From Chromatiales bacterium (GTDB lineage Bacteria; Pseudomonadota; Gammaproteobacteria; Xanthomonadales; SZUA-36), in the NCBI GenBank assembly GCA_024640045.1, contig JAHEFS010000013.1, forward strand, positions 1 through 38,385: 38,385 nucleotides of DNA, given 5' to 3'. The notes under the pieces were generated by a model. The model was not told the DNA's origin and searched no databases. It saw only the letters and a program-made list of their open reading frames with translations. Both the position numbers and the translations under genes were made by a program. Positions 1 to 38,385 of the stretch are shown piece by piece (the first letter of the stretch is position 1; every line of letters starts with the position of its first letter).

Positions 1-120
1 GCCTGGCCGGTGCAGGGGATGCTCCGTCACTTCTGGCCTGAATTCGAATATTACGTGCAACACGGGCGATCGATTGTCGACGCGCCGCAGGCGGAGATGA
101 GCGGGGGTCAGGCCGCATGA
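1..120 (+). CDS. nuoF: NADH-quinone oxidoreductase subunit F, 3' end only
   Basis: Only the last 39 codons are in the window; the gene begins before base 1. The visible tail contains HFWPEFEYYVQHGRS, a pattern typical of the extreme C terminus of NuoF, the FMN- and NADH-binding 51-kDa-type subunit of the complex I peripheral arm. The stop TGA at 118-120 overlaps the nuoG start ATG at 117 (ATGA), so the two are translationally coupled. The identification rests on this short tail plus its position immediately before nuoG. The catalytic FMN and 4Fe-4S motifs lie outside the window and cannot be checked. Confidence 0.85.
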   Translation, partial: AWPVQGMLRHFWPEFEYYVQHGRSIVDAPQAEMSGGQAA

Positions 121-2486
121 GCGTGAAAGCCGAAAAAGTCGTGGAAACGGTTAACATCGAAGTCGATGGTATCGCCATGGAGGTGCCCAGGAACTCGATG
201 ATCATCGAGGCCACCGACAAGGCGGGCATTGATATTCCACGTTTTTGCTACCACGAAAAATTGAGTATCGCGGCTAACTGTCGCATGTGCCTTGTAGATG
301 TCGAGAAGGCGCCCAAGCCCTTGCCCGCCTGTGCCACTCCAGTCATGGAGGGTATGAAGGTGTTCACGCGTTCCCGCCGCGCGATCGATGCCCAGCACGG
401 GGTGATGGAATTCCTGCTCATCAATCATCCGCTCGACTGCCCGATCTGTGACCAGGGCGGTGAGTGCGAACTGCAGGACCTGGCGATGGGATACGGCCGG
501 TCCGTGTCGCGCTTCACCGAACGCAAACGCGTGGTTAAGGATAAAGACGTCGGCGCCCTGGTGCAGACGGACATGACCCGCTGCATACATTGCACGCGCT
601 GCGTGCGATTCCTCGACGAGATCGCCGGCACCCATGAAATGGGTGGGGTCGGGCGTGGCGACCGCCTGGAAATCGGGACGTGCATCGAAAACAGCATCGA
701 CTCGGAAATGTCAGGCAACATCATTGACCTGTGTCCGGTAGGCGCCTTGACCAACAAGCCTTTCAGGTTTTCTGCAAGGGCCTGGGAGCTGATTGCCCGG
801 TCTTCGCAAGCGGCGCACGATGCCGTTTGCTCGAACGTCTATTATCATCAGCGGCGCGGCAGGATTCTGCGTGCGGTGCCGCGTGCCAACGAGGCCCGCA
901 ACGAGACCTGGCTATCTGATCGAGACCGCTATGGCCATTTCGGTCTGTACGCGGAGGATCGCGTACTTGAGCCGCGCATTCGCGTGGGCGGTGAGTGGCG
1001 CACGGTCAGCTGGGAAGAAGCCATCGAGGCAGCAGCGGCCGCGCTGCGCGAGTCGGGCGATTCCTTGAGCGTGTTGATGGGCGGGTCATCCGCGACGGAA
1101 GACTATTTCCTGGCTCAGCGACTGGCCCGTGGGTTGGGCAGTCATCACGTCGACCACCGCCTGCGAGAGCAGGACTTTTCTGACGATTCGGCCAGGCCGG
1201 TGTCCCCGCAGTTCGCGATGCCAGTGGCGGATTTGGAAAACGCGGCCGCGATCCTGTTGGTCGGCAGCAACCCGCGTCACGAAGCCCCGATCCTTGGGCA
1301 CCGTGTTCGCAAGGCCTGGCATGCCGGCGCAGCGGTCATGGCAATTAACCCCATTGACTGGCCCTTCCATTTCGAGCTTGCGCACAAGTCCATAGTACCG
1401 CCGCAGAACATGTTGCCAGAACTCGCCGGGCTGGCACTGGCAGCCGCGGAAGTCAGTGGCGGCAGCCTGCCTGAAGCGTTGGGTTCCATTGCCGCGGGTC
1501 AAGCGGTCTCAGATCAGCATCGTGCAATGGCGCAGGCTCTGAACGGGGCTGAAAGCGGCGTCGTCTTGCTGGGTCAATTCGCGAACAGCCACCCGCAGGC
1601 AGCGGCTTTGCGACAAATGGCGGCCTGGGTTGCTGAGGCACTGGGCTGCAAACTGAATATATTGTCGTTCGGTGGCAACCCGGTTGGCGCCTGGCTGGCA
1701 GGCGCGGTTCCCCATCGCGGCCCTGGTGGAGCGCAAGCCGGCCCCGGGCGCAATGCCGCCGAGATGCTCGCAGCCGAGACCGGTTCGTTTCTGTTGTGGG
1801 ACTTCGAACCGGAGTTCGACACGGGTAACCCGGTCAGGCTGATGCGCGCCCTGCACGGTGCCGGCAAGGTCGTGGTGGTGGCGAGCTTCGCGACGGCCGA
1901 GATGGATGAAGTCGCGGATGTGATTCTGCCGCTGGCCCCACTGGCTGAAAGCGAGGGCACACTGCACAATATCGATGGCGACGCCATGACACTGGAGCCT
2001 GCGGGCAAGCCCGGCGGATCCTGTAAACCGGGCTGGAAAATCCTGCGACGGCTTGGTGCTGAACTTGGGCTCGATGGGTTCGGCCAAATAGACCTCGCTC
2101 AACTGCAGGGTGAAATGGCCAAGGACATTCAAGGCCAGGCCCATCCGCAGCCATGGAACGGACCTGCCGCAGCCATCGAGGCGGGCTTGTACCGCGTGGG
2201 CGAGGTGCCGATGTTCGCCGTCGACGGAATGTGCCGTCGGTCCGAACCTTTACAGAAGACCCGCCATGCTAACGTGAACTACCTGGGTCTGAACCCGGCC
2301 GATTTCAGGTCACTGGGCCTGGCAGAGGGTGAGCGTGCCAGCGTGTCACAGGGTGGGGCGACCGTGCAAATGCCGGTGCGTGTGCTCGGTGAAGTGCCGC
2401 AGGGCGCTGCCTGGGTGGCCGGGGCAACGCCGGAAGCGCGCGAACTGGGTGTCCTGGTGGGGCCATTGAGCGTGGAGAAAGCCTGA
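117..2486 (+). CDS. nuoG: NADH-quinone oxidoreductase subunit G
   Basis: This is the large iron-sulfur subunit of the complex I peripheral arm, carrying electrons from NuoF toward NuoI and quinone. The N terminus shows three cluster sites. The 2Fe-2S ligands are Cys44, Cys55, Cys58 and Cys72. The His-ligated 4Fe-4S site is His104, Cys108, Cys111 and Cys117. A second 4Fe-4S site is Cys156, Cys159, Cys162 and Cys206. A degenerate molybdopterin-oxidoreductase-like domain fills residues from about 220 to 789. The extra N7 cluster of the E. coli protein appears absent: where its cysteines would fall (around 228-265) only Cys238 is present. The start overlaps nuoF by 4 bp, and the stop shares one base with the nuoH start (TGATG). 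The length of 789 residues is normal for the subunit. Confidence 0.97.
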
Positions 2487-3526
2487 TGCTGGACATTCTT
2501 CTGGATCTCGCCTGGATCGTCATCAAGATCGTCGCGATTATCTTGCCGATGACTGTCGTGGTGGCTTACTTCACTTACGCCGAACGCCGCATCATCGGTT
2601 TCATGCAGGTCCGCATGGGGCCGAACCGGGTCGGAATCCTGGGTTTTAAACTCTGGGGACTGGCGCAGCCGTTCGCCGACGTCTTCAAGCTGTTGCTGAA
2701 AGAAATCATTATTCCGGAGAACTCGAACAAGTTCCTGTTCCTGCTGGCACCGGTGCTGGCGATCGCGCCGGCTTTTGCCGCCTGGGCGGTTATTCCGTTC
2801 AACGATTTCCTGGTGCTGTCGGATATCGATGCGGGTTTGTTGTATATCCTGGCCATGAGTTCGATGGGTGTGTACGGCATCATTATTGCGGGTTGGGCAT
2901 CCAACTCGAAATACGCATTCCTGGGCGCGATGCGATCGGCCGCGCAAATTGTGTCCTATGAAATTGCCATGGGCTTTGCCCTCGTCGGTGTTCTGATTCT
3001 CTCCGGGACGTTGAATCTTTCGGGGATCGTAGAGGCCCAAAGCGGCGGAATCTTTGACTGGTATTGGCTGCCTTTGCTGCCATTATTCGTCATTTACTTT
3101 ATTTCCGGCGTGGCGGAGACCAACCGAGCGCCTTTCGACGTGGCCGAGGGCGAGTCAGAAATCGTGGCCGGTTTCCACGTGGAATATTCTGGCGCGGCTT
3201 TCGCGGTGTTCTTCCTGGCCGAATACGCCAATATGATCCTGATTTCTGTGCTCACAGCCTTGTTCTTCCTCGGGGGGTGGCTGTCGCCGTTTGAAAACGT
3301 TCCGGTGCTGGGGGAAACCCTGCTCGGACAGAACAGCATTTTCTGGTTGTTTGCCAAGACGTCCATTTTCATGTTCCTGTTTCTCTGGTTCCGGGCTACG
3401 TTCCCGCGTTACCGCTACGACCAGATCATGCGCCTTGGCTGGAAGGTTTTCGTGCCCATCACCATCGTCTGGATCATGGTGGCCGCGTTGATGACCGTGT
3501 CTGGAATCGTGGTGCAGGGGAGTTGA
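2486..3526 (+). CDS. nuoH: NADH-quinone oxidoreductase subunit H
   Basis: This 346-residue membrane subunit helps form the quinone-binding channel at the junction of the peripheral and membrane arms of complex I. The family signature [19 protein letters not shown] sits at residues 32-50. The conserved loop [20 protein letters not shown] near residues 210-230 carries the acidic residues implicated in coupling quinone chemistry to proton movement. About eight hydrophobic helices are evident. The ATG lies in a TGATG junction with nuoG, and the gene ends 4 bp before the GTG start of nuoI. Confidence 0.97.
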
Positions 3527-3530
3527 GCGA

Positions 3531-4019
3531 GTGAACACCGTCGTACGTTACCTCAAGAGCCTGCTGCTACTGGAACTTTTCCAGGGACTGGGCGTGACCT
3601 TGCGTCACTTCTTCCAGCCCAAGTTCACCATTCGCTACCCGGAAGAGAAAACCCCCAAGTCCAACCGGTTCAGAGGACTGCATGCACTCAGGCGCTACCC
3701 CAATGGCGAAGAGCGCTGTATCGCCTGCAAACTGTGCGAGGCCGTTTGCCCCGCGCTGGCCATTACCATTGAATCCACGCAACGGGATGATGGATCGCGC
3801 AGAACCACGCGTTACGACATCGACCTGTTCAAGTGCATCTATTGCGGGTTTTGCGAAGAATCCTGCCCGGTCGACTCCATCGTATTGACCGATCTGCTCG
3901 AGTTTCACATGGAAGAGCGCGACGAGCAGACGGTGAACAAGCAACAACTTCTGGCAATCGGTGACCGCTACGAGGCCGAGATTGCCGCTAACAGAGAACA
4001 GGATGCGGCCTACCGATGA
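3531..4019 (+). CDS. nuoI: NADH-quinone oxidoreductase subunit I
   Basis: This is a ferredoxin-like subunit of 162 residues that carries the two 4Fe-4S clusters feeding electrons into the last cluster and the quinone site. Both binding motifs are intact: Cys63, Cys66, Cys69 and Cys73, and Cys102, Cys105, Cys108 and Cys112. A hydrophobic, amphipathic N-terminal stretch (about residues 8-28) matches the membrane-surface helix of the family. The start is GTG at 3531, the only sensible initiation codon before the conserved N terminus. The stop overlaps the nuoJ start (ATGA). Confidence 0.97.
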
Positions 4020-4648
4020 GCGAATTACCCATCCAGGAAATCGTCTTTTACCTGTTTTCGCTGGTGATGTTGTCAGCGGCGATCATGGTTATCACCGTGC
4101 GCAACCCGGTTTATGCTGCCCTGTTCCTCATTCTCACCTTTTTTACCGCGGCCGCCATCTGGATGTTGTTACAGGCGGAATTCCTGGCCATCGTGCTGGT
4201 CGTGGTTTACGTGGGAGCCGTCATGGTTCTGTTCCTGTTCGTTGTCATGATGCTGGACATTAACCTCGCGCCACTGAAAGAAGGTTTCATCCGCTACCTG
4301 CCCGTTGGGGTGCTGGTGGCGCTGGTGATGGCGGCAGAGTTGTTGACCGTGCTGTGGGGCGGGGGCCGGCTGGGTGAAGACATGTTCCCGGCGCCCGCTG
4401 CGGTCGAACCCGGTTTCAGCAATACCGAAGCGGTCGGTGAGTGGTTGTACACCCAGTATCTGCTTCCGTTTGAAGTGGCCGGCATCATCCTGCTGGTGGC
4501 CATCGTGGCCGCCATCGCATTGACGCTGCGCAAACGCCCGGGCTTGAAGACGCAAAACCCGTCTCGCCAGGTCCTGGTCCGCCGTGAAGAGCGGGTGAGG
4601 CTGGTCAGTATGGAATCAGAGCCGCCGCAAGGCAGCGGGAGGGGCTGA
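4016..4648 (+). CDS. nuoJ: NADH-quinone oxidoreductase subunit J
   Basis: This is a hydrophobic complex I membrane subunit of 210 residues with five predicted helices in the first 170 residues. The conserved central segment ([20 protein letters not shown], residues 54-73) corresponds to the helix with a pi-bulge in known complex I structures. The C-terminal 40 residues are charged, proline- and arginine-rich and variable. The gene overlaps nuoI by 4 bp and ends 2 bp before nuoK. Confidence 0.95.
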
Positions 4649-4650
4649 AG

Positions 4651-4956
4651 ATGCTGACCATTACACACTTTCTGACCCTGGGCGCCATCCTGTTTTGCCT
4701 GAGCGTCGCGGGTATTTTCCTGAACCGTAAGAACGTCATCATTCTCCTGATGTGCATTGAGCTGATGCTGCTCGCGGTCAACCTGAACTTCGTGACTTTC
4801 TCACGTTTTCTTGGGAATCTCGATGGTCAGGTATTCGTCTTTTTCATCCTGACCGTCGCGGCTGCCGAGGCCGCCATTGGCCTGGCCATCCTGGTGGTGC
4901 TGTTCCGCAATCGCGAAACCATCAACGTCGCCGAGCTGGACGATCTGAAAGGCTGA
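4651..4956 (+). CDS. nuoK: NADH-quinone oxidoreductase subunit K
   Basis: This is a small three-helix subunit (101 residues) of the proton-translocating arm. The conserved acidic residues are present: Glu37 in [17 protein letters not shown], and Glu73 in the helix [14 protein letters not shown]. Both lie in the membrane and are needed for pumping in characterised homologues. The length matches the family (about 100 residues). It lies between nuoJ (2-bp gap) and nuoL (6-bp gap). Confidence 0.97.
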
Positions 4957-4962
4957 GCTGGT

Positions 4963-6957
4963 ATGTCACTTAAAACGACACTGCTACTGATCCCCCTGCT
5001 GCCCCTGTTGGGTTCGCTGATATCGGGCCTGGCTCGAAACCAGGTCGGCCGGGTTGGCGCGCACTGGATTACCATCCTGGCCGTGGCGGGGTCCTGCCTG
5101 CTGTCGCTGAGCGTATTGCAGATGCAGCTGGCCGGTGAGATTGGTGTTGAGAACATCAGCATCTATACCTGGATGATTGCGGATGGAATCCGCTTCCAGG
5201 TTGGCTTCCTCATTGACCACCTGACCACCCTGATGATGTGCGTGGTGACCTTCGTCTCGCTTATGGTGCATATCTACACCGTTGGCTATATGCATGACGA
5301 CCCTGGCTACCAGCGGTTTTTCAGTTACATCAACCTGTTCACCTTCGCCATGTTGATGTTGGTGATGGCCAACAACTTCATGCAGCTGTTCTTCGGTTGG
5401 GAAGCGGTCGGGCTGGTGTCCTACCTGCTGATTGGATTCTGGTTCAAGAAGGAATCTGCAATCCGTGCCAACCTCAAGGCTTTCCTGGTCAATCGCGTGG
5501 GTGATTTCGGGTTTCTGCTGGGCATCGCCGCAGTGCTGATGGTCTTTGGCACGCTGGACTATGCTGAGGTGTTTGCAGCAGCTCCGCAAGCCACCGGCGA
5601 GACCATCACGATCTTCGGCGGTTCCGAGTGGAGCATGCTCACCTTTATCTGCGTGTGTTTGTTCATCGGTGCAATGGGCAAATCCGCGCAGGCGCCGTTA
5701 CATGTCTGGCTGCCGGATTCAATGGAAGGCCCGACACCGATTTCCGCACTGATCCACGCGGCAACCATGGTTACAGCAGGTATCTTCATGGTTGCGCGCA
5801 TGTCGCCCTTGTTCGAACTCAGTGATGCGGCCTTGAGCTTCGTAATGCTGATCGGTGCCTTCACCGCTCTGGCCATGGGCCTGATCGGTATCGTGCAGAA
5901 CGATATCAAACGCGTGGTGGCTTATTCCACCCTGTCACAGCTTGGTTACATGACGGTCGCGCTGGGCGTTTCCGCCTATTCGGCGGCTATTTTTCACCTG
6001 ATGACGCATGCCTTCTTCAAGGCCTTGTTGTTCCTCGGTGCGGGCTCCGTGATCATTGCATTGCACCACGCCCAGGACATGCGACACATGGGTGCGTTGC
6101 GCAAGCATATGCCCATCACCTGGATTACCGCCTGGATTGGAACCCTGGCACTGATCGGGTTCCCGTTCTTCTCGGGCTTCTACTCCAAAGACGCCATTAT
6201 CGAGGCGGTTGCGCTTTCCCAGCGCTGGGGTAGCGGTGTGGCCTACATGGCTGTGCTGCTCGGTGTGCTGATTACCGCCCTTTACAGTTTCCGGTTGCTC
6301 TACCTGACGTTCCACGGGGCGCCCCGGTGGAAGGTAGTGGAGAGTGAGGACCATCATCCCCCTCCCGGACAACTGGCGCACGTGCCCAAGGAATCGCCGC
6401 TGGTGGTCACCGTGCCCCTGATTCTGCTTGCCATTCCGTCGGTCCTGATCGGCTGGTTTACCATCGAGCCCGTGTTGTTCGGCGGCTGGCTGGATGATTC
6501 GATCGTGGTTCTGGAAAGTAATGACGTGCTGGGAGAACTGGGCCACCATTTCCACGGCGCAACAGCCATGGCACTGCATGCCGTGCAGACCGTTCCCTTC
6601 TGGTTGATGATGGCCGGTTTTGGTATCGCCACGCTTATTTACCAGTTCCGCCCGCAGTTAGCGGACGTAGTCAGTGGACGGCTGCCGGTCCTGTACCGCC
6701 TGCTGGATCACAAATATTACTTCGACGAGTTTTACCAGAAAGTCTTTGCCCAGGGCAGCGTGCGCCTGGGCCAGGGCTTGTGGAAGCGCGCCGACGCTGG
6801 CCTGATCGACGGATTTTTTGTCAATGGCTCAGCACGGGCAGTCTCCTGGATTGCGGCCCGTGTGCGGCGTTGGCAGACCGGTTATCTGTATGACTATGCC
6901 TTCGCCATGATCATCGGCCTCATCGTCATACTCGGAACCTGGGTGGTGTTGTACTGA
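4963..6957 (+). CDS. nuoL: NADH-quinone oxidoreductase subunit L
   Basis: This is the distal antiporter-like proton-pumping subunit of complex I, 664 residues with around 16 membrane helices. Key charged residues are present: Glu147 in FFGWEAVGLVSYLLIGFW and Lys240 in MGKSAQAPLHVWLPD. The segment EGPTPISALIHAATMVTAG follows as in all family members. The C-terminal amphipathic lateral helix and final anchor helix are suggested by residues 560-664. The protein is somewhat longer than the E. coli subunit, mainly through the loop near residues 455-475 (SEDHHPPPGQLAHVPKESP). The stop shares a base with the nuoM ATG (TGATG). Confidence 0.97.
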   Translation: MSLKTTLLLIPLLPLLGSLISGLARNQVGRVGAHWITILAVAGSCLLSLSVLQMQLAGEIGVENISIYTWMIADGIRFQVGFLIDHLTTLMMCVVTFVSLMVHIYTVGYMHDDPGYQRFFSYINLFTFAMLMLVMANNFMQLFFGWEAVGLVSYLLIGFWFKKESAIRANLKAFLVNRVGDFGFLLGIAAVLMVFGTLDYAEVFAAAPQATGETITIFGGSEWSMLTFICVCLFIGAMGKSAQAPLHVWLPDSMEGPTPISALIHAATMVTAGIFMVARMSPLFELSDAALSFVMLIGAFTALAMGLIGIVQNDIKRVVAYSTLSQLGYMTVALGVSAYSAAIFHLMTHAFFKALLFLGAGSVIIALHHAQDMRHMGALRKHMPITWITAWIGTLALIGFPFFSGFYSKDAIIEAVALSQRWGSGVAYMAVLLGVLITALYSFRLLYLTFHGAPRWKVVESEDHHPPPGQLAHVPKESPLVVTVPLILLAIPSVLIGWFTIEPVLFGGWLDDSIVVLESNDVLGELGHHFHGATAMALHAVQTVPFWLMMAGFGIATLIYQFRPQLADVVSGRLPVLYRLLDHKYYFDEFYQKVFAQGSVRLGQGLWKRADAGLIDGFFVNGSARAVSWIAARVRRWQTGYLYDYAFAMIIGLIVILGTWVVLY

Positions 6958-8477
6958 TGGACGGTGCCGGAATGCCTTTACTGAGTGTATTGATCTGGTT
7001 GCCCATCCTGGGCGGAATTGCCGTGTTGCTGGCAGGTAACCAGCGGGCGGACATGGCCCGGTGGCTTGCGCTTGCTGTCAGCCTGGCGACGCTGGCCTTT
7101 AGCGTAACCTTGTTCACGGGTTTTGATCGCGCGACCTCGGCGATGCAGTTCAACGAATTGCGTCCGTGGATCGAAATGTTCGATATCAACTATCGACTGG
7201 GCGTGGACGGGTTTTCCGTGCCCCTGATTCTGCTGACCACCTTTTTCGGTGTGTTGGTCGTAATCGCAGGCTGGGAGGTCATACAGAAGAAAGTACACCA
7301 GTACATGGCGGCCTTTCTGATCATGGAGGGCCTGATGGTTGGTGTGTTCTGCGCCCTCGACGCCATGTTGTTCTACGTGTTTTTCGAAGCCATGCTGATA
7401 CCGATGTTCCTGGTCATCGGTATGTGGGGCGGGCCGCGCCGGGTTTACGCGACCATCAAGTTTTTCCTGTACACCTTCCTTGGCTCCGTGTTCATGCTGA
7501 TCGGCCTGATCTACCTGTATATCCAGTCCAATACCTGGGAGATACTGGCCTGGCACGATTTCCCGCTCGACCTGGCAACCCAAAAGTGGCTGTTCCTGGG
7601 GTTCCTGGCGGCTTTCGCGGTAAAGATTCCGATGTGGCCGGTGCATACCTGGCTGCCCGACGCCCATGTCGAAGCCCCAACGGGCGGATCGGTCATTCTG
7701 GCAGCCATCATGCTGAAGATCGGAGGGTATGGATTTCTGAGATTCAGCTTACCCATCGCTCCCGATGCCTCGGCAGCGCTGGACTGGCTGGTCATTGCCC
7801 TGTCTTTGATTGCCGTGGTTTATATCGGCTTCGTGGCACTGGCTCAGCAGGATATGAAGAAACTGATCGCCTATTCGTCCATTTCACACATGGGTTTCGT
7901 TACGCTCGGCCTGTTCATCGCCTTTGCTATTTTCCGCAATACCGGCGACACCAGTGGGGCTGCACTGGGGGTGGAAGGGGCTATGGTGCAGATGATTTCG
8001 CACGGGTTCATCTCGGGCGCATTGTTCCTCTGCGTCGGGGTGTTGTACGACCGGGTGCACAGCCGTGAGATCAAGGACTATGGCGGCGTAGTCAACACCA
8101 TGCCCTGGTTCGCGTTTTTCGCCGTTTTGTTCCTGCTGGCCAATTCAGGGATGCCGGGGACGAGTGGGTTCGTGGGTGAATTCATGGTTATTCTGGCATC
8201 GTTCCAGGCCAGTTTCTGGTTCGCTTTCTGCGCTGGCCTGACATTGATACTCGGTGCCGCCTACAGTTTGTGGCTGGTTAAGCGGGTAATCTTTGGCGAT
8301 ATCGCCAACCGCAACGTGAAGGAATTGACCGATATCAACGCCAGGGAAGCCCTGGTGCTGAGCATCCTCGCCGTCGCGGTGCTATTGATCGGCTTGTGGC
8401 CGCAGCCGCTGGTGGACCTGATGCAGGCCTCCGTAGCCGATTTACTTGAACATATCGTCAAGCCAAAGGTCGCCTGA
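6957..8477 (+). CDS. nuoM: NADH-quinone oxidoreductase subunit M
   Basis: This is the middle antiporter-like proton-pumping subunit, 506 residues and about 14 helices. Glu144 in FFEAMLIPMFLVIGMWGG and Lys223 in AVKIPMWPVHTWLPDAHVEA are the expected coupling residues. The ATG at 6957 overlaps the nuoL stop. A second ATG at 6972 would remove only five residues and is a possible alternative. The gene ends one base before nuoN. Confidence 0.96.
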   Translation: MDGAGMPLLSVLIWLPILGGIAVLLAGNQRADMARWLALAVSLATLAFSVTLFTGFDRATSAMQFNELRPWIEMFDINYRLGVDGFSVPLILLTTFFGVLVVIAGWEVIQKKVHQYMAAFLIMEGLMVGVFCALDAMLFYVFFEAMLIPMFLVIGMWGGPRRVYATIKFFLYTFLGSVFMLIGLIYLYIQSNTWEILAWHDFPLDLATQKWLFLGFLAAFAVKIPMWPVHTWLPDAHVEAPTGGSVILAAIMLKIGGYGFLRFSLPIAPDASAALDWLVIALSLIAVVYIGFVALAQQDMKKLIAYSSISHMGFVTLGLFIAFAIFRNTGDTSGAALGVEGAMVQMISHGFISGALFLCVGVLYDRVHSREIKDYGGVVNTMPWFAFFAVLFLLANSGMPGTSGFVGEFMVILASFQASFWFAFCAGLTLILGAAYSLWLVKRVIFGDIANRNVKELTDINAREALVLSILAVAVLLIGLWPQPLVDLMQASVADLLEHIVKPKVA

Positions 8478-8478
8478 C

Positions 8479-9924
8479 ATGAATGCTCAACACATGTTGC
8501 TCGCTGCCCCGGAACTCTGGGTCCTGCTGATGGCCTGCGTCATCCTCTGCGTCGACGTTTTCGTGCGCGAGGAACGCCGGGGGATCATTCATATGCTGGC
8601 GATCCTGACCCTGCTGTTCGCCGCCATCCTGACTTTGCGCGGTGACTATCACGCGAACGGGGTCTGGTCCATGACAGCATTCAACGATACATTTATCCGC
8701 GACCCCATGGGTGACGTGCTGAAGCTATTCGCCCTCGCGGTATTGGCGCTGGTTTATACCTATTCGAAATTCTACCTGCGCGCATTCAATCTTTTCCGCG
8801 GAGACTTCTATACGTTGACGCTGTTCGCCCTGTTGGGCGTCATGTTGCTGATCTCGGCCAACAGCCTGGTCACCGTCTACCTGGGGCTGGAACTGATCTC
8901 ATTGCCTTCCTATGCCCTGGTGGCATTCAATCGCGACTCAAAGCAGGGCTCGGAATCCGCCATGAAATACTTTGTGCTGGGATCCATGGCCTCGGGAATG
9001 TTGCTGTACGGCATGTCCATGGTTTACGGCGCGACCGGCAGTCTCGAATTGGGGGCTATCAATGAAGCCGCTGCCGCTTCCGGCACGCGCGATATCCTGC
9101 TGGTGTTCGGTCTGGTCTTCATGGTGGCAGGGATCGCATTCAAACTGGGTGTGGCGCCTTTCCACATGTGGGTGCCGGATGTCTATCATGGCGCACCAGC
9201 AGCCGTGACCCTGTTCCTTTCATCGGTGCCCAAGCTGGCTGCTTTCGCGATGGCTTACCGCGTGCTGGCGGGTGGCCTGGAAGCGGCGCACGCTGATTGG
9301 CAGCAGATGCTGATGCTGCTGGCGGCACTGTCCATGGTGATTGGTAATCTCGCGGCCATCATGCAGTCCAATATCAAACGAATGCTGGCCTATTCGACCG
9401 TTTCCCACATGGGTTTCGTGTTGCTCGGCTTGTTGCCGGGAACGGCCTACGGCTTCGGCGCCTCGATGTTCTACGTGGTGGTTTATGCGCTGATGTCGGC
9501 GGCGGGTTTCGGGATGGTTATCCTGCTCTCTTCCCGCGGTGTCGAGGCGGAAAATATTGCTGATTTCAAGGGGCTCAATCAGCGGAACTCGTGGTATGCG
9601 GCGATCATGGCCATGGTCATGTTTTCCATGGCGGGAGTACCGGTTTTCGTGGGCTTCTTCGCCAAGTGGCTGGTCATCAAGGCGGCGCTTGATGCGGGCT
9701 TGATGGGTATTGCCATCCTGGCGGTGGTTTTCTCGGTGATCGGCGCTTTCTACTACCTGCGGGTGGTCAAGCTGATGTATTTCGACGAGCCCGAGACAGA
9801 AGCGAAGATCGAAGTGCCGGTGGACTTTGGCGCAGCCATTTCACTAAACGGGATTCTGATGATCGGGCTGGGGATTTTCGCCAGCTCCCTGATCTCCATC
9901 TGTATGACCAGCTTCGGCTACTGA
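8479..9924 (+). CDS. nuoN: NADH-quinone oxidoreductase subunit N
   Basis: This is the third antiporter-like subunit of complex I and the last gene of the operon, 481 residues. Conserved segments include YLGLELISLPSYALVAF, FKLGVAPFHMWVPDVYHGAP and MLAYSTVSHMGFVLLG. I chose the ATG at 8479 because it is preceded by AAAGGT at a good ribosome-binding distance and begins MNAQHMLLAAPE, like other NuoN N termini. A TTG further upstream at 8446 would run back into nuoM. No clear terminator follows before the tRNA promoter. Confidence 0.96.
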   Translation: MNAQHMLLAAPELWVLLMACVILCVDVFVREERRGIIHMLAILTLLFAAILTLRGDYHANGVWSMTAFNDTFIRDPMGDVLKLFALAVLALVYTYSKFYLRAFNLFRGDFYTLTLFALLGVMLLISANSLVTVYLGLELISLPSYALVAFNRDSKQGSESAMKYFVLGSMASGMLLYGMSMVYGATGSLELGAINEAAAASGTRDILLVFGLVFMVAGIAFKLGVAPFHMWVPDVYHGAPAAVTLFLSSVPKLAAFAMAYRVLAGGLEAAHADWQQMLMLLAALSMVIGNLAAIMQSNIKRMLAYSTVSHMGFVLLGLLPGTAYGFGASMFYVVVYALMSAAGFGMVILLSSRGVEAENIADFKGLNQRNSWYAAIMAMVMFSMAGVPVFVGFFAKWLVIKAALDAGLMGIAILAVVFSVIGAFYYLRVVKLMYFDEPETEAKIEVPVDFGAAISLNGILMIGLGIFASSLISICMTSFGY

Positions 9925-9963
9925 GCCGATTGCACGCTGGGTCAAGATTGCCTCCGTTAAACC

Positions 9964-9992
9964 TTGAAAAAGGGTGGACGAGTCATTATCAT
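9964..9992 (+). promoter_or_regulatory. Promoter of the initiator tRNA
   Basis: The -35 box TTGAAA (9964-9969) is separated by 17 bp from the -10 box TATCAT (9987-9992). The bases just downstream (TGCCCCCC) form a GC-rich discriminator typical of stable-RNA promoters under stringent control. Transcription would start close to 10000, only a few bases upstream of the mature tRNA 5' end at 10007. The promoter is inferred from sequence only. Confidence 0.75.
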
Positions 9993-10006
9993 TGCCCCCC
10001 TGCTGA

Positions 10007-10083
10007 TGCGGGGTGGAGCAGTCTGGCAGCTCGTCGGGCTCATAACCCGAAGGTCGCAGGTTCGAATCCTGCCCCCGCTACCA
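10007..10083 (+). tRNA. metY: Initiator tRNA-fMet (anticodon CAT)
   Basis: A 77-nt cloverleaf with the CCA encoded. The D-stem is GAGC/GCTC, giving the A11-U24 pair typical of bacterial initiators. The anticodon stem TCGGG/CCCGA contains the three consecutive G-C pairs diagnostic of initiators around the loop CTCATAA, and the T-stem is GCAGG/CCTGC. The acceptor stem TGCGGGG/CCCCGCT has six pairs and a T1-T72 mismatch. Lack of a Watson-Crick pair at 1-72 is required for formylation and initiation, though the common bacterial form is C1-A72. The position just ahead of rimP-nusA-infB matches metY of E. coli. Confidence 0.97.
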
Positions 10084-10131
10084 GGTTAATGGAGCCAGTG
10101 GTCTACTGAATCCGGACCAAGGGTTTTCGCG

Positions 10132-10156
10132 AAAAGGCCCCAGCAGGGGCCTTTTT
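10132..10156 (+). terminator. Intrinsic terminator after tRNA-fMet
   Basis: AAAAGGCCCC (10132-10141) and GGGGCCTTTT (10146-10155) form a 10-bp stem with the 4-nt loop AGCA and a run of five T. It lies 49 bp after the CCA end and should end most tRNA transcripts. Partial readthrough would supply the downstream rimP operon, as is known for metY in E. coli. Confidence 0.85.
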
Positions 10157-10323
10157 GATTTGGCCGGCCGGGTGCCGGTAGTCCCTGCGACGAATGGAAC
10201 TGGACATGAATTGAATCGGCCGCATTCGCCTGGATGGCAATGATGGACGGGCTCTCGCTCAGGAGAGGGCCGATTCGCAGGGGCAGTATGCCCCTTTTTT
10301 GTGCCTGCCTGCACGGAGTGTGA
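10157..10323 (+). promoter_or_regulatory. rimP leader with second attenuator hairpin
   Basis: This 167-nt untranslated stretch separates the tRNA terminator from rimP. Near its end GGGGC (10280-10284) pairs with GCCCC (10290-10294) and six T follow (10295-10300), giving an intrinsic terminator 24 bp before the rimP ATG. A small hairpin GTGC/GCAC (10301-10314) follows, then GGAG (10315-10318) as the ribosome-binding site. Upstream, CTCTC/GAGAG around 10255-10267 could form another stem. A terminator directly in front of rimP matches the published rimP-leader attenuator family of gammaproteobacteria. Whether this sequence fits that covariance model was not tested. I see no convincing separate promoter here. 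Confidence 0.65.
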
Positions 10324-10806
10324 ATGAGTTCGAAGAAGTTGACAGAGCTGTTGCAACCCCTCGTGGAAGAGCTGGGTTATGAGTTTGTCGGACTGGAATA
10401 TTCCGGTCAGTCAGGCAGTGCCTTGCTGCGAGTGTATATCGATCAGGAGCAGGGTATCGACCTGGATGATTGCGGCCGGGTCAGTGCCGAAGTTGCAGCG
10501 CTGTTGGATGTTGAGGATCCCATTTCCGGGCATTACAACCTGGAAATCTCTTCGCCGGGGGTAGCACGTCCATTGTTCACGCCCGAGCAGTACGCGCATT
10601 TTGCGGGTGCAGAGGCGAAATTGACGGTGTTTGCGCCTGTTGAAGGGCGCAGAAAATTCAAGGGCCGTATTCTCTCCGTGGACGGTGAGACCTTGAAGAT
10701 AGAACAGGATGGCGCAGAAGTTGCGCTGAATTTTAATAACATAGCCAAAGCGAGGCTGGTTCCGGATTACGACAGTCTGATGTCGGGGAAGGGACAAGAA
10801 GCCTGA
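10324..10806 (+). CDS. rimP: Ribosome maturation factor RimP
   Basis: A 160-residue protein required for maturation of the 30S ribosomal subunit. Family hallmarks are the N-terminal alpha/beta domain (ELGYEFVGLEYSG at about 17-29, LLRVYIDQEQGIDLDDC at 34-50) and the segment YNLEISSPGVARPL around residues 73-86. A C-terminal SH3-like barrel begins about residue 90 (KLTVFAPVEGRRKFKGRILSV). The ATG at 10324 is preceded by GGAG at 10315-10318. It is the first gene of the rimP-nusA-infB-rbfA-truB run, which is expressed downstream of the attenuators described above. Confidence 0.96.
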   Translation: MSSKKLTELLQPLVEELGYEFVGLEYSGQSGSALLRVYIDQEQGIDLDDCGRVSAEVAALLDVEDPISGHYNLEISSPGVARPLFTPEQYAHFAGAEAKLTVFAPVEGRRKFKGRILSVDGETLKIEQDGAEVALNFNNIAKARLVPDYDSLMSGKGQEA

Positions 10807-10808
10807 GC

Positions 10809-10825
10809 GGACTGTTGATCAGTCC
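10809..10825 (+). other. Small hairpin between rimP and nusA
   Basis: GGACTG (10809-10814) and CAGTCC (10820-10825) pair around a TTGAT loop in the 39-bp rimP-nusA gap. No U-run follows, so it is not a terminator. It may protect or process the mRNA, but that is inference. Confidence 0.4.
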
Positions 10826-10845
10826 CTCTTGGGAGTTTTCAGGAT

Positions 10846-12351
10846 ATGAGCAAAGAAATTCTGCTGGTAGTCGAAGCGGTGTCCAACGAGAAGGGCGTCG
10901 AAAAAGATGTGATTTTCGAGGCGCTCGAAGCGGCGCTGGCATCGGCTGCGCGCAAGCGCAGCGCTGACGAAATCGACGTGCGAGTCGCCATCGATCGATC
11001 CACTGGAGAGTACGAAACCTTTCGCCAGTGGGAAGTGCTGGAGGACGGCGCCGAAATGGAGTTCGAAGGAGGCCAGGTTTATCTCTCGGACGCACGCGAA
11101 CAGAATCCTGATATCGAAGTTGGCGCCTTTATCGAAGAGCCCATGGAGAACGTCGAGTTCGGGCGAATTGCCGCACAGACGGCCAAACAGGTCATCGTGC
11201 AGCGAGTGCGTGAGGCAGAGCGCGCCCAGGTGGTCGAAGCCTTCCAGGAGCGCGAAGGTGAATTGATCAATGGAATTGTCAAACGCATTGAACGCGGCAA
11301 TGTCTACCTGGACCTGGGGAATAATGCCGAGGCATTCATACCGCAGCGCCACATGATTCAGGGCGAAACCGTGCGTCCCGGTGATCGGCTGCGCGCATTT
11401 CTGTTCGAGGTCAGGGCAGAGACACGGGGCCCGCAGCTTTTCGCCAGCAGGACCATCAAAGAGTTTCTGATCGCCTTGTTTGAACTCGAGGTCCCGGAAA
11501 TTGGACAGGGCCTGATTACCATTATGGGCGGCGCCCGTGACCCGGGTCGGCGCGCCAAGATTGCGGTGCGGTCGAATGACAGCCGCACCGACCCCATCGG
11601 GGCCTGTGTCGGCATGCGCGGATCACGGGTTCAGGCGGTTTCCAACGAGTTGGCCGGCGAGCGTATCGACATCATTCTGTGGGATGACAACCCCGCCCAG
11701 TTCGTCATCAATGCCATGGCACCTGCAGAAGTGGCCTCGATCGTGGTGGATGAAGAACGGCAGGCGATGGACATCGCGGTCGATGAGTCGAATCTGTCGC
11801 AGGCGATCGGGCGCGGTGGACAGAATGTCCGCTTGGCCAGTGAGCTGACGGGCTGGGAGCTCAACGTTTTGACCGTCGAAGACGCGGAGAAGAAGAGCGA
11901 AGAAGAGTCCCAGAAAGTACTCGAAAACTTCATGAAGAAGCTGGACGTGGGTGAGGACGTGGCGACCATCCTGGTGCAGGAAGGATTCAGCAACGTCGAG
12001 GAAGTGGCTTACGTGCCGGAATCCGAGCTACTGGAAATCCGCGAGTTCGACGAAGAAATGGTCAGTGAATTGCGCCGCCGGGCCCGCGACTCTCTGCTCA
12101 CACAGTTGATTGCCAAGGAAGAAGTGCTTGACGAAAACCGGCCGGCTGCAGATTTGCTGGAGTTGGAAGGTATGAGCGAGCGGCTTGCCTACCGGCTCGC
12201 CGAGCGTGGCATTCGCACCCAGGAAGACCTGGCTGAATTGTCGGTGGACGAACTGGTCGAAGTAGACGAAATGGCCGAGGAGGCTGCTGCTGCATTGATT
12301 ATGGTGGCGCGTGCTCCTTGGTTCGAGACCCAGGGCGAAGAAGCAGAATAA
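10846..12351 (+). CDS. nusA: Transcription termination/antitermination factor NusA
   Basis: A 501-residue RNA polymerase-associated factor acting in pausing, intrinsic termination and antitermination. Domains in order: an N-terminal RNA polymerase-binding domain (1-125); an S1 domain (about 135-200, with [16 protein letters not shown]); KH1 (about 230-275, [17 protein letters not shown]); KH2 (about 300-345, with the GxxG-type loop [14 protein letters not shown]). Two acidic C-terminal helical repeats (360-495) carry [17 protein letters not shown] and [17 protein letters not shown]. The C-terminal repeats are typical of proteobacterial NusA and absent from Gram-positive forms. The ATG is preceded by AGGA. 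Confidence 0.97.
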
Positions 12352-12381
12352 GCCGGTCCGGGCAAACAGCAGGAGTCAGAT

Positions 12382-14889
12382 ATGTCAGATGTAACCGTTT
12401 CACAATTGGCCGAGGTACTGGGCGTAAGTGTTGACAAATTGCTCCTTCAGCTCAACAGCGCGGGCATCGTGGCAGCTTCGGGCGACGACGCAGTCTCCAA
12501 CGACGACAAGAAGAAACTGTTGGCGCATCTTCGGGCCAGTCACGGTAAATCGGATAACGATGCCACCGCGCCGCGCAAGGTCACGCTCAAGCGCAAATCA
12601 GTGAGTGAGCTGCGCGTGGCCGGTAGCGGACCGCGCGCCACGACCAAGACGGTCAATGTCGAGTTCCGCAAGCGTCGTACTTACGTCAAACGCGAAGCAC
12701 TGCAGGAACAGGACGCCCACGATCCAGGCCGAGAAGAGGCCCAGCGGGCGTTGGAGGAAGTGCAAAAGCGCCGCGATGCTGAAGAACAGGTCCGTCGCGA
12801 AGCCGAGGAAACGGCACGGCTGGCCGCGGAGGAGCAAGAACGCAAGGCTCAGGAAGAAACCAGCCGTCGCGAGGCCGAGGAGAAGGCCCGCCAGGAGGCT
12901 GAACGCCTGAAAGCCGAGGAAGAAGAGCGTAAACGCGAAGAAGAGCGCGCCCGCAAACTGGCCGAGGAACAACGCAAGCGCAAGAAAGAGCCGAAAAAGG
13001 CCACCACGCGTTATGGCCGCAAGGAATTACATGTCGCCGCAGGCGCTGTCGGTCGCAGGCGCAAACCTTCGCGCAAGGTCAGCCCGTCCGCACGGCCGAC
13101 CGAGCATGGATTTTCCCTCCCTACCGAGCCCGTGATTCGTGAAGTCGCGATTCCGGAAACCATCACTGTTTCAGAGTTGGCCAAGGAACTCGCGATCAAA
13201 GCCAGTGAGGTCATCAAGGCCCTGATGCAAATGGGCATGATGGTGACCATCAATCAACCTCTGGACCAGGACACTGCCATCCTGATCGTCGAGGAGATGG
13301 GCCACAAGGCGGTTGCGGCGACAGAAAAAAATATTGAACAGGAGCTGCTGATCGAGGAGGAGGACGTCGAGGCTGAAGCGGTGTCCCGTCCGCCAGTGGT
13401 CACTGTCATGGGTCATGTCGACCACGGTAAAACCTCGCTGCTGGATTATATCCGCACCACCAAGGTTGCGGATGCGGAGGCCGGTGGCATCACGCAGCAT
13501 ATCGGTGCCTACAACGTGAAGACGCCGCGTGGCGTGATCACGTTCCTGGATACTCCGGGCCACGCGGCGTTCACAGCCATGCGTGCCCGCGGCGCCCAGG
13601 CGACCGATATCGTGGTGTTGGTCGTGGCGGCGGACGATGGTGTGATGCCCCAGACCAAGGAAGCAATACAGCATGCCCGGGCGGCCGGCGTTCCCCTGAT
13701 CGTTGCGGTCAACAAAATTGACCGCCCGGAAGCCGACCTTGAGCGCGTTAAGTCTGAGCTGGCCAAGGAAGAAGTGATGCCGGAAGACTGGGGCGGTCAG
13801 GAATTGTTCGTCCCGGTGTCCGCCAAGACCGGCGAAGGTGTCGATGACCTGCTGGAAGGTATCCTGCTGCAGGCGGAATTGCTGGAACTCACAGCCGTTG
13901 CGGATCGTCGCGCCCGCGGCCTGGTCATCGAATCCCGCCTGGACAAGGGACGGGGCCCGGTAGCGACCATCCTTGTACAGGAAGGCACGCTGCAACAGGG
14001 TGACATGGTACTGGCCGGCAAGGAGTTCGGCCGCGTTCGCGCCATGTTCGATGAAGCCGGTAAGCCAATCAAATCCGTCGGTCCATCGATGCCGGCCGAA
14101 GTGCTCGGTTTGTCCGGTGTGCCGTTTGCGGGTGACGAGGCGATTGCTGTTGCCAATGAGCGCAAGGCCAGGGAAGCGGCGTCTCAGCGCGAAGATCGTT
14201 TGCGTGAGGGCCGTCTGGCCCAGCAGCAGGCCGCCAATCTGCAGAACCTGTTCGACAACATGGGCAAGGAAGAGCAGTTGACTGTCAACCTGATCATCCG
14301 AGCCGACGTGCAGGGCAGCGTAGAGGCATTACGTGACTCTCTGACCAAGCTCTCGAACGAGGAGGTCAACGTGAATGTTGTGGCTTCCGGCGTTGGTGCG
14401 ATCACCGAGTCAGATGCTTCACTGGCACAAGCCTCCGGCGCGATCATCATTGGATTCAACGTTCGTGCAGACAGCAGTGCCCGGCGCTTCATCCAGGAAA
14501 ATGAACTCGACTTGCACTATTACAGTGTCATTTACGACGCCATTGATGAGGTCAAGGCGGCCATTTCCGGCATGCTGGGGACCGAGACACGTGAGAACAT
14601 CATCGGGCTGGCCGAGGTCAAGGACGTGTTCCGCTCTTCCAAGTTGGGCGCGATTGCCGGCTGCCTGGTGGTCGAGGGCGTGGTGAAGCGCCACAACCCG
14701 ATCCGCGTGCTGCGTGACAACGTGGTTATTTTCGAGGGTGAGCTGGAATCGCTCAGGCGCTTCAAGGATGACGTCAACGAAGTTCAGTCCGGCACCGAGT
14801 GCGGTATCGGTGTGAAAATGTATAACGATGTGAAGCCAAAAGACCATATCGAGTGCTTTGAGCGCATCGAGGTACAGAAAACACTCTGA
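12382..14889 (+). CDS. infB: Translation initiation factor IF-2
   Basis: An 835-residue GTPase that brings formyl-methionyl-tRNA to the 30S subunit and promotes subunit joining. It has an IF2 N-terminal domain (1-50), a long charged E/K/R-rich helical region (about 110-210), a second IF2 N-type domain (about 245-300) and the G domain. The G domain has G1 GHVDHGKT at 344-351, G3 DTPGH at 390-394 and G4 NKID at 444-447. The beta-barrel and the fMet-tRNA-binding C-terminal domains follow. The ATG at 12382 has AGGAG 8 bp upstream. Linkage to the initiator tRNA at the head of the block is functionally coherent. Confidence 0.98.
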
Positions 14890-14891
14890 TT

Positions 14892-15326
14892 ATGCCGAAG
14901 CAGTTTTACAGATCGGAACGGGTCAGCGGACAGCTGCGGCGCGAACTCGCCCAGCTGATCCAGCGCGAGATCAAGGATCCGGGCGTCGGCTTTATCAGCG
15001 TCTCCGACGTCGAAGTCACCCGCGACCTGGCGCATGCCAAGGTTTTCATCACGGTGTTCGAGGCCGACAAGGCCAGAGACACAATGAAGGCGTTGCAGAA
15101 AGCAGCGGGCTTCCTGCGCAGACGTCTTGGCCACGAATTGCGGATGCGCAATATTCCGGAGCTGCATTTCCTGCACGATGCTTCGGTCGAGACCGGCCAG
15201 AAAATGGATCAGCTCATCGCTACGGCGGTCGCTTCTGACAACAAGCTGGGCGAAGACGGTGAACCTGAGGTCGCGGGTCAGCCTGAAGATTCCATGGATA
15301 CGAAGACGCCCGATTCCGGGACATGA
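14892..15326 (+). CDS. rbfA: 30S ribosome-binding factor RbfA
   Basis: A 144-residue cold-shock-type factor for late 30S maturation that binds near 16S rRNA helix 1. The KH-like fold shows the family segments RVSGQLRRELAQLIQREIKDP, VSDVEVTRDLAHAKVFITVF and LRMRNIPELHFLHDASVE. The last 30 residues are an acidic, low-complexity extension (GEDGEPEVAGQPEDSMDTK) beyond the conserved core, so the protein is slightly longer than the usual 120-135 residues. The start lies 2 bp after infB. No strong ribosome-binding site is visible, which suggests coupling to infB. The stop overlaps truB (ATGA). Confidence 0.95.
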   Translation: MPKQFYRSERVSGQLRRELAQLIQREIKDPGVGFISVSDVEVTRDLAHAKVFITVFEADKARDTMKALQKAAGFLRRRLGHELRMRNIPELHFLHDASVETGQKMDQLIATAVASDNKLGEDGEPEVAGQPEDSMDTKTPDSGT

Positions 15327-16234
15327 GTCGACGCCGGCGCGGCCGGACCGTCAACGGCATCATTCTTTTGGACAAGCCGGTCGGCATGTCCTCCAACCAG
15401 GCCTTGCAGACTGTGCGTCGAATGTTCGATGCCCGTAAAGCCGGCCATACCGGTAGCCTCGATCCATTTGCGACAGGCATGCTGCCCCTGTGTTTTGGGG
15501 AAGCCAGCAAAACAGCCGGATTCATGCTGGGTGCCAACAAGACCTACCGGGCAACCGCCCGTATGGGCGAGGCCACAGCCACGGGTGATACGGAAGGCGA
15601 GATCGTCGAACACCAGGGGGTGCCTGCAGTCGATGAGGGACAGCTGCGTGTTGTCCTGGCAGGCTTTCTCGGCGAAATCTCGCAGGTGCCGCCCATGTAC
15701 TCGGCACTCAAGTACCAGGGCAGGCCGCTCTATGATTATGCGCGTAAAGGCGAAGAGGTCGAGCGCAAAGCCCGGGTGATCAATATTCTGAGCCTGGAGT
15801 TGCTCACCTGGAACCCGCCAATGATGGAGTTTCGCGTGCGTTGCTCCAAGGGAACCTACATCCGGACGCTGGCTGAAGATATCGCACGTCGCCTGGGTAC
15901 CTGCGGCCACCTCATCGCGTTGAGGCGTGAGCAGGTGGGCGGTTTTGAGGATACCCGAATGCATACGCTGGAAGAACTCGAATCAGAAGCGGCGCACAAC
16001 AGACTGGATGATTGCCTCTTACCTGTGGACGCAGGTCTGGCTCATTGGCCGGTGGCGGCCTTGAGCGCCGAACAGTCTGAGCGGTTTCAGCATGGGAACC
16101 CCGTTGAGACCGGGCTTGATCTTGCACCTGAGGTCAGGGTTTATGGTCCAAATGAGTGTCTGTTGGGTCTTGGGGAGATTGCAGCTGGTGGAAAGCTGAA
16201 ACCCAATCGGGTGTTTGTTTGGGAGAAGGGCTGA
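15323..16234 (+). CDS. truB: tRNA pseudouridine(55) synthase TruB
   Basis: A 303-residue enzyme making pseudouridine 55 in the T-loop of tRNAs. The catalytic motif is AGHTGSLDPFATGMLP at residues 40-55, with Asp47 as the nucleophilic aspartate. The substrate-binding segments GILLDKP-like (GIILLDKPVG), QVPPMYSALKYQGRPLYDYAR and RVRCSKGTYIRTLAEDI are all present. A C-terminal PUA-like extension covers about 250-303. The ATG overlaps the rbfA stop by 4 bp. It is the last gene before an internal promoter for rpsO. Confidence 0.97.
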   Translation: MSRRRRGRTVNGIILLDKPVGMSSNQALQTVRRMFDARKAGHTGSLDPFATGMLPLCFGEASKTAGFMLGANKTYRATARMGEATATGDTEGEIVEHQGVPAVDEGQLRVVLAGFLGEISQVPPMYSALKYQGRPLYDYARKGEEVERKARVINILSLELLTWNPPMMEFRVRCSKGTYIRTLAEDIARRLGTCGHLIALRREQVGGFEDTRMHTLEELESEAAHNRLDDCLLPVDAGLAHWPVAALSAEQSERFQHGNPVETGLDLAPEVRVYGPNECLLGLGEIAAGGKLKPNRVFVWEKG

Positions 16235-16272
16235 ATTCAGCCGATATCCTCAGGATTGTTTGCGCACAAAGC

Positions 16273-16301
16273 TTGTTCATAGCAACGCCGGAGGGTACAA
16301 T
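16273..16301 (+). promoter_or_regulatory. Promoter of rpsO
   Basis: TTGTTC (16273-16278), 17-bp spacer, TACAAT (16296-16301). Transcription would start near 16308, giving a leader of roughly 109 nt before the rpsO ATG. The position between truB and rpsO matches the known internal promoter in this gene order. The call is from sequence only. Confidence 0.75.
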
Positions 16302-16307
16302 GCACGG

Positions 16308-16416
16308 CTACCTGAAACCGGGGCTTCGAGGTTTTTGCAAAGACCCAAATTATTCAGGCTGATGAGTCAGCCGGGTTTTTACAAAGGCTTCGGGCTCTAG
16401 ATATGGAGAACTAACC
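16308..16416 (+). promoter_or_regulatory. Structured rpsO leader
   Basis: Two hairpins followed by T runs occupy the predicted rpsO leader. The first is AAACC (16315-16319) with GGTTT (16330-16334), followed by TT. The second is an outer ACCC/GGGT (16343-16346 and 16373-16376) plus an inner GGCTGA/TCAGCC (16357-16362 and 16367-16372), followed by TTTT (16377-16380). GGAG at 16405-16408 serves as the ribosome-binding site. Autoregulation of S15 by binding its own leader is known in several bacteria with unrelated RNA structures. The same role here is inference. Confidence 0.5.
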
Positions 16417-16686
16417 ATGTCTTTAAGTGCTGAGACAAAAAGCCAGATCGTCGAAGAACACAAGCGTTCACCCAAGGACACGGGATCACCCGAGGTCCAG
16501 GTGGCATTGCTTACTTCGCGCATTCAACACCTGACCGATCACTTCAAGACCCACAAAGGCGACCATCATTCGCGCCGTGGCCTGTTGCGTCTGGTCAATC
16601 AGCGCCGCAGCCTGCTTGACTATCTGAAAAAGAAAGACGTGCAGCGCTACCGCGACCTGATCGCGCGCCTTGGTCTGCGCCGCTAA
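16417..16686 (+). CDS. rpsO: 30S ribosomal protein S15
   Basis: An 89-residue primary 16S rRNA-binding protein of the 30S platform, four helices. The sequence matches the family throughout, with [44 protein letters not shown] and the C-terminal [13 protein letters not shown]. Length is exactly typical. The ATG at 16417 follows GGAG with 8-bp spacing. It has its own promoter and leader, and is followed by pnp after 94 bp. Confidence 0.98.
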
Positions 16687-16717
16687 ATCTTTTGTCCATC
16701 AGGATTGGCTGAATCAC

Positions 16718-16752
16718 CTGGCGAAACCTAGTTTCATTGCCAGCGTGCTGGC
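16718..16752 (+). promoter_or_regulatory. Overlapping alternative hairpins in the rpsO-pnp gap
   Basis: CTGGCGAAAC (16718-16727) can pair with GTTTC (16731-16735) and GCCAG (16739-16743), with ATT bulged. Alternatively GCCAGC (16739-16744) pairs with GCTGGC (16747-16752) around GT. Both use GCCAG at 16739-16743, so they exclude one another if formed as drawn. In E. coli the pnp leader hairpin is cut by RNase III and mediates PNPase autoregulation. Here the role is inferred from position. No U-run follows, so termination is unlikely. Confidence 0.5.
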
Positions 16753-16780
16753 GTACATACATCAAAACGGGAAATATTAA

Positions 16781-18874
<2,094 letters not shown>

Positions 18875-18901
18875 AGCCTTCCCAGACTGGTCGTATTGAA
18901 G

Positions 18902-18928
18902 CGGCGCGCCTTACCGGCGCGCCGTTTT
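18902..18928 (+). terminator. Intrinsic terminator after pnp
   Basis: CGGCGCGCC (18902-18910) pairs with GGCGCGCCG (18916-18924) around a 5-nt loop TTACC, then GTTTTGCTGTTT. The 9-bp pure G-C stem is very strong; the T run is short (four T at 18925-18928, then more after GC). It ends the rpsO-pnp transcript. Confidence 0.85.
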
Positions 18929-19007
18929 GCTGTTTGGGCCCTTAAATCCGAAGCCGAAACGGTGTTGGAAATCGGCTAGAATTCAACCTGGCATTGGAGA
19001 AATGCGT

Positions 19008-19604
19008 ATGTCCTGGGACCGCTCTGAAGTCATGAACGCCCGCACGGGCCTGTTGGGTCTTTTCGACCGGGTTCGCTACAAGGAAATTTATCGCCAGGCG
19101 CTGGGCTTGTTGCTGGTGCTGGTTTGTGCGGTTCTGGCCGAACCCGGCCATGACCGGGTGCTTGTCGGCTTTATCCTGGCGCTTGCCGGGCAGCTGTTCC
19201 GCATCTATGCCGCGGGCACCATCTTCAAGAACAAGCAATTGGCCAGTAACGGCGCTTATTCGTTGGTACGGCATCCGCTTTATCTGGGCAATATTCTGAT
19301 CCTGGGTGGTTTCAGCCTGGCGAGCGGAAATCTATGGGTCGCCCTGGCCGTGCTGGTGTTCTTCTTGGTCTGGTATCCGGCGGCCATCAAGTACGAAGAT
19401 CGTAAACTGGAGCAGATATTCGGCGATGACTGGCGCACGTGGAGCCAGGACACCAACGCGGTTATGCCCAACGGGTTCAATTGGTCCCGGTTTACCGATA
19501 CGCAGTGGAATGCCCGCCAGTCCATGTTACGCAACGGTGAATTACCCATATCTGCCTATCTGGTGGCCTGCGCCGTGTGGTTATGGCTGCGCGCGCATTC
19601 CTGA
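19008..19604 (+). CDS. Isoprenylcysteine carboxylmethyltransferase-family membrane protein
   Basis: A 198-residue membrane methyltransferase-like protein. The signature GAYSLVRHPLYLGN lies at residues 82-95, followed by EDRKLEQIFGDDWRTW at about 130-145. Both are typical of the ICMT/phospholipid methyltransferase fold, which uses S-adenosylmethionine at the membrane. Hydrophobic segments lie at about 31-45, 51-70, 95-125 and 178-195. I chose ATG 19008 because GGAG at 18996-18999 is well spaced for it. ATG 19002 is close behind, and longer versions would run into the pnp terminator. The substrate is unknown; a lipid or quinone-type small molecule is as likely as protein. It is followed by a DUF6165 gene 25 bp later. 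Confidence 0.8.
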   Translation: MSWDRSEVMNARTGLLGLFDRVRYKEIYRQALGLLLVLVCAVLAEPGHDRVLVGFILALAGQLFRIYAAGTIFKNKQLASNGAYSLVRHPLYLGNILILGGFSLASGNLWVALAVLVFFLVWYPAAIKYEDRKLEQIFGDDWRTWSQDTNAVMPNGFNWSRFTDTQWNARQSMLRNGELPISAYLVACAVWLWLRAHS

Positions 19605-19629
19605 AGCCAATCTGAAAACGGAGTAATCG

Positions 19630-20022
19630 ATGGAACAGATTCAGGTGCCCATTTCTCCTGGTGAACTGCTCGACAAGATCACCATCCTTGAAATCAAATC
19701 CGAGCGCATGACGGACGCCGGGAAAGTCGACAACGTAAAGCGTGAGTTGGCGTTGTTGAGCAAAACCTGGGGCGCGGCCGTGACGGTCGATGATACGGTT
19801 CAGGGTATTCATGATGAACTCAAGCGGATCAACGAGGCCTTGTGGGAAATCGAAGACGATATCCGTGACAAAGAGCGCCTGAAAGAGTTTGATCAGCGGT
19901 TTATCGAGCTCGCGCGGAGTGTGTACGTGACCAACGATCAACGCGCCCGGGCCAAGAAAGACCTGAATGCCTACCTGGGTTCTGACATCGTCGAGGAAAA
20001 ATCTTACCAGGATTACACCTGA
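19630..20022 (+). CDS. DUF6165 family protein
   Basis: A 130-residue soluble protein. The N terminus PISPGELLDKITILEIKSERM and the helical rest (DELKRINEALWEIEDDIRDKE) match the DUF6165 family, which I recognise from lipopolysaccharide and glycosyltransferase neighbourhoods. No catalytic motif or signal peptide is evident. It appears to be largely helical and could form a coiled coil. GGAG lies 6 bp before the ATG. The last 10 bp overlap the convergent GT9 gene. The biochemical function is not known to me. A supporting role in core or O-antigen assembly is inferred from neighbours only. Confidence 0.75.
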   Translation: MEQIQVPISPGELLDKITILEIKSERMTDAGKVDNVKRELALLSKTWGAAVTVDDTVQGIHDELKRINEALWEIEDDIRDKERLKEFDQRFIELARSVYVTNDQRARAKKDLNAYLGSDIVEEKSYQDYT

Positions 20023-21074
20023 CCGGAAGTACGCAGAAACGAATCCAGTTTCGCGATTACTTCATCCACCTCCACCAGGTCCATGACGCCCGGCTCCTCG
20101 ATCCGGGTACCCCAGCGCAATTCCTCGGGTTCTTTTCCGCGGAACTGACGTGCGGCTTCGGGAAAACGATCGACGCACAGGTCCAGGCTCCGCCATGGGC
20201 CGCTTCGGCGTGACCAGGTCGCTGCATACAAACCGAGCACAGGCGTACCGAGGGCAGATGCGATGTGCGCGGGGCCGGAATCTGGCGACAACAGCACGGT
20301 CGCGCGCCGCAGCAGAGCCATGGATTGGCCAAGCGTGTCTTTACCGATCAGGTTGAGCACCCCATGCCGCGCGGCCGCCATGATGGCCTGCCCGGTTTCA
20401 ACTTCCCGCGGGCTGGGGCCGCCGGTCAGGGCAACTCGCATACCCAGATGCTCGATTGCGTGATCTGCGACGGCCGCGTAACGCTCGGTCTGCCAATTAC
20501 GCCGGGCATGGCTGGAACAGGGGCTGATCAGCAGGGTGGGTTGCTCTGCGGGAAGTTGCTGTTCGGCCCAGTCCTGGTCTTGCGAGTTAATCGGAATGTC
20601 CCATACCGGCGGCGCCGGGGGCACGCCAAGCGCCCAGGCGAACTCGAGAAAACCCTCGACCTGGTGCTGGAACGGCACGTTTCTGACTGCGTGGTTGACG
20701 AACCAGTGGTGGCGGTCACGTGACCGCTCCCGGTTCCAGCCCAGGCGGATGGGTGCTCGAACCAGGCGGCTGATGAGATTGGCGCGAAGTGCGACCTGCA
20801 TGTGCAGCAGAACGTCGAATTGCCGCCCCCGCAAGCGTTCACGCAACTGCCTGATGGCATTCAGGCCGCCACGTTTGTCGAATACCACGAATTCGATGCC
20901 CGGCAGGTGGCCGAGCAGGCGATGCTCGAGCTTGCCGATTATCCAGGTGATGCTGGTGTCTGGCCATTGATGGCGTAAGGCATTGATAACCGGAACCGTG
21001 TGCGTCGCATCGCCCAGCGCTGAGAGCCGGAGCACGCACAGGCTTTTCGGGGGATCAATGAGCGGGAGTTTCAT
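20013..21074 (-). CDS. Glycosyltransferase family 9 (heptosyltransferase-like)
   Basis: A 353-residue GT-B fold enzyme of the family that adds heptose to lipopolysaccharide core. Family blocks are LCVLRLSALGDATHTVPVINAL near the N terminus, TLLISPCSSHARRNWQTERYAAVADH mid-protein in segments, and the nucleotide-sugar motif LSPDSGPAHIASALGTPVLGLY near the C terminus. I start at ATG 21074 (MKLPLIDPPKSL); the longer reading from 21149 adds 25 residues with no homology-like features. No strong ribosome-binding site is visible. It is divergent from kdkA, which phosphorylates Kdo in the same core. The sugar donor and linkage cannot be told from sequence. Confidence 0.88.
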   Translation of the reverse strand: MKLPLIDPPKSLCVLRLSALGDATHTVPVINALRHQWPDTSITWIIGKLEHRLLGHLPGIEFVVFDKRGGLNAIRQLRERLRGRQFDVLLHMQVALRANLISRLVRAPIRLGWNRERSRDRHHWFVNHAVRNVPFQHQVEGFLEFAWALGVPPAPPVWDIPINSQDQDWAEQQLPAEQPTLLISPCSSHARRNWQTERYAAVADHAIEHLGMRVALTGGPSPREVETGQAIMAAARHGVLNLIGKDTLGQSMALLRRATVLLSPDSGPAHIASALGTPVLGLYAATWSRRSGPWRSLDLCVDRFPEAARQFRGKEPEELRWGTRIEEPGVMDLVEVDEVIAKLDSFLRTSGQV

Positions 21075-21103
21075 TTCGTCAGTGTCAGGCCGGTCAGGGT
21101 TCG

Positions 21104-21132
21104 TTGACGCAGTGCCGGGGCAACCGCACAAT
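21104..21132 (+). promoter_or_regulatory. Promoter of kdkA
   Basis: TTGACG (21104-21109), 17-bp spacer, CACAAT (21127-21132) in the 77-bp gap between divergent GT9 and kdkA. The predicted start near 21139 leaves a very short leader before the ATG at 21152. Confidence 0.6.
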
Positions 21133-21151
21133 AGCCCGCGAGCAGACATTC

Positions 21152-21865
21152 ATGAAAGTCCAGACACTCATCAAACGACACCATGCCATTGTATATGATG
21201 GCGAAACCATCGAGGACCCCTCGCCATCCCTGTTCGATCCGGAACATTGGCGCCGGGAGAACGGCCTGCTGGGTTCGGCGCCGGGACGAGGATCAGCCTT
21301 GTTCCTGCAAACAGAATTTGCGTCGGCGGTTTTACGTCGCTATCTGCGTGGTGGCTGGGCGGCACGAGTCAGTCACGATCGTTACCTCTACACCGGCTAC
21401 TCCCGCTCGCGTCCTTTCCGGGAGTTTCACCTGCTGGTCTGGATGCGGCAGCAAGAATTGCCGGTGCCGGAGCCACTGGCGGCCCTGTGTGAACACCGTG
21501 GGGTTTTGAGTCGGGGCGCCTTGTTGACCCACACGATTCCTGGCGCGAGCACACTTGCAGACCTGCTGCCGACAGGAATCGGTCATGTCCCATGGCGGGG
21601 AGTAGGTGCCTGCATCGCGCGATTCCACCAGTCCGGCGTTGACCATGCGGATCTCAATGCCCGAAATATCCTGATGCAGGATGACCCGCAACTTGTTCAC
21701 CTGGTCGATTTCGATCGAGGGCGAGTCAGTCGCGGGCGCGTAGTGGATGGACACCGGAACCTGTCGCGGCTGAGGCGCTCGCTGGAGAAGTGCTGGCCGC
21801 GGGAGAAACGGGAAGAAATCGATGACTGTTGGGACGCGTTGCTGGAGGGGTACCATGGTGGCTAG
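21152..21865 (+). CDS. kdkA: 3-deoxy-D-manno-octulosonic acid (Kdo) kinase
   Basis: A 237-residue kinase-like enzyme that phosphorylates the 4-OH of Kdo in lipid A-Kdo in bacteria with a single Kdo, such as Haemophilus. The catalytic loop HADLNARNIL is at residues 165-174 and the metal-binding DFDRGR at 186-191, the arrangement seen in KdkA and WaaP-like lipopolysaccharide kinases. The segment GGWAARVSHDRYLYTGYSRSRPFREF (about 68-92) matches the N-lobe of the family. ATG 21152 was chosen because a longer start would begin in the promoter -35. The gene overlaps the following GNAT gene by 11 bp. Confidence 0.9.
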   Translation: MKVQTLIKRHHAIVYDGETIEDPSPSLFDPEHWRRENGLLGSAPGRGSALFLQTEFASAVLRRYLRGGWAARVSHDRYLYTGYSRSRPFREFHLLVWMRQQELPVPEPLAALCEHRGVLSRGALLTHTIPGASTLADLLPTGIGHVPWRGVGACIARFHQSGVDHADLNARNILMQDDPQLVHLVDFDRGRVSRGRVVDGHRNLSRLRRSLEKCWPREKREEIDDCWDALLEGYHGG

Positions 21866-22409
21866 CTACCATTCCTCTCGCTTGAGTTTCGTCGATACCC
21901 CGCGTTTGCGCATGGTGCCGGCGACCGCTCGTCTGTTGTCGACTGACCTCGAGGGACGCACGGCTTTGTCAGAGACACTGGGTGTCGAGGTGCCGGAAAA
22001 TTGGCCGCCTGATCTGTACGATCGCCCGGCCATGCAATATGCCCTCCAGCAACTCGGAGACCCATTGGAGCAGGGTTGGTCATTCTGGTACCTGAATTTG
22101 CGGGAACCCGAAGCACCGCAGTTGATTGGCATGTGCGGCTTCAAAGGTCGTCCCGACGCCAGGGGCAGTGTTGAAATCGGCTACTCCATCCTGCGCCAGC
22201 ACCAGAATCGGGGATTTGCCTCTGAGGCCGTTGAAGGCCTGGTCGGCTGGGCTTTTAGTCATCCATCGGTCGTGGAAGTCTCTGCGGAGACGTTGCCTTA
22301 CCTTAGCCAGTCCATTCGGGTTTTAAAAAAATGCGGTTTCTTGCCCACCGGGGCCGGTTCAGAGCATGGCGTGGTGCGCTATGCAGTAGCGCGTTCGCAG
22401 TTGCGCTAG
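21855..22409 (+). CDS. GNAT family N-acetyltransferase (RimJ/RimL-like)
   Basis: A 184-residue acetyltransferase of the RimJ/RimL-like GNAT subgroup. The beginning DTPRLRMVPAT, the strand LIGMCGFKG, the acetyl-CoA motif IGYSILRQHQNRGFASEAVEGLVGWAF (Q/RxxGxG/A-type QNRGFA) and the tail SIRVLKKCGFLPTG are characteristic. GGAGG at 21844-21848 lies 6 bp before ATG 21855, within the end of kdkA, so the two are co-translated. The acceptor is unknown. Members of this subgroup act on protein N termini, small molecules or sugars. Its 3' end is 9 bp from a convergent gene. Confidence 0.88.
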   Translation: MVASYHSSRLSFVDTPRLRMVPATARLLSTDLEGRTALSETLGVEVPENWPPDLYDRPAMQYALQQLGDPLEQGWSFWYLNLREPEAPQLIGMCGFKGRPDARGSVEIGYSILRQHQNRGFASEAVEGLVGWAFSHPSVVEVSAETLPYLSQSIRVLKKCGFLPTGAGSEHGVVRYAVARSQLR

Positions 22410-22418
22410 CCGTTTGAC

Positions 22419-23360
22419 CTACTGGTCCGATTCGAGCGTGGCGAGGCTGGGTCCGCCAGCGGAATTTGCCTGGCAGAGGTTGGGTAGCCGTAATTCCGAA
22501 GTCTCTCGCAACTGCAAGTGTTGGTATCGTGCCTTCAGTTGTGCCTCATCCTGCACGGTGTAGAGGGCCGGGCGCCGCTGGTAGTTGTCACAGTACTGCA
22601 GGAAGCGTGCCTTCATGTGTGGATAAAGTAGCTGGTCATAGTGATTGATATTCAGAGCTTCGTCCCAGTAAACGTTGACGTGGTCTGAAAAATCGAAAGA
22701 CCTCTGAATTATCCAGAGGCCATCTTTCCATTTCAGGATCGCGGGCTTGCCTGGAACGATATCGTCTTCGAACAGGCTTCGGTAAAACCGGTGGCCTTCA
22801 TAGTTCGCCACGAGATCGGCATTGGAGTAGGAGCCAGTGGTCATCTGCCCGAACAGCGCGCGTTCTGTGTAGGCGGAATGTTCAGCGGCCCGGGCCTCGT
22901 CCCCATAACGGAGATAGCGGCGGTAGAATTTGCGGCCCTGGGAGAGAAAGTGCCCCAGTTTGTCCGAACCGATCAATACCTCATTGACCTTGATCGTGGG
23001 GCCGACACCAAACAAGGCCGCAACGCGCGTGGCCCAGATGGGGTGGTCTGAATAAATGGATTCGCGCCTGGGGGTACTGAGTTTTTCGACTTCCGGTGAG
23101 TTCATGGCCCACCGTTCGAGCCTGTCCACCCAGTGATGCCCGCCAATGCTGTGATAGATGTGATTGACCACGCGCATGTCGTCGCGTGGGCCACGCCAGT
23201 CGGCGACCGCTTCACCGATTACGAGGTTGACCCGTTGGTTGAGCAGGTCCGTGGAGTCGGCAATCGGCTCCAGCCGGTTACTGAACTGGTCGGTCTCGTA
23301 CGCCCCACCGGAGGGTGGGGCGGCGAGGATGAGTAAACCGATCAGCGCCAGATATCTCAG
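22419..23360 (-). CDS. Exported protein of unknown function, apparent CTG start
   Basis: I do not recognise the family. An ATG at 23177 gives 252 residues, but the frame is open well upstream with no ATG, GTG or TTG. It reads through a clear signal peptide, (M/L)RYLALIGLLILAAPPSGGA, beginning at CTG 23360. GGGGA (23370-23366) lies 5 nt before that CTG, and the upstream barrel gene stops 11 bp before it. I therefore extend the gene to 23360 (about 313 residues). Visible motifs are GSDKLGHFLSQGRKFYRRYL and NYEGHRFYRSLF. The DKxxH pattern recalls small periplasmic or lipoprotein families, but that is only resemblance. A sequencing error or a mutated ATG is an alternative to real CTG initiation. 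It is probably periplasmic and co-expressed with the barrel protein. Confidence 0.65.
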   Translation of the reverse strand: MRYLALIGLLILAAPPSGGAYETDQFSNRLEPIADSTDLLNQRVNLVIGEAVADWRGPRDDMRVVNHIYHSIGGHHWVDRLERWAMNSPEVEKLSTPRRESIYSDHPIWATRVAALFGVGPTIKVNEVLIGSDKLGHFLSQGRKFYRRYLRYGDEARAAEHSAYTERALFGQMTTGSYSNADLVANYEGHRFYRSLFEDDIVPGKPAILKWKDGLWIIQRSFDFSDHVNVYWDEALNINHYDQLLYPHMKARFLQYCDNYQRRPALYTVQDEAQLKARYQHLQLRETSELRLPNLCQANSAGGPSLATLESDQ

Positions 23361-23371
23361 GGCAGTCCCCG

Positions 23372-24151
23372 TCAGAAACGATAGTTGAAGTTGAACAAGG
23401 TGTGCTCGCGGTCGCCGAAGCCGACTTCGAAGGTCAGGGCGGCTTTCTTGCTGAATTCATGCCTGACGCCGATGGCGGTATTCCAGTCGTCGGCTCCGCC
23501 CAGCACAACATCAAAATCAATCAGGCCGAGCACGGGTAACTCCACCTTGCCGCGGTGGGTTTCTTCGGTGTCCAGGTACAAACCACCGACCCAGAACTGC
23601 CAATTCTGCCGAACCAGGCCGATGCGCGGCTGGATGGTAGTTGACGTGACAGAAGATTCAAAGTTGCCGCCCAGGTCTGTGTCGGTAAATGTGGTGGTGA
23701 GACTGGTAAACCAGTTTTCGTTGCCATAGACAAGAGTAAAGCCCAAGCCCAAAACCGTTCCGTCGGAGTCCACGGCGAGTTCTCCCAGCGGGAAGGGCAG
23801 GCCTTGCACTGGAGCCTTGCTGAGGTCGATAAGCGTTTCGGACTGGAGTTGGCCGACGATACCAAAGACGTTGAGGAACGGCAGAATCCAGGCGTCGAGC
23901 TTCAAATCAAAGTGTTGGACCTCGTTCGTCACGGCGAGCAGAGATGTGTCGTCAAGCGAAATGCCGGGCAAGTCAAAATCAAGATAATCGATGTCGTAGT
24001 TCTGATCCATGGTGTAGAAATCAAGACCGATGCCGAATGGCAGAGGCAACTCGACATCACCGACACGGTCCTGCCAGAAGGGCAGGCGCGACTCCGCGGA
24101 GGCCCCCAGGGGCAACAACAGCGACAAGAGCAAGGGCAGCAGACGGCGCAT
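23372..24151 (-). CDS. Outer-membrane beta-barrel-like protein
   Basis: A 259-residue protein with a signal peptide (MRRLLPLLLSLLLPLGASA). Many alternating hydrophobic strands follow (VLGLGFTLVYGNENWF, TTIQPRIGLVRQNWQFWVGGLYL), ending in a phenylalanine after NFNY, the usual C-terminal signature for insertion by the BAM complex. This supports an outer-membrane barrel of roughly 10-12 strands. I do not recognise a specific family or ligand. AAGGAG precedes the ATG with good spacing. The downstream exported gene follows 11 bp later, so both probably form one envelope module. Confidence 0.72.
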   Translation of the reverse strand: MRRLLPLLLSLLLPLGASAESRLPFWQDRVGDVELPLPFGIGLDFYTMDQNYDIDYLDFDLPGISLDDTSLLAVTNEVQHFDLKLDAWILPFLNVFGIVGQLQSETLIDLSKAPVQGLPFPLGELAVDSDGTVLGLGFTLVYGNENWFTSLTTTFTDTDLGGNFESSVTSTTIQPRIGLVRQNWQFWVGGLYLDTEETHRGKVELPVLGLIDFDVVLGGADDWNTAIGVRHEFSKKAALTFEVGFGDREHTLFNFNYRF

Positions 24152-24180
24152 GTGATTCTCCTTATTTTACAGCCGGGGAG

Positions 24181-24210
24181 ATTATAGCCAGTGCGCCCGG
24201 CAATTTCTCA
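24181..24210 (-). promoter_or_regulatory. Promoter of the barrel gene unit
   Basis: On the minus strand a perfect -10 TATAAT (24186-24181) is preceded at 18 bp by a weak -35 TGAGAA (24210-24205). It lies 30 bp upstream of the ATG at 24151. Only the -10 box is convincing. Confidence 0.5.
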
Positions 24211-24276
24211 TGAAGATGCATTTCCGGGCCGTATTTCAGGCTTGTAACGGCCAATCCGCAAATGACTTTTGGACTA

Positions 24277-24322
24277 TTGCGTTTTTAAAAAATAAGATCA
24301 TAATGATATCAAATTAATATCA
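24277..24322 (+). promoter_or_regulatory. AT-rich promoter and palindrome before the SPFH gene
   Basis: TTGCGT (24277-24282), 16-bp spacer, CATAAT (24299-24304). Immediately at and downstream of the -10 lies an inverted repeat, TGATAT (24304-24309) and ATATCA (24317-24322) with a 7-bp AT core. It is positioned where a repressor could block initiation. The interval is conspicuously AT-rich compared with its surroundings. Confidence 0.5.
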
Positions 24323-24335
24323 ATCGAGGCGTGTC

Positions 24336-25217
24336 ATGATAAAAGAAATCAACCGCAAGTGTGCTTCTGGATACCTGGCGCTGGTGATTATCCCTGTGCT
24401 GAACATCCTGGATGCTTGGCTGTTTTATAAAGCCGTCAATGCCGAGTATGTGGCAGGGATTTTTCTCACGGTGTTGAGTTTCATCGTCATCCTGATTTGT
24501 TACAAGGGGTTTTTCATGGTGCATCCCAACCAGGCCAAGGTTTTGCAGTTGTTTGGCGCCTACGTGGGCAGCGTCAGGGAAACGGGTTTGCGCTGGGCCA
24601 ATCCTTTTTATTCAAAGGAGGCGGTTTCGCTTCGGGTACGTAATTTCGAGAGCGAGGTGCTCAAGGTCAACGACAGTTCGGGTAACCCGATCAAGATTGC
24701 CGCCGTGGTCGTATGGAAAGTGGTGGATTCGGCTGAAGCAATATTCGAAGTGGATGATTACGAAAGCTTCGTCCATATCCAGTCCGAGGCGGCTGTGCGG
24801 AACCTCGCAACGTCGTATCCCTATGAGATCCACGACAGTGATGTGCAGGAAGGTACGATCGCGTTGCGCAGTGACCCACAGGAGATTGCAACCAAGCTCC
24901 AGGCAGAAGTTCAGGACCGGCTCGACAAGGCGGGAATGGAAGTGATTGAAGCCCGAATTTCGCACCTGGCGTACGCCGAAGAAATCGCCAGTGCCATGCT
25001 TAAACGACAGCAGGCACAGGCCATTGTCGCGGCTCGGCGGCAGATCGTCGACGGTGCGGTAGGCATGGTGAAGATGGCGCTTGATGAGTTGAAAGAGCAG
25101 GGCGTGATCGAACTGGACGATGAACGCAAGGCGGCTATGGTCAGCAACCTGCTGGTGGTCCTGTGTGGCGAGGAGAATGCGCAACCGGTGCTGAATACCG
25201 GTTCGCTGTATAGCTGA
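24336..25217 (+). CDS. SPFH (band 7) domain membrane protein
   Basis: A 293-residue protein with two N-terminal membrane segments (about 12-34 and 40-62). A stomatin/prohibitin/flotillin/HflK domain follows (about 63-250): [48 protein letters not shown] in parts, and a helical coiled region [19 protein letters not shown]. Such proteins form large membrane rings or microdomains and often modulate proteases or other membrane proteins. The specific partner here is unknown. GAGG at 24326-24329 precedes the ATG by 6 bp. A 62-residue ribbon-helix-helix gene starts 12 bp after the stop and is probably co-transcribed. Confidence 0.9.
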
Positions 25218-25229
25218 TTCGGGACGACT

Positions 25230-25418
25230 GTGTCCAAAAAAGCGTATCCACTCCGCATTGGAGAAGACATCTGGGAAGCGGTCCGCCGCTGGTCCGACGA
25301 CGAACTGCGTAGCGTCAACGCGCAGATCGAGTACCTGCTCAGGGACGCCTTGCGTAAAGCAGGGCGTCTGCCCGGTAACGAGGCCGCAAGCCTAAAGGAT
25401 GATTCCGGTGATGAGTGA
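25230..25418 (+). CDS. Small Arc-like ribbon-helix-helix protein
   Basis: A 62-residue protein with the ribbon-helix-helix layout: a strand AYPLRI (5-10), helix [15 protein letters not shown] (12-26), turn RSVNA, and helix [14 protein letters not shown] (33-46), followed by an acidic tail. The RSVNAQI turn is characteristic of the Arc/MetJ superfamily, DNA-binding dimers that often regulate their own operon. Start is GTG; the upstream GGGAC is a weak ribosome-binding site, so coupling to the SPFH gene is likely. No toxin gene follows: the next gene is convergent 10 bp away, so this is not an ordinary toxin-antitoxin pair. Its target could be the palindrome at 24304-24322 (inference). Confidence 0.75.
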
Positions 25419-25428
25419 GGTGAGAACG

Positions 25429-26298
25429 CTATCCTCCGGCCAACTCTGTCTTGGTTTTAAGAACCCTCAGTAATATGGCAGGTTCCGGCCGGATACGGTA
25501 ATTGTCCGCCAGCTCGCCGTGGACGATGCGACCATCGCTGTCGACCACGAAGACAGCAGGTCGAGCGGTATCGGATGGGTAACCCAGAGCCTGCAGGCCC
25601 ATTGGTGTACCCCACGGGACCCGCACACCGAGTTGCCGAGCCGCACGATTTTCCGGGTCCTGCAGAAATTGCATGGGGACCTGGAACCGTTTGGCCAGGT
25701 CTTGCAGATATCTCAATGGCTGGGAACTGATAATCAAAACACGAGCACCAGCTGCTTCCACATCCTGCCAGCTGGCCGCCATTTCCTCGACTTGCCCCAT
25801 GCAGAATGGACACCAGTTTCCGCGGATGAAAATCAGGATATGGGGTTGCCCGCGAAGCAGCCCGGCATTGATGGTTTGATTATCCAGGTTACGCAGCGTG
25901 AAATCCGGCAACAGTGATCCGGGTGCCATGGATGTGCTGGATGCCGGAGCGAAGGCGGAGTACCAGCGCAGGTAGGCCAACCAGGCAGCCATCGACAGAC
26001 CAGCCCAGATGTGTATGGCACCTGCCGCCTGGCCATACCGCCATTGCGCGGCCATGCACATCACCAATCCCAGCCCGCCGAGAATGCTGTGTTCCACCGG
26101 GTGGCGCTGCGTGCGTGGGGGTCGGGTCAGAAAAACCCGGGTGAAAAATGCCAAGGGACTCAACGAGGCCAGGGCGAGGCCGAACCAGGACAACAAGGGT
26201 TCCTGCCCGCGTACCAGCTGCGCAAGGGCGAATAGGGAAGCGACCAGAATCCAGGCGATAAAACCCGTGATGAAGAGAGACTTCATCAATTGCTGCAT
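25429..26298 (-). CDS. Membrane-anchored peroxiredoxin/thioredoxin-like protein
   Basis: A 289-residue protein with about four N-terminal membrane helices (6-30, 36-56, 71-88, 93-116) and a C-terminal AhpC/TSA-type thioredoxin fold from about residue 125. The redox motif is NWCPFCMGQ with Cys163 and Cys166, a CxxC pair suited to disulfide exchange. Strands such as HILIFIRG and AVFVVDSDGRIVHG are typical of the fold. The ATG at 26298 overlaps the stop of the upstream Lon-like gene (TGATG), so translation is coupled and a longer reading from 26367 is not needed. Which side of the membrane the thiol domain faces cannot be decided here. Confidence 0.82.
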   Translation of the reverse strand: MQQLMKSLFITGFIAWILVASLFALAQLVRGQEPLLSWFGLALASLSPLAFFTRVFLTRPPRTQRHPVEHSILGGLGLVMCMAAQWRYGQAAGAIHIWAGLSMAAWLAYLRWYSAFAPASSTSMAPGSLLPDFTLRNLDNQTINAGLLRGQPHILIFIRGNWCPFCMGQVEEMAASWQDVEAAGARVLIISSQPLRYLQDLAKRFQVPMQFLQDPENRAARQLGVRVPWGTPMGLQALGYPSDTARPAVFVVDSDGRIVHGELADNYRIRPEPAILLRVLKTKTELAGG

Positions 26299-28700
26299 CA
26301 GGGCAGGTTCGCGTCTTGTGCCGTTGGCTGGGTCAGCGTCTTTCGCCAGAATTCTGCCGCTCGGCACTTGGCCAGGTTCAGCAGTGTGCCGTCTGGATAA
26401 TTGCCGTCTTCATCCCTGTCACCTGCAGGCATGGCAGTGAGGATTTCCAGCGCTTCACAAACATCGGAAACAGCGTACACGTGAAACTGGCCCTTGCCAC
26501 AAGCCTGCACAACTTCTTCACGGAGCATCAGGTCGCCGGCGTTCGCCCGGGGTATCAGCACGCCTTGATGGCCATCAAGCCCCATGGTTTTGCAGGCGTC
26601 AAAAAACCCTTCGATCTTCTCGTTGACCCCGCCCACGGCCTGGATATGACCGAGTTGGTCAATGGCACCGGTCATGGCGATTCCCTGGCGGATCGGGACG
26701 CCGGTCAGCGCGCTCAGCAGACAGCAAATTTCGGCGCCTGAGGCCGAGTCGCCATCGATGCCACCGTAGCTCTGTTCGAATGCGATGGAGGCGCTGAACG
26801 CCAGTGGGTGGTCGGAGCGCAGCAGGTGACGGAGCAATCCGCCCAGGATATGAAACCCTTTGGTATGAATTGCCCCTGAGAGTTCCGAAGCCCCCTCGAT
26901 ATTGATGATGCCGGCCTGGCCCGCGGCGATGGTTGCGGTCAGGCGCGCCGGGAAGCCATAGCTCAAAGGGCCCGCGTGAATGACCGCCAGCCCATTGATC
27001 TGCCCTACCACTTTGCCAGCGGTCGCGATGCGGATGGTTTCATCGCTGATCAATTCCTGGAACCGACGCGCCGGCAGACTTGCACGAAATCGTGTGCGGC
27101 TGATGGTATCCTCGACATGCTGGCGCTGTACCTGCTCGGAATCTGACTTGCGTGCAATGTAGGATGCTTCGCGGACAATATCCGCTAGCCGTCCGAAACG
27201 AGCTGAGATTTTTCCCTTGCGCGCGGCAATTCGCGCGCCGTGTTCGGCCAATGCGGCCACGCCGCCCGCGGAGAAATGGGGCAACCCTTCTTCCTGGCTT
27301 AGCCGGGCAAGCACGCCAGCGTATTGAGCGACGCCTTCTTCGGTTCGTTCTATTTCAGAGTCAAAGTCCGCCAATACCTTGAACAGGTCCGAAAAATCCT
27401 GGTCCAGTTGGTCCAGTTGATAGTACAGGCCACCGCTGCCGATCATGATGATGCGTACAGAAATATCGATGGGTTCAGGTTTCAGTGAATGTGCAATGAA
27501 AGGCCAGCCCAGCTCGCTTGGTACGATTTCCACGGAACTCGTGCGCAGGCTACGCATCAGCATGCGCCACGCGCCCGGCTCAGTGAGCAGGTCGTGTGCA
27601 TCGAGAATCAGGAATCCACCATCGGCCAGGACCAGCGAACCAGCACGAATGCCGCGATAGTTGGAAACGGATTGCCCCCCGGGAACAAATTCGGTTTCAA
27701 CGGTTCCCAGAAGATTCTGGACGCTCGGTGAATTTTCAATGATCACCGGGCTTTCGTCTTCATCCTCGTGGCTTCGTACCACGTTGACGCCATAAGCGAG
27801 GTGTGGGTCAGGCAGTTGGCCATCAGGGTCCCCGGGAACCCGGTTCTCGATGGTATCGTTGATGACTTCCTCAATGAAACAGGAAACCGATTCGCAGTCC
27901 ATCTGCCTGACGATTTCCCGCGTGAGGTTCTCGAGGATCTTGCGCGCTTCACCATCGATTAAATCCTGCATGGACTCCATGCCCGACAAGTAAACCCGGT
28001 TGGCCTGTTCCGACACCTCCGTCATTCGTTTGCTGTACTGGCGAATTTTGTCCTCTACCCGCGTCAGCTCGGCACGATCGACCTTGCCCGCGGCCACCAT
28101 TTTATTGAATTGTTCCGGCGACACCGGTTTTCCGTCAATGACGGGGAAGATCGCGGTCTGGGAATATGGGCCGGCCTGCAGTTGTACCAGGGTGAGCCCG
28201 TTGTCATGGAGTTCGCTCTCCAGCGGTTCGGTGATGTGCTGAAGTTCCTGTTGAGTCTGTTCCTTGATGGCTTCTCGCCGCGACTTCATCGGTTCGCTAT
28301 TGAGGGCGTCTACCATTCGGTTCTGGATGAAATCGGCCAATTCTTTCATCATTCGGCGAAAGACAGGGCCCATCCCCGCTTTCAGGGTGATTAGCCGGGG
28401 CCGATCCGGCTGTGAAAAGTTGTGCACGTAGCACCGATCCAGCTTCCTTCTGGCCTTGGGTTTCAGCTCGCGCAAAAGTGAATGGACCATGGTCATGCGG
28501 CCGGTGCCGCTGACGCCTCGCACATACACATTTTGCCCCGGGGCATCGCATTCAACCCCAAAGCGCATGGCCTCCAACGCGATGGGTTGACCGACAATGC
28601 CCTTGGCCGGGTCCACCTCGGAGGTTGAAACAAAAGGAAGTTGGTGTTCGTCGACTCGCCACCGGAGTTCTGCCGGTGGAACTTCGGATGCGTATTTCAC
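26298..28700 (-). CDS. Lon-related ATP-dependent protease (AAA_32/LonC type)
   Basis: An 800-residue protease related to E. coli YcbZ and other Lon-like proteins that lack the Lon N-terminal domain. A nucleotide-binding loop GVSGTGRM is at 62-69; arginine in place of the Walker A lysine is usual in this subfamily. A long helical insert covers about 115-280. The Walker B-like segment LADGGFLILDAHDL is at 358-371. The C-terminal Lon protease domain has the catalytic Ser652 in GGIDGDSASGAE and Lys695 in GGVNEKIEGFF. The start is GTG at 28700 with GAGG 6 bp upstream. A possible -10 (TATAAT, 28736-28731) lies at the end of the preceding gene. It is coupled to the downstream redox protein. Confidence 0.92.
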   Translation of the reverse strand: MKYASEVPPAELRWRVDEHQLPFVSTSEVDPAKGIVGQPIALEAMRFGVECDAPGQNVYVRGVSGTGRMTMVHSLLRELKPKARRKLDRCYVHNFSQPDRPRLITLKAGMGPVFRRMMKELADFIQNRMVDALNSEPMKSRREAIKEQTQQELQHITEPLESELHDNGLTLVQLQAGPYSQTAIFPVIDGKPVSPEQFNKMVAAGKVDRAELTRVEDKIRQYSKRMTEVSEQANRVYLSGMESMQDLIDGEARKILENLTREIVRQMDCESVSCFIEEVINDTIENRVPGDPDGQLPDPHLAYGVNVVRSHEDEDESPVIIENSPSVQNLLGTVETEFVPGGQSVSNYRGIRAGSLVLADGGFLILDAHDLLTEPGAWRMLMRSLRTSSVEIVPSELGWPFIAHSLKPEPIDISVRIIMIGSGGLYYQLDQLDQDFSDLFKVLADFDSEIERTEEGVAQYAGVLARLSQEEGLPHFSAGGVAALAEHGARIAARKGKISARFGRLADIVREASYIARKSDSEQVQRQHVEDTISRTRFRASLPARRFQELISDETIRIATAGKVVGQINGLAVIHAGPLSYGFPARLTATIAAGQAGIINIEGASELSGAIHTKGFHILGGLLRHLLRSDHPLAFSASIAFEQSYGGIDGDSASGAEICCLLSALTGVPIRQGIAMTGAIDQLGHIQAVGGVNEKIEGFFDACKTMGLDGHQGVLIPRANAGDLMLREEVVQACGKGQFHVYAVSDVCEALEILTAMPAGDRDEDGNYPDGTLLNLAKCRAAEFWRKTLTQPTAQDANLP

Positions 28701-28731
28701 GGGTGCCTCATCTTGCCGCTACATGACGGCA

Positions 28732-29709
28732 TTATAGACTGGTGCCGGATCGTGGCCCGGTTGTTGCAATAGACGATAAGAGCCTGTATTTACGTGCAAA
28801 ATCAAGGAACTGACCGGCCGACTGCGCGGCTGATTCCAGCATCGGCAAGTGACCGATATGGTCCTGGATTTTGACTTCACCTTGCCGGATTGCCAGATGC
28901 AGGCGGTCCGCGCCCGATACATGCACGGCACGGTCTTGCCTGCCCCACTGCACCAGTATCGGAATTTCAAGCAAGGAAATAGTCTGCTCCAATGGGACGC
29001 TATTTTTCCGGACCTGAGCGAACATGCTCTGCGCACGGACGCTCCTGTCGAGAGCGCGGCGGCCATAATGTATGCGCAATGGGTACGGCAGGTGCGGCGG
29101 CCTGGCGAACATCGGCTGGAAGACGCGGCTCTTGAATTCAGACAGGGTCTGGATTTCAAGGGGATTGCCGGACCCGTGGTCGATGCGCTCCAGCAGCTCG
29201 CCCGGCTCGCACTCTGCGACACCCAAAGGGGCCAGTAGCCATAGGGCTGATACACGGCCCGGATAGCGGGCGGCGAAACGCGAAGCGATCCAGCCACCCA
29301 TGGAATTACCGGCCATGACACAGGAGTCGACACCGGCCTGATCGAGGAACCGTCTGAGTCGTTCCACCTGGCTCTCAATGTCGTACTCCAGGTCGTCACC
29401 CTGGCTGCTCTCGCCGAAGCCCACCAGATCCGGGGCGACCAGGTGAAAGTGACGACGCAGCCTCGGTGCGACTCGCAACCAATGATCGGCGTCTGCACCG
29501 AAGCCATGCAGTGCGACCAGCGTGCCCCCGTTACCACCCTCGAGGTAGTGCCAGTCCAGGTTGCCAACTTCTATCGTTCGCGAATGTAGCCCTGCGGCTT
29601 TGCGGCCGGACCACAGTATCAGCTGCGCCCATGTTCCCGGAGCCAAAAACCAGCTCGTAATCAGCGCTGTGAGAGCCAGACCCAATAAAGCCGTGAATTG
29701 GAGGTCCAT
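28732..29709 (-). CDS. Alpha/beta hydrolase with N-terminal membrane anchor
   Basis: A 325-residue serine hydrolase. A hydrophobic N-terminal segment (about 5-30) likely anchors it to the membrane. The fold shows the oxyanion region ALHGFGADADHW (66-77), nucleophile elbow AGNSMGGW with Ser136, acid Asp259 in WGRQDRAV, and His287 in HIGHLPMLES, giving a complete triad. Resemblance is to lipases/esterases of the monoacylglycerol-lipase or Moraxella lipase 3 type. The substrate cannot be deduced. It is on the same strand as the Lon-like gene, with a 31-bp gap, and divergent from the cyclophilin gene. Confidence 0.87.
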   Translation of the reverse strand: MDLQFTALLGLALTALITSWFLAPGTWAQLILWSGRKAAGLHSRTIEVGNLDWHYLEGGNGGTLVALHGFGADADHWLRVAPRLRRHFHLVAPDLVGFGESSQGDDLEYDIESQVERLRRFLDQAGVDSCVMAGNSMGGWIASRFAARYPGRVSALWLLAPLGVAECEPGELLERIDHGSGNPLEIQTLSEFKSRVFQPMFARPPHLPYPLRIHYGRRALDRSVRAQSMFAQVRKNSVPLEQTISLLEIPILVQWGRQDRAVHVSGADRLHLAIRQGEVKIQDHIGHLPMLESAAQSAGQFLDFARKYRLLSSIATTGPRSGTSL

Positions 29710-29751
29710 GGGGCATTATGATAGAGGCTAACTCGACCATGGGTGGCACAA

Positions 29752-30348
29752 ATGTTTCGATCCCTGATGCTTTTTTTGACCCTGATCACATCTGCACCGA
29801 TTTTGGCTGAAAATAACTGCTTTCCAGATGATGTGTTGCCGGAGAACATGTTTCCGGTGGTCGAGATCGTGACGAGCAAGGGGACTATCGTCGTCGAATT
29901 GAACCGGAACCGGGCGCCGGCAACGGTCAATAATTTTCTTCGCTATGTGCTGGAAGGCCACTACAGCAACACGTTGTTCCACCGGGTTATCGCCGATTTC
30001 GTCGTGCAGGGGGGAGGGTATACCCCTGACCTGGAGGAGCGCCCGCTTCATGAACCTGTACTCAATGAGTCGGGCAATGGATTACGGAATAACACGGGGA
30101 CGATTGCCATGGCCCGTTACAACGACCCGCACTCTGCGACCAGCCAGTTCTTTTTTAACCTCAAGGACAATGATTCTCTGAACCCGAGTTCGAGGAACTG
30201 GGGTTACACGGTCTTCGGTGATGTTATTTCCGGCTTCGATGTGTTGGAGGCCATTGCAGGCGTTGAGACCGCCTACAGCGCGGGACTCGACGCACCGGAT
30301 GTGCCCGTGGAACCTGTGATGTTGATTGAGGCCAAGGTTCAGGAATAA
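29752..30348 (+). CDS. Periplasmic peptidyl-prolyl cis-trans isomerase, cyclophilin type
   Basis: A 198-residue cyclophilin with a signal peptide (MFRSLMLFLTLITSAPILAE), so it probably assists folding in the periplasm. Family blocks are VELNRNRAPATVNNFLRYV, TLFHRVIADFVVQGGGY and the active-site region IAMARYNDPHSATSQFFFNL, including the FHR arginine and the QFF segment. The closest character is PpiA-like; the C-terminal part shows VFGDVISGFDVLEAI as usual. I start at ATG 29752; GTG 29743 would add three residues. The ribosome-binding site is weak. Confidence 0.9.
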   Translation: MFRSLMLFLTLITSAPILAENNCFPDDVLPENMFPVVEIVTSKGTIVVELNRNRAPATVNNFLRYVLEGHYSNTLFHRVIADFVVQGGGYTPDLEERPLHEPVLNESGNGLRNNTGTIAMARYNDPHSATSQFFFNLKDNDSLNPSSRNWGYTVFGDVISGFDVLEAIAGVETAYSAGLDAPDVPVEPVMLIEAKVQE

Positions 30349-30402
30349 CGGACTTCCAGCGCCGGTTGTATCCGTGACTCTTTTTCCGACCTTTTCACGC
30401 TG

Positions 30403-31284
30403 ATGGGTTGGGGTGAGTTTTTTGCCCTGGCGTCCGCCCTGGCCTGGGCGTATGCCGTCATACTGATGCGGCGGTCCGGCGAGACCTTGCCGGCGCTCGA
30501 ATTGAACCTGTTCAAAAACTCCTTGAGCCTGCTGCTGGTGCTGATCACCATTCTGGCAGTCCACGGGATCGGTTTGCCCTCGTATTCGGCGACTGAGCTG
30601 GCGATTGTCTTTTTCTCCGGGTTTCTGGGCATTGCCGTGGCCGACACCTTGTACCTGCAAGCCCTGAACACCATGGGGGCCAGTCGCACGGGGATTGTGT
30701 CTGCACTTTACACCCCGTTCGTGGTGTTGCTGTCCAGCTATTTTCTGGCGGAGGCATTGACCGTCTGGCAATGGGGCGGTTTCGGCCTGGTGATGGCGGG
30801 GATCATGCTGGTCACCTGGCGGCGTGCGCAGACTGAAGCCGACTCCGAGGAAGTCCGCAAAGGCACCCTCTATGCTGTATTCGCCATGGCCGCCATGGCC
30901 GCAGGTATCGTCATGGTCAAGGAAATTCTCGAACAGCGGCCCCTGTTATGGACACTGGAACTGCGCATGCTGGGCGGCTGGAGTGGCATGGTGGTGTTCA
31001 TTACCTTGAGGGGGTCCTGGGGCAAGGTCCTGTCACGGTACCGTCAACCGCAACCCTGGGGCATGATCATTTTGGCAGCATTCCTGGCGGGCTACCTGGG
31101 GTTCATGATGTGGTTGGCGGGCTACAAGCTGTTACCGGCGTCGGTCGCGGCGATTCTCAATGAGACCAACAACTCGTTCATCGTCTTGCTGGCGTGGTTG
31201 CTGTTGGGCGAATCAATCAATCTGCGCAAAATCACCGGCCTGGCCTTGACAGTTGTCGGGGTGATAATCATGTTGCTGGTGTGA
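30403..31284 (+). CDS. EamA/DMT superfamily transporter
   Basis: A 293-residue integral membrane protein with ten predicted helices arranged as two EamA repeats (about 1-140 and 155-293). Signature stretches are ALNTMGASRTGIVSALYTPFVVLL in the first repeat and PASVAAILNETNNSFIVLLAW in the second, the positions where DMT exporters place their conserved final helices. Substrate is unknown; family members export amino acids, metabolites or nucleotides. It lies 54 bp after the cyclophilin gene, which may or may not be in the same transcript. Confidence 0.88.
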   Translation: MGWGEFFALASALAWAYAVILMRRSGETLPALELNLFKNSLSLLLVLITILAVHGIGLPSYSATELAIVFFSGFLGIAVADTLYLQALNTMGASRTGIVSALYTPFVVLLSSYFLAEALTVWQWGGFGLVMAGIMLVTWRRAQTEADSEEVRKGTLYAVFAMAAMAAGIVMVKEILEQRPLLWTLELRMLGGWSGMVVFITLRGSWGKVLSRYRQPQPWGMIILAAFLAGYLGFMMWLAGYKLLPASVAAILNETNNSFIVLLAWLLLGESINLRKITGLALTVVGVIIMLLV

Positions 31285-31305
31285 CCAAAGAAAAGGAAAC
31301 TGCTC

Positions 31306-32166
31306 TTGGGTGATTCAAGGACGGGAAAAAACTGGCTGGCAATCATCAGCCTCCTCCTCATTGCGGCCCTGGCGCTTACACCAGTGTTGGATCGGGAGGC
31401 CGAGGCGAAGTACGAGGCGTTGTTTCAGCGCGCTTTGGTCACCTTTGCCCTGGCCCGCACCCTGAATGGCGTCGTTTCGACTATTCAGGGTACGGAATTG
31501 GCGCTGCAGCCGGCCGGTGTTGGTGTGACGCTCACCCCCGGGGAAATTCTCGATCCGGTCAATGATCTCGTGGAGCGTTTTTCCTGGATCATGCTGGGCG
31601 CGACCGTTTCTCTGGGCGTGCAACATGTTTTGCTGGAAGTCAGCGCCTGGTGGGCGCTGCAGGCCCTGGTTGTCGTGCTGTCACTGGTGATGACGTGGCT
31701 GGTTCTGAGGGAAAGATCCAGTCAGCGCGTCTTGAGGATAGTCATAGCCCGGGCACTCCTGATTGCCTTGTTCCTGCGTTTCGCTGTACCCATGACGTTA
31801 ATCATCAATGATGGCTTGTATCAATGGTTCCTGGAGACGCGCTATACCGACAGTACAGAAGTCATTTCTGAGGCCGGTTTGGAGTTGGAAAAGCTGGGTA
31901 ACCAGGGAGCGGAATATGAGAAGGCAGAAGAAACTGTGTCAAACGGCAGTCTTCTGGGAGTGATAGGCCGAGCCGCGGACGCGGCAGCAGAAACGCTCAA
32001 TCTGCGCGTCAGGGTGCAGGAGATCAAGCAGCAGGCGGCAGCCATGATTGAACATGTGATCCAGTTGAGCGTTATTTTTATATTTCAGGCGGGTGTTCTA
32101 CCCATCGCTTTCTTATGGATTTTTCTCCAGACACTAAAATCGGTGTTTCGGCCAATAAAAACATAA
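31306..32166 (+). CDS. Membrane protein of unknown function
   Basis: I do not recognise the family. The 286-residue protein has hydrophobic segments at about 9-28, 93-111, 115-134, 146-168 and 250-277. A soluble charged stretch of about 80 residues (171-248) before the last helix is helical and glutamate/alanine-rich. The region between the first and second helices (29-92) is probably extracytoplasmic if the first segment is an uncleaved signal anchor. Initiation is TTG at 31306, preceded by AAGGAAA. No ATG lies near the conserved-looking N terminus. It begins 21 bp after the EamA gene and is probably co-transcribed. Confidence 0.65.
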   Translation: MGDSRTGKNWLAIISLLLIAALALTPVLDREAEAKYEALFQRALVTFALARTLNGVVSTIQGTELALQPAGVGVTLTPGEILDPVNDLVERFSWIMLGATVSLGVQHVLLEVSAWWALQALVVVLSLVMTWLVLRERSSQRVLRIVIARALLIALFLRFAVPMTLIINDGLYQWFLETRYTDSTEVISEAGLELEKLGNQGAEYEKAEETVSNGSLLGVIGRAADAAAETLNLRVRVQEIKQQAAAMIEHVIQLSVIFIFQAGVLPIAFLWIFLQTLKSVFRPIKT

Positions 32167-32244
32167 CATACTGAATAATATATATATTATCTCTTCTCTC
32201 ATTCTCAGCGACTCATCGAAGGGAAAATTCCTACAATAATATGT
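32167..32244. other. AT-rich interval with 16-bp palindrome
   Basis: The bases after the membrane-protein stop are strongly AT-rich and contain the perfect palindrome ATAATATATATATTAT (32175-32190), followed by a pyrimidine run CTCTTCTCTC. It could act as a weak transcript end or a DNA-unwinding or nucleoid-binding site. No gene is seen here. Confidence 0.4.
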
Positions 32245-32277
32245 TTGACATAAATGTCTATATATGACATAAATGTC
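32245..32277 (+). promoter_or_regulatory. Promoter with twin 12-bp palindromic operators
   Basis: Two exact copies of the palindromic element GACATAAATGTC occur at 32247-32258 and 32266-32277, offset by 19 bp. The first contains most of a consensus -35 (TTGACA, 32245-32250). The second covers the -10 position (CATAAA at 32268-32273, 17-bp spacing). A dimeric repressor binding both sites on nearly the same DNA face (19-bp offset, close to two turns) would occlude the promoter fully. Which protein binds is unknown; the downstream DUF6502 protein is one candidate. Confidence 0.65.
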
Positions 32278-32284
32278 AACCAAG

Positions 32285-32457
32285 AGGGGTTATCGAGTTT
32301 CGCTGGGTAGCCGGTTGCTTCGGCAGATGAAAGGGGGATCTGTCAGGAGCGAAACGGGGGAGCCGGCTTCTCCAGCGAACCACCGACAGGGTTCGGCCTG
32401 AAATCAGGCCGGACTTTGTCCTATGCGGTTTTCGGCACAAAGGGAAGGTGCGCAAAA
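32285..32457 (+). promoter_or_regulatory. Highly structured leader of the DUF6502 gene
   Basis: The 5' leader is GC-rich and dense in complementary segments. GTTTCGCT (32297-32304) pairs with AGCGAAAC (32348-32355). Overlapping TTCGCTGG (32299-32306) pairs alternatively with CCAGCGAA (32372-32379). CAGAT/ATCTG (32324-32328, 32338-32342) competes with CTGTC/GACAG (32340-32344, 32385-32389). GTTCGGCCTG (32391-32400) pairs with CAGGCCGGAC (32405-32414) around AAAT and is followed by TTT. CTTTGT/ACAAAG (32414-32419, 32437-32442) lies next to the ribosome-binding site. A 24-codon open frame runs from ATG 32327 to TGA 32399-32401. I do not recognise a known riboswitch or ribozyme in it. Confidence 0.55.
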
Positions 32458-33351
32458 ATGCATGACAGACCCACGACAAGCAGAGAATTCCCTGGACTCG
32501 ATGGCCATTTAAGGGAAGCCGCCATTCTTACCCGGGCAGTCGAAAACGTCTTGCGCAAGCTGATCCGCCTGCTGATCGGCAGAATATCCCTGACCCGCCT
32601 GCAGGAGTTGATCCGGTTGATCTTCGTGCAGGAAGCTGAAGCGTTTGTGAAGCGTGAAAAGCCAGGGAAAAATGTTCCAATGACCAAATTGGCCTTGCTG
32701 ACCGGTCTGGATACCCGAACCTTGGGGAAGGTGATGGAAGAGACGGCCACAGGGACCCCAGTTCATGAAAGCAAGAATTTTTTGAGAGAAATTACTCCAG
32801 AGTGCAGTGTTTTGGATTTCTGGCAGGTAAATAGTCGGTATCTTGACGACGACGGCCAGCCACTTGAATTACCGATTAAAGGGGATGTTCCCAGTTTTGA
32901 ATCCTTAATTTCTGAAACCCTCACTTCCAGGGGGGTGACGGAAAACTCTCTATTGGAAAGACTTCGAACCAGCAAAGCCGTTGAAATAACCAGTGATGGG
33001 AAGGCCATCCGAATGTTAGATAGACGTTTTTGGCCCTTTCAGCAAAAGGACGACTCAGCGACGCTGGAGATTGGATTAATTTCAGTGGGAAATCTGATTG
33101 ATACGGTCAGCTACAATCTATTTGCTCAAAAAAACGGAGAGGAGCCGCACTTCCAACGCTCTACTTGGACTCATCGGCTCTCATCGAGCCAACAAGCGAG
33201 CCTACGCGCCACAATTAGAAAACTGTTGACTGATTCGGAGGTTCAGGTCACGGAAATATTGGGGCGTTTTGAAGACGAGGAGATCGAACAGGATCAGATT
33301 ACGGTTGGCGTCGGGATTTATTACTTTGAGGAACCTATCGACAATCCCTAA
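32458..33351 (+). CDS. DUF6502 family protein
   Basis: A 297-residue cytoplasmic protein. Residues 30-95 (LRKLIRLLIGRISLTRLQELIRLIF..., then MTKLALLTGLDTRTLGKVMEE) match the N-terminal region of DUF6502. The second part looks like a helix-turn-helix (LALLTGLDTRTLGKVM), so DNA binding is plausible but untested. The C-terminal 180 residues have no motif I know and are less GC-rich at the DNA level than neighbouring genes. The ATG at 32458 has GGGAAGG upstream; a TTG at 32416 would lie inside the structured leader. The gene stands alone between unrelated units and ends just before a tRNA on the other strand. Confidence 0.75.
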   Translation: MHDRPTTSREFPGLDGHLREAAILTRAVENVLRKLIRLLIGRISLTRLQELIRLIFVQEAEAFVKREKPGKNVPMTKLALLTGLDTRTLGKVMEETATGTPVHESKNFLREITPECSVLDFWQVNSRYLDDDGQPLELPIKGDVPSFESLISETLTSRGVTENSLLERLRTSKAVEITSDGKAIRMLDRRFWPFQQKDDSATLEIGLISVGNLIDTVSYNLFAQKNGEEPHFQRSTWTHRLSSSQQASLRATIRKLLTDSEVQVTEILGRFEDEEIEQDQITVGVGIYYFEEPIDNP

Positions 33352-33422
33352 AAACTTAATATTTCGGATTTGTACACAACCCAGCAATTACTTACCGGAT
33401 CGCTCTAGTGCTTTCCTCTTTA

Positions 33423-33499
33423 TGGCGCGCCCGGCAGGACTCGAACCTGCTACCTCAAGATTAGGAATCTTGCGCTCTATCCTGATGAGCTACGGGCGC
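33423..33499 (-). tRNA. tRNA-Arg (anticodon CCT)
   Basis: A 77-nt cloverleaf on the minus strand with CCA encoded. Acceptor stem GCGCCCG/CGGGCGC, D-stem GCTC/GAGC, anticodon stem CAAGA/TCTTG with loop TTCCTAA (anticodon CCT, reading AGG), T-stem GCAGG/CCTGC with loop TTCGAGT, and discriminator G. All stems pair perfectly. No terminator is seen downstream of it on the minus strand. The 3' end faces the DUF6502 gene. Confidence 0.97.
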
Positions 33500-33528
33500 G
33501 TCGGGTGAATTGTACCGGAGCACAGGTT

Positions 33529-34422
33529 TCAGGGGCTACTGACCAGCGCCAACCAGGTGCCGTCGGGACTGGCGGCCAGACGGCTGATGTTATCGATCCC
33601 GAACTCAGAAAAGTCCGCGGCCAGCATCCACTGGTTTTGTAAGCGGGTTCGCAGATAAAGTTTACTGCCGTTGCCGGTCCAGTAATTCCCGGCCTGATCG
33701 ATCTCAAAATCCTCTGACCCTGGGAACAGGTCGAATTCACCTGTGACTTTGCCGGTGTTCGTGTCTATGGATGCGACGCGCCAGGGTACCCGGTTCTTGT
33801 CGACGAAGAGCACGGCCCCCGTTTCGGGGTGGCGCCGCAAGGTGCGCCCAATGTTTTTATAAACCTCCACCGACGGTTCTGGCCCGACCCTGGCGGTGTG
33901 CAGTGTGAATGATTCCCCCAATATGAACAGTGCGAGTTCGTGTCCGCTGAACCAGGTGTGATAGCCCACGGGTTCGACGTTGGGAAGCAGCAGGCTGGCC
34001 TGACCATCCTCCAGCTCGATTCGCCACAGGCGCTGCCTTTGATCCGGTTCCACCCTGATCACCGAGACCGCATTGTGTCCGGGAATGGGGGTTGGGGAAT
34101 ATTCGCTTTCTGGCGAATGGTTGACCGCTGCCAGTGATCGCTCAGTCATGGAATAGCCCCAAATATCGGTCTGCCCATCAGCCTGTTCGGAGGTGAAATA
34201 GAGCACCGTGCTGTCCGGAGAGAAATGAGGCTGGTTGTGGTACCCATGAGCAGGGCTGATCCGATGGGGTGGGCCGGCGATACTTGTGGCATTAAGCGGT
34301 ACCAGCCAGATTTGGGCAGACGGCAGCGACTGGGCGCTTCCAAGTGCCGGAAAACCGAACAGGGTGGCAAAGAAAAGCAGACGGGAAGTGACCTGGGTGA
34401 TGAAGTATTTCAATGAATTCAT
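33529..34422 (-). CDS. Exported TolB-like beta-propeller protein
   Basis: A 297-residue protein with a signal peptide (MNSLKYFITQVTSRLLFFAT then LGSAQ) and repeats of the PD40/TolB type, such as HNQPHFSPDSTVLYFTSEQ, DGQTDIWGY and LAASPDGTWLALV. A six-bladed propeller in the periplasm is likely; ligand or partner is unknown. The ATG at 34422 overlaps the rnd stop (ATGA). This tight coupling to a cytoplasmic RNase is unexpected. A longer reading from 34473 would extend into rnd and was not used. Confidence 0.75.
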   Translation of the reverse strand: MNSLKYFITQVTSRLLFFATLFGFPALGSAQSLPSAQIWLVPLNATSIAGPPHRISPAHGYHNQPHFSPDSTVLYFTSEQADGQTDIWGYSMTERSLAAVNHSPESEYSPTPIPGHNAVSVIRVEPDQRQRLWRIELEDGQASLLLPNVEPVGYHTWFSGHELALFILGESFTLHTARVGPEPSVEVYKNIGRTLRRHPETGAVLFVDKNRVPWRVASIDTNTGKVTGEFDLFPGSEDFEIDQAGNYWTGNGSKLYLRTRLQNQWMLAADFSEFGIDNISRLAASPDGTWLALVSSP

Positions 34423-35573
34423 CCTTTTTTCACGAGGTCCACCAGGTCGCATGTGATCTCGTCCATGCGCCAACCCTGCAAACGTTCCGGAACACGATCC
34501 GGGTTGAATATCAGTTCTTCCAGTTCGCGTTTGGGCGCCAGGACCGCAGGGTCCAGCTGCAGTTCAGCTGCCTTTGCATGAACTCGGTCCCGCATCCTGT
34601 TCAGTAATTTTCGCTGCACATTGCTGAGATTCTCCAGCGGTTTGAGTGAATTGCCTGAATCGAGGACCTGGTTCACCAAGGTGCAGATACTGTCCGCATA
34701 ACGCTTGGCGGCCCTGGGATGCAGTCCCTCGAGCCGTTCAAGATCGGGGGCCGTCCGCAGTTTGCGGTCTGCGATGGCCAATAGTATGGGATCCGGGACA
34801 ATGAACCCGCGCGGGCGATTTTTCTCAATGGCTTGTTGCTCACGCCAGCCAGCCAATGCCTGCAATACCGTCAGAGACAAGCCATCCAGACGTCCGGCGC
34901 CGCGGATTCGTTGCCAGAGCTGATCAGTCGGAACCGGGTTGCGGGCACGTTCCAGCTGCCGGTTACAGTCTTCTCTGAACCATTCCAATCTGTCGAGCTT
35001 GGCCAATTTTTCTTCGAGCAGTGACCACATCATGGGCAGGAGACAGACGTCGAGGGCGGCATAGTGCAGCTGTGCATTCCGCAGAGGCCGTGCGCACCAA
35101 TTGGAACGGGTTTGCTCCTTATCCACCGTCAGCCCCAAGAGCCACTCGACTGCTGTGTGGTATCCCATTTGCAGGGGTTTGCCCAGCAGGGCGCAGGCTG
35201 TTTGCGTATCGATGAGAGGTTCCGGAAGCGCTCCAACGGCGTATTGGAGGACTTCCAGGTCCTCTGAAGGGCTATGGAAAATCTTCTGGATGTCAGGGTC
35301 GCGCAGCAGATCGGCCAGGGGCTCGAGCGAATCCAGTGCCAAGGGGTCCACCAGCCAAACTGTTTGTCCATCGGAAATTTGTACCAGGCCGAGATTGGCG
35401 TGGTAAGTCCGTTCCCGGACAAACTCTGTATCCAGCCCGAGCAGGGGGCGCCGATGCCATACCTTGGCGGCGCGGATCATATCCGAGCTGGATTGCAGCA
35501 TCAGCGCGTTATCAGCGGCTTTCAGTGCTAATTCAATGTGTTGTGCTTGACTCATTGCATTCAGAAAAGTCAC
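34419..35573 (-). CDS. rnd: Ribonuclease D
   Basis: A 384-residue 3'-5' exoribonuclease of the DEDD family that trims tRNA precursors and other stable RNAs. The four metal-binding acidic residues are present: Asp48 and Glu50 in GLDTEF, Asp105 in HSPSEDLEVL and Asp175 in YAALDVCLL, with Tyr171 in the DEDDy position. An HRDC domain follows (about 210-290, ALAGWREQQAIEKNRPRGFIVPD). The start is taken as GTG 35573; ATG 35555 six codons on (MSQAQHIEL) is an alternative. It overlaps the downstream TolB-like gene by 4 bp. Confidence 0.93.
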   Translation of the reverse strand: MTFLNAMSQAQHIELALKAADNALMLQSSSDMIRAAKVWHRRPLLGLDTEFVRERTYHANLGLVQISDGQTVWLVDPLALDSLEPLADLLRDPDIQKIFHSPSEDLEVLQYAVGALPEPLIDTQTACALLGKPLQMGYHTAVEWLLGLTVDKEQTRSNWCARPLRNAQLHYAALDVCLLPMMWSLLEEKLAKLDRLEWFREDCNRQLERARNPVPTDQLWQRIRGAGRLDGLSLTVLQALAGWREQQAIEKNRPRGFIVPDPILLAIADRKLRTAPDLERLEGLHPRAAKRYADSICTLVNQVLDSGNSLKPLENLSNVQRKLLNRMRDRVHAKAAELQLDPAVLAPKRELEELIFNPDRVPERLQGWRMDEITCDLVDLVKKG

Positions 35574-35724
35574 TCATCCGGATAGGTTTCTTGGCGCGGT
35601 CCCGTCTGGCCCAGCGCTGGCTTGTCGTTACCTCTCTGGTGCGATATGGTGAACTTTCGCCCGTTGGCGCCCTCGCCAGCAGCGGCAACCTTACCACGGG
35701 AATCCTGCCCAAAACGGAATTTGC
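35574..35724. other. Divergent gap between rnd and the SUMF1 gene
   Basis: This 151-bp interval separates divergent starts and must carry promoters for both. I see no box pair close enough to consensus to name, and no notable repeat or hairpin. Confidence 0.4.
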
Positions 35725-37449
35725 ATGTGTAAAGTGCCCTCATTTTTTTGCTGGCTGCTCATGATGACTGCGCTGTCTGGCGTGCCTGGCCCGATGCGGG
35801 ACGGCTGGGCTCAGCAGAATGAAGTCGGGTTCCAGGAGAGCAATCCGCAGACGAGCTGGGCCCGGTTGCCTGATCCAGAGCAGGATGCCTTGCTCGAGCA
35901 ACTGCTTTCGGCGCTGGCTGAGAGGCCAGACAATAGTGGAATATTGACCGAGTTGGATGACCTCCTGTCGGATGTGCTGATCCAGGCGGAAGCGTTGGCC
36001 GACGAGGGCCAGTTGTCGGAAATGGGGCAGTTACTGGATGTGGTGCGCGGCATCAATCCGGGCAAGTCCGGGCTCAGGCAGGCCCGGGAGCGCCATGAGG
36101 CCCTGGTGCAGGTGGAGCACTGGCTGGCGAATGCCGACCTCGCACTCAACAGTGGCAAATTGGTGGAACCCCAATCGCAGAGCGCTGCCTACTTTTATCG
36201 CAAGGTGCTTGCGATACAGCCCGAAAACATCCAGGCCATGGCGGGTCTCGGACAGGTGCAGTCCGGGCTAATCCAGCGAGCGCAGGTAGCGGCCCAGGAA
36301 ATGGACTTTGAACTGGCGGCAGACTGGTTACTGGAAGCCGAAGGAGTCATGGATGACCAGTCCCAGGTCGAGTTGGCTCAGGCCAGGATCGCAAATGCGC
36401 GAGACGCGCAATCTGATCGTATCGAACAGGAAATCATGAGCCTGTTGGCGCAAGGGCAGTTCAACCGGGCGGAGATCATGCTGATCGATATGGTTGCACT
36501 GGGTACCGGGGAGGGAAAAATCGCCGTGTTGCGCCAGCGAATCGATGAAGCCCGGGCCTATGGCAACTTTTCTCCGGGCCAGGTCGTCAGGGATGCATTC
36601 CATCGCCAAGCTGGATTTGCTCCGGAGGTGGTAGTTATTGTCGCAGGTAGTTTTCTCATGGGTTCGGCCGAAGGTGAGACGGGTGCCTCGGATGAAGAAT
36701 TCCCCCAGCATCGGGTCACCCTGGCGAAGGGCTTTGCACTGGGCAGGACTGAGGTTACGGTTGGAGAATTCAGGGGCTTTATCGAAGCCACCGGGTATCG
36801 AACGCATGCACAGGAAGAGGGTGTTTCACAGGTTTATGACGAACGGTCAGGGCGCCTGACCGAGCGTGAAGGGATCAGTTGGCGTCATGATTTTTCTGGC
36901 CGGACCGCGCATGACGAGAGCCCTGTTCTGCATGTCACCTGGGACGATGCCCAGGCCTATGTCGATTGGTTGTCATCGGTGACTGGAGCGTCCTATCGCT
37001 TGCCCTCTGAAGCCGAATTCGAATATGCCCTTCGGGGCGGATCGACAACACCCTATTGGTGGGGCGAAGCTACGCCGCCAGACGAGCTGGAAAATCTCAC
37101 TGGGGACGGTGATACATCATCCCGCAATCGCAACTGGTCAGTCGCCTTCAAGGGGTATGCGGATGGCCATTGGGGTCCTGCCCCGGCAGGTTATTTTCCT
37201 GCCAACGGTTTTGGTCTTCATGACATGGCGGGAAATGTCAGTGAGTGGGTTGCCGATTGCTGGCATGCGAATTACATGCGAGCGCCAACTGACGGTTCTG
37301 CCTGGAACAACCCAGGGTGTCAGCGTCGCGTGGTGCGTGGTGGTTACTGGGCCGGCGCCCCCAAGCAATCCCGTTCCGCCGCGCGCCTGTTCGCCGATGC
37401 CAGTCTGCATGGCCCGCGTGTGGGGTTCAGAATAGCGCGGGATCTCTGA
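35725..37449 (+). CDS. Exported TPR-like/SUMF1 (formylglycine-generating enzyme-like) protein
   Basis: A 574-residue protein. An N-terminal hydrophobic segment (about 5-29) suggests export or anchoring. Residues 50-290 are helical and repeat-like (EALADEGQLSEMGQLLDVV, AADWLLEAEGVMDD, LLAQGQFNRAEIMLIDMV), resembling TPR or coiled repeats. From about 302 the SUMF1/EgtB/PvdO domain begins with VVIVAGSFLMGS, then EFPQHRVTLAKGFALGRTEVTVGEF, YRLPSEAEFEYALRGG and ANGFGLHDMAGNVSEWVADCW, ending RRVVRGGYWAG and GPRVGFRIARDL. The cysteine pair that catalyses formylglycine formation should follow RVVRGG but is replaced by WAGAPKQSR. It is therefore probably a binding or structural member rather than an FGE. 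It is convergent with the nuclease gene. Confidence 0.85.
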   Translation: MCKVPSFFCWLLMMTALSGVPGPMRDGWAQQNEVGFQESNPQTSWARLPDPEQDALLEQLLSALAERPDNSGILTELDDLLSDVLIQAEALADEGQLSEMGQLLDVVRGINPGKSGLRQARERHEALVQVEHWLANADLALNSGKLVEPQSQSAAYFYRKVLAIQPENIQAMAGLGQVQSGLIQRAQVAAQEMDFELAADWLLEAEGVMDDQSQVELAQARIANARDAQSDRIEQEIMSLLAQGQFNRAEIMLIDMVALGTGEGKIAVLRQRIDEARAYGNFSPGQVVRDAFHRQAGFAPEVVVIVAGSFLMGSAEGETGASDEEFPQHRVTLAKGFALGRTEVTVGEFRGFIEATGYRTHAQEEGVSQVYDERSGRLTEREGISWRHDFSGRTAHDESPVLHVTWDDAQAYVDWLSSVTGASYRLPSEAEFEYALRGGSTTPYWWGEATPPDELENLTGDGDTSSRNRNWSVAFKGYADGHWGPAPAGYFPANGFGLHDMAGNVSEWVADCWHANYMRAPTDGSAWNNPGCQRRVVRGGYWAGAPKQSRSAARLFADASLHGPRVGFRIARDL

Positions 37450-37472
37450 AGGGCCCGGGCCGGACCTCCAGC

Positions 37473-38285
37473 TCAGTCGGTTTCGGTCAGGACCGTGTTG
37501 AGAATCCGGGCCAACCGGCGGCCGGCCAGTTCTATGCGATCCAAAGCCAACAACCAACTTGCTGCAGCGAATTCCGGGGTGATTTCAGCTTGGGGCGGGT
37601 AGCCCGTCTGCCGCACGAGCCGGTGGGACTCGCGGGCCCACACATCCGCTTCCTTAGCCTGCCAATTCGCTGGCAGGGGGGCGTCCATCCGGGCGATCAG
37701 GTCCGGGGTTAATAACTGCCATTCAGGGTAGTTCTCTTCAAGCAGGGCATGGTCCCAGAAATAGTGCAGACCCATCTCCTCACCCTGATAAATAACTTCA
37801 GTATCGTTGCCCCCGCGATCGTAAACATATCCAACGTGCAGGGGTTGATGAATGTCGCCAACAAAATGGCACACACGCGCCCAGGCTTGCCAGCGGGTTT
37901 CCGGATCGGCGTTGGCGTTGCCCAATTCCGCGGCATAGCGTCCGATTGCGCCGGCAACGCAGAGATCATCCTTGCAGTCTCGGGCGGGTTCGAAGCCAGC
38001 TTCACTCCTGGGTACGTTGATGTAGTGCTGAGGACGGCTCCAGTTTCCCTCCGGTGTCGCCCGGAAGTCATCCGGCCAGTTGCAGGCCGCCGCAATCACA
38101 TCTGAATCGCTTGAAGACATGATCTGGTGAAGCGACTCCCGGGCTGCCGGCGTCAATTGCTCCTGGGCCAATTGCCCGACCACCTGGTGAATTTCCGGCC
38201 CCCAGGCATGGCTGCTCACAGGCAAGCAAAGCACTACCGCCGTCAGGCCTGCCAAGGTGACTCTTGCAGATAAGAGAATATTCAT
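37473..38285 (-). CDS. S1/P1-type nuclease (zinc-dependent, secreted)
   Basis: A 270-residue protein with a signal peptide ending SSHA, followed directly by WGPEIHQVVG. Cleavage there gives an N-terminal tryptophan, which ligates zinc in the P1/S1 nuclease family together with the following histidine. Other zinc-binding segments are HYINV, CHFVGDIHQPLHVGY, GGNDTEV and GLHYFWDHALLE. The family cleaves single-stranded DNA and RNA (3'-nucleotidase/nuclease) outside the cytoplasm. I start at ATG 38285; a longer reading from 38351 would cross the terminator hairpin at 38328-38357. Confidence 0.9.
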   Translation of the reverse strand: MNILLSARVTLAGLTAVVLCLPVSSHAWGPEIHQVVGQLAQEQLTPAARESLHQIMSSSDSDVIAAACNWPDDFRATPEGNWSRPQHYINVPRSEAGFEPARDCKDDLCVAGAIGRYAAELGNANADPETRWQAWARVCHFVGDIHQPLHVGYVYDRGGNDTEVIYQGEEMGLHYFWDHALLEENYPEWQLLTPDLIARMDAPLPANWQAKEADVWARESHRLVRQTGYPPQAEITPEFAAASWLLALDRIELAGRRLARILNTVLTETD

Positions 38286-38327
38286 TTCGCTATTGTCGCG
38301 CAAAACCGATCGGAAATCAGGAGGCAG

Positions 38328-38357
38328 AAAAAACGCAGGGTGCCGAAGCACCCTGCG
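38328..38357 (-). terminator. Intrinsic terminator for a gene beyond the right edge
   Basis: On the minus strand CGCAGGGTGC pairs with GCACCCTGCG around a TTCG tetraloop, followed by TTTTTT (38333-38328). The 10-bp stem, stable tetraloop and T run make a strong terminator. It would end a minus-strand gene lying to the right of the window and insulate the nuclease gene. Confidence 0.9.
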
Positions 38358-38385
38358 TGGTTGGTGGCCGTCAGGCCGATTGAGT

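Follow-up and report, generated by a model that had tools for sequence, protein, structure and literature searches.

What kind of element precedes the DUF6502 gene in the 38,385-nucleotide stretch of DNA analysed here (the window)? The original prediction described it as a switch-like structured leader, with an undescribed small RNA and a dispersed structured repeat as further options. The structure proved to be real and old, but present evidence speaks against a switch. A small RNA presenting G-rich loops to C-rich RNAs seems a better description than a metabolite switch.

Segment 32281–32460 of the window folded at −80.1 kcal/mol versus −60.5 ± 4.6 kcal/mol in dinucleotide shuffles (z = −4.29), and none of the 200 shuffles was as good. 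In the minimum-energy architecture, P1, P2 and P3 build a long-range stem around a hairpin and a one-sided junction, and a separate 16-bp hairpin (32385–32420) follows downstream. The parts of the RNA are the following.

32280..32428, + strand: the whole structured G-loop RNA (z −4.29; matched by covariance model R1)
32281..32289, + strand: 5′ G-rich motif CAAGAGGGG at the predicted 5′ end, AAGGGG(G) in homologues
32300..32307, + strand: P1 5′ arm, pairing with 32371–32378 (core p ~0.85–1.0)
32309..32315, + strand: P2 5′ arm, pairing with 32362–32368 in the minimum-energy structure
32316..32351, + strand: P3 hairpin, 32316–32328 with 32338–32351, apical loop GAAAGGGGG at 32329–32337
32352..32361, + strand: junction motif AAACGGGGGA, the third G-run, in the minimum-energy structure
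32362..32368, + strand: P2 3′ arm, in the minimum-energy structure
32371..32378, + strand: P1 3′ arm, pairing with 32300–32307
32385..32424, + strand: terminator-like hairpin with U-rich 3′ arm and tail; 16 bp in 32385–32420 (p ~0.94–1.0)

The window RNA exposes three G-runs, which the original prediction did not mention; accessibility of the run in the P3 loop was 0.95 for AAAGGGGG. The window's own tail after the terminal hairpin, TTTGTCCTATG, is a poor T-tract, and a consensus scan called no terminator at the window RNA.

The complementary segments that had suggested a switch are all present in the sequence. The 5′ arm can indeed pair with either of two downstream segments (GTTTCGCT at 32297–32304 with AGCGAAAC at 32348–32355, and TTCGCTGG at 32299–32306 with CCAGCGAA at 32372–32379), but the supposed balance between them was lost on calculation. 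Forcing the first alternative gave −63.0 kcal/mol as compared with −72.8 kcal/mol, a cost of 9.8 kcal/mol, and forcing the second gave −56.1 kcal/mol, a cost of 16.7 kcal/mol. The same applies to the proposed competition of CAGAT/ATCTG with CTGTC/GACAG: both pairs are complementary, but the former (32324–32328 with 32338–32342) forms at p 0.87–0.89 and the latter (32340–32344 with 32385–32389) at p ~0. The predicted 10-bp hairpin at 32391–32414 proved real and extends to the 16 bp listed above. The hairpin next to the ribosome-binding site does appear in the single-sequence fold, but only there, and it is weak. In the window, we found no two mutually exclusive structures, the conservation of the alternatives being judged by eye. 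A compact conserved aptamer core of the riboswitch type was likewise not found; helix sequences and helix number vary between groups. With the alternative pairing near p 0 in the window, the label switch-like is not supported, and the terminator-like 3′ hairpin is no less consistent with a small RNA that is sometimes read through than with a leader that senses a ligand.

A tandem palindromic operator, also absent from the original prediction, lies directly upstream of the RNA and overlaps a putative promoter.

32245..32278, + strand: tandem palindromic operator TTGACATAAATGTC-TATATA-TGACATAAATGTCA, 19-bp pitch
32245–32250 (−35 TTGACA), 17 nt, 32268–32273 (−10 CATAAA), + strand: putative sigma-70 promoter, with an operator over each box
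~32281, + strand: predicted RNA start, deduced from the position of the −10 box and coinciding with the first base of the structured element

A simple consensus scan did not call the promoter at 32245–32273. Exact operator matches numbered 5 in the window (0.66 expected). The general tandem pattern of operator and promoter, TTGACATnnATGTC-N6-TGACATnnATGTCA, occurs in its own genome at this locus only. Allowing up to 3 mismatches, it was found in 21 of the 39 family genomes; the reversed-pattern control gave 0. Among the tandem-pattern matches listed, all lie at DUF6502 loci except one 3-mismatch match (G015:C37). The match in G001 is situated at a contig end, followed by the RNA and the start of the DUF6502 gene. 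Two DUF6502 paralogues (gene 2 of G032 and gene 2 of G031) have kept the operator and lack the RNA. The RNA is therefore separable from the gene, and the gene can run without it, which also speaks against a switch.

Reading upstream of DUF6502 relatives, which were collected by alignment-based searches, yielded 25 homologous RNAs in 23 genomes. The hosts belong nearly all to one gammaproteobacterial family and are sediment MAGs filed mostly as Lysobacterales/Xanthomonadales. All 25 RNAs are located between the tandem operator/promoter and the DUF6502 gene. The order cyclophilin, membrane protein, operator, RNA, DUF6502 is the same as that of the window in several genera. A covariance model (R1) was built from the second subgroup only, with the window excluded. 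In the window's own genome, the window RNA was its only match (E = 2.6e-4). Across the 39 family genomes, every strong match but one precedes a DUF6502 gene; the sole exception is an ordinary tRNA terminator (L124 in G034). Matches of R1 outside family f1 were discarded as apparent chance terminators, being mostly partial, terminator-like pieces at model positions 110–155. Rfam gave no match up to E 10 for 32100–32600, and none at the corresponding loci in 17 relatives.

The helices differ in sequence between homologues while their pairing is kept, P1 and the terminal hairpin showing compensatory changes; the long-range stem equivalent to P1 has a different sequence in each homologue. Covariation was scored in two alignments. 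In A2 (9 rows) and A3 (7 rows), 95.3% and 89.0% of the cells pair, respectively, and 7 pairs changed on both sides in each, counts that lean towards the scored structure because the alignments are small, were made with MAFFT and were scored on a structure derived from their consensus. The covariation score was 0.347 for A2 (0.266 shuffled, at most 0.125 with the pairs slid) and 0.405 for A3 (0.262 shuffled, at most 0.173 with the pairs slid). For the subgroup to which the window belongs (window, L003, L007, L111, L130), the comparison relied on inspection by eye and on folds of single sequences. The mean folding z across the RNA family was −3.7.

The common anatomy begins with A(A)GGGG near the predicted start, followed by P1 and a hairpin whose loop holds A(A)G4-8. 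The junction and the linker behind P1 often hold further A(A)G4-8 motifs, and a hairpin with a U-rich 3′ side closes the RNA. The G-motifs and the terminator are conserved between groups. A run of five or more T stands behind the terminal hairpin in L050, L054 and L049, and a hairpin of similar type closes the ordinary tRNA transcript in G034 (L124). One homologous RNA (L045:3649-3933) carries an insert of ~130 nt with the repeated unit CACCGGGATYGA.

These RNAs form an uncatalogued structured RNA family, a well-supported conclusion that bears out the prediction of an undescribed structured RNA; its structure is conserved, it always adjoins DUF6502, and it has no match in Rfam. It is practically certain that conserved RNAs with two to four A(A)G4-8 motifs lie behind the tandem operator and carry a terminator-like hairpin before DUF6502.

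The 25 RNAs contain 70 runs of four or more G and 1 run of four or more C, and A precedes 58 of the 70 G-runs. The predicted unpaired probability was 0.62 for the Gs of the runs versus 0.30 for other Gs. The number of runs exceeded that in mononucleotide shuffles (mean 40.9, max 57); there was no excess over dinucleotide shuffles, which conserve GG steps (mean 62.5, max 77). Several accessible G-rich regions, as expected of a sponge RNA, are thus present by predicted accessibility. A G-quadruplex was also considered; several members have fewer than four G-runs.

The gene behind the RNA encodes a protein of PF20112.

32458..33351, + strand: DUF6502 protein, 297 aa, predicted HetR-like DNA-binding regulator (PF20112, E = 2.3e-11)

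The protein belongs to PF20112 with 43.5 bits against a cut-off of 27, and a full-text literature search found no paper that names DUF6502. AlphaFold gave a poor model with 9 sequences (pLDDT 65.6) and a better one with 58 (pLDDT 86.6). The best PDB fold match of the 58-sequence model was DNA-bound HetR (4j00; E = 1.2e-3, prob 1.00), over the whole length of the predicted monomer (321 columns, TM 0.44, 13% identity); another HetR entry ranked within the first fifteen matches. The similarity is structural only: hmmsearch of the DUF6502 profile against PDB sequences did not retrieve HetR up to E 10. The DNA site bound by HetR is partly palindromic and 17 bp long, and HetR is subject to autoregulation (PMC4649674). 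This likeness goes with clear differences, as identity and TM are low, the sequence profiles do not match and the operators differ. Since the fold matches that of HetR and the operator is found almost only at DUF6502 genes, autorepression is likely. It is probable that DUF6502 recognises the TGACATnnATGTCA palindromes and thereby represses the promoter from which it is expressed.

In the protein tree, DUF6502 copies without operator or RNA separate from the copies with both (2 changes versus 19.6 shuffled). The DUF6502 genes of family f9 and others were set aside, most of those checked following an EAL-domain gene without operator and without RNA. In other families of the order (L092-L107), DUF6502 is placed directly behind a gene for an EAL-domain (cyclic-di-GMP phosphodiesterase-like) protein, as judged by reading the sequence upstream, again without operator or RNA. 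One contig holds two equal-scoring DUF6502 copies in opposite orientation (G027:C13:27210-28064:+ and 61925-62779:-). Paired, oppositely oriented DUF6502 genes without the G-loop RNA were also observed in g10 (L081, L083, L085, L086), some of them closely preceded by degenerate TGACA-N4-TGTCA sites.

With these parts in hand, we propose that the locus would combine a self-repressed small-RNA gene with the gene for its repressor. Most transcripts would stop at the 3′ hairpin, giving a small RNA of ~140 nt, and read-through would give the DUF6502 mRNA, so that the repressor level would follow the small-RNA output. Such leaky termination, read from the sequence, is somewhat probable. The G-motifs would pair with the C-rich loops of small RNAs, chiefly of a polA-linked sX13-like RNA, and titrate them; de-repression would then release mRNAs from C-loop repression. 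That the G-motifs act in this way, as RosA does, is a tentative hypothesis drawn by analogy. A self-repressed small-RNA gene with its repressor and a sponge RNA may be the best explanation overall, its chances being a little short of even. The most specific version is doubtful: in it, DUF6502 would be a HetR-fold autorepressor, a multi-loop G-rich sponge would be the first product and counteract polA-linked C-loop RNAs of the sX13 kind, and the repressor would be made by read-through.

In Xanthomonas, the polA-linked small RNA sX13 has C-rich loops and targets mRNAs at 4G motifs (PMC3771888), and the regions downstream of polA were therefore examined. An RNA of ~120 nt on the polA strand, with stem-loops carrying C-rich loops and a terminator, was found in 12 genomes including the window's own. 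Genomes with such an RNA comprise the own one, 11 others that carry the G-loop RNA (g4, g12, g14), and G037 of the same genus. A model search added an RNA in G004 and opposite-strand versions after polA in g10 and g13. A second, very conserved C-rich small RNA turned up as well. In the own genome, the two candidates are located as follows.

G000:C16:13303-13431 (L171:1293-1431:-): polA-linked sX13-like C-loop small RNA, below the Rfam sX13 cut-off
G000:C83, about 48830-48960 (L231): second C-rich small RNA, with block ACAGGCAGTCCCCACACTTCTATGCC, a C-rich loop and a terminator

Several of the polA C-loop RNAs were matched by the Rfam sX13 model over its full length at sub-threshold scores (best 35.1 bits, E = 0.002). 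The model alone was rejected as an identification because every match was below its cut-off. The candidate pairing loop of the own-genome RNA is UCCCCCCC, and its counterpart in the G-loop RNA is the P3 loop GAAAGGGGG at 32329–32337. Pairing of the own-genome C-loop GAGUCCCCCCCUUUU with the window loop GAAAGGGGGAUC (the AAAGGGGGA loop) gave 9 bp and −16.1 kcal/mol. Loop co-adaptation was not observed, the own-genome pairing being no better than that with C-loop RNAs of other genomes. Whole-length duplex energies were dropped as pairing evidence, since they ignore internal structure and are uninformative.

The evidence for a sponge from co-occurrence was mixed. The RNAs have 2.4 exposed G4+ runs each where a C-loop RNA was found versus 1.2 elsewhere (permutation p = 0.004, ignoring phylogeny). 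Tight co-occurrence of the G-loop RNA with the polA C-loop RNA was not found: g10 and g13 have the polA C-loop RNA and lack the G-loop RNA, and g2, g5, g6, g7, g9 and g11 have the G-loop RNA and no C-loop RNA at polA. Model R3, used to look for the polA RNA in genomes without it, brought up another conserved C-rich RNA together with chance terminators. Most genomes without the polA C-loop RNA have the second C-rich small RNA, as does the own genome. This second RNA spans at least 7 genera of the family (further loci: L220-L223, L225, L226, L235, L236, L238, L239, L242, L248). In those of its loci that were scanned, no Rfam family reached the gathering threshold.

A small RNA with read-through is the reading we prefer, and its first rival is a cis-acting leader, in which a ligand, a protein or a C-rich small RNA on the G-loops would alter termination at the 3′ hairpin and so set DUF6502 expression. 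Within the family, the RNA turned up nowhere but before DUF6502, its terminator-like hairpin precedes the start codon, and C-loop small RNAs able to act in trans exist, all of which would suit a leader. However, inspection by eye revealed neither a conserved antiterminator nor a conserved upstream segment complementary to the 5′ arm of the terminator. The alternative helix first proposed has p ~0, and the RNA is missing from two operator-driven paralogues. We regard a cis-acting leader as rather unlikely. A type III toxin–antitoxin system was considered for its layout of RNA repeats, terminator and toxin gene, and it was dropped because DUF6502 looks DNA-binding and is syntenic on chromosomes.

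The G-motifs might have targets other than small RNAs. They could be repeated seeds against C-rich stretches of mRNAs, and the G-motif at the predicted 5′ end, the terminator and the repeated exposed loops are typical features of small RNAs; seeds made only of G would be unspecific, however, and we find such a direct regulator improbable. In Csr/Rsm RNAs, G-rich motifs recur in the loops and the single-stranded linkers, and a terminator ends the RNA. The same arrangement here might titrate a protein that binds GGA or G-runs, possibly CsrA/RsmA. GGA occurs within some GGGGGA of the G-loop RNAs, but the motif that recurs has 4 to 10 Gs and reads A(A)G4-8 instead of ANGGA, and protein titration appears less probable still. 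Finally, a compact, GC-rich, structured element amid AT-rich DNA might be a REP- or MITE-like dispersed repeat standing before the gene by chance, as the original prediction had allowed. This is refuted by the single copy in the own genome, by strong matches across the 39 family genomes at DUF6502 loci only, the tRNA terminator apart, and by a syntenic place shared across several genera.

Our analysis adds an uncatalogued structured RNA family, and DUF6502, a protein family of unknown function, gains a proposed role as a HetR-like autorepressor with a defined operator. Were the RNA a sponge, it would be a dedicated antagonist of sX13-type C-loop small RNAs in Gammaproteobacteria, parallel to RosA in Firmicutes. 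This would also explain exposed G-runs of variable length amid stems that change in sequence.

The precedent for a G-rich sponge paired with C-rich small RNAs is RosA of B. subtilis with RoxS and FsrA (PMC8216469). The window RNA resembles RosA and RsaI of S. aureus in build (150–230 nt, several accessible G-rich regions and an intrinsic terminator; PMC8216469), and like them it is complementary to C-rich small-RNA loops of the same genome. In contrast to them, it belongs to another phylum, has no known sequence relation, precedes a DNA-binding gene under an autoregulatory-looking operator, and would titrate its partners only by hypothesis. sX13 (Rfam RF02232) of Xanthomonadaceae represents a possible partner type, the own genome and 12 relatives carrying a polA-linked C-loop RNA; the window RNA is a G-rich counterpart and not a relative of sX13. 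With CsrB and RsmZ it shares repeated G-containing motifs in loops and linkers and the terminator, but its family has A(A)G4-8 instead of ANGGA and is joined to a regulator gene.
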